A program made the position numbers and the translations under genes. A stretch of 64,000 nucleotides of DNA from Akkermansia massiliensis (lineage in GTDB: Bacteria > Verrucomicrobiota > Verrucomicrobiia > Verrucomicrobiales > Akkermansiaceae), in the NCBI RefSeq assembly GCF_023516715.1, contig NZ_JAMGSI010000001.1, forward strand, positions 1,178,001-1,242,000. Reading direction: 5' to 3'. Below are positions 1-64,000 of this stretch, in pieces (the first letter of the stretch is position 1; the number at the start of each line of letters is the position of its first letter). The notes beneath the pieces were generated by a model, which did not search any database, had not been told where the DNA came from, and saw nothing but the letters and a program-made list of their open reading frames with translations.

Positions 1-2
1 CT

Positions 3-1769
3 CAGGCGGTTGAGGACGGAGCCACCCGCCCGGTTTACTATGAAAGCCGGGTGATCAAACTGAATCTGGATCAGGAAACCCTGAAGCGGATTGATGACGA
101 ATACGAGCTCATGGCCGCCAACGCCGACCCGGACGTGATTGAACGCAGCAAGCGGCAGCTGGGGCAAATGGAAGCCATTCTGGGCAATGACAACACCATT
201 AATTCCCTTGTCCACGACATTCTGGACCACTATGAGCATTACCGGGAAGGCCTGCTGACGGGCAAGGCCATGATTGTGGCTTATTCCCGCCCCATCGCCA
301 TGAAAATTTACCGGCGCATGCTGGAATTGCGCCCGGGATGGAAAGAAAAGGCAAAGGTGGTGATGACTTCCGGAAATAATGATCCGGAAGAATGGAGGGA
401 AATCATCGGCAACAAGAGCTGCAGGAATGAATTGGCCAGGGAGTTCAAGGATAATGACAGCCCGATGAAAATTGCCATTGTGGTAGATATGTGGCTGACC
501 GGGTTTGACGTACCCTCCCTGGCGACCATGTATGTCTACAAGCCGATGAGCGGCCATAACCTCATGCAAGCCATTGCCCGCGTCAACCGCGTGTTCGGCG
601 ACAAGGAAGGGGGGTTGGTGGTGGATTATGTGGGCATCGCTTCCGCCCTGAAACAGGCGATGAACGACTATACGGGCCGGGATAAAGCCAACTACGGAGA
701 TACCGACGTGGCCAAAGCGGCCCATCCCAAGTTTCTGGAAAAACTCAGCATCTGCCGGGATTTGTTCCATGGATTTGACTATTCCGGATTCACGACGGGT
801 ACTGATCTTGAACGGGCCAGATGTATCAGCGGAGCAGTTAATTTTATCATTGGCAGGGATAAGGAAAAGAAACAGGAATGTTTCCTCAAGGAAGCGCTGA
901 TGCTGCGCCAGGCCCTGTCCCTGTGCGCTTCCATTGCCCAGGAAGCCGACCGGTTCGAAGCAGCCTTCTTTGAGTCCGTCCGGGTCCTGGTGCAAAGGCT
1001 CAGAAACGCGGGCGCCGGGAAGAAAATCTCCCTGAAGGAGATGAACGACAGAATTAACGCGCTGTTAAAACAAAGCATCCGGAGCGAAGGCGTCATCAAT
1101 CTATTCTCCGACGTTTCCAGGGAGTTTTCACTTTTTGACCAAACGTTTCTGGAGGAAATTGCGAGGATGAAAGAAAAGAACCTTGCTCTGGAATTGCTTA
1201 AAAAGCTGATTCTTGAGCAGGTCTCCATTTACAAGAGGACCAACATCGTCAAGTCGGAAAAATTTAGCGAGAAGATGCAGCGGTTGATTAATTCCTACAT
1301 CAACGGCTTAATTACTAATGAAGAAGTCATCGCGGAGATGCTGAAACTCGCTAAACAGATAGCGGAAGCCCACAAGGAAGGTAAAAATAATGGCCTTTCC
1401 TCTGAAGAAGAGGCTTTTTACGATGCGCTGAACAGGCCGCAGGCCGTTAAGGATTTTTATAAAAATGACGAGCTGATCGCCATGAGCAGGGAATTGACAG
1501 AGGCTCTGCGCAGAAACAGCACCATCGACTGGCAAAAGCGCACCCAGGCGCGGGCAAAAATGCGCATCATGATCAAACGCCTTTTGAAGAAGTACAACTA
1601 CCCGCCTGATGATGTGCCGAAGGCTCTTCAAACCGTCATGAGACAGTGTGAGCTGTGGGCAGACAACATTATGGATGTCGGAAAAAAGAGTTATTTGAAT
1701 GATTCTTCCGAGGATGAGGGAGCCCTCAGAGTAGCGGAAGATCCGGAACAATACTGGGTCAACAGTTGA
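3..1769 (+). CDS. hsdR: Type I restriction enzyme R subunit, C-terminal part (5' end outside window)
   Basis: This is the motor and endonuclease subunit of a type I restriction-modification complex, which translocates DNA using ATP and cuts far from the recognition site. The frame is open to the left edge of the window (codons read QAVEDGATRPVYYESR before the first GTG at 51), so the true start lies outside and the nuclease and first helicase domain are missing here. What remains has the second RecA-like helicase domain (SRPIAMKIYRRM, then VVDMWLTGFDVPSL and the motif VI-like QAIARVNRVFG at about visible residues 140-185), followed by a long charged helical C-terminus as in HsdR proteins. No hsdM or hsdS lies downstream, so they should be to the left. 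Function is confident; intactness cannot be judged. Confidence 0.93.
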   Translation, partial: QAVEDGATRPVYYESRVIKLNLDQETLKRIDDEYELMAANADPDVIERSKRQLGQMEAILGNDNTINSLVHDILDHYEHYREGLLTGKAMIVAYSRPIAMKIYRRMLELRPGWKEKAKVVMTSGNNDPEEWREIIGNKSCRNELAREFKDNDSPMKIAIVVDMWLTGFDVPSLATMYVYKPMSGHNLMQAIARVNRVFGDKEGGLVVDYVGIASALKQAMNDYTGRDKANYGDTDVAKAAHPKFLEKLSICRDLFHGFDYSGFTTGTDLERARCISGAVNFIIGRDKEKKQECFLKEALMLRQALSLCASIAQEADRFEAAFFESVRVLVQRLRNAGAGKKISLKEMNDRINALLKQSIRSEGVINLFSDVSREFSLFDQTFLEEIARMKEKNLALELLKKLILEQVSIYKRTNIVKSEKFSEKMQRLINSYINGLITNEEVIAEMLKLAKQIAEAHKEGKNNGLSSEEEAFYDALNRPQAVKDFYKNDELIAMSRELTEALRRNSTIDWQKRTQARAKMRIMIKRLLKKYNYPPDDVPKALQTVMRQCELWADNIMDVGKKSYLNDSSEDEGALRVAEDPEQYWVNS

Positions 1770-2115
1770 TCATGGCAAGGCATTCAACCAGGGATGGAAA
1801 ATGGAATCCGCATCTGCCTGTTCCGAACATCTTCGGAGCAGTATATCCCCGCCTTTCGGATTTTTTTCTCTTCCAGGCTGCGCCCGTATGATTTACTGCG
1901 ATCCACATCGGCAGGAGTGCCTGAGCAGACAACCCCCATAGATTCCTTGTGCAAGACATTGTGCATCCAATCAGCTCAGAGGCAGAAGTGGTGATCCGGC
2001 TGTCATTGATGATAAATCATAAACAAAGTAATTCCAAGAGGGACTTAACAGGACAATCCTCTCATTGGCTCTACTTCCGGAATCCCTTTCAAATATTCAT
2101 TCCCCTGATTCCAGC
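1770..2115. other. Intergenic stretch after hsdR, no supported gene
   Basis: About 350 bases with overlapping 60-66 codon ORFs on both strands, none with a recognisable motif, a good ribosome binding site or a partner. The local composition is more AT-rich than the genes further right. It probably holds the 3' end of hsdR transcription and degraded sequence. I see no hairpin with a T-run. Confidence 0.5.
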
Positions 2116-2427
2116 TTAAATGCTTTTACAGGAAGGAGTCGAAATAAACACCATGAAAGCATCAAATTCGGCAACATGATACTTCTGGACGCCGCCATGT
2201 GGGCGAATCATCCTGACATGACCTGAACTCACGGCCTCTGCCAGTAATCTGCAAATGGTCGATTTACTGGTATCATAACGCCTGGCAAGAGTCGCCTGGC
2301 TTGCCCAAACAACGGAACCCGATTTAGCTGTTTCCCGGGTAAGAAGAACATCCAGACATTCTCGAATGCGCCTTAACTCTGTAATGATGTCCTCGGCAGA
2401 GACAAAAGTACCTTCTATGATTTTCAT
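2116..2427 (-). CDS. Small winged-helix DNA-binding protein
   Basis: A protein of about 103 residues whose middle reads like a helix-turn-helix and wing: QATLARRYDTSKSTICRLL followed by a short strand region ending in GGVQKYHVAEFDAFM. The longer ORF begins at 2496, but an internal ATG at 2427 gives a natural N-terminus (MKIIEGTFVSAEDII) 22 bases after the stop of the upstream small gene, so I chose it. The N-terminal third (ELRRIRECLDVLLTRE) looks like a short helix or coiled coil. It could be a small regulator or an excisionase-like protein of a mobile or defence module. Neighbours are a small hypothetical gene upstream and restriction remnants. Specific function is not known. Confidence 0.55.
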   Translation of the reverse strand: MKIIEGTFVSAEDIITELRRIRECLDVLLTRETAKSGSVVWASQATLARRYDTSKSTICRLLAEAVSSGHVRMIRPHGGVQKYHVAEFDAFMVFISTPSCKSI

Positions 2428-2449
2428 ATTCGAGTAGAAGATTAGAACT

Positions 2450-2785
2450 TCAGAGAAGATTAGCCTCTTCTTGCGCATCTGAAGATATCCAGGCATTTCT
2501 CAGGTATTGAATCTCGTCCTCTCTTAAAAAATTCATGTAGCTTTGAGATGGCTGCTTCAAAATCCTTTGTTCGGCCAATTCCAAAACATGCCGTTCCAAC
2601 GTTGTTGTAGGATGATATTCCAGGTAGGCCGCCAGCAGGGAAAGCAGTCTGATGCTAGATGCCTGTTCGACATTGTAATAGACCAATGGATCATCGAAAA
2701 CTACTTCAACAATGACCTCGGCATCTTCTCCAGGCAAACATGGAGTCAGTCCGGAAAGGCCTCTAATTTCCCGATTGATGCGCAA
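2450..2785 (-). CDS. Hypothetical protein, possibly the 3' part of a broken gene
   Basis: An ORF of 111 codons starting from TTG at 2785, with protein-like composition (SSIRLLSLLAAYLEYHPTTT, then LERHVLELAEQRIL), and no family that I recognise. It sits just upstream of the winged-helix gene, which starts 22 bases after its stop, so the two would be co-transcribed. Upstream, in exactly the same frame, a single TAA at 2807-2809 separates it from another protein-like stretch that reads back to about 2995. This suggests it may be the distal part of a longer gene with a nonsense mutation. Alternatively it starts at the TTG behind GGCGGTGAG. The choice is uncertain. Confidence 0.45.
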   Translation of the reverse strand: MRINREIRGLSGLTPCLPGEDAEVIVEVVFDDPLVYYNVEQASSIRLLSLLAAYLEYHPTTTLERHVLELAEQRILKQPSQSYMNFLREDEIQYLRNAWISSDAQEEANLL

Positions 2786-2806
2786 GACTGTTACCAGCTC
2801 ACCGCC

Positions 2807-2995
2807 TTATCCAACCATGCTTCTTAATGCACATTTGGGATGCACATACCATTGAATCTTCTCCAAATTATTCAGATAGGCGCTTACCTTGGCCATGGAA
2901 AATTCGTGGGTGATCCTGAATGCATAGTACTTCTCCACCTTAAGCGGAATAAAATTGTCCCGAAGCTTATTTAACAGGGTAAAACGGTTTCTCCT
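2807..2995 (-). pseudogene. Gene fragment on the minus strand, 5' end lost
   Basis: About 62 codons that read as convincing protein (LLNKLRDNFIPLKVEKYY, AYLNNLEKIQWYVHP) end at TAA 2807-2809, in frame with the ORF at 2450-2785. Beyond about 2995 the opposite strand carries the recognisable DUF5655 coding sequence, so the minus-strand gene cannot continue there. The simplest reading is a deletion junction near 2975-2995 that removed the 5' ends of two head-to-head genes. I do not recognise the family. Confidence 0.4.
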
Positions 2996-3388
2996 GAAAA
3001 CAGCGCCGTAAATGCCGTCAGCAAGGAAGTCGTAGTTTATACGGAGCAAGACCGATTGAAGGCCATTCCGGAAGAGGTGCAGGACGTTTACCACAGCCTC
3101 AGAGAAAAAATTCTCGATTTGGGAAACGTTGGAATCAAGGCCAACAAGCTTTATGTCGCCTTCACTGTCAACGATTCGAATTTCACGGATATCGCTTTGC
3201 AGAAACAAGGCCTGAAACTCTGGATCAACCTTCCCAAAGGCGAATTGGAAGACCCCTATAAATTCGCCAGGGACGTTTCCAATATCGGCCATCATGGAAA
3301 TGGCGTTTACGAGCTGGCTATCAAAAATGCGGACAAGCTGGATTACATCCTTACCCTGATCAAACAGTCTTATAAGCAAAAAGCTTAA
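2975..3388 (+). pseudogene. DUF5655 domain fragment
   Basis: The frame is open from 2975 (just after TAA at 2972-2974) to 3388. From about 3035 it matches the DUF5655 pattern well: VYTEQDRL, then LWINLPKGELEDPYKFARDVSNIGHHGNG and a terminal LDYILTLIKQSY are hallmarks of that domain (quoted in parts). In the family this domain normally sits at the C-terminus of proteins of roughly 300 residues that are often associated with restriction-like nucleases. Here only the C-terminal domain is left and the only starts are weak (TTG at 3056). I therefore call it a 5'-truncated remnant, although a stand-alone small domain protein is possible. Its position beside hsdR fits a defence-related origin. Confidence 0.6.
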
Positions 3389-3456
3389 CCCCTCCTGGCT
3401 GGGAAGATTTAACCGTGCCATTGCTTTTTTGATGAACGCTGCATACTCCCGGCAGC

Positions 3457-4386
3457 ATGGGCATTGACTTGGTTTTCCTTTCTCCGTATGCTTCCGCCCT
3501 CATGCCTGCGCTGCTGATCACGTCTTTCATCTGGGCGTTGTCATTCGGACTGCTGGGGAACTGCCTGTCCGACCTCCCCGCCAGTTTTGTCGCGCTGGCG
3601 CGCATGGCCGGCTCGCTGGCCGTTTTCCTCCCCTTCGTCCGGAAGGTTCCTTTCAGCCATGCAATGGGGATGATGGGGATAGGCGCCGTCCAATTCGGAG
3701 GAATGTACCTCTGCTATATCGCAGCCTTCCATTATCTGCCTTCCCACCAGGTCGCCCTTTTCACGGCCACTACGCCGATTTACGTGGTTCTGGTCAACGG
3801 CCTGATGAAGAAGAAGCTGCCGCCGCTCCATCTGGCGGCGGCCGTTCTTGCGGCCATAGGAGGCGCGGGCATCCTTTGGAAAGGGTATTCCGCCGGCAAT
3901 GGCGAACTTACGGGAATTGTTCTGGTACAGCTTTCCAACCTTTGTTTCGCGGCAGGGCAAATCGCCTACATTTCCTTGAAGGATTCCTGGTTCGGCGGAA
4001 GTGAAGCTTCCTGCTTCGCCTATGCCTACGCAGGCGCCCTGCTGGTTACCTTGCCTGCCGGACTGCCGTCAGGGCTGGCCTGCTGGCAGGAGATTTCAGC
4101 CATGCAATGGTGGCTGCTGGCCTATTTGGGAGTCATCGCTTCAGGAGTCTGCTTTTTCCTCTGGAATTACGGCGCCCGCCGGGTGACGCCCGTCAAGCTG
4201 GCAATCATGAACAATCTCAAGATTCCCCTGGCGGCGCTGATTTCCCTGCTCCTGTTCCGGGAACAGCCCAATATGTTCCTCCTGGCTCTCGGGTGCCTGC
4301 TTATCCTGTCCTCTTTCCTGATCGCGCCCATTCCTCCCAAGAAGGCTGCGCGGAAACAGGCTTCCGGCGGCCGGATTCCGGAATAA
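3457..4386 (+). CDS. EamA/DMT-family membrane transporter
   Basis: A 309-residue protein with about ten hydrophobic segments arranged as two repeats of five, as in the drug/metabolite transporter superfamily. The first repeat has FVALARMAGSLAVFLPF and YLPSHQVALFTATTPIYVVL, the second ends in PLAALISLLLFREQP, the typical EamA half-repeat signature. The C-terminus is short and basic (PPKKAARKQASGGR), expected in the cytoplasm. Members export amino acids or other metabolites, and the substrate cannot be told from sequence. The ATG at 3457 is used; ATG 3502 (MPALLITSFIW) is an alternative start with a shorter N-terminus. The gene stands alone, 63 bases before the copper oxidase. Confidence 0.88.
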   Translation: MGIDLVFLSPYASALMPALLITSFIWALSFGLLGNCLSDLPASFVALARMAGSLAVFLPFVRKVPFSHAMGMMGIGAVQFGGMYLCYIAAFHYLPSHQVALFTATTPIYVVLVNGLMKKKLPPLHLAAAVLAAIGGAGILWKGYSAGNGELTGIVLVQLSNLCFAAGQIAYISLKDSWFGGSEASCFAYAYAGALLVTLPAGLPSGLACWQEISAMQWWLLAYLGVIASGVCFFLWNYGARRVTPVKLAIMNNLKIPLAALISLLLFREQPNMFLLALGCLLILSSFLIAPIPPKKAARKQASGGRIPE

Positions 4387-4449
4387 CGCACCCTTGTCAT
4401 TTCCGCCCGCGCCAGTTTCCAGATTCTCCTTTCATGCTCCAGGAAAGGC

Positions 4450-6777
4450 ATGACACATCACATCCGTTTCATTTTGAACCGGAGATGGAATGAACAGGTC
4501 TTTTCTGGCAGTACTTTCCTCCTGTTCATGTTTAAGGTCGCCTCCCATTTTTTCCCATTCCTGTGCTGCTGCCTGATGGCCCAGTTCTCTCCGTCATTCG
4601 CCAAAACGGTGGAATACGATTTATACGTCCGGAACGCTCCGGTCAATTTTACCGGGGTCACGCGCCCGGCCATGACCATCAACGGAAGCATTCCCGGCCC
4701 CGTTCTGTATTTTACGGAGGGGGACACCGCTGTAATACGGGTGCACAACCTGATGGATACGGAGACTTCCTTTCACTGGCACGGCCTGCTGGTGCCCAAT
4801 GACCAGGACGGGGTGCCGTACCTGACTTCCGCGCCGGTAAAGCCCCACACCACGCATACCTATACTTTTCCCATCATCCAGAACGGCACGTACTGGTACC
4901 ATTCCCACAGCGGCCTTCAGGAGCAGAGCGGCCTGTACGGCGCGTTCGTCGTCCGCAAGCGGCCCGGCGACCCGGCGCGCAGGCCGGAGGACGCCCTGCC
5001 GGAGTATACGCTGGTGCTGAGCGACTGGACGAACGAGAATCCCCAGGAGGTGAACAGGAAGCTTCACACCGGGTCGGACTGGTTTTCCATCCGCAAGGGG
5101 AGCGTGCAGAGCTACTGGGAGGCCCTGCGCGCCGGCTACCTGGGAACCAAGCTGACCAGCGAATGGAAGCGCATGAACGCCATGGACGTGAGCGACGTGT
5201 ATTACGAACGCTTTCTGCTGAACGGCTCTTCGCAGGCTTCCCTGCCCCGGCTGAAGGGCGGCGACCGCCTCAGGCTGCGCATCGTCAACGGGGCTTCCTC
5301 CACCTATTTCTGGCTGAGGTACGCGGGCGGCAAAATCCGCGTGGTGGCCAGCGACGGGAAGGATGTCGTTCCCGTGGACGTGGACCGCATGATGATTGCG
5401 GTTTCCGAGACTTACGACGTCGTCCTGACGGTACCGGAATCAGGCAGGGCTTTCGAGTTCCAGGCGACGGCGGAGGATACCTCCGGGTCTTCCTCCCTGT
5501 GGCTGGGCCATGGGGAAAGGCAGCCGCTGCGCCCCTTCCCCAGGCTGAATTACTTCAAGAAGATGAAGCAGATGAACGGAATGATGACCATGGGCGGTAA
5601 CATGAAGATGATGAAAATGAATTCCGGTCCCATGCGCCAGATGCATCACCACGGCATGTCCGGCGGAATGCCGGCCTCCCATTCCGGAGATATGGGGATG
5701 ATGGACATGAAGTCCGGTTCCTCCCATGGTGGAGGCCACGGCAGCATGCAGGAGGAGGGGGAGGAAACCACCCTGACGTATGACATGCTGAAGTCCCCTT
5801 CCCGCACCAACCTTCCTTCCGGCGTGCCCGTGAAGGAATTGCATTTCATGCTGAGCGGGAATATGAACCGCTACGTGTGGAGCATGAACGGGAAGACTCT
5901 TTCAGAGACGGACCGTATCATGATCAAGGAAGGGCAGAATGTACGCATCATCCTGACCAACAATACCATGATGAGGCATCCCATGCACCTGCACGGGCAT
6001 TTTTTCCGGCTGGTGAACAGGCACGGGAATTTTTCACCGCTCAAGTTCACGGCGGATATCCAGCCCATGGCCACCCAGGTGATTGAGTTTAACGCGGCGG
6101 AGAAGACGCGCGGCAACTGGTTTTTCCACTGCCATATCCTGTACCACATGATGAGCGGCATGGGGCGGATTTTCACGTATGAGGATTCTCCCCCCAATCC
6201 ACAGCTTCCACACCCCATGCGGGCACTCCAGCACGTTTACGACATGGACCGGAAGTGGTACCTGACCGTGAACAATGATTTCGCCTCCAACGGGAATATC
6301 GGAGACCTGGAGTTCGGAGGCACCCGCTGGAGCGTTCAGGGAGAGTGGCAGATAGGCTACAAGGATACGCGCGGCTATGAGGCGGAAGGACGGCTGGGCA
6401 GGTACATCGGGGAGAAGCAGTGGCTTTACCCCTACATCGGGGTGGACTGGACCTGCCGCAAGGGTGAGGCCAGAGAACGCAACATGTTCCGCCAGACCAC
6501 CCAAAAGGACCGGGAAGTGGACGGCACCCTGGGCGTCCGGTATACGCTGCCCCTGCTCCTGATTGGGGATGCGCGCATTGATACGGACGGAAAGGTGCGC
6601 CTGCAATTGGAGAGGGATGATATCCCGCTCGCCTCCCGCCTGCGCCTTTCCTTTTCCCTGAATACGGACCGAGATTATTCCGTGGGCCTGCACTACATCC
6701 TGACCTCCCATCTCAGCGTTTCTACCAATTACGACAACAACCTGCACTGGGGAGTGGGGCTGATGCTGACCTATTGA
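4450..6777 (+). CDS. CopA-type multicopper oxidase fused to a CopB-like outer-membrane barrel
   Basis: This protein probably oxidises Cu(I) outside the cytoplasm and contributes to copper tolerance. All four copper-binding clusters are visible: HWH at residues 109-111, HSH at 151-153, HPMHLHGH near 510, and FHCHILYHMMSGM near 559, giving type 1, 2 and 3 sites. Residues about 367-430 form a Met/His-rich segment (MMTMGGNMKMMKM and similar), as in CopA proteins. After the last cupredoxin domain, about 190 residues (from roughly 590) have alternating strands such as RYIGEKQWLYPYIGVDW and end in GVGLMLTY, like CopB outer-membrane barrels. A signal peptide lies within the first 52 residues; the true start may be ATG 4528 (MFKVASHFF). 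The gene stands alone between an EamA transporter and dgt. Confidence 0.9.
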   Translation: MTHHIRFILNRRWNEQVFSGSTFLLFMFKVASHFFPFLCCCLMAQFSPSFAKTVEYDLYVRNAPVNFTGVTRPAMTINGSIPGPVLYFTEGDTAVIRVHNLMDTETSFHWHGLLVPNDQDGVPYLTSAPVKPHTTHTYTFPIIQNGTYWYHSHSGLQEQSGLYGAFVVRKRPGDPARRPEDALPEYTLVLSDWTNENPQEVNRKLHTGSDWFSIRKGSVQSYWEALRAGYLGTKLTSEWKRMNAMDVSDVYYERFLLNGSSQASLPRLKGGDRLRLRIVNGASSTYFWLRYAGGKIRVVASDGKDVVPVDVDRMMIAVSETYDVVLTVPESGRAFEFQATAEDTSGSSSLWLGHGERQPLRPFPRLNYFKKMKQMNGMMTMGGNMKMMKMNSGPMRQMHHHGMSGGMPASHSGDMGMMDMKSGSSHGGGHGSMQEEGEETTLTYDMLKSPSRTNLPSGVPVKELHFMLSGNMNRYVWSMNGKTLSETDRIMIKEGQNVRIILTNNTMMRHPMHLHGHFFRLVNRHGNFSPLKFTADIQPMATQVIEFNAAEKTRGNWFFHCHILYHMMSGMGRIFTYEDSPPNPQLPHPMRALQHVYDMDRKWYLTVNNDFASNGNIGDLEFGGTRWSVQGEWQIGYKDTRGYEAEGRLGRYIGEKQWLYPYIGVDWTCRKGEARERNMFRQTTQKDREVDGTLGVRYTLPLLLIGDARIDTDGKVRLQLERDDIPLASRLRLSFSLNTDRDYSVGLHYILTSHLSVSTNYDNNLHWGVGLMLTY

Positions 6778-6836
6778 ACGCCTTCCCCCATTTTCTCCTG
6801 TTCCAGCCGGGCATTCCCCTGTAGCATTCCTTCACC

Positions 6837-8165
6837 ATGTCAGGGATGATGAATTGGCAGCAGCTTTTGTCGGACGCCCGCTGGGGGTCCAGGCACCAGA
6901 GTACGGCGTCTCCGCAGAAAAACCGCAGCAATTACGACCGGGATTACGGGCGCATTCTGTTTTCCAGCGCTTTCCGCCGCCTTCAGGACAAGACGCAGGT
7001 TTTCCCCCTAGGCCGCAATGATTACGTTCGCACCCGCCTGACCCACAGCCTGGAGGTGGCCCACATCGGCTCCTCCCTCGGCATGCTGGCGGGAGAGTGG
7101 CTGGCGGAGAAAGGTTCCCTTCCCGCTCCTATAGTGCCTTCCGACGTGGCCACCATCGTTTCCACTGCCTGCCTGGCCCACGACATCGGCAATCCGCCCT
7201 TCGGCCATTCCGGGGAGGACGCCATTGAAACCGCCCTGAAACGGCACGGCCTGGAGATGCCGTTTGAAGGGAATGCCCAGGGGTTCCGCATCCTTACCCG
7301 CACCGGGGATCCGATGGAAGGCAACGGCCTGAAACTGACGGCTGCCGTTCTGGGCGCCTTCATGAAGTATCCCTGCACGCAATCCTATTCCGCGGCCGTC
7401 AGGAAAGGCGGCATGACGGCAGCCAACAAGCTTGAATGCAAGAAGTTCGGCATCGGGGAACAGGAGAGGGAGGCGGCTTCCTTCGTGGCCGGCCATCTGG
7501 GGCTGCTTCCCCGTTCCGCGCCTGATGAAAAATATCTTTGCTGGTGCCGCCATCCCCTGGCGTACCTGATGGAGGCCGCGGACGATATCTGCTACCGTAT
7601 CGCGGATATTGAAGACGGGCATTTTTCCGGCATTCTGGATTTTGAGCCTACCAGGGATTTATTCAGCCCTTTCCTGACGGAATCCCAGCTTTGCTACGTC
7701 CGGGAACTGGAAAAGAAGGATGAAAAAGATTCCTGCATCCATTACATGCGCGCGCTCGCCATCGGCAGGAGCATCCAGTCCGCCGTGGACAGTTTCATGA
7801 AGCATGAAGAGGAGCTTCTGCAAGGGAGCATGGATCAATCCCTGATTGACCGTTCGGAACTGGCCGGGCCGCTGAACGGATTGTACCGGTACGCCATTGA
7901 GAACGTGTACCAGGCCCGGGAGGTGATTGAAGTGGAAGCCATGGGCTACAAGGTGCTGGGAGAGCTGATCGACTTTTTCATGGAGTGGGTGAACCATCCT
8001 TCCTCCGGGCAGTCCAAAAAAGTAGCCATCATGCTTCAGGGAACCGGTCTGCCCAAGGATGACGAAGGGAAGGACGCACGCCTGGCGCACATGCTTGATT
8101 ATATTTCCGGCATGACGGATTCCTTCGCGCTGGAGACGTACCGGAAATTGACCGGCATTCTGTAG
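6837..8165 (+). CDS. dgt: Deoxyguanosinetriphosphate triphosphohydrolase-like protein
   Basis: A cytoplasmic HD-domain phosphohydrolase that converts dNTPs (classically dGTP) to deoxynucleoside and triphosphate. The N-terminus has the family pattern NYDRDYGRILFSSAFRRLQDKTQVFPL, quoted here in part as RILFSSAFRRLQDKTQVF. The metal site is shown by the His in RLTHSLEVAHIG and the HD pair in CLAHDIGNPPFGHSGE at about residues 115-130. A later conserved segment is PLAYLMEAADDICYRIADIE. The length of 442 residues fits the family. ATG at 6837 is used, with ATG 6846 and 6849 as near alternatives. It has no obvious operon partner. Confidence 0.93.
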   Translation: MSGMMNWQQLLSDARWGSRHQSTASPQKNRSNYDRDYGRILFSSAFRRLQDKTQVFPLGRNDYVRTRLTHSLEVAHIGSSLGMLAGEWLAEKGSLPAPIVPSDVATIVSTACLAHDIGNPPFGHSGEDAIETALKRHGLEMPFEGNAQGFRILTRTGDPMEGNGLKLTAAVLGAFMKYPCTQSYSAAVRKGGMTAANKLECKKFGIGEQEREAASFVAGHLGLLPRSAPDEKYLCWCRHPLAYLMEAADDICYRIADIEDGHFSGILDFEPTRDLFSPFLTESQLCYVRELEKKDEKDSCIHYMRALAIGRSIQSAVDSFMKHEEELLQGSMDQSLIDRSELAGPLNGLYRYAIENVYQAREVIEVEAMGYKVLGELIDFFMEWVNHPSSGQSKKVAIMLQGTGLPKDDEGKDARLAHMLDYISGMTDSFALETYRKLTGIL

Positions 8166-8363
8166 TTCCTGCCGCACTCCGCTTTTCAAAAGGAGTTCAA
8201 GACCTGCCCACAGGGAGGCCGCAGGGATATCCCCTTTCTTTTCCTTCCATCTTCTTCCGGAGGTTCCTCCGGATGTGGAATAGATGTCCTGCTGCTGTTC
8301 CGTGTTTTTTCTTCCCGGAACGCGCCGCTTTTTCAGAAGAGGAAAAAGCCCCTTTTCTGCATG

Positions 8364-8390
8364 AAAAAGGCTGCCCCACACAGGGCAGCC
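8364..8390 (-). terminator. Intrinsic terminator of the PDZ gene
   Basis: On the minus strand, GGCTGCCC and GGGCAGCC form an 8-bp GC-rich stem with a short loop, followed by TTTTT. It lies 48 bases beyond the stop of the PDZ protein gene. Confidence 0.8.
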
Positions 8391-8437
8391 GTCCTTAACA
8401 TAATGATCATGGATTTCTCCATTGTTTCATGAAGAGG

Positions 8438-9397
8438 TTAAAAGCAGAAGTTGGTTTCTATGTTTTTCAGGCGTTCCCTGACGGCTTCCGGCACGGCTTC
8501 CTTTTCCTCCGGCGTGTTGTAGGGGCCGGAGTACAGGACTTTTCCCGCGGAATCCGTCACATGGACGGTGGTGCCCGCCTGGGAGCTGGAAGAAACCACA
8601 ATGGTTCCGTTGGCGTCCGACATCCGGACGGAAGACGTGCTCTGCCCTCCGCCGGACACCTTGCCCATGGGGGGCATGGGCATCTGGTGAAGGTTCTGGA
8701 GGCTCCGGAGCATCTGGGCCGCTCCCGGCGTCAGGTTCATCCGGCCGATGATGTCATCCATCCGCGAATCATCAATCGCGGAGTCCCTCAAAAAATCATC
8801 CATCATTTGCTGCATGTCCAGAATGCGCTGCGGAAGGCTGGGCCGTGCGGCCATTCCGGCGGGAGGAACCGCCTGGCGCCGGACGGAGGGAACCACGCGC
8901 GGCTGGGTGCGGGGATCTCCCTGGGCCGCCAGTATTTCTTCCGCGGAAAGCGTTCCGCCGTCCAGCGTGACATCCGCCGTTTCCCGCTTGCCCTTGCGGT
9001 AGAATACAGCCGTAATCTTGTCTCCCGGAACTTTTTCAGACAGGGCTTCCGTCACGGAGCGCGGGCCGGACAGGGAGATGTCCCCCAGCTTGATGATGAC
9101 GTCGTTTTCCTGAAGTCCGGCCTTGGCGGCGGGGCTGTCCGGCATCACCTTGGTCACCAGCACGCCGGGAAATCCGCTGAGTTCCAATTGAGCCACGACT
9201 GCCTGCGGCACCGTGCCGGGCACAATGCCCAGCCTGGCCGGTCTGGAAGAGGGCAGCGGCTTGGTCTGCGGCGTGTAGGGAGTCAAGGGCGGCGGCTGAA
9301 GGTTGTCCGTACTTCCTGCGGGCCGGTCAATGGAATATCCGGAGCCCGAACCTATCAGCAATCCCAATGTCAGAAAGATACAGGTTTTCATATCCAT
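8438..9397 (-). CDS. Secreted PDZ-domain protein
   Basis: A 319-residue exported protein. The N-terminus MKTCIFLTLGLLIGSGSG is a signal peptide, followed by a Pro-rich linker (about residues 30-55). A single PDZ domain spans roughly residues 57-145, with the carboxylate-binding-type start RLGIVPGTVP and the core PGVLVTKVMPDSPAAKAGL, then VIIKLGDISLSG. No trypsin-like catalytic domain is present, so it is not a DegP protease in itself. The rest is Pro/Gln-rich with a Ser/Thr-rich segment near the C-terminus. It may be a periplasmic adaptor or a chaperone-like protein. The start could be ATG 9397 or ATG 9391. It points away from the dGTPase gene and has its own terminator. Confidence 0.8.
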   Translation of the reverse strand: MDMKTCIFLTLGLLIGSGSGYSIDRPAGSTDNLQPPPLTPYTPQTKPLPSSRPARLGIVPGTVPQAVVAQLELSGFPGVLVTKVMPDSPAAKAGLQENDVIIKLGDISLSGPRSVTEALSEKVPGDKITAVFYRKGKRETADVTLDGGTLSAEEILAAQGDPRTQPRVVPSVRRQAVPPAGMAARPSLPQRILDMQQMMDDFLRDSAIDDSRMDDIIGRMNLTPGAAQMLRSLQNLHQMPMPPMGKVSGGGQSTSSVRMSDANGTIVVSSSSQAGTTVHVTDSAGKVLYSGPYNTPEEKEAVPEAVRERLKNIETNFCF

Positions 9398-9777
9398 GTG
9401 AGATAATATACAGCATCCGTCCGCGCAATGTTCAAAATTTGTGCATTTTTTTTGCAGGTCCTCGCCCCGCCCCTTCCGTCCCGCAGTGTCGGCAGACCGC
9501 CAAGGAACGCATCACGGGAGTAAAGCCAAGCCAACCCACACTTGGGTGAGACCTTTATCCGGACGCCTTTCCCTCCACCGGCAGGGAGATTTCCCTCCCG
9601 GTAGAACATTTATTTCCGGGCATGGGAAAAGAGCTCCGCCATGCATCCAGGGCGCTTTCTTTTTCTTCACAAAGCAGAGACGCGGAACAAGGAACAGGAC
9701 CGGAGAGCGCGAACGCTTGCAGCAACAGAATGGAAAATTTCAACCGCGCTGCCCACAGGCGTTCACGCGGCGGTCGT
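9398..9777. other. Intergenic stretch between PDZ and anti-sigma genes
   Basis: About 380 bases. Overlapping short ORFs on both strands have no recognisable features. A weak hairpin around 9580-9603 (GGGAG and CTCCC halves) has no T-run. It should contain the promoter of the PDZ gene on the minus strand, but no confident -35/-10 pair was found. Confidence 0.4.
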
Positions 9778-10449
9778 TTAATATTCCTTTTCAGGAAGAA
9801 TTCTACGGATGACGGCAGGGGCAATCACGGGCACGCGCTCGTCTCCGCCCTGCAATTCAAAAAGAGTGGGTTTCCGCAGCAGCTCCCGCTTTTCCCCGGG
9901 CAGTACAGGGGCTTCCGTCTTTTCAGCTCCGGCTTCCGCCTCATTCCCTCCGGCCACCGTGCCGCCGGGCGCTACCAGCGTATTTTGAACCAGCAGAACG
10001 GCGCCCACCGCAGCCGCCACGGAAATGCCTGAAATATAGGCGAGCCGCCGCCACAGGGGGATTTTCACCGCTTTTTCCTGCTTCGCCTCTCCGGCGCAGT
10101 CCATGGCCTGCGCCATTTTGCACACGGAGAATTCCAGCATGGAAGAGGCGGAAAGCCTTTTCAGCCGGGTTTCCATTTCATGTTCGGACTCGGCGCACAT
10201 CAGGGAACAGCATTGTTCCCGGAACAGAACCCTCACCGGGGCAGGCCGCAAACGCTTCAAAAGGGATTCCATCTCATGAATTTCCTCATCGGATATTTCA
10301 TCATGCCGGAGACGGTCGTTCAGGGGGAAGATTTCCTCACACCTTCCGGCCAGGCGGGAAATCAGTTCATCGGATACGGGAAGGGGCTGCATGGCGGCAG
10401 TACCGCCGCCTTCCTCCCCTGCGGCGGATGATGTTGTTTCATGTTTCAT
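9778..10449 (-). CDS. Probable membrane anti-sigma factor
   Basis: A 223-residue protein with one central hydrophobic segment (RRLAYISGISVAAAVGAVLL, about residues 130-150). The N-terminal part is acidic and helical (SDEEIHEMESLLKRLRP) and would lie in the cytoplasm. The C-terminal part, rich in Ala, Glu and Pro, would lie in the periplasm. The gene starts 15 bases after the stop of the ECF sigma factor gene on the same strand, the usual arrangement of a sigma and anti-sigma pair. I see no clear zinc-binding HxxxCxxC anti-sigma motif, although CCSLMC is present. The role is inferred from topology and position only. Confidence 0.6.
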   Translation of the reverse strand: MKHETTSSAAGEEGGGTAAMQPLPVSDELISRLAGRCEEIFPLNDRLRHDEISDEEIHEMESLLKRLRPAPVRVLFREQCCSLMCAESEHEMETRLKRLSASSMLEFSVCKMAQAMDCAGEAKQEKAVKIPLWRRLAYISGISVAAAVGAVLLVQNTLVAPGGTVAGGNEAEAGAEKTEAPVLPGEKRELLRKPTLFELQGGDERVPVIAPAVIRRILPEKEY

Positions 10450-10464
10450 AAGAGTGGAGCGGCA

Positions 10465-11073
10465 TTAGAGTTGGTCTTTTTTGTTTCTCAGCGCCTTGCG
10501 GAGCAGGTCGATGCCATAGCGGTACCGGCTCGCCACCGTGTTCTGTGAGATTTCCAGCGTTTCCGCAATTTGCTGAAAGGTTTGTTCCCCCCATATTTTC
10601 AGGACAATGACCTCGGAGAATTTGGAAGGGAGCTTCCTGAGCTGCATTTCCATGAACTGCTTGAGCTCCTCGTCCGCCGCGGCGCTGGAAAACCAGGGGT
10701 CCGCATAAACATCCTCGTCCTGTTCGGCGGCGCAGGCTTCATCCTCCCTTTTCTGGCGCCGGTCGGATTTGCGGCCATAGTCCACCGCCAGACGCCGGAT
10801 GGAGGCAAAGACATAGGAAAGCCATGCCTCCTGCCCTCCCACAAACTCTCCGGAGGCCTCCTTGCGCGCCAGCCGTATCAGGGCATCCTGAAGGATGTCC
10901 TCCGCATCTTCCGGAGAGCGGGACTGCTGGCGGGCAAACAGCAGCAGTTGAGCGACGTGCCTCCGCAGCCATTCATCCCAGCTCAGCAAATGGCTGTCTT
11001 CTTCATTAACTTCCTCTTCCCTGATGTAGGCGGACGTATTCATTTCTGCATGTTCGGTTCCTTCATCAATCAT
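10465..11073 (-). CDS. ECF-family RNA polymerase sigma factor
   Basis: A 202-residue sigma-70 family protein with only regions 2 and 4. Region 2 is visible as SRSPEDAEDILQDALIRLAR and WLSYVFASIRRLAVDYGRK (-10 recognition and melting). Region 4 is at LRKLPSKFSEVIVLKIWGEQ and the helix-turn-helix TFQQIAETLEISQNTVASRY. The linker is unusually acidic (EDEACAAEQDEDVYAD). It directs polymerase to a stress- or envelope-responsive set of promoters. The membrane protein just downstream is the likely anti-sigma factor. Confidence 0.92.
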   Translation of the reverse strand: MIDEGTEHAEMNTSAYIREEEVNEEDSHLLSWDEWLRRHVAQLLLFARQQSRSPEDAEDILQDALIRLARKEASGEFVGGQEAWLSYVFASIRRLAVDYGRKSDRRQKREDEACAAEQDEDVYADPWFSSAAADEELKQFMEMQLRKLPSKFSEVIVLKIWGEQTFQQIAETLEISQNTVASRYRYGIDLLRKALRNKKDQL

Positions 11074-11163
11074 AGCGCAGCAAGTTCATTTTTTTGTTTA
11101 AAATAAAAGACGGAATATAGTTTTCCTTTTCACGGGAAGAGGGAATGCCTTCCTGAAAAGGGC

Positions 11164-12108
11164 TTATTTTTCCTTATTGATTATTTTCTGCATATTGTTG
11201 ATCCATGGCTCCAGCTTTTTGGCCGCCGGAGATTCCGGATCGGCGTCACGGGCCATGTTCAGGTATTCCAGGGCCTTGGGATAATTGCGCTCCAGCGCAT
11301 ACCCGTCGCTGACGTATTTGGCTATTTCCAGGCGGATGGGCGGCAGGAGGTCCCGCTTCTCCAGCATTTGCAGAGCTTCCTCCTGTCCCGCGCGGACTTT
11401 TTCTGCGGAAAAGGGGCCCGCGTGCTTTTTGTAGAATTGCTCCATCATGAGCCGCTGCGCCGCCAGGGTCACGGCTTTTTCAGCCTTCCCGGCAAATCCG
11501 TATTTGTCCTCCGGGTCCAGGGCGGAGATTTCCGCAATCAATTCCTTCTGATAGGGCTGCAAATCCTCCGGAAGCAGCTTGATGGCCTGCACCAGTTTTT
11601 CCAGTTTTTCCTTTCCCTCCAGCGCGCGGGCCGCAGCCACGGCTTCTTTCAGCTTCAGCCTCGTCTCCCCGGCGGCTTCCAGTTTCTTCAAATATTCCTC
11701 CACCGTTCTGGAGGGCCCCACTATTTTGGCATAGGGAGCGCCATTCCCCTCCATCATCAGGACGGAGGGAAACACGGAGATTCCGTAACGGCGCATCAAT
11801 TCCTCATGAAACTTGAGCTGTTCCGGAGGCATTTTCCCCTCCGTCCTGGGAAAATCCAGCTCCACCAGCACGAAGTTGTTGTCTTCCGCATACTTGGCGA
11901 AGGCGTCCGTATCAAAAATATTTTTCCGCAGATAAATACACCCCGGGCACCAGTCGGAGCCGGTGAAGTCAACCAGCACCGGCTGTCCGCTTTTGCCGGC
12001 TTTCTCCAGAGCCTTGCTCCAATCCGTCTCCCAGACGGGAGATGCGGAACAAACCACGGCAGAAGCCAGAGAAAGAACGCCAAGGACAGAAAAAAATGAA
12101 TTCTTCAT
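11164..12108 (-). CDS. Secreted thioredoxin-fold protein with CPGC motif
   Basis: A 314-residue protein with a signal peptide (MKNSFFSVLGVLSLASAVVC). The thioredoxin-fold domain has the active-site pair in SDWCPGCIYLRKN (Cys 54 and 57) and the cis-Pro region RYGISVFPSVLMM. It resembles the thioredoxin-like families that reduce or isomerise disulfides outside the cytoplasm. Residues beyond about 150 form a helical extension (KLEKLVQAIKLLPEDLQPYQ and later EYLNMARDADPESPAAK), which may be a TPR-like repeat region. It sits upstream of the ECF sigma gene on the same strand, 90 bases away, so a redox link to the sigma system is possible but not shown. Confidence 0.82.
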   Translation of the reverse strand: MKNSFFSVLGVLSLASAVVCSASPVWETDWSKALEKAGKSGQPVLVDFTGSDWCPGCIYLRKNIFDTDAFAKYAEDNNFVLVELDFPRTEGKMPPEQLKFHEELMRRYGISVFPSVLMMEGNGAPYAKIVGPSRTVEEYLKKLEAAGETRLKLKEAVAAARALEGKEKLEKLVQAIKLLPEDLQPYQKELIAEISALDPEDKYGFAGKAEKAVTLAAQRLMMEQFYKKHAGPFSAEKVRAGQEEALQMLEKRDLLPPIRLEIAKYVSDGYALERNYPKALEYLNMARDADPESPAAKKLEPWINNMQKIINKEK

Positions 12109-12210
12109 CTTAAAGGCATCATAGCACCATCCCTGCCCTTGTCATTCTTTTTCAGACGTTCCCGCTCCTGACAGCCCGGCGGCTGCCGTGACGCCGCGCC
12201 TTCGGTCCCC

Positions 12211-14364
<2,154 letters not shown>

Positions 14365-16275
14365 TTATGGAGCTGTTCCCTCCGCGCCGTGGGGAGCCAT
14401 GCTCTTCTTGCTCCCCCATTTCAGCAGAAAGACGGAATTGACGATCACGACGACGGAGCCTGCATTATGGACCAATGCGCCCGCCACGGGATTCAATATT
14501 CCGCCCACCGCCAGCATGATGGCGATGAAGTTCAGGGCCATGGAAAACGTCAGATTGCACTTGATCGTTCGCATCATGCGTCTTGCCAGGCGCAGCAGAT
14601 GGGGGAGTTCCCGTATATCGTCGCTTACCAGGACAATGTCCGCGGCGTCCACGGCAATGTCACTGCCTATGCCTCCCATCGCAATTCCGGCATGGGAGGT
14701 TTTCAGGGCCGGGGCGTCATTGATTCCGTCCCCGATCATGCACACCCGGTTCCGTTCCTTCTGGAATGCGTCAATCCAGTTGAACTTGTCCTCCGGCAGG
14801 CAGTCCGCGTAAACCCGCTCAATGCCTAGCTGCCCGGCTACATGGGCCGCGGCATTCCCATGGTCTCCGGTCAGCAGCACGGGAACCACCCCGGTTTCCG
14901 CCACTTCCCGGATGGTGGAGACGGCGTCCTCCCGCAGGGTGTCCGACAGGGCGATGAAGCCTGCGGCCTTACGGTCCATGCCGAGGAAAATCACGGTGCA
15001 TCCCTCCCTTTGGTACTGTTCCGCCGCCCTTCTGACTTCGCCGGGCACCTCCAGCCCGTTTTCCCGGAACAATTCCAGGTTCCCGGCCATCAGTTCCCTC
15101 CCGTCCAGGACGGCCTGGACGCCTCTCCCCGGAATCATGCGGAACTGTTCCGGCTGGGGAAGCTCCCGCGTTTCTCCCTTCCGGTAACAGCGGACGACCG
15201 CCTTGCCCAGAGGGTGCTCCGACTGCAGTTCCGCGCAGGCGGCATACCTGTAAAGCACCTGTTCGGGGAGGTCCGGCAGAAAACTGCGTACCGCCGCCAC
15301 GCGGGGCGTCCCGTGGGTAAGCGTTCCCGTCTTGTCAAAGGTGAGGTGGGATACGGAGGCCAGGCGTTCCAGGGCATCCCCCTCCCGCACCAGGAATCCA
15401 TGCCTGGTGGCGTTTCCGATGGCCGCCATGATTGCCGTGGGGGTAGCCAGCACAAGCGCGCAGGGGCAGAATACCACCAGGATGGTGACGGAGCGGATCA
15501 GTTCGCCCGTGACCAGCCAGGCCAGCCCTGCGGAAGCCAGGGCAATGACGACGATCCAGGTGGCCCAGCGGTCCGCCACGCTCACGATTCCGGCCTTTCC
15601 CGCATCCGCGGATTGGACGAGACGGACCATGCGCTGAATGGAACTGTCCTCCCCGGCCCTGGACGCCTTCATGTCAAAGGCTCCGAACTGGTTGACCGTT
15701 CCGCTGGAAACCTCGTCCCCGGCTTCCTTGTCCACCGGAAGGGGTTCACCCGTCATTACGGCCTGGTTGATGGAAGTGTGGCCGGAAAGAATCACTCCGT
15801 CCGCCGGAACCGTCTCTCCGGGCAGCACGCGGAGGACGTCCCCCGCACATACCTGTTCCGCCGGAATGACCTCCTCCCGGAAGCCGTCCACTTTCCGGGC
15901 GGTAGCCGGGGTCAGATGAACCAGCTTTTCAATTCCCGCCCGGGCTTTGGCCACGGTCAGGTTCTCAAGCAGCGCGCCGAGCTGCATGATGAACGCAATT
16001 TCCGCCGCGGCAAAGTCCTCCCCGATGATGACGGAAGCGACCAGCGCGATGGAAACGAGCACATCCGCCTTGATGTCCCAGGCCGCCGCCAGTCCAAGCA
16101 CGGCTTCCAGCACGATGGGAACGCCGCACAGCACAATGGCTATCCACGCGACGCCAAAGGGAAGCGGTTCAATATCAAGCATGCTCAACAGCAGCGCGAA
16201 TCCGGAAACGGACAGCAGCGCGACGTCGCGCCTTGTCCCTCCCCATTCCAGCAGTTTTTCCAATCGGTCCAGCAT
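14365..16275 (-). CDS. P1B-type heavy-metal translocating ATPase
   Basis: A 636-residue inner-membrane pump that exports soft metal ions. Visible motifs are the actuator loop MTGEPLPVDKEAGD, the metal-binding FCPCALVLATPTA (CPC), the phosphorylation site FDKTGTLTHG, the nucleotide-binding SEHPLGKAV and the hinge MIGDGINDAPAL. There is no N-terminal HMA domain: the protein begins with a short helix and goes straight into membrane segments. The last membrane segment reads ALVHNAGSVVVIVNSVFLL and lacks the MxxSS pattern of classic Cu(I) pumps, so the metal is uncertain. The gene is controlled by a promoter with a CsoR-like site and lies just downstream of csoR. Confidence 0.93.
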   Translation of the reverse strand: MLDRLEKLLEWGGTRRDVALLSVSGFALLLSMLDIEPLPFGVAWIAIVLCGVPIVLEAVLGLAAAWDIKADVLVSIALVASVIIGEDFAAAEIAFIMQLGALLENLTVAKARAGIEKLVHLTPATARKVDGFREEVIPAEQVCAGDVLRVLPGETVPADGVILSGHTSINQAVMTGEPLPVDKEAGDEVSSGTVNQFGAFDMKASRAGEDSSIQRMVRLVQSADAGKAGIVSVADRWATWIVVIALASAGLAWLVTGELIRSVTILVVFCPCALVLATPTAIMAAIGNATRHGFLVREGDALERLASVSHLTFDKTGTLTHGTPRVAAVRSFLPDLPEQVLYRYAACAELQSEHPLGKAVVRCYRKGETRELPQPEQFRMIPGRGVQAVLDGRELMAGNLELFRENGLEVPGEVRRAAEQYQREGCTVIFLGMDRKAAGFIALSDTLREDAVSTIREVAETGVVPVLLTGDHGNAAAHVAGQLGIERVYADCLPEDKFNWIDAFQKERNRVCMIGDGINDAPALKTSHAGIAMGGIGSDIAVDAADIVLVSDDIRELPHLLRLARRMMRTIKCNLTFSMALNFIAIMLAVGGILNPVAGALVHNAGSVVVIVNSVFLLKWGSKKSMAPHGAEGTAP

Positions 16276-16312
16276 ATGATTCTCCTTTCCATACCCATGC
16301 AGGTACGGGTTT

Positions 16313-16342
16313 TATATACCTATAGGGGTATAGGTTTGTCAA
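16313..16342 (-). promoter_or_regulatory. Promoter of the metal ATPase with CsoR-type operator in the spacer
   Basis: On the minus strand, TTGACA (16337-16342) and TATATA (16313-16318) are separated by 18 bases. The spacer itself is the dyad CCTATACCCCTATAGG, a G/C tract flanked by inverted TAT arms as in CsoR-family operators. Repressor binding would block polymerase. The transcript starts about 30 bases upstream of the ATPase ATG. Confidence 0.75.
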
Positions 16343-16400
16343 GATGAGACGAAAAAATCCCCGGAAATGGCGGTTGAAAAAAGGCTCTTGCCCCCTCCTG

Positions 16401-16676
16401 CTAAATCATGTTGGCAAACCGTTCGACCGCCTTGGTAAAGCGTGCGATGGTCTGCTCCGGGTCTCCGTGCTCCAGTCCGTCCCGGACGCAATGGCTGATA
16501 TGCCCCTCCAGCACGACCTGGCCCACCTTGTGCAATGCGGACTTGGCGGCATTGAGCTGGGCAAGCACATCTTCACAGGGAACGTCCTCGTCAACCATCC
16601 TGTCGATCGCCTGCACCTGTCCGATGATTTTCTTGAGGCGGCGATGCAAATTTTCAGAATTCATGCATTGTTTCAT
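16401..16676 (-). CDS. csoR: CsoR-family metal-sensing repressor
   Basis: A 91-residue all-helical DUF156 regulator. The copper-sensor fingerprint Cys-His-Cys is complete: Cys in DEDVPCEDVL, then His and Cys in GHISHC (His-x3-Cys). The N-terminal helix HRRLKKIIGQVQAIDRMV is typical of the family. Metal binding would release the operators upstream of this gene and of the ATPase gene. ATG 16676 is chosen because AAGGAAAC lies just upstream; ATG 16664 is the alternative. It is transcribed toward the ATPase, from which it is separated by 125 bases that contain the second promoter. Confidence 0.92.
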   Translation of the reverse strand: MKQCMNSENLHRRLKKIIGQVQAIDRMVDEDVPCEDVLAQLNAAKSALHKVGQVVLEGHISHCVRDGLEHGDPEQTIARFTKAVERFANMI

Positions 16677-16687
16677 TGCGGCGTTTC

Positions 16688-16718
16688 CTTATACTGTTAG
16701 GGGTATCTGTATCATCAA
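16688..16718 (-). promoter_or_regulatory. csoR promoter with CsoR-type operator
   Basis: Minus-strand elements TTGATG (16713-16718) and TATAAG (16688-16693) flank a 19-base spacer containing GATACCCCTAACAG. This resembles the operator at the ATPase promoter (shared ATACCCCTA core). It implies autoregulation of csoR. Confidence 0.65.
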
Positions 16719-16889
16719 GTTATCAGGCAGACAGGAAATGCTGTCAAGAACAGAGTCCTCCCGCAGGCGCGTACCATCCGGAAGGGCCTACTGTGTCCGG
16801 CCTCCCTTCTTTCCTCCTTATTCCAGGCGCAACAATCCCTTCCCGCCCCCGCATGAAGACCGGAAGAACGAAGTTCCGGCCTTCCCCCG

Positions 16890-17375
16890 TCAAACGGGTC
16901 CGGTTTCCATGGCGGGAGCCGTATACAGGCGTTCCCGGGCATGATGACCGCCCGTCGCCATTGTCAGCAGTTCCCACCCGCATTTTTCATAAAACCCCGC
17001 CAGGTCCGTCACCAGATAGAGACGGGGATATCCGAGCGCGGCCAAATCCTTCCGCACAAAGTCCAGGATGGACGCGGCCACGCCCCTGCCGCGATGCCTT
17101 TTTTCCACAAATAGCGCGCATAAGTTGGGGGCTAAATCCTTCCGGTCATGGAAATCGTTTTCAATCACTCCGGCACCCGCAATGATTGCCCCCTGTCCGT
17201 TCATGACCACGTACCATTGCGGAATGCCCGTTTTCCGTTCCATGCATTCCTTCATGCTTTCCTCATAGGCCTCTACGGGAACGTCCCACTTGGAGCCGAA
17301 CCAGACGGAAGCTGTGGAAAGGAATTCAGGATGATTCCTTAAACAGACCAATTTACCGGCGTTTCTCCCTTTCAT
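16890..17375 (-). CDS. GNAT-family N-acetyltransferase
   Basis: A 161-residue acetyl-CoA-dependent transferase. The acetyl-CoA binding loop is seen as LCALFVEKRHRGRGVAASIL (R-x-x-G-x-G/A) at about residues 90-110, and the C-terminal strand as LYLVTDLAGFYEKCGWE, the usual F-Y-x-x-x-G-[WF] motif. The substrate is unknown. It points away from the sigma factor gene on the right and has no visible operon partner. Confidence 0.87.
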   Translation of the reverse strand: MKGRNAGKLVCLRNHPEFLSTASVWFGSKWDVPVEAYEESMKECMERKTGIPQWYVVMNGQGAIIAGAGVIENDFHDRKDLAPNLCALFVEKRHRGRGVAASILDFVRKDLAALGYPRLYLVTDLAGFYEKCGWELLTMATGGHHARERLYTAPAMETGPV

Positions 17376-17677
17376 TTTCCCTTACCCTAGCAGGCCCCTC
17401 CGGTCATTGTCAAACCGGAGCGGCATGGAGGGTGGCCTCCGTATTTCCATCACGCTCCGTCTTCCCACCGGGAAAAGAACGGAATGTTCCACCCCCTCAG
17501 CCGTCCCCGGCCATCGGCAGGAGCAAAACGTTTTGTCCGGCGCCTTGCGCGGAAAGAGAAGAAAGACCCGTTTTCATCTCGTCAGCCGCGGAAAAATGGG
17601 ATAGACCTTTTTTCCGGGGCATGCGCCCTTCCGGATGCAACCTTTCACCGGACACGGGGTTTATAGAAGGGAATTTC
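17376..17677. other. Intergenic region between GNAT and ECF sigma genes
   Basis: Divergent promoters should lie here. A perfect 12-base palindrome, CAAAACGTTTTG, is at 17524-17535 and could be an operator. An AGAAGGG ribosome binding site precedes the sigma factor start at 17678. No gene is supported. Confidence 0.4.
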
Positions 17678-18271
17678 ATGGACGAAGCACAAGACATGCC
17701 GCCTGCGGAACCAGACGAGGACGCCCAGCTGATGCTGAGAGTCAGGAATGGCGACGCTTCCGCCATGGAAATGCTGGTCCGCAAACACCAGAACTCCGTG
17801 TACGCCACCGTAGCACGCATGCTGAACAACGGGCCGGAGGTGGAGGACATCGCCCAGCAGGTTTTCATCCGCATCTGGAAAGGAGCCGGGAATTATGAGC
17901 CCTCCGCACGCTTCACCACCTGGATGTTCACCATCCTGCGCAATCTGGTCTTCAATGAAGTGCGGCGCCAGAAGCGCAAGCCCACCACCTCCGCGGACGC
18001 CATGGAGGAGGAAGGCGGCATGACCGTGTTCCTGGAACCTTCCCAGGCCCCGGATGAAGCCATGGAGCACACGGAACTCCAGCGGGCCGTGGATGAAGCG
18101 ATTGCCGCCCTGCCGGAAAAGGCGCGCCTGGCCGTCCAGCTGCGCCGCTTTGAAAACATGCCTTACGAGGAAATAGCCCGGACGCTTGACATGACGGTTC
18201 CCGCCACCAAAAGCCTGCTGTTCCGCGCCAGGAACATGCTGAAGGACGCGCTGGCTTCTTTTCTGGAGTGA
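17678..18271 (+). CDS. ECF-family RNA polymerase sigma factor (second copy)
   Basis: A 197-residue sigma factor. Region 2 reads NSVYATVARMLNNGPEVEDI followed by AQQVFIRIWKGAGNYEP and WMFTILRNLVFNEVRRQKRK. Region 4 reads IAALPEKARLAVQLRRFENM and the helix-turn-helix PYEEIARTLDMTVPATKSLL. The open frame extends upstream to 17432, but ATG 17678 with AGAAGGG upstream gives the standard N-terminus (MDEAQDMPPAEPDEDAQLM). No anti-sigma gene is adjacent, so its control is unknown. It is clearly different in sequence from the sigma factor at 10465-11073. Confidence 0.92.
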   Translation: MDEAQDMPPAEPDEDAQLMLRVRNGDASAMEMLVRKHQNSVYATVARMLNNGPEVEDIAQQVFIRIWKGAGNYEPSARFTTWMFTILRNLVFNEVRRQKRKPTTSADAMEEEGGMTVFLEPSQAPDEAMEHTELQRAVDEAIAALPEKARLAVQLRRFENMPYEEIARTLDMTVPATKSLLFRARNMLKDALASFLE

Positions 18272-18297
18272 CGGCCAGGGAACAGGAAAAAGGGCTG

Positions 18298-18480
18298 ATC
18301 CGGAGAAAGCTTTTTTACAAGGGCCCGGAGGCCCTTGCTCCAGCAGCGCAGCCACCAGGGACTCACACTCCCGCGGCCTGGAAGAAACACCGCCGCCGGG
18401 AAACGGAGGCTTGATTCGTGCCTCTTTCAGATTCACTCCCCCTGCGCGTTTCAAGCTTCTCTTTCCGTCCTCCCGGCCCT
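18298..18480. repeat. Dispersed intergenic repeat, copy A
   Basis: The sequence contains an imperfect hairpin (AAGGGCCCGGAGGCCCTTG) at about 18317-18335 and a later block with CTCTTTCAGATTCA and GCTTCTCTTTCCGTCC. Both blocks recur in the same order in copy B (38725-38906), at roughly 70% identity by eye. It lies between the convergent ends of a sigma factor gene and the sialidase gene. Confidence 0.5.
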
Positions 18481-18537
18481 CATACCTGAACTCCCTCCCC
18501 TGCGCTTTGGAGAAATTCCTACCCAAAGACCGCTGCC

Positions 18538-18570
18538 AAAAAAGGGCCGCTCCCGGAAGGAAACGGCCCG
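18538..18570 (-). terminator. Intrinsic terminator of the sialidase gene
   Basis: On the minus strand, GGGCCG and CGGCCC form a stem, followed by TTTTTT. It lies 24 bases beyond the sialidase stop codon. Confidence 0.8.
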
Positions 18571-18593
18571 TAAACGATTACCTGAAAGCGGCG

Positions 18594-20642
18594 TCAGCGC
18601 GCACTGCCCGCGTTGAGAACCTCCTTGTACGGGATTTTCAGGAAGTTCAGCGCTCCCTGGGATTCATACAGCACGCCCACGTGGTTTTTATCCACGGGCG
18701 CCAGGCAGGAATAACCCCAGCCGTTGCGGGCATCGTAAAGGAGCCACTTGTCCTCCGGCCAGGAGCCGGCGTCATCCGTGGAGGCCTTCAGGGTCATGTG
18801 GGAACGCCCGGAAGTGGTGTTGGGGTTGGAGAACAGGACCACCCTGCCCGCGCCCGGCACTCCGTCCACGGCAAGCAGGCTGCCCTGGCAGACGGGTTCC
18901 TTCAACTGGGGAGTGCGGTTGGTGGGGTGTTTTTCCCAGGTTTTGCCCAGGTCCTTCGTAACGCCCACCACGCGGGAGCCGCCCCAGTTGCAGCGGGCAT
19001 TGATCATGATGGAGCCGTCTTTCAATTCAATCACCTGGGCTTCCGTCGTCTGCTGGTTGACGCCCGTGCCGCAGTGCCAGGTCTTGCCCTGGTCCTTGGA
19101 ATAAACGATGGTGGACCACGGCACGCCCTTGCCGTCCCAGTACTGGGCGGCAAAGACCAGCGTGCCGTCCTTCATGCAGATGCCGTTGCCGGGGCCGTTG
19201 AACAGAATGCGCCAGTCCTTGTCCTTGGTCTGTTCCGTAATGTTGATGGGCTTGGACCAGGTAAGGCCGTCGTCATCGCTGTACGCCAGCACCAGCTGCC
19301 CGCAGGCTTCCGGGGAATTGTCCCCGGACTTGCTGCCCCAGATGGAATGCTTGTGGCTCCAGATGGCGGCCACCCAGATGCGGCCCGTCTTTTCATCCAC
19401 CAGAATGGCGGGGTCCCCCACGCCCTTGGTAGCCCCCAGGGAGGGGTCAATCTTGGAATCGTCCATGGCGATCTTGACGTCGGACCAGGTGCGGCCCCCG
19501 TCCGTGGAGCGGCTCACGCCCACGTCAATGTTGGCCGGAAGGTCGCCGGAATGGTTGTAACGGATGTCGTAAACGGCCAGGAGAGTCCCTTTCCTGGACC
19601 TGTCCAGGCCGGGAATGCGGTAGAACTTGGAGTTGAAATCCCCGTGCTTCACTACGGCCACGCCGATGCGCTGCGCCACCGGGGCGGCATTGGCCACCTT
19701 CATCAGCTTGTTCCCCGCCACAACGCTGGCCGGGCGCACCACCACCCTGCCGTCCAGGGAGGCGCCCTTCTTCATCGTCACGCATGCCCACAGGTAATTG
19801 TCGCCGGGGTCCAGCTCCAGCTTCCCCTTCACGGAAACCTGGGGCCTGGAGGAGCCGGAAAGCTTCACCGTACCCAGTACCTGGGAGGCATCCTTCGGAA
19901 ACGGGTCTTCCCCGTGCTGAATGGGCGGAGCCTCTTCTCCCCGCACCACCGTCACGGATTCAATGTCGGAAAGCTTCGTCGTGCCCGTAAAATCCAGATT
20001 GACGGCCGTCAGGAACTGAGGATTAAGACAGCCGTCCGTTTGAACCTTCAGGGAAAGAACGGGACTGCACGGGATGCGCACCATCACCGGATAGGCGGAA
20101 GAAGCCATCTCCACCTGCGGATTCACCTTCATGGGGATGCAGGGCACGATGAACAGGTCGTCCAGCTTCAACCCCTTGTTCTCCGGCGACGTCAGCTTGA
20201 ACACCAGGGAGCGCGTTCCGGCGGGAACGCCGGCCTCTATCCTGGTATTGAAGCCGCCCGTCCTGATGTCCTTGCCGTCATAAATCTTCTTTTCCCCCTT
20301 GGGCCCTACGGCCACAATGGAAAATTCAAAGGGGGCCTGTCCGGTCCAGCGCTCCGCCCAGGCGGACAGCCGTACTTCCCTGGAAGGAGTATCCTTCAAG
20401 TCCAGCTTCAGTTCGGTATCCTGCCCGCCGAACATCCGCAGGGAAGATTTCCCGGATTTTCCCCCTCCCCCGATTTCCGCCACGCCGTCCCGGCAGGACA
20501 TGGGGCCGTACTTGGTGGAAAGCGTGGTAAACTTGCCGTGTTTGGCCTGCTCAAAGCTTTCCGTACCCAAGGCAGCGGGAACAGACATGCCCAGGGCACA
20601 CAGCAGGGCAAGCCCCGTTAATGTATTCAAAGGTAAACGCAT
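18594..20642 (-). CDS. Secreted exo-alpha-sialidase (GH33-like)
   Basis: An enzyme that releases terminal sialic acid from mucin glycans. Family features are the RIP motif (KFYRIPGLDRSRKGTLLAVY), and Asp-box repeats: STDGGRTW, SDDDGLTW, SKDQGKTW and TKDLGKTW, marking blades of a six-bladed propeller in the second half (residues 320-680). The first 300 residues are beta-rich and probably form a carbohydrate-binding or sialidase N-terminal domain. ATG 20642 is used because it starts a signal peptide (MRLPLNTLTGLALLCALGMS); the ORF is open 30 codons further. The protein has 682 residues. A small exported protein gene and the fucose operon lie just upstream, consistent with mucin use. Confidence 0.93.
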   Translation of the reverse strand: MRLPLNTLTGLALLCALGMSVPAALGTESFEQAKHGKFTTLSTKYGPMSCRDGVAEIGGGGKSGKSSLRMFGGQDTELKLDLKDTPSREVRLSAWAERWTGQAPFEFSIVAVGPKGEKKIYDGKDIRTGGFNTRIEAGVPAGTRSLVFKLTSPENKGLKLDDLFIVPCIPMKVNPQVEMASSAYPVMVRIPCSPVLSLKVQTDGCLNPQFLTAVNLDFTGTTKLSDIESVTVVRGEEAPPIQHGEDPFPKDASQVLGTVKLSGSSRPQVSVKGKLELDPGDNYLWACVTMKKGASLDGRVVVRPASVVAGNKLMKVANAAPVAQRIGVAVVKHGDFNSKFYRIPGLDRSRKGTLLAVYDIRYNHSGDLPANIDVGVSRSTDGGRTWSDVKIAMDDSKIDPSLGATKGVGDPAILVDEKTGRIWVAAIWSHKHSIWGSKSGDNSPEACGQLVLAYSDDDGLTWSKPINITEQTKDKDWRILFNGPGNGICMKDGTLVFAAQYWDGKGVPWSTIVYSKDQGKTWHCGTGVNQQTTEAQVIELKDGSIMINARCNWGGSRVVGVTKDLGKTWEKHPTNRTPQLKEPVCQGSLLAVDGVPGAGRVVLFSNPNTTSGRSHMTLKASTDDAGSWPEDKWLLYDARNGWGYSCLAPVDKNHVGVLYESQGALNFLKIPYKEVLNAGSAR

Positions 20643-20786
20643 CGTATTTATGGTGTGTTTCGCAGGACAATACGCAGCGAACCGGAACAATCTTGCCCGG
20701 AGCTGCGTCATTGCCAGCCTGTTTCCTAACACACGCTTTTCCGCCGCGTCCAGCCTTGCCTGGGAGGCCTGTAGAAAGACCAGTCC

Positions 20787-21299
20787 TCAACCCTCCGTTT
20801 TTCCACTGGAAGGAGCCGCCGGCTCCATGGAAATCACGGGACGTTCTGGAAAGGAGCTGGAATCCCGGTGCATGTAGTAATGGGACCAGTGAAGGACAAC
20901 CTTGTCCCCCGGCTTCAGGGCGGCTACCTTTTTCAGGATGTCCGCCCCCTGCAGGATGGGCTTGTGCGCCGGATTAACGTCGATCATCAGCTGCTCCTGC
21001 TTTTCATCCCCGTACTTGCCGGGTTTCCGGTAATCCAGATACTTGATAATCCGGAAGGCGGCGAAATCCTTGGCGTGGTCGCACTTGTCCGGACAGAGGG
21101 AGGTAAGGAACCTGCACTTGCGGTGAATAATACCCGTAAACTCCGCCTCCGCCACATGGTCTGACAGCAGTTCTCCGGACGGCAGCGTCACGCCGCTTTT
21201 TTCATCCGTCTTTTCCGGATTGGCGACGGGGGAATCTTCCGCCTGAACGCCCCAAAAACCGGCCAGCCCAAGACAAACGGCAAGAATGCACTTCTTCAT
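20787..21299 (-). CDS. Small secreted protein of unknown function
   Basis: A 170-residue exported protein with signal peptide MKKCILAVCLGLAGFWGVQA. The mature part is charged and has CRFLTSLCPDKCDHAKDF, with three or four Cys that could bind metal or form disulfides, and a strand-rich end with VAALKPGDKVVLHWSHYYMH. ATG 21299 was chosen because the signal peptide starts there. It is divergent from the fucose operon (start 21488) and could share its promoter region. I do not recognise the family. Confidence 0.75.
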   Translation of the reverse strand: MKKCILAVCLGLAGFWGVQAEDSPVANPEKTDEKSGVTLPSGELLSDHVAEAEFTGIIHRKCRFLTSLCPDKCDHAKDFAAFRIIKYLDYRKPGKYGDEKQEQLMIDVNPAHKPILQGADILKKVAALKPGDKVVLHWSHYYMHRDSSSFPERPVISMEPAAPSSGKTEG

Positions 21300-21405
21300 C
21301 AGCCCATCCTTAGCCGCCTCGGAAACAGGAGTCAAGAAGAAGCCGGGTCTCCCGTGAACGCTGACAGGATATCCCAACCCAAACATACCGCTTTGTTTTA
21401 TTTGT

Positions 21406-21415
21406 CAACATGTTG
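21406..21415. promoter_or_regulatory. Palindrome upstream of the fucose operon
   Basis: CAACATGTTG, a perfect 10-base palindrome inside TTGTCAACATGTTGGATGA, lies 73 bases before the fucP-like start, between two divergent genes. It could be an operator. No regulator gene is adjacent, so this is a weak call. Confidence 0.25.
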
Positions 21416-21487
21416 GATGATTTCTGGACTCTTTTCCGTTTCCAGATTGACGCACCGCCGTCCTTGTGAGAGATTGACAAAAGCAAT

Positions 21488-23419
21488 ATGGACAAAAACC
21501 GTACCTCTACCGTGCCGATCGTTCCCAAACAGTACCGGCTGCCGTTCTTCATGCTGGTCTCCTGTTTTGCGCTGTGGGGGCTGCTGAACAACATGACGGA
21601 CAACCTGGTCCCGGCATTCAGCAAGATCTTCATGATTAACGCTTCGGAATCCGCAGGGGTGCAAATCTCCTTTTACGGGGCGTATGCGGTGCTTGCCATC
21701 TTCGCCTCCATCCTGCTGGAGGAATTCTCCTACAAGGCTGGGGTGCTCATCGGGCTGGGGTTCTACATGATCGGCGCGCTGTGCTACATACCCGCCGCCA
21801 TCGGGCAAAGTTTTGACATTTACCTGGTAGCCATCTTCGTGCTGGCGGGCGGCCTCTCCATCCTGGAAACCACCTGCAACCCGTTCGTCCTCTCCATGGG
21901 GTCCCAGGAGACGAGCGTACGCCGCCTGAACTTCGCCCAGGCCTTCAACCCAATCGGCTCCCTGACGGGCATCTTCCTGGCCAAATACTTCATCCTGGCG
22001 CATTTGAATGATGCGGACATGGACACCCGCAAGGCCATGGACCCGGAACAACTGAACGCCATCGTCAGCGACGAGCTCTTCTGGGTGTGCGTTCCCTATG
22101 TGGGCCTGGTCGCCATCGCCGCCGTCATCTGGTTCTTCTTCTGCCGCTACAAGTCCGACGATGAAAGCGTGCCCACCCGGGAAAACACGCAGCCCCTTTC
22201 CTCCAAGCTCGGCCGCCTGGGCCTGTGCGTCGCCTTCATCCTCATTCCCTTCCTGTTCCAGTACTACTCCACCTTTGAATTCAGCATGGTGCAGCAGATC
22301 CTGATCATGATGATCGGGCCCATCGCCTTCCTGCTCATCATGCCGGACTACCGCTGCCAGCTCATGAAGCTGGTGAAGCTGCCGCGCTACTTCTGCGGCG
22401 TGGTGGCCCAGTTCTTCTACGTGGGCGTGCAGATCGCCGTCTGGACGTGGACCATCAAGTACATCATGTCCGTCTTCCCCGGCATGCAGGAAGCGGCGGC
22501 CTCCAACTACTACATCTTCTCCATCGTTCTGTTCATCGCCTGCCGCGCCATCACCACGGCGCTGATGAAAAAATTCAACCCGGCCAACATGATGTCCCTC
22601 TTTGCCATCGCGGGCATCCTCTGCTGCCTGGGCACCATGTACCTGCCCAAGGAAATCTCCGTCTGGACGCTGGTGGGCATCTCCGGCTGCATGTCCCTGA
22701 TGTTCCCCACCATTTACGGCATCGCCCTGCGCGGCCTGGGTTCCGAAGTGAAACTGGGCGCCGCGGGCCTCATCATGGCCATTCTGGGGGGCGCGGTCAT
22801 CACCCCGTACATGGGCTCCTTCATTGACAACACCACGGTGAAAAACCAGGTGGCCTACTTTGAATCCATTGACCGCCCCCTGATCGCGCAGGCGGAAGCA
22901 GCGGACTCCCGCAAATCCGTCTCCGGCGCCATGCTGGCCCTCTACAAGATGTCGGAAGCCAATCCCGCCGGGGGGGAAGAACAGGCCAAAGCCGCCGCCA
23001 AGTTCCAGAAAAACCTGGATACCTTCCTTTCCCTCCATACCCTGGACGGGGAAGCCTTTGACCAGGCGGCCAAATCCCTGCCCGGCTGTTCCGGCCTCAA
23101 GCCGGAAGAACTGGTGGTCTTCAAGGCCAACCTGGACCGCCTGCCCGCCCCCGCCGGGAGAGAACAGCAAATTCAGCAATTCTCCCTGATTCCGGCGCTC
23201 ACCACGCTCTCCGGGAACCAGGCCGAGGTACTTGGCAACCTGATTTCCGACCCCCTGGACATGAAGCAATTCCAGACAGCCCAGGAAAACTTTGTGGAAA
23301 AAGCGGTGCGGTCATCCTTCTTTATTCCCATCATCTGCTTTGCCGTGGTACTAATCTACGGCTTCTTCTTCCGCAACACCCATTTGAAAAAGGAAGAGGA
23401 CGCGCCTGCCCAGGCCTGA
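21488..23419 (+). CDS. fucP: FucP-like MFS sugar:H+ symporter with a large insertion
   Basis: A 643-residue major facilitator protein, probably the L-fucose permease of the operon. The N-terminus YRLPFFMLVSCFALWGLLNN and the motif YGAYAVLAIFASILLEEFSYKAG (in part) are typical of FucP. Known members have about 430 residues. Here a soluble segment of about 160 residues (roughly 455-620) sits between TM11 (ILGGAVITPYMGSFIDN) and TM12 (SFFIPIICFAVVLIYGFFF). With the normal topology it would be periplasmic. No Shine-Dalgarno is evident before ATG 21488. The fucI start is 28 bases downstream. Confidence 0.85.
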   Translation: MDKNRTSTVPIVPKQYRLPFFMLVSCFALWGLLNNMTDNLVPAFSKIFMINASESAGVQISFYGAYAVLAIFASILLEEFSYKAGVLIGLGFYMIGALCYIPAAIGQSFDIYLVAIFVLAGGLSILETTCNPFVLSMGSQETSVRRLNFAQAFNPIGSLTGIFLAKYFILAHLNDADMDTRKAMDPEQLNAIVSDELFWVCVPYVGLVAIAAVIWFFFCRYKSDDESVPTRENTQPLSSKLGRLGLCVAFILIPFLFQYYSTFEFSMVQQILIMMIGPIAFLLIMPDYRCQLMKLVKLPRYFCGVVAQFFYVGVQIAVWTWTIKYIMSVFPGMQEAAASNYYIFSIVLFIACRAITTALMKKFNPANMMSLFAIAGILCCLGTMYLPKEISVWTLVGISGCMSLMFPTIYGIALRGLGSEVKLGAAGLIMAILGGAVITPYMGSFIDNTTVKNQVAYFESIDRPLIAQAEAADSRKSVSGAMLALYKMSEANPAGGEEQAKAAAKFQKNLDTFLSLHTLDGEAFDQAAKSLPGCSGLKPEELVVFKANLDRLPAPAGREQQIQQFSLIPALTTLSGNQAEVLGNLISDPLDMKQFQTAQENFVEKAVRSSFFIPIICFAVVLIYGFFFRNTHLKKEEDAPAQA

Positions 23420-23446
23420 ACCAGCTTCACATCACCTACGCAAGAT

Positions 23447-25225
23447 ATGAAAACAGCATTACCAACCATCGGTATCCGCCCCACGATTGACGGGCGCCGC
23501 CTCGGCGTCCGGGAATCCCTGGAAGATCAAACCATGAACATGGCCAAGGCGGCCGCGGCTCTCATTGAGGCCAACATCCGCCACGCCTCCGGCGAACCCG
23601 TCAAGTGCGTGATCGCAGACACCTGCATTGGCGGTCCGGCGGAAGCCGCCGCCTGCGCGGACAAATTCAAGGCCAACAACGTCGGCGTCTCCCTGGCCGT
23701 CACGCCCTGCTGGTGCTACGGCAGCGAGACCTTTGACATGGACCCGTTCACGCCCAAGGCCATCTGGGGCTTCAACGGCACGGAACGCCCCGGCGCCGTG
23801 TACCTGGCCGCCGCCCTGGCCGGACTGAACCAGAAGGGCTTCCCCGCCTTCTCCATTTACGGAAAAGACGTCCAGGACGCCGGGGATACCTCCATTCCGG
23901 AAGACGTGGCTGAAAAAATCCTGCGCTTCTGCCGCGCCGGCCTGGCCGTAGCCACCCTCCGCGGCAAGGGCTACCTCTCCATCGGCGGCTGCTCCATGGG
24001 CATCGCCGGCTCCATCGTGGACCAGTCCTTCTGGGAAAACTACCTGGGCATCCGCGTACAGGCCGTGGACATGACGGAAGTGCGCCGCCGCATGGACCAG
24101 AAGATTTACGACGAAGCGGAATTCGACCTCGCCATGCAATGGGCGGACGCCGTCTTCAAATTCGCCGAAGACAAGAACCGCCCGGACCTGAAGCTGGACG
24201 AAGCCGGACGCCGCAGGACCTTCAAGGAAAGCGTGCTGATGGCCATGATCTTCCGGGACATGATGCAGGGCAACCCCAAGCTCAAGAAAATTGACCGCGA
24301 AGAGGAATCCCTGGGCTACCAGGCCATTGCCGGCGGCTTCCAGGGCCAGCGCCACTGGACGGACTTCTACCCGAACGGAGACATTGCGGAAACCCTGCTC
24401 AACTCCACCTTTGACTGGAACGGCCCGCGCGCGCCGATGCCCTTCGCCACGGAAAACGACTCCCTGAACGGAGCCTGCCTCCTCTTCGGCTACCTGCTCA
24501 CCGGACAGGCCAACGTCTTTGCGGACGTGCGCACCTACTGGAGCCCGGAAGCCGTGAAGCGCGTCACGGGCTACAAGCTGGAAGGCCATGCCAAGGACGG
24601 CATCATCCACCTCATCAACTCCGGCTCCGCGGCCCTGGACGGCTGCATGGCCTGCACGGACAAGGACGGCAAGCCCGTCATGAAAAAGCACTGGGACGTT
24701 ACCCCGGACGACGCGAAAACCATGATGGAACAAGCCGTCTGGTGCCCGGCCAACCGGGAATACTTCCGCGGCGGCGGCTACTCCGTCCACTACGTCACCA
24801 AGGGCGGCGCGCCCGTCACCATGATGCGCCTGAACATCGTCAAGGGCCTCGGCCCCGTCCTCATCGTGGCGGAAGGCTGGTCCGTGGACCTGCCCGCCAA
24901 GGTGCACAAGACCCTGGACGAACGCACCGATCCGGGCTGGCCGACCACCTGGTTCGCCCCGCGCCTGACCGGCAAGGGAGCCTTCACGGACGTCTACAGC
25001 GTCATGGCCAACATGGGCGCCAACCACGGAGCCTTCACCTACGGCCACATCGGCGCAGACATCCTGACGCTCGCTTCCATGCTGCGCATCCCCGTATACG
25101 CCCACAACATCCCGGACGACCAAATCTACCGTCCCTCCGCCTGGGGCCTCCATGGCACCGCGGACCCGGAAGGCGCCGACTTCCGCGCCTGCGCCAACTA
25201 CGGCCCGCTGTACGGCAAATATTAA
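23447..25225 (+). CDS. fucI: L-fucose isomerase
   Basis: Cytoplasmic aldose-ketose isomerase converting L-fucose to L-fuculose. The 592-residue length and long matches to the E. coli enzyme are clear: [20 protein letters not shown], then [49 protein letters not shown] and [19 protein letters not shown]. Manganese-binding Glu and Asp residues lie in the central EESLGY and ENDSLNG regions. It is the second gene of the fucose operon. Confidence 0.97.
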
Positions 25226-25238
25226 CGACTGACCTTTT

Positions 25239-25268
25239 CATCAGGGGAAGACATTCTTCCCCTGATGA
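25239..25268 (+). terminator. Strong hairpin after fucI (attenuator or processing site)
   Basis: TCATCAGGGGAAG and CTTCCCCTGATGA pair over 13 bases with a 4-5 base loop. There is no T-run after it on the plus strand, so it may reduce rather than stop read-through into the rest of the operon, or protect the upstream mRNA end. Confidence 0.5.
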
Positions 25269-25285
25269 CGTTCAGCGTTAATATC

Positions 25286-25318
25286 AAAGACTAAATACGA
25301 ATGATTAAAGACTAAAAG
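25286..25318. repeat. Left 33-bp inverted repeat of the S23 islet
   Basis: This AT-rich sequence (begins AAAGACTAAATACGAATG) matches the reverse complement of 25685-25717 at about 24 of 33 positions with no gaps. It contains two internal GACTAAA repeats and ends immediately at the ATG of the S23 gene. Confidence 0.65.
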
Positions 25319-25675
25319 ATGAACGAAAGTGCCGCTCATGAAAAAAGTTTTGCCTTTTCCATTCGTATCGTTTCCTTATGCCGCCATCTTCGCAAGCAAC
25401 GGTGCGAGCAGGCACTGATCCAGCAAATTCTGCGCTCCGGAACAAGCATAGGAGCCAACCTCGCAGAAGCTTCCTATGCCGTAAGCAAAAAAGACTTCTT
25501 CTCCAAAGTACACATTTCACTAAAAGAATGTTCGGAGACTTGGTATTGGCTCCGCCTTCTGCATGCAACTTCCTGCCTGACGGACCAGCAATTTGAAAGC
25601 TTGAAACAGGATTGCCTGGAATTAATGCGGCTATTGACCGCTACGACAAAAACGCTTGCCGGGCAAAATCTCTGA
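25319..25675 (+). CDS. Four-helix-bundle protein (S23 / 23S rRNA intervening-sequence protein family)
   Basis: A 118-residue protein with the family pattern: helix 1 FAFSIRIVSLCRHLRKQRCE, then the signature SGTSIGANLAEASYAVSKKD, then KVHISLKECSETWYWLRLL and a last helix. These proteins form pentamers and were first found in intervening sequences of 23S rRNA genes, where the ends of the insert pair to form a stem. They are often found as solitary cassettes. This one lies inside the fucose operon between fucI and fucK, flanked by 33-bp inverted repeats that would likewise form a stem in the mRNA. It has no obvious role in fucose metabolism. Confidence 0.9.
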   Translation: MNESAAHEKSFAFSIRIVSLCRHLRKQRCEQALIQQILRSGTSIGANLAEASYAVSKKDFFSKVHISLKECSETWYWLRLLHATSCLTDQQFESLKQDCLELMRLLTATTKTLAGQNL

Positions 25676-25684
25676 ACAGTTTCC

Positions 25685-25717
25685 CTTTAGTATCTAATCT
25701 TCAATATTTAGTATTTC
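25685..25717. repeat. Right 33-bp inverted repeat of the S23 islet
   Basis: Mirror partner of 25286-25318 (contains TTTAGTATCTAATCTTC and a second TTTAGTAT). It ends three bases before the fucK ATG, so the islet has replaced the region in which a ribosome binding site would be expected. Confidence 0.65.
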
Positions 25718-25720
25718 TCT

Positions 25721-27145
25721 ATGTACTCCCTCTGCTTGGACTGCGGCGCGACGAACGTGCGCGCGATGGTTGTGGATGAACAAGGCGTCATCGCGGGGAA
25801 GGCCTCGCAGCCGAACGCCACGCTGCCCGGTAAGGAAAACCCGGAATTCCACGTCTGGGACGCGGACCGGATTTTCAAGCAGCTCTCCGAATGCGCCGTG
25901 AAGGCCCTTGAGGGCCTGGATGTGGAACAGGTGCGGGCGGTAACCGTCACCACCTTCGGCGTGGACGGCGCGCTGGTGGACGCCTCCGGCAGCCAGCTTT
26001 ACCCCGTCATATCCTGGAAGTGTCCCCGCACGGCGGAGGTCATGAAAAACATCGGCAAGTACATCTCCCAGGAAGAGCTTGACCGCATCTCCGGCGTGGG
26101 CGCCTTTGCCTTCAACACCATTTACAAGCTCGTCTGGATTAAGGAAAACCGCCCGGAGCTGCTGGAAAAGGCCCATGCGTGGCTCTTCATCTCCAACCTC
26201 CTGGCGTACAAGCTCACCGGCGTCATGGCGACGGACCGGACCATGGCCGGGACCTCCCAGCTCACGGACCTGGAAACGGGAGACTTTTCCGAGCTTATCC
26301 TGAACCGCCTAGGCCTGCGCCGCGGCCTCTTCCCCCCCACGGTGGACGCGGGGGAGACCATCGGCGTTCTTACTCCGGAAGCGGCGGCGGCCATGGGCAT
26401 TCCCGCCCTGGAGGGCGTTCCTGTTATCTCCGCGGGGCACGACACCCAGTTCGCCATCTTCGGTTCCGGCGCGGACAGGGACCAGCCGGTCCTGTCCTCC
26501 GGCACCTGGGAAATCCTGATGGCGCGCTCCGCACAGGCCCGGCTGACCCGGGAGGATTATGAGGACGGAGCCACGGCGGAGTTCGACGCGGAACCGGGCC
26601 TTCTGAACCCCGGCCTGCAATGGCTCGGTTCCGGCATCATTGAATGGGTGAAAGCCGCCTGCTTCCGCGGTGAATCCTACGATACCATGGATGCGGAAGC
26701 GGCCGCCATCCCCCCCGGCTGCGACGGCGTAACGATGGTTCCGGACTTCCTGGCTTCAGGGGACCGGAAAGGCTCCATCGGCGGCCTGGTGCTGGGCCGG
26801 ACGCGCGGCCACATTTACCGCGCCGCCATGGAGGCGCTTACCTGGCGGCTGAAATCCCGCCTGCGCCGCCTGGAATCCGTGGGCGGGTTCAAAAGCGAAT
26901 TCCTCATCCTGGTGGGCGGAGGAGCCAGAAACAGCGTCTGGACCCAGATGCGGGCGGACATCCTCCGGATCCCCGTGAAGGTCTCTGAAGTATCTGAAAG
27001 TACCGTGCTGGGCGCATCCATGTTTGCCTTTGCGGGCGCCGGGGTGTACTCTACGCCAGAGCAGGCCAGGGACGCCTTCGGCATCACTTACCGGACGTAT
27101 ATGCCGGGTCCCCAGGAAGCCGCCTACGAAAAGCTCAACCACTAA
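25721..27145 (+). CDS. fucK: L-fuculokinase (FGGY family)
   Basis: Phosphorylates L-fuculose at C1 with ATP. The 474-residue protein matches FucK along its length: LDCGATNVRAMVVDEQG, TTFGVDGALVDASGSQLYPV, ISWKCPRTAEVM, HAWLFISNLLAYKLTG, VISAGHDTQFAIFGSGAD and LSSGTWEILM. The ATP-binding half has LVGGGARNSVWTQMRADIL. It starts at ATG 25721, directly behind the right repeat of the S23 islet, with no evident Shine-Dalgarno. The aldolase gene begins 14 bases after its stop codon. Confidence 0.95.
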   Translation: MYSLCLDCGATNVRAMVVDEQGVIAGKASQPNATLPGKENPEFHVWDADRIFKQLSECAVKALEGLDVEQVRAVTVTTFGVDGALVDASGSQLYPVISWKCPRTAEVMKNIGKYISQEELDRISGVGAFAFNTIYKLVWIKENRPELLEKAHAWLFISNLLAYKLTGVMATDRTMAGTSQLTDLETGDFSELILNRLGLRRGLFPPTVDAGETIGVLTPEAAAAMGIPALEGVPVISAGHDTQFAIFGSGADRDQPVLSSGTWEILMARSAQARLTREDYEDGATAEFDAEPGLLNPGLQWLGSGIIEWVKAACFRGESYDTMDAEAAAIPPGCDGVTMVPDFLASGDRKGSIGGLVLGRTRGHIYRAAMEALTWRLKSRLRRLESVGGFKSEFLILVGGGARNSVWTQMRADILRIPVKVSEVSESTVLGASMFAFAGAGVYSTPEQARDAFGITYRTYMPGPQEAAYEKLNH

Positions 27146-27158
27146 CACGCAACTAAAT

Positions 27159-27974
27159 ATGTCAGAAGACTGGTCAATCTCCCCTCCCCTCCCGGACAAG
27201 GTGTTCCCGTGGGAAAAATACAACCCCGTCACGCGGGAGGAAGTGAACGAATTCTTCCATTCCCCTGAAATCCTGGTTATCAAGGAACGCATGTGCGACA
27301 TAGGCCGCCGCCTGTGGAACCGCGAATATGTGGACGGCAACGGGGGCAACATCTCCGTGCGCGTGACGCAGAACCTGCTGCTCTGCTCCCCCACCCTGTG
27401 CTCCAAGGGCTTCATGACCGTGGAAGACATCTGCCTGGTGGACATGGACGCGCGCCAGAAGGCGGGCATACGCCCCTCCACCAGTGAGGTGAAAACGCAC
27501 ATCGCCATGATGAAATCCGTGGGCGTCAACTCCTGCATCCACGCCCATCCCCCGCACTGCAACGCCTTCCTGTTCGCCGGGCAGGTTCCCCCCTCCGGCA
27601 TCAATCCGGAAGCGGATATCTTCCTGGGCCACATCCCGCTGGCCCCCTACGGCACGCCCGGCTCTCTGGAGACGGCACAAGCTGTGGCGGAAGCGGCCAA
27701 ACAATCCACCGTGGTCTTCATGGAAAACCACGGCGTGATCACCGGAGCCCGCGACGTGGAAGAAGCGGAATGGTTCATGGAAAACGCGGACGCCTACTGC
27801 CGCATGGTGCTGATGGCCGGGCTGCACAAGGCCCCCCTGAACCAGGTAGGACCGGAAGGCGTGGCGGACTTCCTCGCCATCCGCAAATCCATCGGCTACG
27901 CCGTGCCGGACAACCAGCCCCTGTACAACACGGAAACCTACGCCGGGTACAAGCTGGGCAAATCCGGCAGATAA
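27159..27974 (+). CDS. fucA: Class II aldolase, probable L-fuculose-1-phosphate aldolase
   Basis: Zinc enzyme that splits fuculose-1-phosphate into DHAP and L-lactaldehyde, completing the pathway. Zinc ligands are visible in CIHAHPPHCNAFL and FMENHGVITGARDVEEAEW; the phosphate region is DGNGGNISVRV, followed by CSKGFMTVEDI. At 271 residues it is longer than E. coli FucA (about 215) with an N-terminal extension (PPLPDKVFPWEKYNPV). The open frame reaches 27024 inside fucK, but ATG 27159 follows the fucK stop by 14 bases and is preferred. Substrate assignment rests on the operon. Confidence 0.88.
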   Translation: MSEDWSISPPLPDKVFPWEKYNPVTREEVNEFFHSPEILVIKERMCDIGRRLWNREYVDGNGGNISVRVTQNLLLCSPTLCSKGFMTVEDICLVDMDARQKAGIRPSTSEVKTHIAMMKSVGVNSCIHAHPPHCNAFLFAGQVPPSGINPEADIFLGHIPLAPYGTPGSLETAQAVAEAAKQSTVVFMENHGVITGARDVEEAEWFMENADAYCRMVLMAGLHKAPLNQVGPEGVADFLAIRKSIGYAVPDNQPLYNTETYAGYKLGKSGR

Positions 27975-27985
27975 CCCCTCTCTCC

Positions 27986-28026
27986 AAGGGGGCGGCGGCT
28001 GATGCAGGCCAGCCGCCCCCTTTTTT
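27986..28026 (+). terminator. Intrinsic terminator of the fucose operon
   Basis: GGGGGCGGC and GCCGCCCCC form a 9-bp GC stem with a 14-15 base loop, followed by TTTTTT, 12 bases after the fucA stop codon. Confidence 0.9.
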
Positions 28027-28053
28027 CTCAACGCCCCCCTCCCTTGTGAAAAA

Positions 28054-28455
28054 ATGATCAGCCTCCTTCCCCTATCCCTCGCCGCCCTTGTTTGCAGCCC
28101 GGCAGCCATCCCGCAATCTTCCGGGACCATTCCCGTCAGTGTGGAATATACCGGGGCCGGAAAAAGCACCCCTGATAAAAAAATGTCCTTGAGCATTACA
28201 TGGACGTGCGGAACCGGCAAAGAACATCAAACCGCCTGGGAAACCACCTATGTCCACCCGGACGTGAGGGCCTGGCGCCTGCCTGGCCTCCGCATTCACA
28301 AGATCTTCCTGGAATCGGGGGAAAGCCGGATTGAGGAACTGTCCCTCATCTGGAAGAATCCTTCATCCAGCGGCGTTAGAACAGTCTATTCTTCCGTGGG
28401 AGGCGGAAACAGGGAACTATCCTTTGACTGGGTGGAAAAACCTTTTTCCAGGTAG
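28054..28455 (+). CDS. Small secreted hypothetical protein
   Basis: A 133-residue protein with a short signal peptide (MISLLPLSLAALVCSPAAI). The mature region is beta-rich (MSLSITWTCGTGKEHQ, IEELSLIWKNPSSSG). No family is recognised. It follows the fucose operon terminator by 28 bases and is therefore probably a separate transcription unit. Confidence 0.6.
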   Translation: MISLLPLSLAALVCSPAAIPQSSGTIPVSVEYTGAGKSTPDKKMSLSITWTCGTGKEHQTAWETTYVHPDVRAWRLPGLRIHKIFLESGESRIEELSLIWKNPSSSGVRTVYSSVGGGNRELSFDWVEKPFSR

Positions 28456-28505
28456 TACGCACCCGGACTGTCCGTCTTTGTCCGTTTTTCTTCTATTGAA
28501 CGCTC

Positions 28506-29039
28506 ATGTTCATCGCCCATCTGCCTGCAGGCTATCTCCTGGCAAAAACCATCCGTTTACGCACACCGGGAAGGAAGGCCGTCATGACCGCCGCCCTGCT
28601 GGGGGCGATTGCCCCGGACCTGGACCTGTTTTATTTTTATACCCTGGACGGCCGCCAGCACCACCATCATTCCTACTGGACGCACTATCCTTCCGTCTGG
28701 TTCGCGCTGATGCTCCTCGCATGGGGAGCCAGCCGGATCAAACCATGGAGCACGGGCGGAACATGGCTGCTGATCTTTTCCATGAGCGGCTTCCTGCACC
28801 TCCTTCTGGACTTCATCGTGGGAGACATCCCTCTCCTGGCTCCGTGGTCCATGCGCTTTCACGCGCTGGCCACTGTCCAGGCGCAATACCCCCCCTGGTG
28901 GCTGAACTTCCTGCTGCACTGGTCTTTTTTTCTGGAATTGCTCATCATTGCCGTTTCCGTCTGTATCATGGTTTCTGGCAGAAGGAAGACGGAATCTCCC
29001 TCAGGAAATCCATTTTCTACAGGAATCCATGATGAATGA
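28506..29039 (+). CDS. YdjM/DUF457-like membrane-bound metal-dependent hydrolase
   Basis: A 177-residue inner-membrane protein with about four hydrophobic segments. It has the family pattern of His and Asp near the membrane: FIAHLPAGYLLAKT, AIAPDLDLFYFY and HHHHSYWTHYPSVW, then FLHLLLDFIVGDIPLL. Members are predicted metal-dependent hydrolases, some linked to the SOS response (YdjM), with poorly known substrates. The C-terminal tail (ESPSGNPFSTGIHDE) ends exactly where an autotransporter fragment begins, so its end may have been altered by that junction. Confidence 0.78.
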   Translation: MFIAHLPAGYLLAKTIRLRTPGRKAVMTAALLGAIAPDLDLFYFYTLDGRQHHHHSYWTHYPSVWFALMLLAWGASRIKPWSTGGTWLLIFSMSGFLHLLLDFIVGDIPLLAPWSMRFHALATVQAQYPPWWLNFLLHWSFFLELLIIAVSVCIMVSGRRKTESPSGNPFSTGIHDE

Positions 29040-29639
29040 CGCTGGGACGCCTCTTCCTTTTCCGGAGGATGGGACAACGCCAAGCTCAACCGCACGGTCA
29101 ACTACGGGGAAGGCAGCTACAGGACGCAGGGCAACACCAGCGGGTGGGGCTTTGGAGCGATGTATGAACTGACCTACGACGTGTACCTCAATGAAGACAG
29201 GAGCAGCATCCTGCAGCCCCTGGCCAACGCCTCGGTAGTGACGACGCGCATGGACGGCTACACGGAAACGGGAGCGGGGAACGCGGGCCTGAACGTAGGC
29301 AAGCAGGAATGGACAACGGGAACGGTTGCGCTGGGCGGCCGGTGGATGGGGCTCATTGGCAGCAACATCTTCGGGCGAGAAGCGCTGGCTGAGTTCCGGG
29401 TGAACGCGGCCCAGGACATGGGCGACCGCCGCGGAGAAACCAATGTGGCGCTGCTGGGCAACCCCGGCTTCATGCAGAGCGTGCGTGGGACCAAGGTTGG
29501 AACGATGGCTCTGCAAATAGGAGCGGGGCTGAGCGTGCCGGTAGGAACGCAGGGAACGGTCTTCATCAACGGGAACGCGGACTTCCGTGACGGAGCCAAC
29601 TCGGTGAACGGGAGCGTGGGCTACCGTTATGACTTCTAA
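29040..29639 (+). pseudogene. Autotransporter beta-domain fragment
   Basis: The frame is open from 29040 and reads RWDASSFSGGWDNAKLNRTV, then GFGAMYELTYDVYLNEDRSS and ends GSVGYRYDF, a terminal aromatic residue after alternating strands as in type V autotransporter barrels. The passenger and the first part of the barrel are missing. The only in-frame ATG is internal at 29160. The fragment starts directly after the stop codon of the previous gene, which points to a deletion junction. It is a remnant and cannot be exported as it stands. Confidence 0.78.
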
Positions 29640-29698
29640 GGAGAGTTGAAAGTTGAGAGAGGAGAGTTGAGCGGAGACGCTCTGCTCTCCGGACTTCC

Positions 29699-29730
29699 AG
29701 GGCCGTTCCGGCATTGTCCGGAACGGCCCT
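29699..29730 (+). terminator. Terminator-like hairpin without T-run
   Basis: AGGGCCGTTCCGG and CCGGAACGGCCCT form a perfect 13-bp stem with a 6-base loop, 60 bases after the autotransporter remnant. No T-run follows, so termination strength is uncertain. Confidence 0.55.
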
Positions 29731-29864
29731 GCTGCGTCACGGAACATTGCATGCTGTGTGTCAACCGGATTATTAATGAGCGTTGGCGGACCGGTTCATT
29801 AAAGACGGGAAACATCAATCCAATACGGGACTACAAAAGGGCGCGGCTTGCAGCCGCGTTTCCG

Positions 29865-29920
29865 TTCAGTTGCCGCGTGGGCATGCGGCGCTCCATGACG
29901 CTTTTCTCCGGGAAACCCGG
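29865..29920. repeat. Dispersed intergenic repeat, short copy C
   Basis: TTCAGTTGCCGC, a small variable loop, GCGGCGCTCC and a later AAACCCGG recur at 38665-38719 in the same order and spacing. The first two parts form a hairpin. It lies just beyond the stop of the AsmA-like gene. Confidence 0.5.
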
Positions 29921-29932
29921 CATTCCCCTTCT

Positions 29933-32900
29933 CTACCTCCTCCGGGCGGGAGCCGCCGCGGGGGGAACAGGGGCTTTTCCGCCGGAGAACGGCGCAAAGC
30001 TCCAGGAAACATTGCTCAAAGGCCCCGTGCCGCGCACCTGGAACAATCCCCCCGCCAGCAGGAAGACGGGAGAGGTAATCAGCCCCGGCAGGCCGCGAAG
30101 CCCCAGCTTGAAATCAGAATTAACCTGCAAGTCGGCAAGGCGTATCCAGCCGCCGCCTTCCAGGGACATATTGCTGCCCTTGGCCGAGAAATTGCTGGTG
30201 CGGATATAGCCCTTCTCAATGGAAAAATCGCAGTCGGCCCTGGTGATCTTGTAATTGATCAGGTGGCCCAGGCCCGGAATATAATTGGAGAGGGCTTCCC
30301 CCAAAAAGCCGAAGAGGGGGATTTCCACCAGGTCCCCATGCACCAGGGCGGCCTCGCCCTTCGCCTGGATGGAGTTCATATTGCCTCCCTTGGATGAAAA
30401 TTCAATGGCCCCGTGCACGGTGGCCTTCTCCATCTTCTTGCCGTAGGATCTCCCGATGGAGGTCAGGTTCATGTCCTGGAGGACAAAGGAGCCGTTCAGG
30501 GCGTCCCCGTCGTCAATCTGCGCCAGCACGCGGCCCGTAAAGGAGCCGTCCCAGATGGTGCCCTTCATCTTGTCCACCACCACCCACTGCGGGGAAATAA
30601 GAATTTCCCCTTTCGCCTTTCCAAGGTCCAGCGTAGTTCCCAGCAAGGGATAGCGCACGCGCCCCGCGGAGGCGTCAAAGCGGATGCGCCCCTTCATCAG
30701 CTTCATGTCGTCCCCCATCGGGAACATGCCTCCGCCGGAAAGCGTCACGGGCCGGGTAAAGACAAACTCCTTCAAAACCTTGGCGGCGTTGTCGGAAAAC
30801 ATGCGCATGGTATAACCGGGGTAGGCCTGCCCCTCCATGCCCAGAACCTCCACCGTATCCTGGACAAAGCGGAAATCTATGCTCTTGGCCTTGAGCGTGC
30901 ACTCCGCGGGACCGCCGGACAACCCGGCGGAAGACAGGTAATTCCCGTTGGAAACCACCGTCGTCACGTTGGTCAGCACCAATTGGTCCGTCACCAGATG
31001 GGCATCCGCCCGCGCGGACTTCAGGTCCACGCCCTTGTACCGCGTATTCGTCGCGGAAACAGTGGCCTGCAAATCGTAAGCCTTTTCCAGATTGTACAGG
31101 CCCAGCGTCCCCTGGAAGGAAAGCTCCAGGCCGGAATCCTTGCGGAAGACGAAGCGGCTCATAAAAAAGTCGTCATCCTTCATGCCCAGCAGCCGGTCTA
31201 TCGTTTCCAGCGGAACCGTGGACTGCCCCATCACGAACATCTGGCCGTCTAGGAAACCGTTGGCGAACAGCTCAAAAACGCCCTTCTCCATCCCGATCCG
31301 GCAATTCTGTACAAAAAGCTGGTTGGGGCGGTACTCCACCTCCACATTCGCCGTCTTCACGGGCACCTTGTTCCAGGCCAGGTTTTCCGCATTGATGCGC
31401 GCCCGGACCAGCGTGGGCTCCACAGGCTTGCCTTCCGGAATATCCAGCCTGCCGTGCACCCACAGGGAGGCTTTTTCCGGCAACTTCAAATTCTCGGGAA
31501 TGGGCGCCAAATTCCCGGCCAGGGCTACCAGCAATTCAGGCTTCAAATCAGATTCCAGCGTGAAGACAAGATCGGTTCCCAGATAGCTGCCTTCCAGCTT
31601 CACATGGCCGTCCTCCCGCGCCAGGTCCAACTGGGTGACATTGATGGAGCGGCCGATCAATTCCCCCCTGGCGGCGGCGGAGGCGAACTCCACCCCCTGG
31701 TAGGAGACGTCCGTCACAGCCGCCTCAATCTGGAGGCGGTCCACCCGGAACGGCCCTTTCCAGCCCTTCCCCATTCCCACGGTGCCGTACACTTTCAATT
31801 CAGGGTCTCCCTTGATTTCCAGCGTAAGCGGCAGCTTCACGTCTTCCGGAGCAATGGACCGGGCCATGTCCAGCATCGCATGCATGGGCAGCGTGCTGTG
31901 CACGTCTATCTTGATCTCTCCGTCCACGCCCATCACCTTGCCGGAAAAAACGCCGCCGGGGTGCCGTATGTCCAAATCCGTCACATAAAAATTGCCGTCC
32001 TCATAGCTGAAATCGCAGGAGGCCCTCTGGAACTTTTCCCCCAGCACGGAGAAAGCTCCCATGGAGCCGGAGCCCATGACGTTCAGATGCTCCACGCCCT
32101 CCCAGTTCTCCGTGAAAACCGCACGGCCTGACACCTGCACGTGCGGCTCGCTCAGGAACTTCATCTCCCGCGGCACCAGGGCTTCATCAACAATGGCTAC
32201 GGCCCAGGACACCAGGGGGGCCGTGCTGCGGACATCCCAGATCAGGGAACGTTTCTTCAAATCGGCCTGGAGGGAAAGATTGACGAAGCCGGCCGTTTCC
32301 GCATCCCTCATGGTAAAGCGCTTGGCCATGATGACGGAATCCGCGTAATCCCCGCTGAACAGGAAATCCCTGACCCGGATTTTCCCGTACCTCAGGGAAG
32401 GAGCCTGCAAATCCATGCCCACGCGCACTCCCCCTTTCGGGTCGTCGCTCAAATTGACGGCCAGGCTGGGCGGAGACGCCTCCGGCCACTTCACCCGGTC
32501 CAGGTATTTCAGCACCTGGTTCAACTGCTCCCTGGCGGCGGCCATGTCTTCAGCCGTCAGCGTAAAATCTCCGGAATCCCCCTGCCCGATGGAAAACGCC
32601 CCCTGGGCAGTCACGCGGATACCCTGCACCACGGCATCAGCCTTCACGATGTCCACCATGCCGGGACGCCCCAGGTCCAGCTCCGCATTCAGCCCTGCGG
32701 TGGAAAAAACTCTTTCAGGCTTTTCCGCGTCCACGGGAAGATTGACGTCCAGCCCTTTCACGTTCAGCCGTTCCGGCACTACCTGCCCGTCTATCAGCTC
32801 CTTCCAGTTCAGGGCCACGTCCGCCTCATGCAGCAGGGCCACGGGGCGGCGCGCCTCCGGAGGAACACCAGGATCCAGCAGCTCCACATTCTTCAAGGTC

Positions 32901-33112
32901 ACCACGGCGCGGGGCCACAGGGAAATCTTCAGCGTCTCTATGTGGACGGGAATGCCTTTTTCCATCAGAGCCTGTTCCACACGCTGCACGACAAAGGAGG
33001 GAGCGCCCCAGATGGAGACATAACAGATGCACCCAAGCACCAAGGCGCCCAGCAAAATAATCACCGTAGGAACCAATCCCTTGATCCATCTCATGAATGT
33101 CCGATGAGCCAT
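29933..33112 (-). CDS. Large AsmA-like membrane-anchored protein
   Basis: A 1059-residue protein with one N-terminal membrane anchor (LVPTVIILLGALVLGCICYV) and a long beta-rich remainder, as in AsmA/TamB-type proteins that span the periplasm and are thought to move phospholipids to the outer membrane. Repeated short strands such as VDIVKADAVVQGIRVTAQGA and VTLKNVELLDPGVPP, together with the late segment GGNMNSIQAKGEAALVHGDL and RADCDFSIEKGYIRTSNFSA, match the AsmA-like C-terminal region. The end is Pro-rich (GGKAPVPPAAAPARRR). ATG 33112 is used; ATG 33094 (MRWIKGLVP) is an alternative. It has no operon partner. Confidence 0.85.
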   Translation of the reverse strand: MAHRTFMRWIKGLVPTVIILLGALVLGCICYVSIWGAPSFVVQRVEQALMEKGIPVHIETLKISLWPRAVVTLKNVELLDPGVPPEARRPVALLHEADVALNWKELIDGQVVPERLNVKGLDVNLPVDAEKPERVFSTAGLNAELDLGRPGMVDIVKADAVVQGIRVTAQGAFSIGQGDSGDFTLTAEDMAAAREQLNQVLKYLDRVKWPEASPPSLAVNLSDDPKGGVRVGMDLQAPSLRYGKIRVRDFLFSGDYADSVIMAKRFTMRDAETAGFVNLSLQADLKKRSLIWDVRSTAPLVSWAVAIVDEALVPREMKFLSEPHVQVSGRAVFTENWEGVEHLNVMGSGSMGAFSVLGEKFQRASCDFSYEDGNFYVTDLDIRHPGGVFSGKVMGVDGEIKIDVHSTLPMHAMLDMARSIAPEDVKLPLTLEIKGDPELKVYGTVGMGKGWKGPFRVDRLQIEAAVTDVSYQGVEFASAAARGELIGRSINVTQLDLAREDGHVKLEGSYLGTDLVFTLESDLKPELLVALAGNLAPIPENLKLPEKASLWVHGRLDIPEGKPVEPTLVRARINAENLAWNKVPVKTANVEVEYRPNQLFVQNCRIGMEKGVFELFANGFLDGQMFVMGQSTVPLETIDRLLGMKDDDFFMSRFVFRKDSGLELSFQGTLGLYNLEKAYDLQATVSATNTRYKGVDLKSARADAHLVTDQLVLTNVTTVVSNGNYLSSAGLSGGPAECTLKAKSIDFRFVQDTVEVLGMEGQAYPGYTMRMFSDNAAKVLKEFVFTRPVTLSGGGMFPMGDDMKLMKGRIRFDASAGRVRYPLLGTTLDLGKAKGEILISPQWVVVDKMKGTIWDGSFTGRVLAQIDDGDALNGSFVLQDMNLTSIGRSYGKKMEKATVHGAIEFSSKGGNMNSIQAKGEAALVHGDLVEIPLFGFLGEALSNYIPGLGHLINYKITRADCDFSIEKGYIRTSNFSAKGSNMSLEGGGWIRLADLQVNSDFKLGLRGLPGLITSPVFLLAGGLFQVRGTGPLSNVSWSFAPFSGGKAPVPPAAAPARRR

Positions 33113-33302
33113 ACGCCTTGTCTTGTTTGCACAGGTACCGCGACACGCTACCTTAAAATAAGAGACATTGCACCATCAATTTGTGTTGCCGATTTATTTT
33201 ACGGCAACGGACATGCTGTCATGCGCCTTGAACAGCCCCGGGGTCCATCCGGTCAAACCATCTACAGGCGGGAATCCGCTTTCCATACCAACCCTATCAA
33301 TC

Positions 33303-34001
33303 ATGAACATCATCATTGACCGTGCATCTTCCCGTGGGCATGCCAACCACGGATGGCTGAATACATACCATACGTTCAGTTTTGCCAATTACTTCAATCC
33401 GGACCGCATGCAGTTCGGAGCCCTGCGCGTACTCAACGACGACACGGTTCTCCCGGAAGAAGGCTTCGGCACCCACCCCCACAAGAACATGGAGGTAATT
33501 TCCATTCCCCTGAAGGGACAGCTCCGCCACGGAGACAGCCTGAACAACAGCCATACCATCACCCGCGGAGAAATCCAGGTGATGAGCGCCGGAACGGGCA
33601 TCCAGCACAGCGAATTCAACGGCAGTTCCACGGAACCCCTGGAATTCCTTCAAATATGGGTCATTCCGGACAGGGTCAACACGCCCCCCAAATACCGGGA
33701 CTACGACATCAAGCCCCTGCTGAAGCACAATGAGATTTCCACCTTCCTGGCTCCGGAAACGGATATCTCCATCATGCAGCAGGCCTGGTTCTCCTGGGCG
33801 GAACTCGACCGGGGCGTGGAACGGGAATATCAATTCAAGTGCCAGAACACCGGGGTGTACGTCTTCGTGATAGACGGAGAAATCAAGATCGGAGACACGG
33901 TGCTGCACCGCCGGGACGGAGCCGGAATAACGGATACGGACTCCATCACCATTGAAGCCATCCAGAACTCAACCGTTCTTCTGATGGAAGTGGCCGTCTG
34001 A
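33303..34001 (+). CDS. Pirin-family bicupin protein
   Basis: A 232-residue cytoplasmic metal-binding bicupin. The N-terminal signature is visible: HANHGWLNTYHTFSFANYF, then the metal-binding FGTHPHKNMEVISIPLKG and the EIQVMSAGTGIQHSEFNGS region. Members bind Fe(II) in the first cupin and some act as quercetin dioxygenases. The open frame begins at 33168, but ATG 33303 gives the usual MNIIIDRASSRG start. It is a single gene. Confidence 0.92.
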   Translation: MNIIIDRASSRGHANHGWLNTYHTFSFANYFNPDRMQFGALRVLNDDTVLPEEGFGTHPHKNMEVISIPLKGQLRHGDSLNNSHTITRGEIQVMSAGTGIQHSEFNGSSTEPLEFLQIWVIPDRVNTPPKYRDYDIKPLLKHNEISTFLAPETDISIMQQAWFSWAELDRGVEREYQFKCQNTGVYVFVIDGEIKIGDTVLHRRDGAGITDTDSITIEAIQNSTVLLMEVAV

Positions 34002-34073
34002 CCTTCCCGCCACCGTGCCATGGCCGCAAACGGCTTCCGGACCCGCCTGCCCTGAATGGCCGGCGGGTTCTTG

Positions 34074-34637
34074 TTATTTCCCGGCAGCCTTTCTTCTGCT
34101 GCGCAGAAAATGGCCTATCCCCCACCCCAGCTGCACCAGACCGTAGCACAGGCAGCCCAGCACCACGCTGGAAACAATCCAGCCCGTCAGGAACTCCAGG
34201 CTTACCATGCCGATGCTCAACCCGTCAAACGGGGCCCAGGACCATTGCTGCACTCCCGTTTTCAGCATCTGCCAGTTCGCTCCGGACGTGGGGAGCCCCA
34301 CAAGGGAAAAAAGGAACCACCCCAGCCACCACTGGGCCGGAATGGCGAAAAAGGTGAAGCCGGGAGGGGAAAGCCACGCCATCAGGATGGCTACGGGAAT
34401 ATTGCCCTTGCGCCACAGGCTGGCGAAAACGCCCCACAGGCTCTGCATGGGCAGCGGGGCAATCGCCGCGGCGGCCCCCCAGGCGGCGCCTGTCGCTACG
34501 GACTGCCTGTTCCAGGACCAGTAGACGGGGTCAAAAACCCTGGCGGAAAGGAATTTGCTGGCCCACGATTTTTTACGCACCTCCGTCAGCAGGTAAAGCC
34601 TGACCTTGCGCATCAATTGCCTGTAGCGGTGTTCCAT
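34074..34637 (-). CDS. DUF2062 membrane protein
   Basis: A 187-residue integral membrane protein. The conserved DUF2062 core is visible as SVATGAAWGAAAAIAPLPMQ followed by hydrophobic segments (VAILMAWLSPPGFTFFAIPA, FLTGWIVSSVVLGCLCYGLV). The N-terminus and C-terminus are basic (RYRQLMRKVRLYLL, RSRRKAAGK), consistent with the inside-positive rule. The function of the family is not settled. ATG 34637 is used; the longer frame begins with TTG. Confidence 0.82.
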   Translation of the reverse strand: MEHRYRQLMRKVRLYLLTEVRKKSWASKFLSARVFDPVYWSWNRQSVATGAAWGAAAAIAPLPMQSLWGVFASLWRKGNIPVAILMAWLSPPGFTFFAIPAQWWLGWFLFSLVGLPTSGANWQMLKTGVQQWSWAPFDGLSIGMVSLEFLTGWIVSSVVLGCLCYGLVQLGWGIGHFLRSRRKAAGK

Positions 34638-34798
34638 TCGCCGCAAAGTCTCCTATAAATCCGGGCTGAATCAATCGTAAAATGTTCCAGCGCGCGCCAT
34701 GCCGCCTTTTTGCCCCCAAATGCCTTTCTTCGCGCGGTTTTTCTTGATTCCCCATGCAGTTTCATGAAATACCTGCGTACGCACCTTCCTTCCGAATC

Positions 34799-35527
34799 AT
34801 GAGCAAGCAACGACTCGACGTCCTTCTGGTTTCCCGCAATCTCGTAGAATCCCGGGAACTGGCCCAGAGGCTTATCATTGCCGGAGAGGTGAGCGTGGGT
34901 GGCCACCCTTCCACCAAACCGGGCCTCAAGGTCAGTGAAGACGCGGAAATAGCCATCCGGAACCGCCCCCGCTACGTCAGCCGCGGCGGCCTGAAAATGG
35001 AGGGAGCCCTGAACGCCTTCCCCGTCTCCGCGGAAGGCAAGGTCTGCCTGGACATCGGCGCGTCCACCGGAGGCTTTACGGACTGCCTGCTCCAGCACGG
35101 CGCCGTCAAAGTGCACGCGATCGACGTCGGCACCAACCAACTCGTCTGGAAACTGCGGCAGGATCCCCGCGTCGTCGTGAAGGAGAAATTCAACGCCCGC
35201 TACATGACTCCGGAAGACATCGGGGAACAGGTGGACCTGATCGTCTCCGACGTCTCCTTCATTTCTCTGAAAAAAATCCTGCCCGCGGCCTTCCCCCTGC
35301 TTAAGGACGGAGGGGACGCCCTGGTGCTCATCAAACCCCAGTTTGAACTCCAGCCGGAAGACATCGGCCCCGGCGGCATCGTCCGGGACCCGGTCCTGCA
35401 CCAGCGGGCGGTGGACTCCATACGCGCCTTCGTCACGGAAGAACTAAACCGCTCCTGGATGGGCTGCGAGCCCTCCCCCATCACCGGAACCGACGGGAAC
35501 CATGAATTCCTGGCGTGGCTCAAGTAG
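34799..35527 (+). CDS. tlyA: TlyA-family rRNA 2'-O-methyltransferase
   Basis: A 242-residue SAM-dependent enzyme that methylates riboses in rRNA in the mycobacterial homologue. The N-terminal S4 RNA-binding domain is seen (KQRLDVLLVSRNLVESRELA), followed by a Rossmann domain with CLDIGASTGGFTDCLLQHGA and the conserved LIVSDVSFISLKKILP. The last part has LIKPQFELQPEDIGPGGIV. ATG 34799 was chosen because it gives the family start MSKQRLDVLL. The substrate site cannot be read from the sequence, and some members are called hemolysins for historical reasons. Confidence 0.9.
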   Translation: MSKQRLDVLLVSRNLVESRELAQRLIIAGEVSVGGHPSTKPGLKVSEDAEIAIRNRPRYVSRGGLKMEGALNAFPVSAEGKVCLDIGASTGGFTDCLLQHGAVKVHAIDVGTNQLVWKLRQDPRVVVKEKFNARYMTPEDIGEQVDLIVSDVSFISLKKILPAAFPLLKDGGDALVLIKPQFELQPEDIGPGGIVRDPVLHQRAVDSIRAFVTEELNRSWMGCEPSPITGTDGNHEFLAWLK

Positions 35528-35646
35528 CCGGAACCCTTTTCCTGTGAGGCATGCCGCGCCCCAGGAACGCAGCGCAGGCGGTCCTCTCCCGCTCCCCGCT
35601 GACGCCGCACGCTGCCGGCGGAGCGGAACTTTCCTTCCCCGGCGGG

Positions 35647-36375
35647 TCAGAGCCTATGGTACACCTCATCGAACGGGACTCTGTACCGCTCGCCCCAGAT
35701 ACCTTTCTCTCTGTCCCGTATGCCGCAGGGGACTACCATATTGATCCCGGCGCCATGAGGCAATTTCAGCAGTTTTTTCATCCGCTTGCTGTCAAATCCC
35801 TCCAGCGGGCAGGTATCGTATCCTTCAGCGGCCATGGCAATCATGAACGTCTGGGCGGCGAGGGCGCAGGATTTGTTGACCGTGACGCGCATATCGCACT
35901 CCGAGACTTCGCGCATCATGGGGCGGAAAAGGCCGATGCCCCTGGCCAGCAAAGCCCGGAAAGCCCCCAAAATACCGCAGCAGCGCGCATAGAGGAACGG
36001 CATCAGCTTTCCATAGTATAATTCCCGGTCCCTGATGCGTTTGGCCTGGCGTTCCTCCGGGCTGTTCCGCCGGATGTTTCCACGCTCGAATTCGAGGACG
36101 AATTGCGCCCGCTGCCGGTACAGGTCCTGCCGCGTCACGAAAACGACTATTTCCGAAGCCGTGGCGGCAGCCGGCTGGCCTAGGCAGGCCCCGGCAACGC
36201 GGGCTATCAATTCAGGCCGGGTGATTTGGAAGAATTCCCACAACTGCATGTTGGAACTGCTGGGAGCCAGGGAGGCCAATTCCAGGCAGTGTTTCACCTT
36301 TTCAGGGTCCAGCGGTTTATTTTTATCAAATACCCGCACGGCCCGGCGGTAATTCAAGGCTTCTTCCAAATTCAT
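35647..36375 (-). CDS. Nitroreductase-family flavoprotein
   Basis: A 242-residue FMN-dependent oxidoreductase. The N-terminal FMN-binding motif is RRAVRVFDKNKPLDPEKV, then LASLAPSSSNMQLWEFFQIT. Later AAEGYDTCPLEGFDSKRMKK is typical of the family. A hydrophobic central stretch (PFLYARCCGILGAFRALLAR) is an insertion compared with short nitroreductases. ATG 36375 (MNLEEALNYRR) is used; an upstream TTG at 36390 would add five codons. It lies 18 bases after the DJ-1/PfpI gene, so the two are likely an operon related to redox or electrophile stress. Confidence 0.88.
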   Translation of the reverse strand: MNLEEALNYRRAVRVFDKNKPLDPEKVKHCLELASLAPSSSNMQLWEFFQITRPELIARVAGACLGQPAAATASEIVVFVTRQDLYRQRAQFVLEFERGNIRRNSPEERQAKRIRDRELYYGKLMPFLYARCCGILGAFRALLARGIGLFRPMMREVSECDMRVTVNKSCALAAQTFMIAMAAEGYDTCPLEGFDSKRMKKLLKLPHGAGINMVVPCGIRDREKGIWGERYRVPFDEVYHRL

Positions 36376-36393
36376 GCCATTCACCGCCAACTG

Positions 36394-37086
36394 CTATTGA
36401 TTAAACCGTCCCATGACCGTTTCAGCCATCTTTTCCGAACTGAACGGGTCCTGGCCCGTGATCAGATTTCCGTCGGCCACTACTTCCGGCATCATCGGAA
36501 TCAATGACTTCTTGTAATCCGCCCGCCGTTCCTTCAGCGCGGATTCCAGATCGAAAGGCACCTCCTTTTTCTTTCCGGCCAGACCTTCCTCAAACCAGCT
36601 GAATCCCGTGACCTTCTTATCTTTTACCAGATATTGTCCGTCCGAGAGCTTCACGTTTAACAATCCGCATACGCCATGGCAAATAGCACCAACTATTTTA
36701 TTACTTTCATAGTGGTTTTTGATGAGTTCCTGCAGAACGGCGTTATCCGTAAAATCGAACATCGCGCCGTGGCCTCCGGCCAAATAAATGCAGTCGAACA
36801 TCTCACCGGAAACTTCATCCAGGCTTTTCGTGTGCCGCAGCACATCCCGGAATTCCGAATCGTCCCAGCAGCTTTTGGACAGTTTGTCCATGTACATCGT
36901 TTTCAGACTCATGGGATCGACGGGGGTGTCGCCTCCCTTCGGACTTGCGATGACGATGTCATATCCCCGCTTTTTCGCTCTGTCGTAAATGTGGGTGAGC
37001 TCGCTGAGCCACAATCCCGTTTCCTGTTTTCCGTCGGGAAACATCCCGGTTCCGGTTACGACCATCAGTATCTTCATTTGTTTCAT
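36394..37086 (-). CDS. DJ-1/PfpI-family (Hsp31-like) protein
   Basis: A 230-residue protein of the class I glutamine amidotransferase-like superfamily. The nucleophile elbow is IVGAICHGVCGLLNV with Cys about residue 137, and the preceding conserved stretch is FDCIYLAGGHGAMFDF. The N-terminus KILMVVTGTGMFPDGKQETG and the acid residue Glu in that region match the Hsp31-like subgroup, members of which act as glyoxalases or protein chaperones against methylglyoxal. It is the first gene of a pair with the nitroreductase. Confidence 0.88.
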   Translation of the reverse strand: MKQMKILMVVTGTGMFPDGKQETGLWLSELTHIYDRAKKRGYDIVIASPKGGDTPVDPMSLKTMYMDKLSKSCWDDSEFRDVLRHTKSLDEVSGEMFDCIYLAGGHGAMFDFTDNAVLQELIKNHYESNKIVGAICHGVCGLLNVKLSDGQYLVKDKKVTGFSWFEEGLAGKKKEVPFDLESALKERRADYKKSLIPMMPEVVADGNLITGQDPFSSEKMAETVMGRFNQ

Positions 37087-37630
37087 ATTTCTGTTTTTCC
37101 TGTTCTATCTATAAAAACCGGCCATCATCTGTAATTCCTGAATGAAATATTAATTACACACTGCCGGATATATTTATTTTTCATCTATTGGCACCTTCAA
37201 CCATGCACGGAAAATGAAACTCTTGTCAATGCGCCACTCCATCCTAATAAAAAGGTGCAGCCGGTTAAACGGCCAATCCGCCATCCCCCTTTTAAAGGAA
37301 ATCCCTGACAGGAACTCCGGGTTTGCCTCCGGGCTCCGGAACCGCATCAGGAAACAGGAAAACACGTCCCACACAGCATTAAAACTCATTCATTTTTAAT
37401 AAACAATAAAAATATCACTCCCATTTCATCCCGCCGGACCAGCCATGGAAGGGAAAAACGGACCTTCTTTATTACCTGCCGGCCTGCGTCCACCGGAGCA
37501 GCCACGGCTGTTCCACACTCCCCTCAATGACACAAAATCTTCCTTCACGGGGCCAACGGTCCGGACATACGGAGCTCCCTCCACGCCATCCCCGCTGGAA
37601 AAAGAAGATTCCGCCTTCCTTCATTCCATC
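37087..37630. other. AT-richer intergenic region, no firm gene
   Basis: About 540 bases between two minus-strand units. One 71-codon ORF at 37174-37389 on the minus strand (MSFNAVWDVFSCFLMRF...) reads moderately well as protein but has no motif and overlaps an equally plausible ORF on the other strand. The promoter of the DJ-1/nitroreductase pair should lie at 37090-37160, where the sequence is AT-rich. Confidence 0.4.
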
Positions 37631-37669
37631 AAAAACGCCGCCTTTCCACGGAACCGGGAAAAGCGGCGT
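37631..37669 (-). terminator. Intrinsic terminator of nagB
   Basis: On the minus strand ACGCCGC and GCGGCGT pair, followed by TTTTT. It lies about 20 bases past the nagB stop codon. Confidence 0.85.
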
Positions 37670-37689
37670 GTTCGTTGTTGAACGGATAA

Positions 37690-38433
37690 TTAAAGCTGGG
37701 AAGCGGCGCCCTTGTCCAGAAGGAACTTGGCGTTCGGGTGCTTCTGCAGGTAGGAGGCAGCCACATCCACCGTCACAGGCCCCTGAACGGCCTTCTTCAC
37801 GATGGAAGCCTTCTTTTCGCCCCAGGCCATCAGAGCCACTTCCCGGGCGCCCATGATGGTGGCCACGCCCATGGTGATGGCGGTGGTGGGAACGTTTTCA
37901 ATGCCGCCGAAAGCGGGGGCGGCGTCGGAACGGGTCAGTTCGTCCAGATGCACCTGGCGGGTGATGGTGGTATCGTCGGAGCCGGGTTCGTTGAAGCCGA
38001 TGTGGCCGGTGCGGCCAATGCCGAGAATCTGGAGGTCGATGCCGCCGCAGTCCTTGATTTTCTGTTCGTAGGCGGCGCAGTGGGCGGCAATCTCGTCACC
38101 CTTCACCGTGCCGGAGGGCAGGTTGATGTTCTCCGGCTTCATGTCGATGTGGTTGAAGAGATTGGTATGCATGAAATACCAGTAGGATTCCGGATGGTCG
38201 TGGTCCAGGCCGCTGTATTCGTCCAGATTGAAGGAGATGACGTTGGCAAAGGAAAGGCCTTCTTCCTTGTGCAGGCGGACCAGCTCCGCATAAAAGGGCA
38301 GCGGAGTGGCGCCCGTGGCGAGGCCAAGAACCACGTTCCTGCCTTCGGCGGCGCGCGTGCGGATCAGTTCCGCAACTTCTCCTGCCAAAGCCTTGGCAGC
38401 ATCCTGGGGAGTTTCAAAAGTTTCTACTTTCAT
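37690..38433 (-). CDS. nagB: Glucosamine-6-phosphate deaminase
   Basis: Converts glucosamine-6-phosphate to fructose-6-phosphate and ammonia, feeding amino sugars from mucin into glycolysis. Visible family motifs are VVLGLATGATPLPFYAELVR, SFNLDEYSGLDHDHPESYW, ILGIGRTGHIGFNEPGS and the later ITMGVATIMGAREVALMAWG. The catalytic Asp and His lie in the first two and third motifs. Length is 247 residues. ATG 38433 (MKVETFETPQDAAK) is preferred to an ATG four codons earlier. It is a single-gene unit with its own terminator. Confidence 0.95.
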   Translation of the reverse strand: MKVETFETPQDAAKALAGEVAELIRTRAAEGRNVVLGLATGATPLPFYAELVRLHKEEGLSFANVISFNLDEYSGLDHDHPESYWYFMHTNLFNHIDMKPENINLPSGTVKGDEIAAHCAAYEQKIKDCGGIDLQILGIGRTGHIGFNEPGSDDTTITRQVHLDELTRSDAAPAFGGIENVPTTAITMGVATIMGAREVALMAWGEKKASIVKKAVQGPVTVDVAASYLQKHPNAKFLLDKGAASQL

Positions 38434-38664
38434 AACGCGCCACATTTTACTTCGTTTCCGGGCATTTTCAACCGAAATAGTCCCGGAATGATGCGCATTG
38501 GTTCACTTGTGCGGAAAATTCCAGGGAACGGAAGCCTTCACCCTTCCCGCTGCGGAAAATGACCGCAGGCTTCTGCCACAGCCGGATGGATATTCGGCTG
38601 AAAGACGCGCCCTTTAATCAGAAAAGGCTATTTTTAATATTACTTCGCTACCATCCAGTTCCCC

Positions 38665-38906
38665 TTCAGTTGCCGCAAAGGTTTGCGGCGCTCCTGACTG
38701 CCAAGGAAGGAAAACCCGGTTTGTTTTGATTTACGAGGGCCGGGAGGCCCTTGTTCCCGGGGCGCGGACATCAAGAGAGACAGCGGAGGTTCACGGCTTA
38801 AATGGAAAACGGCCAACTGGAAGCGTAGGGTTGAGCCGTTCATCTTTCAAATTCATCCGTTCCGTGCGTTGCATGCTTCGCTTTCCGTCCAGCCACCAGG
38901 CGGGTT
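38665..38906. repeat. Dispersed intergenic repeat, long copy B
   Basis: The first 55 bases match copy C (29865-29920) with a TTGCCGC and GCGGCG hairpin. The part from about 38725 matches copy A (18298-18480), including AGGGCCGGGAGGCCCTTG and CTTTCCGTCC blocks. This copy therefore links the two others as one composite family. The rest of the 680-base region between nagB and the methyltransferase (38434-39113) holds no supported gene. Confidence 0.5.
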
Positions 38907-39113
38907 CTCCCGGCCTTCCCTCCCGAACCATCATCCGGAGCATGGCAGGGAGCTTATTTCTTACTTCCCACAAGGGCATAAACAGCACGGGAAGAGAAAA
39001 AAGCTTTTCTCCTTTAACAGACATCCCCTTCCCTCCGGCAGCCGCGGCCCTTGCGCCACCCCTCCGCATTACCCTTGAACTTTCCACCCTGATCATGTAT
39101 TGCCTTTCCTGAC

Positions 39114-40298
39114 ATGGCAGGTTTGATTATTTCTCCAAGAGCACGCATTTTTCAGGGGCACGACTGGGTTTACGGCACGGAAGTGCGCAAGGTCTTCGGC
39201 AATCCCCAGCCGGGGGACGTCGTGGCGCTGAAGGATTTCAAGGACCGCTTCCTGGGATCCGCCATGTTCAACCCCCATTCCCAGATCGTCGCCAGGCGTT
39301 TTTCCCGCCGCAAGCAGGAACTGGACGGGGACTTTTTTTCCAGGCGCATCAGCCAGGCGGTGGAACTGCGCCGCCAGTGGCTGCCGGAGGAAACGCTCAC
39401 GCGCCTCGTCTGGAGCGAGTCTGACGGCCTCCCCGGCCTGATCGTGGACCGTTACGCGGATTACCTGGTCGTCCAGACGCTGACCATCGCCATGGAGCAC
39501 CGCCTCCCCATTATCCTGAACGTTCTGGAAGACCTGCTTTCCCCCAGGGGAATCATCGTCAGGAACGATTCCCCCATGCTGGCGGCGGAGGGCATTGAGC
39601 CTTCCGTCCGGGTGGCGCGCGGGCAGGAGCCGGAACCCTTCGCCGCAAGCAGCGGCAGCGTGCAATTCATGATTGACCTCCAGACGGGGCAGAAAACAGG
39701 GCTGTACCTGGACCAGCTGGACAATTACGCCGCCGTGGCCCGTTTTGCCCGCGGACGCCGCGTGCTGGACTGCTTCTGCAACCAGGGCGGCTTTGCGCTG
39801 GCCTGCGCCCTTGCCGGAGCCGCGGAGGTAACAGCTGTGGACGTATCCCAGGACGCCATGGACGCCGTGGCGCGCAACGCAAAGCTGAACGGCGTCTCCA
39901 TCCAGTGCGTTACGGACAACGCGTTTGACTTCCTGAAGAAGGAGGCGGCCCTCGTCCGGGACGGAGGGGAGCACAAGTGGGACCTGATTATCCTGGACCC
40001 GCCCTCCTTCACCAGAAACAAGAAGTCCGTGCATGACGCCATGCGCGGGTATAAGGAAATCCACCTCCGCGCCATGAAGCTTCTGGCCCCGGGAGGCATT
40101 CTTTCCACCTTCTGCTGTTCCCACCACGCCGGGGCGGACCTGTTCCGGGAAAGCGTTCTCGACGCCGCCATCGATGCGCCCGCCACCCTGCGCCTGATAC
40201 AGCAACACGGCCAAAGACCGGATCATCCAATTTTACTGAACATTCCGGAAACGGAATACCTTAAGGGCTTCACTTATGAACTGCTTCCCGGCAGATGA
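39114..40298 (+). CDS. RlmI-like class I SAM-dependent rRNA methyltransferase
   Basis: A 394-residue enzyme of the RlmI/RlmK type that methylates cytosine in 23S rRNA. The N-terminal PUA-like domain reads ISPRARIFQGHDWVYGTEVR. The catalytic domain has LDCFCNQGGFALACALAGA (SAM-binding motif I), the acidic SAM contact VTAVDVSQDAMDAVARNAK and the motif IILDPPSFTRNKKSVHDA. A Cys pair (STFCCSHH) is at the position of the catalytic Cys. ATG 39114 is used. A second paralogue lies at 45681-46991. Confidence 0.9.
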   Translation: MAGLIISPRARIFQGHDWVYGTEVRKVFGNPQPGDVVALKDFKDRFLGSAMFNPHSQIVARRFSRRKQELDGDFFSRRISQAVELRRQWLPEETLTRLVWSESDGLPGLIVDRYADYLVVQTLTIAMEHRLPIILNVLEDLLSPRGIIVRNDSPMLAAEGIEPSVRVARGQEPEPFAASSGSVQFMIDLQTGQKTGLYLDQLDNYAAVARFARGRRVLDCFCNQGGFALACALAGAAEVTAVDVSQDAMDAVARNAKLNGVSIQCVTDNAFDFLKKEAALVRDGGEHKWDLIILDPPSFTRNKKSVHDAMRGYKEIHLRAMKLLAPGGILSTFCCSHHAGADLFRESVLDAAIDAPATLRLIQQHGQRPDHPILLNIPETEYLKGFTYELLPGR

Positions 40299-40397
40299 TT
40301 TTGTTATTATAACAATATCCTTCTTTCCGGCCTGATATTGTAAAGAATACGATGTTGTTTTCCCTGAATAAAAACAATCGTTTCAATGAAAAAATAC

Positions 40398-40426
40398 TTG
40401 CTTATCCCTTTTTCCTGTCCTATATT
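40398..40426 (+). promoter_or_regulatory. Predicted promoter of the candidate small RNA
   Basis: TTGCTT (40398-40403) and TATATT (40421-40426) with a 17-base spacer, lying in an AT-rich stretch. The predicted start of transcription is about 40433. Confidence 0.55.
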
Positions 40427-40432
40427 GCGTTT

Positions 40433-40540
40433 CGAGCAGGTGAGCGCTCGTTAAAAAAGCTCTCTGGATCTTAACGGATCCAGTTTCATAGGGTAGTTGG
40501 GGCGCCCCGGTCGTTTTACGACCGGGGCGACTTTCTTTTT
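40433..40540 (+). ncRNA. Candidate small RNA or leader of the KH-domain gene
   Basis: About 108 bases between a good promoter and an intrinsic terminator. Three hairpins can be drawn: CGAGC with GCTCG at about 40433-40450, CTGGATC with GATCCAG at about 40464-40483, and the terminator stem (CGCCCCGGTCG with CGACCGGGGCG, 40503-40529) followed by CTTTCTTTTT. No ORF and no tRNA, 6S, SRP or known riboswitch pattern fits by eye. It could be an independent small RNA. Alternatively it could be an attenuated leader of the KH gene, whose ATG is 79 bases downstream. Confidence 0.5.
40503..40540 (+). terminator. Intrinsic terminator of the candidate RNA
   Basis: An 11-bp GC-rich stem (CGCCCCGGTCG and CGACCGGGGCG) with a 5-6 base loop, followed by CTTTCTTTTT. 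Confidence 0.85.
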
Positions 40541-40618
40541 CAGGGAATGTCTGGAATTGCATCTTTTCAATCAGGCGGTTTTATAGTAGGGTAATGGAAA
40601 TAACCCACATTTCCCTTC

Positions 40619-40900
40619 ATGCATCCTGCCGTAGAACAAATCCGCCAGTACCTGCAATTGATCGCTCTGCAATTCGTGCAACATCCGGAACAGGCGGAAT
40701 TGCGCGTTGCGGAATCTCCGCAGGGAGACGCCGTCCGCTTCCGCCTGATTCTGGAAAAGACGGACGTGGCCCGCATCATCGGCCGCAACGGAATGACGGC
40801 CTCCGCCATCCGCTCCCTGGCGAAGGCGGCCGGGGAAAAGCACGGCATCAAGGTCATCGTGCACATGCTTTCCCATGAGGAGGCGGCCGAACAGCCGTAA
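40619..40900 (+). CDS. KH-domain RNA-binding protein (KhpA-like)
   Basis: A 93-residue protein made almost entirely of one KH domain. The RNA-binding GxxG loop is IIGRNGMTASAIRSLAKAAG, with the strand before it reading RFRLILEKTDVARIIG. Such small KH proteins (KhpA/YlqC) bind many RNAs and act with KhpB in post-transcriptional control. The gene starts 79 bases after the terminator of the candidate RNA, so it may be controlled by that leader. The phage-like gene converges on it, ending only 14 bases away. Confidence 0.85.
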   Translation: MHPAVEQIRQYLQLIALQFVQHPEQAELRVAESPQGDAVRFRLILEKTDVARIIGRNGMTASAIRSLAKAAGEKHGIKVIVHMLSHEEAAEQP

Positions 40901-40913
40901 GCGCTCCCGCGCC

Positions 40914-43382
40914 CTATAATTCCACATCCAGCACCAGGGCCAGCAGATTGAACTGGTCCGGCGTCTCCACACGGAGGGCGAAGCAGGACTGTTCATCCAT
41001 GCCGTAGTTGTGGATCATCCGCACGTAGCCGGAATAAGGCTCCGCCACGCCGTACCTGCCGGGCTGGAAATCCCTCCACGCATCCGGATGGCCCGTTCCG
41101 TAACGGAATTTCAGGGTGCTTTCATGAAGGAGCGCCCGCGCGCCAAGCTGCTTTTTAAACCTGCCCAGCGTCTCAAGCGTCTCCAGGGGCATCGTCCTCA
41201 CCTCCGCCGGAGCGGCCAGCCCTACGGTCACGGTTTCTCCGTCCAGCCTGCCGGGACAGGCGGCATTCCCCTCCCCGTCCACGCTGACGGGCAGGCAGGC
41301 TCCCTCCCCGTCCAGCAGGAGGGCGCCGCACCCCGCCAGATGGCCCAGGCCGGCCATCTTCTCTCCCTGCACCACGGCCTCCGTGCAGGCATCCAGGCAG
41401 ACGTTGCCGTCCGCCAGGCGTTCCACCGTGATGCAGGCCCGCTCCCCTTCCCCGCGCGCCACGGCAAACCACACCTCTTCATCCGGCGTGCCATGGGAGC
41501 CGCGCAGGGACGCCACGGACAGGATGCGTCCATGCTCCAGGCGGTGGGCGTGCCACGCCGCCACGTTCTGCTCCCTGTTCAGCGTCATGCACACGGCGCT
41601 GCCGTCCCCCAGCACGCACCAGACGTGGAACGCCGTGCTCCTCTGCACCGTCCAGTCCACAATCCCCGCCGCCAGCAGGTGGTCGGACAGCAGGCTGACG
41701 TCCCGCGTCTGGTAGCCGTCCGCCTCCAGGGAATAGAACAATTCCCGGACCTTCATCCCTCCCTGCTGCACGAACAGAAGGCTGTTTTCCACCGTCAGGG
41801 CGTCCAGAGAGGCGGACCCCACCCCGGAATGGCGCTCAAACCCGGCATTGGACGCATTCAGCCCTTCCGAGTTGGAGGCGGACAAGCGCCACTCTCCCTC
41901 ACTGGTGCCGATCATCAGCCCCCGGAGTGAGGCAATCCAGGAGATGCGGTTCTGCTGGGAGGCCGCCATCGTCAGAATCATGGGAGAATCCGACGGAATG
42001 CCGGGAGTGAACGCGGAAAAATCATCCACCCTGCTGGCCCACAGCGTCTGCGGCTGCCCCGGCGTACCCCCGAACCACAGCCGCCCCTGGTGGAACTCCA
42101 CCGTGCACGGATAGCCGTTCCGGACGCCGAACGCGCCGAATGACCAGTCATTGGTCTCGCAGTCGCCCAGCACGTAATAGGACAGGTGAAGGGCGTTCGC
42201 GAGGTAGACGCTGCGGGGGGAAACATATTCCTCCACTACCATTTCATGGTTGAAGGAGCCGGTGGCGGCCCGGAACACGGGCGTTCCCGTGGAAACGCCG
42301 TTCCTGTACGCCATCAGGCGGATTTTGTAGTAGGACATTTCCTCTTCATTGCCGCTCAGGGTAAAGTTGTTCCGGAACCCGTCCCGCTGCTGGAAGCTCT
42401 TCACGGAATGCCACACCAGCTCCGGCTGGTTGGGAAGGTAGTTGGAGCCGTCCGGATACCCCCGGCAGATTTCCCACTCCGCATCCCAGGTGCCCGTCGT
42501 TTCCAGCGTCCACGCGCCGCTGACATGGACGCGGGCGCTGGCATCGGAACCTTTTTCAAAAAAGGCCGTGTACCGCTCCGGGCGGTTCACTCCGGGCTGG
42601 TAGTCGTTTTTCCGGCTGAAATCACGGATGCAGGTATAGGCCTGCCGCCAGCCGTCCTCCCGGTCCATGGAAAAAGTCTCCCCCTTGTAGAGGTCCCGGT
42701 CCAGGGTCGTCAGATGGTAAAAGGGCATCTGCGTTCCCTCCACAACAGCCTCTCCGTACTTCCTGGTGACGCGCAGAAATTCCCTTCCCTCCATTTCCGG
42801 CGTGAACACATCCTCGTCCGCCGTGGCCAGCAACCTGTTGGCGCTGCCGTCCCGCACCATGCGGCATTCCAGCCTCACGGCATTGAACAGGGAGCTTTCA
42901 TAGGGCATGCCGGAAAACTCCAGCGCCTCCAGCCTCCAGTCATCGTCCGCATGGCGGGCCAGCGTCATGGGCGGCGTGGACGGCTCCACGCAGTAAATCA
43001 CATCATTCAGCTGCTGCATCCGGAGGTTCCCCACCTGCTCGTCCGTCTTCCACGGGGTAGGCGTTTCCAGCACGCCGCCCTCCGCATCCGGCAGGGGCGC
43101 GCCGTCCTTGAAATACCGGATGTAGCCGCGCCCCACTTCCAGCATGAACTGCACCCCCGTGGAGTACTTGAAGGAAACCAGCCTCACGCCCCCCTCCGTG
43201 CACCCAGCGCGGGCAACCAGGCGCGTTCCCGGCCTGCGCCGGAGTCCGCCGAATGGGCTGACCAGGAAATTCCTCAGCCGGGAGGCGCCGCGGGACACAG
43301 GGTCCAGGTCGGCGCGCCCGGCCAGCCACGGGGTCAGTTCCCCGGCGGTGAAACTGAGCCGCTGTAATACTTGTTTTGCCAT
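40914..43382 (-). CDS. Podovirus/prophage-type tail (DNA-stabilisation/nozzle) protein, orphan
   Basis: An 822-residue protein with the pattern of conserved phage tail proteins: N-terminal SFTAGELTPWLAGRADLDPV, then FLVSPFGGLRRRPGTRLVAR. The central region carries CTVEFHQGRLWFGGTPGQPQ, TLWASRVDDFSAFTPGIPSD and LMIGTSEGEWRLSASNSEGL. Later come LLFVQQGGMKVRELFYSLEA and VDWTVQRSTAFHVWCVLGDG. This set is typical of DNA-stabilisation or nozzle proteins of short-tailed phages and prophages. ATG 43382 has a strong GGGAGGAAT site. No other phage gene is adjacent, and its GC content matches the host. It is an orphan or domesticated gene. Confidence 0.8.
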   Translation of the reverse strand: MAKQVLQRLSFTAGELTPWLAGRADLDPVSRGASRLRNFLVSPFGGLRRRPGTRLVARAGCTEGGVRLVSFKYSTGVQFMLEVGRGYIRYFKDGAPLPDAEGGVLETPTPWKTDEQVGNLRMQQLNDVIYCVEPSTPPMTLARHADDDWRLEALEFSGMPYESSLFNAVRLECRMVRDGSANRLLATADEDVFTPEMEGREFLRVTRKYGEAVVEGTQMPFYHLTTLDRDLYKGETFSMDREDGWRQAYTCIRDFSRKNDYQPGVNRPERYTAFFEKGSDASARVHVSGAWTLETTGTWDAEWEICRGYPDGSNYLPNQPELVWHSVKSFQQRDGFRNNFTLSGNEEEMSYYKIRLMAYRNGVSTGTPVFRAATGSFNHEMVVEEYVSPRSVYLANALHLSYYVLGDCETNDWSFGAFGVRNGYPCTVEFHQGRLWFGGTPGQPQTLWASRVDDFSAFTPGIPSDSPMILTMAASQQNRISWIASLRGLMIGTSEGEWRLSASNSEGLNASNAGFERHSGVGSASLDALTVENSLLFVQQGGMKVRELFYSLEADGYQTRDVSLLSDHLLAAGIVDWTVQRSTAFHVWCVLGDGSAVCMTLNREQNVAAWHAHRLEHGRILSVASLRGSHGTPDEEVWFAVARGEGERACITVERLADGNVCLDACTEAVVQGEKMAGLGHLAGCGALLLDGEGACLPVSVDGEGNAACPGRLDGETVTVGLAAPAEVRTMPLETLETLGRFKKQLGARALLHESTLKFRYGTGHPDAWRDFQPGRYGVAEPYSGYVRMIHNYGMDEQSCFALRVETPDQFNLLALVLDVEL

Positions 43383-43606
43383 ATTCCTCCCCACCAAAGC
43401 AGGGAGGAGGAAAAGCCGTCAACACGCCTGAAAGGTGATGTGAAGAATCGCCTCTTCCGGCGCCTGCCTGTTTCAATCTCCTTTGCGCACCATATACGGA
43501 ACAGACTAACCATTTATTGGTATAAAATTTTCATAACCCTATATTTCAAAAACCCATATTGACGGATAATATGTTTTTATATAAAATTCAATTATTCTTT
43601 TATAAA

Positions 43607-44629
43607 ATGCCGCTAACTCCCCCTTCATTTCTTTCCCGTTTGTCGATCCTCATTCTGATGATTCTATTCAGTTCCGTTTTTCTGTGGGCTGATGAAGAAG
43701 AGAAAGACACTCTGGAAGAAACGGAAGAAGAAGCCACCGGCCCCCTGCAAATTAAACAGCAAACAGCACTTTGTTCTGCAGATTATTACATCAAAGGCGG
43801 AACAGGAGATAAGGAAGAGGATCGGAAAAGGAAAAACATCGGGATCGGTGAAAAAATCACTTTCTTGCTTGTCGGCAAACCGAAAGGCGCCATCAAAGAA
43901 CTTAAATGGAATATAGAAGGGAATGGGTTCAAACAAGTTAATACCGAACAACTTCAGGGAGAATTAAAAATTGCTCTGACTGCGAAGGATGACCTGGAGA
44001 AGGACGCGACCGCAAAAATCAAAGCAGAAACAAGTGAAGGTCAAAAAGCTGAAATTACTATCAATATCAGAATCCCTAAAAAGCTAAAGAAAGAAAAATT
44101 TGAGGGTATAATAGACATGGGAGACGGAAACCCCATATCTACTGATATGTTTCAATTCTCCAAAGGGGAACATGGCCTTTTAGGCTTTATTCAATTAACG
44201 CTTTCTCCTACTAACGTCAGTTTCAAAAAGATCAAAATCATTGAACGGGATGGGGGCCTCATGTGGGAAGGGAAAAATTCCAAGCCTCCAAAAACTAAAC
44301 CAGAACTGGCGAATGAACATAAAACTTGTAATCTTTCCGGTTCCGTTGGAAACAAAAATCATTTTTATGACATGGTAGGCGATAATCGTCTTATCGAAGA
44401 AATTATAGAAACAATTAAGAATTCGAAATATAATCCTCAAAAATTTTGGTTTGTATGCAAATTATATGTACATAGAGGACATGGAGGAGAGGGAAGCGAA
44501 GCAGAAGATACCATTCTGTTGAGCACAACTAATCAAAAATATCATATAGAAGCCATTGATGAATCTACGACAAATACGATTGTCGAAAAATTCAATATTA
44601 AATTTGAAAGAAACAGCAATGATGGCTAA
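43607..44629 (+). CDS. AT-rich secreted protein of unknown function (1)
   Basis: About 340 residues from ATG 43607, chosen because it opens a clear signal peptide (RLSILILMILFSSVFLWA). ATG 43571 or TTG 43559 would add 12 or 16 residues. The mature protein starts very acidic (DEEEKDTLEETEEEA), then beta-rich with Lys-rich strands (GEKITFLLVGKPKGAIKELK, NVSFKKIKIIERDGG), perhaps immunoglobulin-like, and ends with a conserved-looking region containing KFWFVCKLYVHRGHGG. Base composition is clearly more AT-rich than surrounding genes, a sign of foreign origin. Its stop overlaps the start of the next gene by 8 bases, so translation is probably coupled. No family is recognised. Confidence 0.65.
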   Translation: MPLTPPSFLSRLSILILMILFSSVFLWADEEEKDTLEETEEEATGPLQIKQQTALCSADYYIKGGTGDKEEDRKRKNIGIGEKITFLLVGKPKGAIKELKWNIEGNGFKQVNTEQLQGELKIALTAKDDLEKDATAKIKAETSEGQKAEITINIRIPKKLKKEKFEGIIDMGDGNPISTDMFQFSKGEHGLLGFIQLTLSPTNVSFKKIKIIERDGGLMWEGKNSKPPKTKPELANEHKTCNLSGSVGNKNHFYDMVGDNRLIEEIIETIKNSKYNPQKFWFVCKLYVHRGHGGEGSEAEDTILLSTTNQKYHIEAIDESTTNTIVEKFNIKFERNSNDG

Positions 44630-45560
44630 AACCTTGATGAAAATACTGCCACGCTTATTCCTTTGTTTTGTCTTGCCAATAATCGGCTGGAATTCCGCCT
44701 TGGCTGCTCCTGAGTTGGAAAGCCCGGACTGCATTGAGCAGTACAAACACCCTTCCCCCGGCATCGGAGAGCTTGCCGCCATGCTGAAAGACAAACGGTT
44801 CAAATCCTTTTACAAGAAGATGGAACAAGATGCCCTCACTTTTAAAGTGACAACGCAGGATAACATCCATGCTGAGTTAAAGGAAAAAGTCTGGCATTGC
44901 TACCTCGCCGCCCTGGCTCCAGTTTTTACCTTTAAGACCTACCGGGAAACGGAACCGGATGTCGATATGGACGATGCGGAGGACCTGAACCGTAAATCCA
45001 TGGTATGCGGCCATCTGGAAAAATATATAACCCTGGTCCGAAATTCCGGGAAAATGAAACCACCCCTGAAAAAAACGGTCATTCGGAAACTTCTGCTCCC
45101 CTATTACGCCTGTATTCTGAAACAGTTTAAAAATGCCGGAGAGAAGAATCCCTACAGGATTGCAGCCTATAAAGATCTTAAAGATATGCCTGCCCAAACA
45201 GAGGAAAACCGGAAACGCTCTGAAGAACAGGTGAGAAAACTCAAACAACTCAGCATGAGAGAGCTTAAGATTCTTATCAATGATGTAGCGTGGGGAGAGT
45301 CTTTCATTGAAGCAAGAAACGTCATGGTGGAAGACGAAGTCAAGCATCTGGAAAAAGTGTTCATGGAATTGCTCGTCTCCGAATTTCCCGGTCAATATTC
45401 CAAGGTAGAAGAATTCCTGCTTCAATCCGGATACACCAGGGAAGACATTCCCAACCTGATTGACCACACCGTTGGCCGTGAACCTGAAACCGACTTTCTC
45501 TACCAGGGCAGGCACCGGGTTGAACATGACCGACTTCTTAAAAAGAAGGGAAAGAAATAA
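44622..45560 (+). CDS. Secreted protein of unknown function (2)
   Basis: 312 residues from ATG 44622, which overlaps the previous stop codon (ATGGCTAA). The frame opens at 44556. The signal peptide is KILPRLFLCFVLPIIGWNSALA. The mature protein is alpha-helical and Lys/Glu-rich (LKDKRFKSFYKKMEQDALTF, EQVRKLKQLSMRELKILIND), with a few Cys (WHCYLAALAPVF, YYACILKQFK). It forms an operon with the previous gene and ends in a strong terminator. I recognise no family. Its partner suggests a two-protein exported system. Confidence 0.68.
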   Translation: MAKTLMKILPRLFLCFVLPIIGWNSALAAPELESPDCIEQYKHPSPGIGELAAMLKDKRFKSFYKKMEQDALTFKVTTQDNIHAELKEKVWHCYLAALAPVFTFKTYRETEPDVDMDDAEDLNRKSMVCGHLEKYITLVRNSGKMKPPLKKTVIRKLLLPYYACILKQFKNAGEKNPYRIAAYKDLKDMPAQTEENRKRSEEQVRKLKQLSMRELKILINDVAWGESFIEARNVMVEDEVKHLEKVFMELLVSEFPGQYSKVEEFLLQSGYTREDIPNLIDHTVGREPETDFLYQGRHRVEHDRLLKKKGKK

Positions 45561-45593
45561 AAACACCTGTTCCCCTTTGAAGAATAACCTTTC

Positions 45594-45628
45594 AAAAGCA
45601 CCTGCCATAAAAACGGCAGGTGCTTTTT
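45594..45628 (+). terminator. Intrinsic terminator of the secreted-protein pair
   Basis: AAAAGCACCTGCC and GGCAGGTGCTTTT pair over a loop of about 8 bases, then T's. It may act in both directions because A's precede it, which would also serve the converging methyltransferase gene. Confidence 0.88.
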
Positions 45629-45680
45629 CAAGTCATTACTTTCGTAAAGTGCGGGGAAACATTGAATATCCAGTCCTTCC

Positions 45681-46991
45681 CTACAAGGCAATGGCCCAGA
45701 GCACCTTCAGGTAGCGGCCTTCCGGGTACGTGCTCAGGAAGGGGTGGTCCCAGCCGGGGCCGGTCATCGCCATGATCTGGAGCTTGCGCCCCTGCCGCTG
45801 GGCGGCCTTGATGACGGTGTGCTCAAACTCCGCAGGGGAAAGCAGCCCGGAACAGGAACAGGTGACGAACAGGCCGCCGGGCCGCACGCATTGCAGCCCC
45901 AGCATGTTGAGGTCATGGTACTTCTTGATGCCTTCCTCATACCCCTCCCTGCCGATGATGAATTTGGGCGGGTCCAGCAGCACGGCGTCAAACAGCCGCC
46001 CGTTGCGCACCATCTGGCGCGCGTAGACAAAGGCGTCCGCATGCACGAAGTCGATGCGCTGCTGGTTGATATTGCCGTTCCTCTTCGCCATGGCGATGGC
46101 CTTTTCATCCAGGTCCACGCCCGTGACTTCCGCCGCTCCTCCCAGCATTTTGGCGGCAATGGAAAAGCCGCCGCTGTAGCAGCACAGGTCCAGCACCGCG
46201 GCCCCCTTCACCAGGGAGGCGAATTTAAGGCGGTTGTCCCGCTGGTCGCAGAAGAAGCCCGTCTTGTGCCCCTGGGCGAAGTCCACTTCATAAGTGATGC
46301 CGTTTTCCACAATCTTCACCAGCCGGACCGGAGCGGGGGATTCCGGGGCGTCCTCCGCGCGGATGCCCTCCATGCGGGCAATGCCTTCGTCCACCTGCAC
46401 CACGTGGCGCTTCGTGCCGCACAGGCGGTGCAGCAGGGGCAGCCAGCGGTCCAGCCTCTGCCAGACGGCCAGCGTGCTCACCTCCAGGCTCAGCACGTCC
46501 GCGTAACGGTCCACCACCAGGCCGCCCAGGCCGTCGGAGTCACCGTGCAGCACGCGGTAAGCGTTGGTGGTTTCATCCAGGCACAGAATCTCCCGGCGCA
46601 GCTTCACGGCGCGTTCCAGGGCGGCGTCCAGGTCCCGCTCGGTAAAGGCGTCCTTCCCGTGGTACACCACGCGCAGGGGCGTGCGGCTGGCCTCGTTCCA
46701 GAAGCCCGCGCCGAACAGTTCCCCGTTCTTGTCATAGACGTGCACCAGGCTTCCCGGGGCTATTTCCCCGCTCACGGAGCCGAGCATGCGGGGGAAAACG
46801 GCGGGATTGTACGTGAAGTATTTCAGCTCCACCCACGGCGTGAGCCATTGTTCACTGCCCTCCGGGGACTTGTTGACAAAAAGGTTCTTTTTGGGAGCCG
46901 TGCGCGGGCGCCCCGGCTGGGAGCGGCGGTCCCGGTAGGCGGGCCTGGGGCGGGAATCGCTAGAATCACGGGAATTGCGGAAATCGTTCAT
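45681..46991 (-). CDS. RlmI-like class I SAM-dependent rRNA methyltransferase (paralogue)
   Basis: A 436-residue relative of the enzyme at 39114-40298. The catalytic domain shows LDLCCYSGGFSIAAKMLGGA, VTGVDLDEKAIAMAKRNGNI, LLDPPKFIIGREGYEEG and FVTCSCSGLLSPAEF, the last being a catalytic Cys region. In the middle, HGDSDGLGGLVVDRYAD is the usual linker motif. Unlike the first copy, it begins with an Arg/Ser/Pro-rich disordered tail of about 40 residues (RDSSDSRPRPAYRDRRSQPG). The start overlaps the stop of the RmlD-like gene by four bases (ATGA), so the two are translated as a unit. Confidence 0.9.
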   Translation of the reverse strand: MNDFRNSRDSSDSRPRPAYRDRRSQPGRPRTAPKKNLFVNKSPEGSEQWLTPWVELKYFTYNPAVFPRMLGSVSGEIAPGSLVHVYDKNGELFGAGFWNEASRTPLRVVYHGKDAFTERDLDAALERAVKLRREILCLDETTNAYRVLHGDSDGLGGLVVDRYADVLSLEVSTLAVWQRLDRWLPLLHRLCGTKRHVVQVDEGIARMEGIRAEDAPESPAPVRLVKIVENGITYEVDFAQGHKTGFFCDQRDNRLKFASLVKGAAVLDLCCYSGGFSIAAKMLGGAAEVTGVDLDEKAIAMAKRNGNINQQRIDFVHADAFVYARQMVRNGRLFDAVLLDPPKFIIGREGYEEGIKKYHDLNMLGLQCVRPGGLFVTCSCSGLLSPAEFEHTVIKAAQRQGRKLQIMAMTGPGWDHPFLSTYPEGRYLKVLWAIAL

Positions 46992-47911
46992 GAAATGCGG
47001 GAGAGGAAGGTTGAATCTGAGGCATAGCGGGCCACGGCCAGGTCGATGGCCTCTTCATACGTCCTCACGGGCCGCTTCATCAGAGAAGCGAGCCGTTCGC
47101 AGGACATGGCGGTATGCCGGGGCCGAGCATCCCTGAAACCGGCCTGTTCGTCGAGCTTTTGTTCCGCCACGGGCGGCAAAGAAGGCAGCAGCCCGTGCTT
47201 CACGGCGCATTTCAGAGCGGTCACGGCATAACCGTGCCAGGAGACGGGTTCCCCGGACTGGCACAGGTGCAGCACGCCGGACGCGTCGCTTTCATAGGCC
47301 AGGAAACGGAGCCACCCGCACAAATCCTCCACCCACGCGGGCATGGACCATTTGTCCGCCACGGCGGAGAGGGGTTCTCCGTTCAGCGCCTTCCGCAGCA
47401 CCATCTCCGGGAAGGAGGGCCGTTCCGGATTGCCGAACACCCAGGAAACGCGGGCAACCAGCGCCTCCGGCATTTCCTCCCGCACGCGGAGTTCCGCCTC
47501 CAGCTTGGATTCTCCGTACACGTTCACGGGGCGGCACTTGTCCGACTCCGTTTTCAGGCCGGCCCTCCTGCCGTCCAGCACGTAGTCCGTGCTCAGGTGG
47601 ATGAAGCGCATGCCCTCCAGGCGGCAGATGCGAGCCATCATCTCCGGGGCCATGGCGTTCACGCGGTGCGCCGTCTCCGGATCATCCAGGCAGGCCTCCA
47701 GGCCGCTCACGGCGGCGCAGTTCACCACGTGGGTGGCGCCGGAGGAAAGCAGCACGTTTTTCAGGGCTTTTAAATCCTTTAAATCACAGGCGTCCCGTCC
47801 GCATCCCACCACTTCCATGCCTTCCTCTTCCAGATGCGCCGCCAGGCGGCTCCCCACACGGCCGCCCGCTCCGAACACCAATGTTCTGTACATGACACGG
47901 AGCTTAGCCAT
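46988..47911 (-). CDS. RmlD-like NAD(P)-dependent sugar-nucleotide reductase
   Basis: A 307-residue extended short-chain dehydrogenase. The dinucleotide-binding motif is TLVFGAGGRVGSRLAAHL, and the catalytic pair is FIHLSTDYVLDGRR with VNVYGESKLEAELRVREE (YxxxK). This is the pattern of dTDP-4-dehydrorhamnose reductase and of other sugar-nucleotide enzymes; the substrate is uncertain because no rml genes are near. ATG 47911 has a strong GGAGGGGG site and is preferred to ATG 47893. It is followed by the methyltransferase gene with a 4-base overlap. Confidence 0.82.
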   Translation of the reverse strand: MAKLRVMYRTLVFGAGGRVGSRLAAHLEEEGMEVVGCGRDACDLKDLKALKNVLLSSGATHVVNCAAVSGLEACLDDPETAHRVNAMAPEMMARICRLEGMRFIHLSTDYVLDGRRAGLKTESDKCRPVNVYGESKLEAELRVREEMPEALVARVSWVFGNPERPSFPEMVLRKALNGEPLSAVADKWSMPAWVEDLCGWLRFLAYESDASGVLHLCQSGEPVSWHGYAVTALKCAVKHGLLPSLPPVAEQKLDEQAGFRDARPRHTAMSCERLASLMKRPVRTYEEAIDLAVARYASDSTFLSRIS

Positions 47912-47983
47912 TCCCCCTCCAAAATCCAATGAAAACCTTTTTTCATCGTGACAAAAGATTGAAAGGCTGTTTGAATTAAAGTT

Positions 47984-48934
47984 GTGTTTTACCATGAATA
48001 TTCTTTAACGGCCTGCGGTCCGCTGAACGCCAGAGCCGCGGAAGTATGCAGGAAAGGAGCCCTCATTAAAACGGATGAAGGCGGGTACGGCTGCATCCAG
48101 CCGTGGCCGGAGCTGGGGGACGCCACGTTGCAGGAGGAACTGGACGCGCTCAGGAAGGGAAACCCGCTGCCGCTGGGCATCCGCGCCTTGGAATGCGCCC
48201 GGACGGACGGGGAGGCGCGCGCGAAGGGCGCCAGCCTGTTTGACGGCCTGCACATTCCCGCCAGCCACGCCACGCTGCCCTCCTGCGTCAGCCCCGCCAC
48301 CATCCGCATCATGGAATCCAAGGGGTTCAAGGCCGGAAAAATCAAGGCAAGCCCCAACCTGGCCGCCGCCCTGGAACGGCTGACCATGCTCGCCTCCATG
48401 GTCCCCGCCTGGCGCTGGCGGCTGGACTTCAACGGGTGCCTGAATGAAAACGACGCCCTGAAATTCTGGAAATCCCTGCCCCACCACCTGAAAACCCGGA
48501 TAGACTTCATTGAAGACCCGTGCCCCTTCTCCGTCCAGAGCTGGGAACGGCTGGTGGACGCCGGCATGCCGCTGGCCCTGGACATGGGCTCGGACTCGGA
48601 GCACCAGCCGGCCATCTCCTCGGACCTGCCCATCATCCGCATCGTCAAGCCCGCGAGGGAAGCCACGCCGGAGTATCTTTACGAGCCCCCCGTGTTCACC
48701 ACCGTCATGGACCATCCCGTGGGGCAGCTCTGGGCCGTCTACCAGGCGGCGGACTACTACCGCAACGCCCTGCCCACGGAAATCCCCCTCTGTGGCCTCT
48801 GCACGCACCTCCTGTTTGAACCGGACCCCTTCCTTGACCAGATGGGCGGCATGAACCCGCAGGTAGCCGTTCCCGCCGGAACGGGCCTGGGCTTTGACGG
48901 GATGCTGGAAGCCCTGCCCTGGAAAAAACTCTGA
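47984..48934 (+). CDS. menC: Enolase-superfamily enzyme, MenC (o-succinylbenzoate synthase)-like
   Basis: A 316-residue protein with the enolase-superfamily layout. The Lys-x-Lys base is KAGKIKASPNLA, the three metal ligands lie in WRWRLDFNGCLNEN, DFIEDPCPFSVQSW and LALDMGSDSE, and the second Lys is IIRIVKPAR. This matches o-succinylbenzoate synthase of menaquinone synthesis better than other members, but no other men gene is near. The start is a GTG at 47984, and no better ATG exists close by. It is divergent from the RmlD-like gene. Confidence 0.65.
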   Translation: MFYHEYSLTACGPLNARAAEVCRKGALIKTDEGGYGCIQPWPELGDATLQEELDALRKGNPLPLGIRALECARTDGEARAKGASLFDGLHIPASHATLPSCVSPATIRIMESKGFKAGKIKASPNLAAALERLTMLASMVPAWRWRLDFNGCLNENDALKFWKSLPHHLKTRIDFIEDPCPFSVQSWERLVDAGMPLALDMGSDSEHQPAISSDLPIIRIVKPAREATPEYLYEPPVFTTVMDHPVGQLWAVYQAADYYRNALPTEIPLCGLCTHLLFEPDPFLDQMGGMNPQVAVPAGTGLGFDGMLEALPWKKL

Positions 48935-48971
48935 CAGGACGCCGCGCTCTCTCGGAACCCCGTCCGGCCAT

Positions 48972-49006
48972 AAAAAAGGCATGAAGCGGAACGCGCCTCA
49001 TGCCTT
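48972..49006 (-). terminator. Terminator of the GH20 gene (possibly bidirectional)
   Basis: On the minus strand, AAGGCATGAGGCG and CGCTTCATGCCTT pair (one mismatch), followed by TTTT. It lies between the converging GH20 and MenC-like genes. Confidence 0.8.
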
Positions 49007-49039
49007 CGTCATTTGCCTGGGAACAACCGGAAAAGCCCT

Positions 49040-51217
49040 TTACTTCGGTTCCGCGGCGAACTTGAGGCCGGGATACTCCTTCACGTTGCAGCCGGGCGTC
49101 TTGGGGTTCACCTGCACCGGAACGAACGTGAACATCCACCGGCGCGCGGAATTGTTGCTGGGGCTCTTCACCAGCACGCGGTTCCAGCCCTTCTTCAGGG
49201 GAACCATGGAAGGCTCCCGGAAATGGTAGTTTTCATCCACCAGCACGCCGCCGTTGCGCGGCTTCTTCCATTGCGGGGGGTCAATCTCCTGCCCGTTCAC
49301 GAAGAACCTGGGATTCGCGTGGAACCACTTGCCGGGGACGCTCGCCGGGCCGTTGCGCCAGTCGGACGTGGCCCAGGTATGACCGCTGATCCAGAAGGGC
49401 ACCGTCTGCGCCTTCGGGGAATAAATCCAGGTCTGCGCGTAATAGGTGTGGTTCTTGTGGGGATAGGCCCCCATCTTCGCCCCGTTGAACAGCGTCGGGA
49501 AATCGCAGTAATGCTTGAAGATGATGGTGGCTCCGGTGTAGGCGTCCTTGGACCACTCGTAGGTAACGCCGTCAATCTCGTAGGAATCCTTCATCTTCCC
49601 GGTCTTGTTGTCCGCCTCCGGGGCGAACTCCGTTTCCGTCTTCCCTCCGTTGGGAATGGGGCCCAGCAGCTTCCACGGAATATTGGCCTGCCGCACGTAA
49701 TTGAACTCCTTGTTCACGAAGAAGCGGTCCCGGATGGCGAGCACGCGGTTTTCATACTCCGCAAATCCTTTCAGCAACGGGTCCCCCTGCACGGGCAGGT
49801 TGGAGAAATACTTCATGTACTCGTCCTGGTTGGGGTCTCCCTGCACCTTTTCATGGGGATTGTTCCACAAGGGCTCGGAAACGAACGCCATCCCTGCGTA
49901 AACGGGCGTCTGGAGAACCTGGTTGCGCGGGTCCGTAATTTCCAGGTCCGGGAAAGAGCACAGCATCATGCCCAGGCCGTCCGCATTCTGGAACGGGCAG
50001 GCCCGGCGGAAGTACATGGTCATGGCCGTTTCAAACGGATCGAGGTGGTTCAGGTAGGTCTCCAGGGAATCCACGTACTTGGACCCGTTGACAGGCCATG
50101 CGCCGCGGTTCTGGCGGCCGGACCACAATTGCAGGATGGAGCCGTTATAGCCCTTAGGCGTCAGACCGGGGTGCCACCTCATGGGCGTGCGGCCGCAGGA
50201 TTCCACCGCATTGATGTATTCCTTCAGAATGTCATTGTTCACCTGCTCGTCCTTGCCGTGGGCCTCGTCCGTGCCGATGTGGATGATGGGCATCTTCTCC
50301 TTGGGAACCAGGGCGCACATCTCCTTGATCAGGGCCACCAGGGCCTTCGTGGCCTTTTCATCGCTCATCTTCACGTTGAGCGCCTTCCGGAACGCCTGGC
50401 TGTGCCCCGGCATGTCCATCTCCGGAATCAGCAGGATGTTGCGCAGGCGGCAGTACTCCACCAATTGCTTGAACTCCTTCTGCGTATAGAATTTGCCCGG
50501 CATGCGGGTGAAATTCTTGGGATCATTCAGTTCCGGATAAATCTTGGACTCCAGCCGCCAGCCGGGATGCTCCGTGAAATGGAAGTGGTACACGTTCAGC
50601 TTAAGCTGCGCCATGGAATCCAGCTCCTGCGCGATCAGGGGGAGCGGCATGTAATTGCGGCCCACGTCGTTCATGAACCCGCGGATTTCAAAATCCGGCC
50701 AGTCCACGATATCGCAGGCGGCGATGGTCGTCGTCCCGCCGCGGCGCAGAAGAAGCTGCTCCAGCGTCTTCATGCCGTAATAAAACCCCCTGGTGTCCGC
50801 CGCCGTAATCAGCGCGCCGCCGGGAGTCACGCGGAGTGAATAGGCCTCCTCCTTCAGCTTGGGATTCTCCGTGCCGGCCTTCACCTCCCCCTTCACGAAC
50901 TTGACGGCGAACGCCCCGTCCGGAGCCACCTTCACCCGGTGGTCCGCCAGGAAGGACTTCAATTCGGAAACGATGAACTTCATCTGTTCCGGATAGGAAG
51001 TCCTGGACGGAGACGGGGCCAGGATGCGAACGGACTGCACGCGAATGGCCTTGCCGGTCCAGTGCAGCTGCTGGGGCTTGGGAACCAGGGGCGGCTGGTC
51101 CGCCGGGAACAGCCTGTAATTGGCTCCGTTCGCCGGGAAGGAGGGAGCCGTATCCTGCCCCCACGCCCCGGCGCACGCCATGCACATCCACGCAAACGAT
51201 AATAAAAGGAACTTCAT
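49040..51217 (-). CDS. Secreted GH20 beta-N-acetylhexosaminidase
   Basis: Removes terminal beta-linked GlcNAc or GalNAc from mucin glycans. The 725-residue protein has a signal peptide (MKFLLLSFAWMCMACAGAWG), an N-terminal GH20b-type domain (PPLVPKPQQLHWTGKAIRVQ), then the TIM barrel. The catalytic Asp-Glu pair is in IIHIGTDEAHGKDEQ at about residue 315, preceded by the barrel motifs FEIRGFMNDVGRNYMPL and LLIPEMDMPGHSQAFRK. The C-terminus is beta-rich and may be a carbohydrate-binding module. It is a single gene with its own terminator. Confidence 0.94.
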   Translation of the reverse strand: MKFLLLSFAWMCMACAGAWGQDTAPSFPANGANYRLFPADQPPLVPKPQQLHWTGKAIRVQSVRILAPSPSRTSYPEQMKFIVSELKSFLADHRVKVAPDGAFAVKFVKGEVKAGTENPKLKEEAYSLRVTPGGALITAADTRGFYYGMKTLEQLLLRRGGTTTIAACDIVDWPDFEIRGFMNDVGRNYMPLPLIAQELDSMAQLKLNVYHFHFTEHPGWRLESKIYPELNDPKNFTRMPGKFYTQKEFKQLVEYCRLRNILLIPEMDMPGHSQAFRKALNVKMSDEKATKALVALIKEMCALVPKEKMPIIHIGTDEAHGKDEQVNNDILKEYINAVESCGRTPMRWHPGLTPKGYNGSILQLWSGRQNRGAWPVNGSKYVDSLETYLNHLDPFETAMTMYFRRACPFQNADGLGMMLCSFPDLEITDPRNQVLQTPVYAGMAFVSEPLWNNPHEKVQGDPNQDEYMKYFSNLPVQGDPLLKGFAEYENRVLAIRDRFFVNKEFNYVRQANIPWKLLGPIPNGGKTETEFAPEADNKTGKMKDSYEIDGVTYEWSKDAYTGATIIFKHYCDFPTLFNGAKMGAYPHKNHTYYAQTWIYSPKAQTVPFWISGHTWATSDWRNGPASVPGKWFHANPRFFVNGQEIDPPQWKKPRNGGVLVDENYHFREPSMVPLKKGWNRVLVKSPSNNSARRWMFTFVPVQVNPKTPGCNVKEYPGLKFAAEPK

Positions 51218-51327
51218 GCGGGTAATAATACGCCCGCAAAGGCCCCTGCCTGTCAAATCTATCGTGTTCCACAGCCCGGAAAACGGGTTCCCGGCAGCGG
51301 TTTTTGCAAAAAGACCAGAACCCGCGC

Positions 51328-51774
51328 CTACATGACGGAGGGAGGCTTGACGGCCTGCGCGGCGGGGTGGTCTTCAATCTCCCCGGTGGTTCCGTTCACG
51401 GCCACGCCGCGGCGCACGGCGTAAAGCCCCGCTTCCTCCTCCTTCTTCCCGGCCACAAAGGCCCAGTAGTAACTGTTCCGGTCATGGTAGCAGGCCCACT
51501 CTCCGGCAATGCCGGGGCGCGCCTCCATCAGCAGGGAATAGGAATCCGCGGGGGAAACCTTGAAGCCCCTGGGCGTATCCAGCCCGGAGGAGGGAAAGGA
51601 CCGGATGTCCCCCCTCCACACCAGGTCCAGGGGGGAGGTGGACAGCAGGCCGTCCGCAAGATGGCTGCCCGCCAGCATCTGCCCGGTGCCGAGCATGGGC
51701 AGGCAGGAAGAGCACAGAAGGGCGCCTCCGCAGACGGCGGCAAGGCGCAGGAAAGGGCAAACGGAAAAAGTCAT
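51328..51774 (-). CDS. Small exported protein, possible lipoprotein
   Basis: A 148-residue protein with a signal peptide (FLRLAAVCGGALLCSSCLPM). The CSSC near the cleavage site could be a degenerate lipobox, but the fit is imperfect. The mature part has LDLVWRGDIRSFPSSGLDT and NSYYWAFVAGKKEEEAGLYA. I do not recognise the family. It is upstream of and on the same strand as GH20 (110 bases away), so it may be in the same transcript. Confidence 0.6.
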   Translation of the reverse strand: MTFSVCPFLRLAAVCGGALLCSSCLPMLGTGQMLAGSHLADGLLSTSPLDLVWRGDIRSFPSSGLDTPRGFKVSPADSYSLLMEARPGIAGEWACYHDRNSYYWAFVAGKKEEEAGLYAVRRGVAVNGTTGEIEDHPAAQAVKPPSVM

Positions 51775-51954
51775 GGCGTGTTCCTGGAAAAAGGCGGAAA
51801 GGAATCAACCCCCAAAAGCTTCCCCAGTCAATCAAAAACAGGCCTTTCCGGCCGCTCCGGCGGAAAAATGCCCGCTCCCCGGACGGGTGGACAGCTTGAC
51901 AACCCCTCCGCGCATTCCTATAGTTTGCCTCCCGTCTGAAAAGGAGGTCCGTCC

Positions 51955-53340
51955 ATGGCAGCCCAGTCACGCAACATCGCAGAATTGGAAAACGCATCCG
52001 TATGGCGTCTGCTGGTCCAGTACTCCCTGCCCTCCATCGCCGGCATGGTGGTGTACTCCCTGTACAACATCATTGACAGCGTCTTCATCGGCCACGGCGT
52101 GGGCCCCCTGGCCCTGTCCGGCCTGGCCGTCACCTTCCCCATCATGAACCTGACCTTTGCGCTGGGCACGCTGGTGGGCATCGGCGGGGCGGCCATCAGC
52201 TCCATCCGTCTGGGCAAGAAGGACCAGGAGGGGACGGAGCGCACGCTGGGGAACGTCCTCATCATGAGCCTGATCGCCGCCGTGGTGCTGGTGGTTCCCA
52301 CACTGCTCTTCCTGACGGAAATCCTGACCGCCTTCGGCGCCAGCGGGCAAACCCTCGCCTACGCGTACGACTTCATGCTCGTCACCCTGCTGGGGCTGCC
52401 CGTCACGTACGTCTTTTTCAACCTCAACCACGTGATGAGGGCCACCGGCTACCCGAAAAAGGCCATGGGCTCCACCCTGCTCTCCGTGGGGATCAACATC
52501 ATCCTGGCTCCCATCTTCATCTTCTGGTTCAAATGGGGCATCACCGGGGCAGCCCTGGCCACCCTGCTGGCCCAGGTCACCGGCATGGCGCGCGTGCTGC
52601 TCCACTTCTCGGACGCGGCCAGCACGGTCCACTTCCGCCGCGGCATCTGGGAACTGCGCAAGGCCATCGTCACCGGCATCCTGTCCATCGGCATGGCTCC
52701 GTGCCTGGTAAACGTATGCGGCAGCGCGGTCACCATCGCCATCAACAGGCAGCTTGCGGACCACGGGGGGGACCTGGCTATCGGCGCTTACGGCATCATC
52801 AACCGCATTCTCATCCTGTTCGCCATGCTCGTCATCGGCCTCACGCAGGGCATGCAGCCCATCATCGGCTACAACCACGGGGCCATGAAGCCGGGGCGCG
52901 TCCTGCTCACCCTCAAGTACGGCGTGCTGGCGGGCACTTCCTTCACCACGCTGGGCTTCCTGGCCTGCGTTTTCTTCCCCCGCGGCATTGCCGGGCTCTT
53001 CACGGATGACGCCGCGCTCATCAGCCTGGCGGCCAACGGCCTCACCATCTGCGTGCTGGCCTTCCCGCTCATCGGCAGCCAGATCATCATCGGCAACTTC
53101 TTCCAGGCCATCGGGAAGGCCCGTCTGGCCATCTTCCTTTCCCTGACGCGCCAGATGCTCTTCCTGCTGCCGTTCCTGCTGGTGCTGCCCAGGTTCTGGG
53201 GACAGGACGGCGTCTGGGCCTCCCTCCCGCTGGCGGACGTGCTCTCCTTCATCGTCACCCTGCTCTTCATCCGGAGGTTCCTCAAATACTACCGGCTGAA
53301 AAACAGGCACTACCTGGACCACAGCACGGCCGAAGCGTGA
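51955..53340 (+). CDS. MATE-family efflux transporter
   Basis: A 461-residue inner-membrane pump with about 12 hydrophobic segments in two halves. The first helix has PSIAGMVVYSLYNIIDSVFI and the second half has LVIGLTQGMQPIIGYNHGAM, a typical repeat pattern of the MATE family. Such proteins export cationic drugs or metabolites with H+ or Na+. ATG 51955 follows a good AGGAGG site. It is a single gene. Confidence 0.92.
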   Translation: MAAQSRNIAELENASVWRLLVQYSLPSIAGMVVYSLYNIIDSVFIGHGVGPLALSGLAVTFPIMNLTFALGTLVGIGGAAISSIRLGKKDQEGTERTLGNVLIMSLIAAVVLVVPTLLFLTEILTAFGASGQTLAYAYDFMLVTLLGLPVTYVFFNLNHVMRATGYPKKAMGSTLLSVGINIILAPIFIFWFKWGITGAALATLLAQVTGMARVLLHFSDAASTVHFRRGIWELRKAIVTGILSIGMAPCLVNVCGSAVTIAINRQLADHGGDLAIGAYGIINRILILFAMLVIGLTQGMQPIIGYNHGAMKPGRVLLTLKYGVLAGTSFTTLGFLACVFFPRGIAGLFTDDAALISLAANGLTICVLAFPLIGSQIIIGNFFQAIGKARLAIFLSLTRQMLFLLPFLLVLPRFWGQDGVWASLPLADVLSFIVTLLFIRRFLKYYRLKNRHYLDHSTAEA

Positions 53341-53735
53341 AGCCCTTCCAGGGAGCGCCGCAGGCCTCTGCGGCTTCGGAATGAACAGGCGGACAAAGGC
53401 CGCGCCCTCTCTTTCCACACTCGTTCGCTGACGCTCGTTTTTCCAGCAGCAGCAAGGGCCAGTTTCACTCCTGACGGCTCGCGGGCAAGTTCAGTCCGGC
53501 CCTGGCGAAAAGCCCTCTTTTCCAGCTTTCCACACGTTCTCCCTGACATTTTGCGGGACATAACACCGGCAGTATGCCGAACGCGCCGCGCTTTAAGGAC
53601 TCTATCTTGTTGACGGCTTCGTGTGAAATCATCATGCGGAGCCCCGCCCGGCAGACGCCAGGGAACCGTCTTCCCCATCAGCCGGCCTCCTGAAGGCGGA
53701 ACAACCCGAACGACATTTACAAGGAATCTGACAAA
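53341..53735. other. Intergenic region before the amylase gene
   Basis: About 395 bases with no supported gene. A TTGACG at 53608-53613 could be part of the amylase promoter, and AAGGAAT at 53721-53727 is the ribosome binding site for the start at 53736. Several short GC-rich near-repeats (GCTGACGCTCG) are present, but no clear palindrome of interest was found. Confidence 0.4.
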
Positions 53736-55226
53736 ATGAAAAACGGAATCATGATGCAATATTTTGAGTGGAACCTGCCCAACGACGGGCAGTTCTGGAA
53801 CAAGCTGAAGGAAGACGCCCCCCATCTGGAAGAGATAGGCGTCACAGCTGTCTGGATTCCCCCGGCCTACAAGGGCAAGGAACAGAACGACGTGGGCTAC
53901 GGCACCTACGACCTGTTTGACCTAGGGGAATTCGACCAGAAGAACACGGTCCGCACCAAATACGGCACCAAGCAGGAACTCCAGGACGCCATCAAGGCCC
54001 TTCATGAACACCATGTGGGCGTCTACCTGGACGCCGTCATGAACCACAAGGCCGGAGCGGACTATACGGAAAAATTCATGGCCAAGGAAGTGGACCAGCA
54101 GAACCGGGACAAGGAAATCACGGACGCCTACGAAATCGAAGGCTGGACCGGCTTCAACTTCCCCGGCCGCGGAGACAAGTACTCCGACTTCAAATGGCAC
54201 TGGTACCACTTCACCGGCACGGACTACGACGCCGCTACGGAAAAAACTTCCATCTTCAAGATCATGGGGGACGGGAAAAGCTGGAGCGAAGGCGTGGACG
54301 AAGAAAACGGCAACTATGACTACCTCATGTTCGCCAACCTGGACTTCGACCACCCGGAAGTGGTGAAAGAAATGGAAAAATGGGGCGTCTGGGTATCCCG
54401 GGAACTGGACCTGGACGGCATGAGGCTGGACGCCATCAAGCACATCAATGACGAGTTCATCAAGAAATTCCTGGCCGCCGTCCGCAAGGACAGGGGAGAG
54501 GATTTCTACGCCGTGGGCGAATACTGGAAGCAGGACCTGGACTCCCTGAACGAATACCTCAAGGAGGAACGCTACAAGGTGGACCTGTTTGACGTGCCCC
54601 TGCACTACAACATGTACCAGGCTTCCAAGCAGGGCCGCGATTACGACCTTTCCAAGATTCTGGACGGCACCCTGGTCCAGAACCACCCCACGCTGGCCGT
54701 CACCTTTGTGGACAACCATGACTCCCAGTGGGGCAGCTCCCTGGAATCAGCCGTGGAAGACTGGTTCAAGCCCTCCGCCTATGCGCTCATCCTGCTCATG
54801 AAGGAAGGCTATCCCTGCATCTTCTACGGAGACTACTACGGAGTAAGCGGCAACCCGCCCATGCACCGCGGCATCATCGACAACCTGCTGGAAATCCGCA
54901 AAAACCATGCCTTCGGGGAGCAGAACTACTACTTTGACCACCCGAACACCATCGGCTTCACCCGCGTGGGGAATGACGACCACCCGCATTCCGGCGTGGC
55001 CGTGCTCATCTCCAACGGAGAGGACGGGGACAAGGTGATGAACGTGGGCAAGCAGCACGCCGGGGAAACCTGGAAGGAAGCCACCGGAAACGTGGAGGAA
55101 ACCGTCGCCATTGACGAGGAAGGCAACGGCCAGTTCCTCGTCCACGGCGGCAACGTGGCCGTCTGGATTCCGGAAAACGCTCCGCAGGACCCCAAGCAGG
55201 ACGCGAGGGTGGAAGACGAGGAATAA
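53736..55226 (+). CDS. Cytoplasmic alpha-amylase (GH13, AmyA-like)
   Basis: A 496-residue glycoside hydrolase acting on alpha-1,4-glucans. It starts with GIMMQYFEWNLPNDGQFW, the usual beginning of the bacterial GH13_5 group. The catalytic residues are Asp in LDLDGMRLDAIKHIND (about 232), Glu in FYAVGEYWKQDLD (about 260) and Asp in TFVDNHDSQWGSS (about 327). VYLDAVMNHKAGAD is the conserved region I. No signal peptide is present, so it is likely cytoplasmic and involved in glycogen or maltodextrin turnover. The C-terminus is acidic. Confidence 0.94.
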   Translation: MKNGIMMQYFEWNLPNDGQFWNKLKEDAPHLEEIGVTAVWIPPAYKGKEQNDVGYGTYDLFDLGEFDQKNTVRTKYGTKQELQDAIKALHEHHVGVYLDAVMNHKAGADYTEKFMAKEVDQQNRDKEITDAYEIEGWTGFNFPGRGDKYSDFKWHWYHFTGTDYDAATEKTSIFKIMGDGKSWSEGVDEENGNYDYLMFANLDFDHPEVVKEMEKWGVWVSRELDLDGMRLDAIKHINDEFIKKFLAAVRKDRGEDFYAVGEYWKQDLDSLNEYLKEERYKVDLFDVPLHYNMYQASKQGRDYDLSKILDGTLVQNHPTLAVTFVDNHDSQWGSSLESAVEDWFKPSAYALILLMKEGYPCIFYGDYYGVSGNPPMHRGIIDNLLEIRKNHAFGEQNYYFDHPNTIGFTRVGNDDHPHSGVAVLISNGEDGDKVMNVGKQHAGETWKEATGNVEETVAIDEEGNGQFLVHGGNVAVWIPENAPQDPKQDARVEDEE

Positions 55227-55315
55227 ATTGAATGATTGCCCCACCGGCAGGCAAGCCGGAGCGGGCGTGGAGGAACGGCCTGTTCCGGCGCCGGACCATC
55301 TTTCCGGAAGGCGGG

Positions 55316-55765
55316 TCAGGCCGTTCTGACTTTAATCACCAGTTTACGGAGAGCCCCTTCCCCGATGCAGCCGGCATGGGCGTCCTCCGGGAAAAAGACG
55401 GCGAACTGCCCCGGCTTCACGGTAAAAGAGGTGTCCGGCGCATCGTCGTAATGCTGCGCGTCCTTTTCCATGTTGAACGGTTCGGAAGGCTTTTCCAGGG
55501 CAGAGCGGTCCTTCCACGCAAACCCTTCCTCCCGTGAAAGGGGAACGTGGATGTCAATGAACCTGTCGTGCACTTCCATGCGGGCCTTCTCCGGCTTCTT
55601 CATCGCCGGCTCATTCACCATCACAATCAGGGCGTCTTCCTCCAGGACGTGGGGGCCCGGTTCCAGGGAAGCCGGACCGGCCTCCCTGACAAAATCGAAA
55701 GCCCGCTGGAAAAGGGGATTCAAAGACTCGTAACGGGCGGAATCGGAAAGGGAGGCAATAATCAT
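55316..55765 (-). CDS. YhcH/YjgK/YiaL-family cupin, NanQ-like
   Basis: A 149-residue single-domain cupin-like protein. Typical features are ARMEVHDRFIDIHVPLSREE and the late FTVKPGQFAVFFPEDAHAGC (metal-binding His in the last). In E. coli a member (NanQ) is a sialic acid anomerase, which would fit the sialidase here. The longer frame extends upstream to 56026, but ATG 55765 (MIIASLSDSARYESL) is the family start. It converges on the amylase gene, whose stop is 90 bases away. Confidence 0.85.
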   Translation of the reverse strand: MIIASLSDSARYESLNPLFQRAFDFVREAGPASLEPGPHVLEEDALIVMVNEPAMKKPEKARMEVHDRFIDIHVPLSREEGFAWKDRSALEKPSEPFNMEKDAQHYDDAPDTSFTVKPGQFAVFFPEDAHAGCIGEGALRKLVIKVRTA

Positions 55766-56118
55766 GGCGCAGGCTCCATCCCGGAGCGGTCTCATTGTAA
55801 CGGGCCGGAAAAGCCCGTCAAACCCTTTGACTCTTTTCCATGGGAATTCCCGGACTTGCCGGGACACGGCGCACGCCGGCCCCCACTTCCCGCTCCGGAC
55901 AATTCCTGACCGGGCCCCCGTCCGGCGGAAGGAAAGCCGTGAAACCGGAGTTTCAGGAAACGGACGGGGAGGCACTGGCTCCATCCGCCTCCCTTTATTG
56001 AGGTATTCCTCCCCCGCGGCTGCCAACTACAAGCATCACCAGCGCAGGAAAACACCTTCTTAACGTCTCCATAATATATTCTGTTTCAATTACCTAAAAC
56101 ATAGAGAAGACCATGCAT
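55766..56118. other. Intergenic region upstream of the YhcH-like gene
   Basis: About 350 bases. Short ORFs on both strands have no features. The promoter of the YhcH-like gene on the minus strand should lie here. The stretch ends at the left end of a 0.5-kb MITE-like segment. Confidence 0.35.
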
Positions 56119-56641
56119 CGGATTAACAATCCGGAGTCAAGCATGAACATCTGAAAGAAAAACGTTTTCGGGAAATTTCCCTTGTCCATACTCCGTAAAT
56201 CGTCAGCTTCTGTTCCTGATGCAATAGATTTTCTCTTCGTTCCGCAACGAAGCAGGGAAGCCCGAACTTCCGGGAAAGACGCGTCTGTGAAAGGAAACAG
56301 CCATGAGATGAGGAGCAGGCTCCCGTCCTTTCCAGGCGAAAGGCAACCTGCAAAAGAAACGGTGGAAATGTTTATTCACGGTGGATTTGCGCCTCCCGCG
56401 CCTGGGAACGGAAGGCTCCCGCCTTTCGTGGGTAAAAAATCTTTCCGCAGCGCAGCGGAGGTTCTCCTTCAATAGCCGCCATCCTGCTCCGGCGAGAGTA
56501 TCCATTAGGGCCGGGAGTTCCCAATTCCCAGGCAGTATGCGGGCTTGGAAGAAAACGGGAAAGTGTTTGTTAACCATGCATTTGAGCTTTCCTTCGTTCC
56601 CGTTTGAAACGTCTCCGGAGCTCCGCGGATTGTTAATCCGG
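56119..56641. repeat. MITE-like segment with terminal inverted repeats and internal direct repeats
   Basis: CGGATTAACAATCCGG at 56119-56134 and CGGATTGTTAATCCGG at 56626-56641 are inverted copies of a 15-base core, CGGATTGTTAATCCG. Inside, a block of about 60-90 bases is repeated at about 56300-56400 and 56500-56600, with similar text such as AAACGGTGGAAATGTTTATT and AAACGGGAAAGTGTTTGTTA. The one long ORF here (56203-56688 minus, with VNKHF twice) is explained by the repeats. It looks like a short non-autonomous element or an intergenic repeat cluster rather than a gene. Confidence 0.5.
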
Positions 56642-56675
56642 TAGTTTGCGAATAATTCAATCATTCCACACGAAT

Positions 56676-57383
56676 ATGAAGAAAGCATTATACCTCATCA
56701 TCCACCTGGCCGTGGCCTCTCTGGCAGGCGTCGCTGCGGCGGCAACCGTCGAGCTGATGCCCGACATCGGCGCCATGACGGGCCAGGGCTACAACTCAGC
56801 GGGACGCCTTGCCGGGGACGGCATCACGGGAGACGACGTTAAAAACTGGCTCGGTTCTCGGGCTGACGGATGGTACACCACTACCGGCAACGGCGACATG
56901 CGCTGGGGGAATGCCACCTCCAACACGGAAGACCAGACCATCAACCTGCCCAGCATGTCCGGCACGGCGGGCGTCTGCTTCGGTCTGAAAATGACCATTG
57001 AAAACATTCAGGATTACTCCGGCCTGAGCTTCAGCATGAACCTCACCCCGTCCGGAACCACCGGAACGTACACGTATTCCGTCTGGTATGAAACCAGGGA
57101 CGGGGAAATGGTGGAACTCTGCAAGGGAACGAGGAACAATGACGGCTCCCCCTGGAACGTTCACTATGACCTCACGGAAGACCAGTTGAGAGCCATGAAG
57201 GAAAACGGCAACGGCAAGGTCTATGCCGTGGTGGGAAGCTCCGGAGGCCGGGGAGGAGATAACGCCACCGTGGAAGACCTTTCCCTGGAAGGGACGCTGG
57301 CCGTCCCCGAACCGGCCGCGGCCTCCCTGAGCCTGCTGGGGCTTGCCGCCATGATGCTGCGCCGCCGCAGGGTGCGCGCCTGA
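56676..57383 (+). CDS. PEP-CTERM sorting-domain protein
   Basis: A 235-residue exported protein from ATG 56676 with signal peptide KKALYLIIHLAVASLAGVAA. The C-terminus is a classic PEP-CTERM signal: VPEPAAASLSLLGLAAMMLR followed by an Arg cluster (RRRR), recognised by exosortase. The mature region is beta-rich with Gly/Thr (GMSGTAGVCFGLKMTIENIQ in part, YTYSVWYETRDGEM), and may be an adhesin or surface glycoprotein. The exosortase gene is not in the window. A terminator follows. Confidence 0.9.
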   Translation: MKKALYLIIHLAVASLAGVAAAATVELMPDIGAMTGQGYNSAGRLAGDGITGDDVKNWLGSRADGWYTTTGNGDMRWGNATSNTEDQTINLPSMSGTAGVCFGLKMTIENIQDYSGLSFSMNLTPSGTTGTYTYSVWYETRDGEMVELCKGTRNNDGSPWNVHYDLTEDQLRAMKENGNGKVYAVVGSSGGRGGDNATVEDLSLEGTLAVPEPAAASLSLLGLAAMMLRRRRVRA

Positions 57384-57406
57384 AATGTGCTTTCTTCCAA
57401 TGAATC

Positions 57407-57438
57407 AAGGCTGTTCCTTCACCGGAACAGCCTTTTTC
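57407..57438 (+). terminator. Intrinsic terminator of the PEP-CTERM gene
   Basis: AGGCTGTTCC and GGAACAGCCT form a 10-bp stem with a 6-base loop, followed by TTTTC. Confidence 0.88.
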
Positions 57439-57635
57439 ATGTTCCGGCGTCTTCTCCAGGAGCAACCATGGAGACGGCTTTCCGGCCTTTCCCCTTTTCC
57501 TTCATCCGGCAATTAGTCAGTCAGAAAACCCTTCCGTCCGCCGGAAAGCGGTCCCAGCCGTTTTCCCTGCCTTATGAACACGTTATTGCCCGCGAGGCAA
57601 CGCAAAACGCTTGCCATCCCGCAACCGGTAGTATA

Positions 57636-57650
57636 TTAGAGTAACTGTAA
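57636..57650. promoter_or_regulatory. MerR-type dyad upstream of the merR gene
   Basis: TTAGAGTAACTGTAA is an inverted repeat (TTAGAG and CTGTAA) 16 bases before the merR ATG. It matches 12 of 15 bases of TTAGAGCAGCTATAA at 60051-60065, suggesting a common operator and autoregulation. Confidence 0.55.
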
Positions 57651-57665
57651 GCCATCAACTGCACA

Positions 57666-58151
57666 ATGATCACACAAAAGACCCCATCCAGCTCCTACCG
57701 GCCTTCCTATGACCGCACTCCCAAATATACCGTGAAACAGGTTGCGGAAATGATGGAGATGTCCGCCTACACCATCCGCTACTATGAAAACGCCGGATTG
57801 ATTCCGGACGTGGACCGCAGCGGAGGCAATGCCCGCATGTTTTCAGACTACACCCTGGGCTGGCTGCGCCTGGTTCACTGCCTCCGGATGACGGGCCTCC
57901 CGATTGAAGGCGTCAAGCACTACATCGACCTGTGCCAGGAAGGGGACACCACCATTCCGGAACGCGCCGAACTGATTTTCAAGCAGGAGAAAAGCCTCCG
58001 TGAACAACTCCGCATCCTGAAAAAGCAAATGGAAGTCTTGAAGTACAAGAAGAAATTCTACCAGGATCTTTTGAACAACCACAGGCCGGACAGCTGCAAT
58101 CCGCTGAACCACGTCAGCGCCAGCGAACCGAACATCGCTCCGGAAGAATAA
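57666..58151 (+). CDS. MerR-family transcriptional regulator
   Basis: A 161-residue regulator. The winged helix-turn-helix is visible as YTVKQVAEMMEMSAYTIRYY followed by ENAGLIPDVDRSGGNARMFS, and the long dimerisation helix as AELIFKQEKSLREQLRILKK. The end (NHRPDSCNPLNHVSASEPN) has one Cys but no metal-binding set, so a thiol or electrophile signal is more likely than a metal. The gene converges with the CMD-cupin gene, and a similar dyad is found at its own promoter and at the flavodoxin promoter. Confidence 0.92.
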   Translation: MITQKTPSSSYRPSYDRTPKYTVKQVAEMMEMSAYTIRYYENAGLIPDVDRSGGNARMFSDYTLGWLRLVHCLRMTGLPIEGVKHYIDLCQEGDTTIPERAELIFKQEKSLREQLRILKKQMEVLKYKKKFYQDLLNNHRPDSCNPLNHVSASEPNIAPEE

Positions 58152-58176
58152 TCTTTCCCTTAAATCCGCAACAGGA

Positions 58177-58220
58177 GGCATCCGGGAATTCCATTGGAAT
58201 TCCCGGATGCCCTGTTTTTT
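58177..58220 (+). terminator. Intrinsic terminator of the merR gene
   Basis: GGCATCCGGGAATTCC and GGAATTCCCGGATGCC pair over 16 bases with a 3-base loop, then TTTTTT. Confidence 0.92.
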
Positions 58221-58307
58221 CCTTCATTTCCCGTCAGGGAGAAAAACCTTCCCGGCTGCCCCCCTCTCCGAAGGAAAAGGAGGAAACGCCGGAAAATCCC
58301 TGCGCTT

Positions 58308-59363
58308 TTATTTGCTTCCCGTCGCCTCCGCATACTCCGCATCGGTCACGGGGCCTCCCCACGCCGTCCTGTTGGAAGCCGCCCTGGGCGTGATGCCGAG
58401 GTGCACGAACTCACTGTCCGGAGCCGCGCCGTGCCAGTGCTCCGTATTGGCCGGGATTTCCACCACGGAACCGGGCGTCAGGCGCCGGGCGGCCTTGCCG
58501 CGCTCCTGGTAGTATCCCGTGCCTTCCGTGCAGAACAGCACCTGGCCCACGGAATGGCTGTGCCAGTTGTTCCGCGTGCCGGGGGCAAAGGTGACGTTAT
58601 AGGCGGACATGTCGTAATCCCTGTTGTCCACCAGCATGGCTACCCAGGCTTTTCCGGTGAAATTGGCCGGAGCCGGCTCCCCTTTGGGGAAGGCGTCCTT
58701 CTTCCCGGCAGCGGCGGATACGGCCAGAATGGCCTCCACCTGCCCGTCAGTCAGGCCGTTGTGCTTCCCGATGCGGATGTGGGAGTTCAACTGGCTTTCC
58801 GTGCCCGTCATGGCGGCCAGGGCCGCGATGGTGGCGAGCTCCCGGGTCTTCCAGTCCATATTGTCGCGGCCGAAAATGTCCCCGAACAAATGCGCCTTCA
58901 GGAACTCGTCAATGGCCGGGGCGAACAGGAAAAGATCCCCCTTCACCGGAGCGCCGCAAAGCTTCGTCTGGTTGGCCGTGCCGAAGTCGATGCTCTTTCC
59001 GGCAGGCGGCGCTCCCGCCTCCTCTCCCACCGTATCATTGATGCCGCGCGAGGCGCGGTCCTTCGCCAGAACCATCAACTCATTGAGGGCGTTCAGGCTG
59101 CGGGGGAAGCCGCAATAGGCATACATCTGGACCAGCACCTCCTTGAGCTCGTTCAGGGTCAGTCCGGCGTCCAGCCCCGCCGTCAGGGCGTTCCGCAGGC
59201 CGGGCATGTCGCCCCTGGCCGTATGGGCGCTGATGGCGGCAATCTGTTGTTCTTTTGGCGACAAGGCGCTTGTATCGTTATTCATGGTTTGGGCTTCTGA
59301 AAGGTTCATCAGACAGGCAAGGGAAAAAGCCATTCCCGCAAGGGTTCGTTTCATAAGGAGCAT
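58308..59363 (-). CDS. Carboxymuconolactone-decarboxylase-type protein with C-terminal cupin
   Basis: A 351-residue protein with three domains: two CMD-like helical modules (about 30-130 and 135-230) and a cupin (about 240-340). The CMD modules show GLTLNELKEVLVQMYAYCGF and ELATIAALAAMTGTESQLNS followed by HIRIGKHNGLTDGQVEAILA; the cupin shows GTRNNWHSHSVGQVLFCTEG and VVEIPANTEHWHGAAPDSEF. A signal peptide (MKRTLAGMAFSLACLMN) is likely. The start overlaps the stop of the flavodoxin gene by one base (TAATG), so the two are translationally coupled. Its substrate is not known; such fusions are common in redox-stress gene clusters. Confidence 0.9.
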   Translation of the reverse strand: MLLMKRTLAGMAFSLACLMNLSEAQTMNNDTSALSPKEQQIAAISAHTARGDMPGLRNALTAGLDAGLTLNELKEVLVQMYAYCGFPRSLNALNELMVLAKDRASRGINDTVGEEAGAPPAGKSIDFGTANQTKLCGAPVKGDLFLFAPAIDEFLKAHLFGDIFGRDNMDWKTRELATIAALAAMTGTESQLNSHIRIGKHNGLTDGQVEAILAVSAAAGKKDAFPKGEPAPANFTGKAWVAMLVDNRDYDMSAYNVTFAPGTRNNWHSHSVGQVLFCTEGTGYYQERGKAARRLTPGSVVEIPANTEHWHGAAPDSEFVHLGITPRAASNRTAWGGPVTDAEYAEATGSK

Positions 59364-59941
59364 TATTTGTTGATGGTGATCGTGTCATTGACCCACTTGA
59401 CCAGCGCGGGCCTGGCCGTCCGGATGCCTTCCCCGGCAAAAGCTCCGCCCTTGAGAACGGTGGACTTGGGGCACAGCTTCCGCACCTCGTCCCCGCAGCG
59501 CGCCATGCCGCCGCCTCCGTGCGTCACAAACGGAATCACCGTCTTGCCGGAAAGGTCGTGGCTTGCCAGGAAAGAGGCGACCGGAGGCGCAATCGTGCTC
59601 CACCAGTTGGGACTGCCGATGAAAATCACGTCGTACTTGCCCATGTCCTCCACCCTGGCGGCCAGCTCCGGCCTGACGCCTTCCTGAATCTCCTTTTTGG
59701 CCTGTACCGTACATTCCCGGTACCCGGACGGGTAAGGCTTGACCGGCTTGATTTCAAACAGGGTTCCGCCCGTCGCCTTCTGAATCTGCGCGGCGGCGTA
59801 CTTCGTATTGCCGCCCCATGAATAGTAGGCGACGAGCACCTTGGCAGGTTCCACGGAAACCTTGGGCTGTTCCTGTCCCGAGCATCCGGCCCCCGTCATC
59901 AGGGCGGCCGCCAGCGTGCATATCATTGATATTGTTTTCAT
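59363..59941 (-). CDS. Exported flavodoxin-like lipoprotein
   Basis: A 192-residue protein. The N-terminus ICTLAAALMTGAGCSGQEQP has a lipobox (TGAGC), so it is probably anchored in a membrane by its Cys. The FMN-binding loops are VLVAYYSWGGNTKYAAAQIQ and IFIGSPNWWSTIAPPVASFL, then TVIPFVTHGGGGMARC, as in the flavodoxin family. It is the first gene of an operon with the CMD-cupin gene and has a MerR-type promoter. Confidence 0.9.
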   Translation of the reverse strand: MKTISMICTLAAALMTGAGCSGQEQPKVSVEPAKVLVAYYSWGGNTKYAAAQIQKATGGTLFEIKPVKPYPSGYRECTVQAKKEIQEGVRPELAARVEDMGKYDVIFIGSPNWWSTIAPPVASFLASHDLSGKTVIPFVTHGGGGMARCGDEVRKLCPKSTVLKGGAFAGEGIRTARPALVKWVNDTITINK

Positions 59942-60042
59942 GAATTTAATGTCTGGGTTGGAAGGCCGCGCAGAAAACAGCCCGGGAAGAAAAACGGCTT
60001 CATCCGGCAGTCTCCGTGCACGACCCTTGTTCCTTCTTCCTG

Positions 60043-60070
60043 TCTAAACGTTAGAGCAGCTATAAGTCAA
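60043..60070 (-). promoter_or_regulatory. MerR-type promoter of the flavodoxin-CMD operon
   Basis: On the minus strand, TTGACT (60065-60070) and TTTAGA (60043-60048) flank the dyad TTATAGCTGCTCTAA, an inverted repeat that overlaps the -35 element and fills the spacer. This dyad matches that upstream of merR (57636-57650) and is the kind of site used by the AdhR/NmlR group of MerR regulators. The first gene starts about 100 bases downstream. Confidence 0.6.
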
Positions 60071-60123
60071 CATGTTTTCCCTCATCTGTTCCAAAGATTG
60101 CACCCACTCCACTCTAAACACTC

Positions 60124-61263
60124 TTATTCCTCTTTCCGGAGCCGGATCAGCACGATTTCCGAAGGAACGCCGATGCGGATGGGAAAGCCGTTCCAAATCC
60201 CCGCCCCGTTGGAGACATACAGCTTCATCTCCCCCACCGTGTACAATCCGGACACAAAGCCCTCGTTGAACCGAGCCACCAGCCGGTCAATGCCGGCAAT
60301 CATGCCGCCGTGCGTATGGCCGGAAACCTGGAGGTCCACGCCGTGCGCGGCCGCTTCCGGGGCCAAGCGCGGCTGGTGGGAGGCGAGGATGCGCACCCCC
60401 TTTTCCGGGGCTCCCGCCAGCGCCTTGCGTATATCCGGCACCTCCTTCCCCATGATGCCGGCTACAGGATCCGTCACCCCCGCCAGCACCACCGCATCTC
60501 CCCCCGTCAACACGTGCTCATTGTGAAGCATCCGTATGCCCAGGGTGGGCAGGAACTTCATCCACTCCTCATAACCGGAATAATACTCATGATTGCCCGG
60601 CACGCCGAACACCCCGTACCTGGCCTTCAAATCCGCAAGCGGCCTCAAATCATCCCCGTGCACGGGAACCGTCCCGTCCACGAAGTCCCCGGCAATAATG
60701 ACGATGTCCGGATTCAGGGCATTCGTGCGTTCCACAATTTTCCTGATGCAGTCCGCCCGCGTGATGCCGTCCACATGAAGGTCCGCCAGCACGGCGACTG
60801 CCAGGCCGTCCGCCCCATCCGGCAGATGGTTCACGGAAATCGTTTCCTCCTTTACCCGCGGCACCCCGGTGCCTCCGACCATCCCCACGGTAGCCAGTAC
60901 GGCGGCGAAAGCCAGCAGGACAAGGTTCACCCGGTTGCCAATGATGCGGAACCGTTCCGTCCTCTTCTTCCGCAGGCAGAACAGAACCAGCAGGTACAGG
61001 AGGCGCGCCGCGTCCGCCGCCAGCAGCAGGAAAAAGAACAGGAAAAGCACGGAGAACAGCCATGCGGCCGCCAGCAGGACGCCTTCCGGCAGAACCGGGG
61101 AGAAAAACATGGGGCCGCCAAACAAATGCAGCAGATGGAATTTGAACGCCGCCACCGCCAGAAGGACGGCAAGCAGGGCCTTCCAGCCCCATTTCAGCCT
61201 AAGCGGCAGAATGGCGCGGCAGAAAACGTAAACCGCCAGCAGTGCTCCGAAAATCAGTATCAT
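60124..61263 (-). CDS. Membrane-anchored metallophosphoesterase
   Basis: A 379-residue protein with N-terminal hydrophobic segments (ILIFGALLAVYVFCRAILPL, then LLAAAWLFSVLFLFFFLLLA) and a C-terminal calcineurin-like phosphoesterase domain. Metal-binding motifs are AVLADLHVDGIT, IVIIAGDFVDGTVPV, VFGVPGNHEYYSGYEEW and ILASHQPRL with LQVSGHTHGGMIAG. This is the YaeI/YkuE-type architecture, possibly a UDP-2,3-diacylglucosamine or lipid phosphate hydrolase. ATG 61263 is used. It is a separate unit, 182 bases upstream of the flavodoxin operon on the same strand. Confidence 0.9.
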   Translation of the reverse strand: MILIFGALLAVYVFCRAILPLRLKWGWKALLAVLLAVAAFKFHLLHLFGGPMFFSPVLPEGVLLAAAWLFSVLFLFFFLLLAADAARLLYLLVLFCLRKKRTERFRIIGNRVNLVLLAFAAVLATVGMVGGTGVPRVKEETISVNHLPDGADGLAVAVLADLHVDGITRADCIRKIVERTNALNPDIVIIAGDFVDGTVPVHGDDLRPLADLKARYGVFGVPGNHEYYSGYEEWMKFLPTLGIRMLHNEHVLTGGDAVVLAGVTDPVAGIMGKEVPDIRKALAGAPEKGVRILASHQPRLAPEAAAHGVDLQVSGHTHGGMIAGIDRLVARFNEGFVSGLYTVGEMKLYVSNGAGIWNGFPIRIGVPSEIVLIRLRKEE

Positions 61264-61403
61264 GTGTCTCTTGCTTAAAATGGCTTGAACCCCGCCGGAA
61301 CGGGAAGAACACTGTCCTTCCCCTGCGAACAACCGGCAGACGGCTTATCATGTTGAGTCCCTCACCGTAATCAGCTCCCTTCAAAGTCAGCCGCAGAACC
61401 TCC

Positions 61404-62483
61404 TTATTTCAGATGCTCCTGAAAGAACTGCTCGATTTTGCCGAAAGGAATAACCCCGGCTTGATTGTCATAGAGGTCCACATGGCTCGCGCCGGGAATG
61501 ATCATCAGCTCCTTGTTATCCCCCTTCAATTTCTTGAAGGCATCCTCGCTGAAATAGCGTGAATGGGCTTTTTCTCCGTGAATCATGAGCACGGCGCTGC
61601 GGATTTCACCGCTGTACGCCAGCAGGGGCATATTGATGAACGAGAGCGCGGAGGTGGTATTCCATCCGCCGTTCGAGTTGAGCGAACGCTTGTGGTAGCC
61701 GCGGGGCGTCTTATAGTAATTGTAGTAATCCTTCACGAATCCTGGGGCATCGTCGGGCAGAGGATCGGGCACGCCCCCCGCGAGCGCATAAGAACCGTTC
61801 TTCGCATCGGCGGTGCGCTGGGCATTCAGTTGTTTGCGAAGCTCATAACGGGCGTCGGCGTCCATCGCGTCGAAATAGCCGTTCGCGTTCACGCGGCTCA
61901 TATCGTACATCGTGGACGCTACCGTCGCCTTGATGCGGGTGTCGATAGCCGCCGCGTTCACCGCCATGCCGCCCCACCCGCAAATGCCGATGATTCCGAT
62001 GCGTTCGGGGTCCACGTCGTCGCGTGTGGAGAGGTAGTCGACGGCTGCGGAGAAATCCTCCGTATTGATATCCGGGGAAGCGACATAACGGGGTTCCCCG
62101 CCGCTTTCTCCCGTATACGAGGGATCAAACGCGATCGTTAGAAAACCGCGCTCGGCCATCGTCTGGGCATAGAGCCCGGAAGATTGTTCCTTCACGGCTC
62201 CGAAGGGGCCGGAAACGGCGATAGCCGGCAACTTTCCGCCAGCCTTCCGGGGGATATACAAATCCGCGGCCAGCGTAATGCCGTAGCGGTTGCGGAAGCT
62301 TACCTTGCGGTGGTCTACCTTGTCGCTCTTCGGAAACACCTTGTCCCATTCCTGCGTTAAATTCAGTTGTTCGTTCATGATCCTGTCCGTGTTGGCGTTA
62401 TTATTTTCAGCGGATAAGCTCCCTGCACAGCAAATGCAGGCGGAGAAAGCCGCGCAAAACCTTTTAAATGAATACCCTGTCAT
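61404..62483 (-). CDS. Exported alpha/beta hydrolase with Cys at the nucleophile position
   Basis: A 359-residue protein with a signal peptide (SFKRFCAAFSACICCAGSLS). The N-terminal core has GITLAADLYIPRKAGGKLPA. The nucleophile elbow is IGIIGICGWGGMAVNAA, in which Cys replaces the usual Ser (G-x-C-x-G), as in some dienelactone-hydrolase-type and DUF1100-like families. The C-terminal acid and His regions are VLMIHGEKAHSRYF and LMIIPGASHVDLYD. It lies between the phosphoesterase and the aldo/keto reductase on the same strand; substrate is unknown. Confidence 0.87.
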   Translation of the reverse strand: MTGYSFKRFCAAFSACICCAGSLSAENNNANTDRIMNEQLNLTQEWDKVFPKSDKVDHRKVSFRNRYGITLAADLYIPRKAGGKLPAIAVSGPFGAVKEQSSGLYAQTMAERGFLTIAFDPSYTGESGGEPRYVASPDINTEDFSAAVDYLSTRDDVDPERIGIIGICGWGGMAVNAAAIDTRIKATVASTMYDMSRVNANGYFDAMDADARYELRKQLNAQRTADAKNGSYALAGGVPDPLPDDAPGFVKDYYNYYKTPRGYHKRSLNSNGGWNTTSALSFINMPLLAYSGEIRSAVLMIHGEKAHSRYFSEDAFKKLKGDNKELMIIPGASHVDLYDNQAGVIPFGKIEQFFQEHLK

Positions 62484-62507
62484 CTTTCTAATACTTAAGG
62501 TGAATTA

Positions 62508-63353
62508 TTACTTTCCGTAATTGATCAGGTACAGGACTGACTCCGGGTCCTGATGGCACAGGAAAAGGCTCTCTCCGCGGTCCAGCCTGGCGATGGCCCC
62601 CATGTCCTCCCGGGAAAGTTCAAAGTCAAAGACGTTGAAATTCTCCTCCATCCTTTCCCGGTGGGTCGTCTTCGGAATGACGATGACGCCGCGCTGGATC
62701 AGGAAGCGCAGGGCCGTCTGCGCCGGAGCCTTGCCGTACTTCTCTCCGATGTCCTTCAGCACCGGATTCGTGAAAAATCCATTGCGGCCTTCCGCGAAGG
62801 GCCCCCAGGATTCCATCCTGGTACCGTACTTCGCCATCAGCTCCCGGGCCTTCACCTGCTGGTTGAACACGTGCGTTTCCACCTGGTTGACGGCGGGCTT
62901 GATCTCGCAGAACTCCGCCAGGTCCACAAAACGGTCCGGATAAAAATTGCTCACGCCGATGGCGCGGACCTTTCCGGCCCGGTTAGCCTCTTCCATGGCC
63001 CGGTAAGTGCCGTAATAATCGTTGAAGGGCTGGTGGATGAGCAGCAGGTCCACGTAATCCGTGCGCAGCTTGCGCAGGGACTCGTCAATGGAAGCCTTCG
63101 CCTTTTCATACCCGCCGTTGGTAATCCACACCTTCGTGGTGAGGAACAATTCCTCGCGCGGCACCCCGCTCTTCTCCGCCGCGCGGCCTACGGCCTCCTC
63201 ATTGCCGTAAATCTGGGCCGTATCAATGGAACGGTAGCCGGCGCCGATCGCGTCCAGCACGCAGCGCTCGCACTCTGCGGCGTCGGGAATCTGAAAAACT
63301 CCAAAGCCCAAGATGGGCATGACAACTCCGTTGTTTAATGTAACTTCTTCCAT
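62508..63353 (-). CDS. Aldo/keto reductase
   Basis: A 281-residue NADPH-dependent oxidoreductase with TIM-barrel motifs. The catalytic Asp, Tyr and Lys lie in [20 protein letters not shown] and [20 protein letters not shown]; His is in [15 protein letters not shown]. Cofactor binding is seen as [20 protein letters not shown]. It is similar to 2,5-diketo-gluconate reductase-type proteins that act on reactive aldehydes. It lies in the MerR-linked redox cluster. Confidence 0.93.
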
Positions 63354-63534
63354 AACTGTTTTTGTTTTTTATTGTTATTTGCTTCAGGATAAAAACTTTT
63401 TTTGCATCTGTCTGAATGACTGTGTTTAATATTTTCCGTAACGGCTTGCGAAGCGGCATCTGTGAATTGATCCGCTGTAAGATGATGTGCCGTGATTATT
63501 CAACTTTTAAATTGTACATATCTTGTTATGAAAT

Positions 63535-64000
63535 TTATTTCAAACGGCCCAATAGCCACGCTATATTCTGACCGAGATTTTTCATATTCGCGACGGCTTC
63601 TTCATCTTTCATCGCCTCACCGGGCAGACGGCCATAAGCGATGTTCCAATAAGTAGAGCCTGCAACAAACATTTCCTTGTTCAGGAAGAAATGGTTGATC
63701 GTGTCGATCGCGTTCATGGCCCCGGCACGGCGGGCAACCGCAACCGCTCCACCTACTTTGTGGCGGAACATCCCCGGATTTGTGTCGCTCACCACGCTGG
63801 CCCTTTCGATAACCGCTTTCAGTGTGGACGAGACATCTGCCGAATAGGTGGAAGACCCCAGGATAATGGCATCCGCTTTCACCATCTTATCATACAATTC
63901 CTGGAAAATATCATTGCCGAATACGCAGTTCCCTCTCCCTGCACAGCCGAAACACGCCTTGCAGGCGTTGACCGTGGAACCAGCCAATTGGACATGTTCC
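63535..64000 (-). CDS. Flavodoxin-fold NAD(P)H-dependent FMN reductase (5' end outside window)
   Basis: The frame is open to the right edge of the window (codons before the TTG at 63987 read EHVQ), so the N-terminus is missing. The visible part has LAGSTVNACKACFGCAGRGN, a Cys-rich stretch typical of the iron-sulfur-flavin group, then ADAIILGSSTYSADVSSTLK and GGAVAVARRAGAMNAIDTIN. This is the multimeric flavodoxin WrbA/FMN-reductase fold and may reduce quinones. It ends the redox cluster at the right edge. Confidence 0.85.
   Translation of the reverse strand, partial: EHVQLAGSTVNACKACFGCAGRGNCVFGNDIFQELYDKMVKADAIILGSSTYSADVSSTLKAVIERASVVSDTNPGMFRHKVGGAVAVARRAGAMNAIDTINHFFLNKEMFVAGSTYWNIAYGRLPGEAMKDEEAVANMKNLGQNIAWLLGRLK

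Follow-up and report, generated by a model that had tools for sequence, protein, structure and literature searches.

The S23-family gene between fucI and fucK, in the 64,000-nucleotide stretch of the Akkermansia massiliensis genome analysed here (the window), is enclosed by inverted arms of degenerate seven-base repeats, and inverted arms recur around S23 genes from many phyla. Judged from sequence, the cassette has the behaviour of a mobile element subject to decay. It is probable, though well short of certain, that it is a minimal mobile cassette of heptamer arrays around an S23 gene, which enters gaps in operons and is transcribed together with the host operon. At the level of sequence the comparisons demonstrate its architecture, its recurrence across phyla, presence and absence at exact sites, relatives at unrelated sites, inversion, decay and purifying selection. 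A preceding sequence-only reading of the window had proposed a mobile cassette able to occupy protein operons, which the empty sites and recurring inverted repeats support well; its designation as an "RNA element" is suggested only by analogy. The overall interpretation given there is partly supported.

The S23 gene proposed in that reading is real. Its product belongs to PF05635 (E 1.1e-24, 87.1 bits; curated cut-off 33.8) and to TIGR02436 (E 5.1e-29, 100.7 bits; cut-off 24). fucI, S23 and fucK follow one another on the same strand (Table 1).

Table 1. Features of the fucI–fucK region of the window.
Feature	Position	Strand	Basis and remarks
fucI, upstream neighbour	23447..25225	+	NF008220, TIGR01089 above cut-off
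Perfect 14-bp hairpin 3' of fucI, outside the cassette, terminator-like by shape	25238..25268		inverted-repeat search; absent from terminator scan
5' arm, four degenerate heptamers GACTAAA, TACGAAT, GATTAAA, GACTAAA (25289-25316)	25286..25316	+	inverted copy of 25686-25716
S23 / four helix bundle gene, 118 aa	25319..25675	+	PF05635, TIGR02436; dN/dS 0.04 vs two same-site orthologs
3' arm, inverted heptamers TTTAGTA, TCTAATC, TTCAATA, TTTAGTA (25686-25713)	25686..25716	+	inverted-repeat search, sequence reading
fucK, downstream neighbour	25721..27145	+	TIGR02628 above cut-off

Inverted arms of 33 bases matching at about 24 positions had been described. Such arms do exist, but in the original register only 10 of the 33 positions pair, and a shift by one base gives ungapped arms of 31 nt complementary at 24 positions (77%). 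Their score exceeds chance: none of 2000 dinucleotide shuffles reached it, nor did any of 2914 placements drawn at random across the window. Repeats inside the arms had been noticed as well; what was missed is that they are 7-base tandem units, whose sequence varies by element at a constant period. When the 3' arm is reverse-complemented it reads, by eye, TACTAAA TATTGAA GATTAGA TACTAAA, i.e. degenerate heptamers like those of the 5' arm, and the S23 gene is thus flanked on both sides by inverted 7-base tandem arms (heptamers by eye, inversion computed). The tandem-repeat scan has no row covering these degenerate arms. The inverted flank score of the window is 17, and the 3' arm ends 4 bases before the fucK start.

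For the stem expected in the mRNA the folding results are mixed. The duplex of the two arms (-15.9 kcal/mol versus a shuffle mean of -9.1, with 7 of 500 shuffles as low) indicates moderate pairing that beats most shuffles, and the minimum-energy fold of the 466-nt stretch does pair the arms. The stretch as a whole, however, folds no better than its shuffles (z -0.69, not significant; 30 of 100 fold equally well), and whole-cassette folding was rejected as proof of the stem. No Shine-Dalgarno-like stretch is seen by eye before the fucK start (TTTAGTATTTCTCT), as had been remarked earlier. Between 25150 and 25800 the promoter scan found 0 sites, and the terminator scan gave one terminator-like site on the minus strand (shuffles give 0.7) and none on the plus strand. 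Rfam had no match in 25100-25900 up to E 0.5.

The same genome holds two S23 genes above the Pfam cut-off. The second lies between a uracil-DNA-glycosylase-like gene and gatB (both named by reading), with a long GAGTGGA array reaching the contig end on one side and its short inverse on the other. Since the contig starts inside this array (L001, 1-134), such arrays may break assemblies. Three weaker PF05635 matches below the cut-off (L003, L004, L005) lie in longer frames or in a start-to-stop reading that is shorter; by eye they lack heptamer arms. S23 is present in 31 of 39 relatives.

Inverted repeats were found around other S23 genes too. The order-level set combined same-genus matches above the cut-off with nine regions from other families of the order, seven of them recognised by the S23 profile; 87 S23 stretches were recognised, of which 8 were dropped (contig end, split, or outside 85-200 residues) and 79 were left. 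The inverted flank score exceeds 15 in 62 of these 79 loci versus 2 of 153 control ORFs. Direct scores above 15 also occur (22/79), because arrays and hairpins match themselves in both orientations; the inverted score is the higher one at 68 loci and the direct one at 10, and among all scored elements the direct orientation scores higher in 13. The cross-phylum set was obtained by scanning a genome collection with a three-sequence S23 seed, which gave at least 587 candidate stretches, at least 552 of them confirmed; the best 80 were kept, mostly from metagenome bins. According to record titles these best 80 of at least 552 come from Verrucomicrobiota, Bacteroidota, Ignavibacteria, Cyanobacteria, Deltaproteobacteria, Planctomycetota, Nitrospirota, Peptococcaceae, Chloroflexota, Cloacimonadota, Neomarinimicrobiota, WOR-3 and an ANME archaeon. 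Among the 79 usable ones the score exceeds 15 inverted in 48 and direct in 7, compared with 4 of 85 control ORFs; mismatched arm pairs of the best 80 exceed it in 13.9% of cases, since many cross-phylum elements have similar units. No literature linking S23 genes outside rRNA to heptamer arms was found among the titles and abstract openings listed in a collection of mainly freely accessible journal papers.

The arms are united by their period. Across the flanks of 162 S23 loci, lag 7 exceeds mononucleotide shuffles with a z of 36.4, and all 200 bootstraps rank it first among lags 5-12. In the self-similarity of 80-base flanks, lags 7 and 14 stand out both in the order-level set and in the best 80 of at least 552 cross-phylum loci; lag 21 stands out in the latter and is not above control in the former. 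At a single threshold a lag-7 arm is found in 46 of 79 order-level loci (control segments 0/142) and in 60 of the 79 usable loci of the cross-phylum best 80 of at least 552 (control segments 5/154). A census over 199 partly overlapping loci (1.07 Mb) placed 131 of 185 lag-7 arrays within 350 bases of an S23 gene, a zone comprising 19.3% of the bases. Inverted lag-7 pairs enclose S23 in 56 of 75 cases and have no S23 between them in 19.

Many of the order-level loci without a lag-7 arm have instead the second kind of arm in this set, arrays of small hairpins. These were observed at L036, L038, L043, L044, L047, L051, L056, L058, L072, L076 and L085; the hairpins are joined by constant words, e.g. 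GATATCGTC or GTGAAA, and in several cases are mirrored on both sides.

The unit sequence varies among elements (GACTAAA, GAGTGGA, TGACAAT, GTAAATC, CAGAATG, GGAGTCA), and the two arms of one element usually mirror each other. When cassettes at the same site are compared, the own arm partner fits better than that of the other cassette in 42 of 53 cases, worse in 9 and equally in 2; the p value of 3.7e-6 is optimistic, because pairs share sequences. At unrelated sites, arm similarity rises with S23 protein similarity (rho 0.30 over 251 pairs, reached in 1 of 500 permutations), as far as the 24 of 71 elements passing the heptamer filter are concerned and with sites checked by same-side flanks only.

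That sites without the cassette exist among relatives, a check proposed by the sequence-only reading, is seen both at fucI-fucK and on cyanobacterial plasmids. A search of 59 genus genomes located fucK in 49, and 30 loci, the own one included, were read. An S23 match is present in 8 of them; of the 22 others, 19 show fucI and the gap, and in three fucI is not seen. The cassette of the window occurs in three genomes (the own one and two at 96% and 92% identity). Five genomes carry a second type with units like GTTAATA, its S23 being 55-56% identical in four and 43% in a partial match in the fifth; one of these five copies is broken by an early stop and one by a frameshift. The fucK tree joins G004 (first type) to G050 (second type) as its sister (support 1.000) and places the own genome in a group with three genomes of the second type (0.864). 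As the tree mixes the types, the cassette has been exchanged at this site by insertion or recombination; the swap could be recombination in the flanking genes. Within the two types dN/dS is 0.03-0.04 and 0.10-0.14, and by these ratios S23 is under purifying selection. At the second site of the own genome S23 is intact in 3 of 8 genomes, the own one included. Decay is visible there by eye: G070 retains arms only, G066, G050 and G004 contain eroded remnants, and G067 has nothing clear.

Some fucI-fucK gaps contain other material. Mirrored repeats without S23 were observed in L126 (CACAGATT-type, like the arms of GxxExxY genes) and in L130 (GTACGAA heptamers), and about 1.2 kb of other sequence separates fucI from fucK in L128, L133, L135, L142 and L144.

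With one S23 query 31 plasmid records were matched, mostly cyanobacterial. A phage vehicle was dismissed: the single S23 query, run against 50,697 phage records, matched none of them. An exact site, filled or empty, lies in a Trichormus plasmid region. Among 48 similar records three contain the complete region including S23, and six lack S23 and align over 87% of the region, in two pieces, at 97.3-97.9%. In the three of these six that were read, the flanking genes are 98.2-98.4% and 96.3-97.4% identical. The empty site reads AAAAAGTAA, 13 bases, ATG; the filled one reads AAAAAGTAA, arm, S23, a short 3' flank ending in GTAA, 13 bases, ATG. The cassette thus adds 428 bases to a 13-base gap, with a possible 4-base repeat GTAA. 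Another filled plasmid is shorter by two heptamers, and a further plasmid, at 90% identity, shows a heptamer arm but no S23. The element alone was matched in other plasmids by single-piece matches (H74 77.8%, H105 81.0%).

Other plasmids add to this. In Picosynechococcus PCC 7003 an S23 cassette separates cas10 from cmr3, where PCC 7002 has 12 bases (flanks 85% and 92%). The gap between genes A and B of a Nostoc plasmid operon is 3 bases long in L300-L303 and L305, is filled in L286 and L293 (the S23 of L293 is broken, or split by annotation) and is otherwise occupied in L304; L305 carries a different S23 in the next gap. One cassette (L284) seems to lie within the final codons of the gene before it. 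In CRISPR operons of cyanobacterial plasmids, S23 genes (L285, 1483-1839; L294, 1489-1848; L296, 1480-1848) occupy the cas10/cmr3 gap in one case and the cas6/cas4 gap in two.

When S23 proteins at least 60% identical are paired, site and orientation agree in 61 pairs, the site is the same with the orientation inverted in 6, and 78 stay under every shared-flank threshold, some of these having no flank at a contig end. The clearest relatives without a shared flank are L060/L070/L104 (84-87%) and L061/L066 (81%); L082/L094 are 85% identical, with one flank very short. The in-place inversions concern hairpin-armed forms. L056/L058 and L070/L081 were considered as relocations and rejected, as the flank check on both strands gave inversion in place, with the site shared in the case of L056/L058. 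Upstream of a glyS-like gene (named by reading) two different cassettes occur, both in bin G012 on two contigs, and this bin may be mixed; one of the two is also in G017, and several other genomes have neither, by eye. At no single site can gain be told from loss, and the evidence for mobility consists of presence and absence together with relatives elsewhere.

These comparisons make it very improbable that S23 is an ordinary, vertically inherited host gene with a local role, flanked by slippage-prone spacers or terminators. Such a gene would account for the purifying selection, for in-place inheritance, which the pairs sharing site and orientation show to be common, and for the variation of heptamer number between close plasmids, as slippage would give; it would hardly account for a family that has unrelated neighbour genes in many phyla and also occurs on plasmids, for presence and absence in a 13-base gap between genes 96-98% identical, or for mirrored arms with element-specific units.

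The orientation of S23 bears on transcription. With genes called by ORF length, S23 runs in the direction of both its neighbours at 63 of 77 loci and against both at 0 of 77 in the cross-phylum set (best 80 of at least 552), and in 36 and 7 of 69 at the order level; control neighbour genes lie on one strand in 154 of 191 and 171 of 266 cases. Such a sense bias cannot come from a mirror-symmetric stem; it would follow from dependence on host transcription.

Sense orientation in operons would also be expected if the stem-loop RNA, once excised, were reverse-transcribed into DNA with S23 as an RNA chaperone, in analogy to the Avd protein. Avd of diversity-generating retroelements is a related helical pentamer; the window S23 differs from it in having no Avd family hit in Pfam and NCBIfam scans. 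We regard this RNA route as improbable. No match to the reverse transcriptase family PF00078 was obtained in the window's genome, which sets the cassette apart from diversity-generating retroelements, nor in the S23-rich G002, G010, G017, G020 and G029 (G010 is 84% and G020 81% complete), and only 14 of 39 relatives have a reverse transcriptase; a reverse transcriptase as required partner is unsupported, given the S23-rich genomes without a match. The RNase III excision of the rRNA form, described in the accessible part of PMC4990558, does fit this route.

The preferred reading, that of a cassette entering operons, can be put as a sequence of steps. On the evidence of the site comparisons the cassette would enter short gaps between operon genes, both neighbouring frames staying usable, and the host operon would, to judge from orientation, transcribe it in the sense direction. 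By analogy with the Coxiella 23S insertion, the arms may pair in the transcript and RNase III may cut the S23 message out of the operon message, in which case insertion would be nearly harmless. With less confidence, the S23 protein may bind the heptamer arms and serve as the maintenance or mobility factor of the element itself, which would explain both the fixed 7-base period and the sense orientation. What counts against this reading is the weak stem of the window, loci where the direct orientation of the arms scores higher, order-level loci without a lag-7 arm, loci with direct arrays (L294) or with no arms seen by reading (L297), the order-level antisense cases, and the reported erosion of S23 in Coxiella.

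The protein itself is strongly constrained. Among 158 aligned S23 proteins Q36, N47 and E73 are invariant, position 39 carries R in 149 of them and K in the other 9, and S43 is present in 153. 2rld is the only solved sequence relative up to E 0.1. According to the available part of PMC4990558, a relative from Xanthomonas is a ring of five four-helix bundles, the function of S23 proteins is termed unknown and the origin of the rRNA intervening sequence unclear.

Two other gene families were compared. GxxExxY genes (PDDEXK_3, PF13366) resemble S23 in being small and in having inverted repeat flanks (at the order level an inverted score above 15 at 15 of 30 loci, a direct one at 8), and differ in a period of 8-10 instead of 7 and in belonging to a nuclease-fold family by name. 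At the order level the period is 9 (z 10.4, 200/200 bootstraps, 27 of 30 loci used), with a lag-7 arm in 1 of 30 loci. Of the 48 genomes with S23 that were searched in the cross-phylum set (best 80 of at least 552), 41 contain GxxExxY. In its best 30 cross-phylum loci lags 8, 9, 10 and 12 have z of 5.8, 4.8, 6.1 and 4.0, lag 7 does not stand out (z -1.0) and no single lag is on top in the bootstraps; inverted repeat flanks are present in 15 of 29. The loci L307-L336 and L357-L386 show inverted flanks of period 8-10 with units like CAGGATTAA and CCACAGAGG.

Y1 transposase genes, present in 30 of 39 relatives, have inverted arms in 15 of 20 loci, and this bears on a further alternative, namely that the arms mark both termini of a non-autonomous DNA element mobilised in trans, e.g. 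by a Y1/RAYT-type transposase, S23 being a passenger or host helper. The possible target repeat GTAA at one insertion, the S23-less inverted heptamer pairs and the lack of an annotated catalytic domain in S23 speak for it. We nevertheless consider it rather unlikely: Y1 flanks have no 7-base period (lag-7 arm in 0 of 20 loci, no stable short period or top lag), S23 occurs in genomes without a Y1 match (G006, G008, G009, G018, G019, G026) and the arm period follows the S23 gene. As a required partner a Y1 transposase is disfavoured on the first two grounds.

Since the flank periods of S23, GxxExxY and Y1 genes differ, the period goes with the protein family, less sharply so for GxxExxY. Tentatively, and with somewhat less than even confidence, a new superclass of minimal mobile elements in bacteria may be outlined in which a small non-transposase gene stands between mirrored tandem-repeat arms and its protein family sets the period (7 for S23, 8-10 for GxxExxY), the protein or its footprint acting as if it were a ruler for making the arms; S23-coding rRNA insertions would be one corner of it.

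If S23 rides a general operon-entering cassette, both the function of S23 and the origin of the rRNA intervening sequences become testable, and the arms, the exact filled and empty sites in named cyanobacterial plasmids and the near-invariant protein core provide the material. The S23 cassette would also give one way to explain the 7-base tandem repeats scattered through bacterial genomes, and would show how an element can occupy an operon while sparing its neighbours. A known rRNA oddity would then be one corner of a widespread mobile element.

Among known systems, REP/RAYT (REP-associated tyrosine transposase) elements, in the partial descriptions available, are like the cassette in having a small intergenic gene, inverted arms and gene-less repeat copies elsewhere. 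S23 is, however, no Y1 transposase, PF05635 being the only Pfam family in the window protein (no Y1, or HuH, domain), and its arms are 7-base tandem arrays instead of REP palindromes. The heptameric repeats GGGAATC of Xanthomonas and GGGGATT of Nostoc (PMC4692102) are likewise 7-base tandem repeats between genes, and convergent inverted pairs number 70 and 75 in two genomes of Xanthomonas; unlike the cassette arms, they are generally not tied to mobile elements in the accessible part of that article, which contains no mention of S23.

A close likeness is to the S23-coding intervening sequence in the 23S rRNA gene of Coxiella burnetii. In the accessible text of PMC4990558 this insertion has GACAGAT heptamers in variable number before a sense S23 ORF, the ORF lying between inverted arms as in the window, and a 28-bp terminal stem; RNase III cuts at the first repeat, and the insertion has no effect on growth in E. 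coli. The same portion describes the Coxiella S23 as eroding and probably not expressed, which speaks against its being needed there. The window cassette differs in lying between protein genes, fucI and fucK, and not inside an rRNA gene, in its weaker stem and in the strong purifying selection on its S23. Compared by their published description (PMC4990558, in part), S23-coding rRNA insertions share a scattered distribution and a suspected mobile origin, and on our best reading they represent a special case of the operon-entering cassette.
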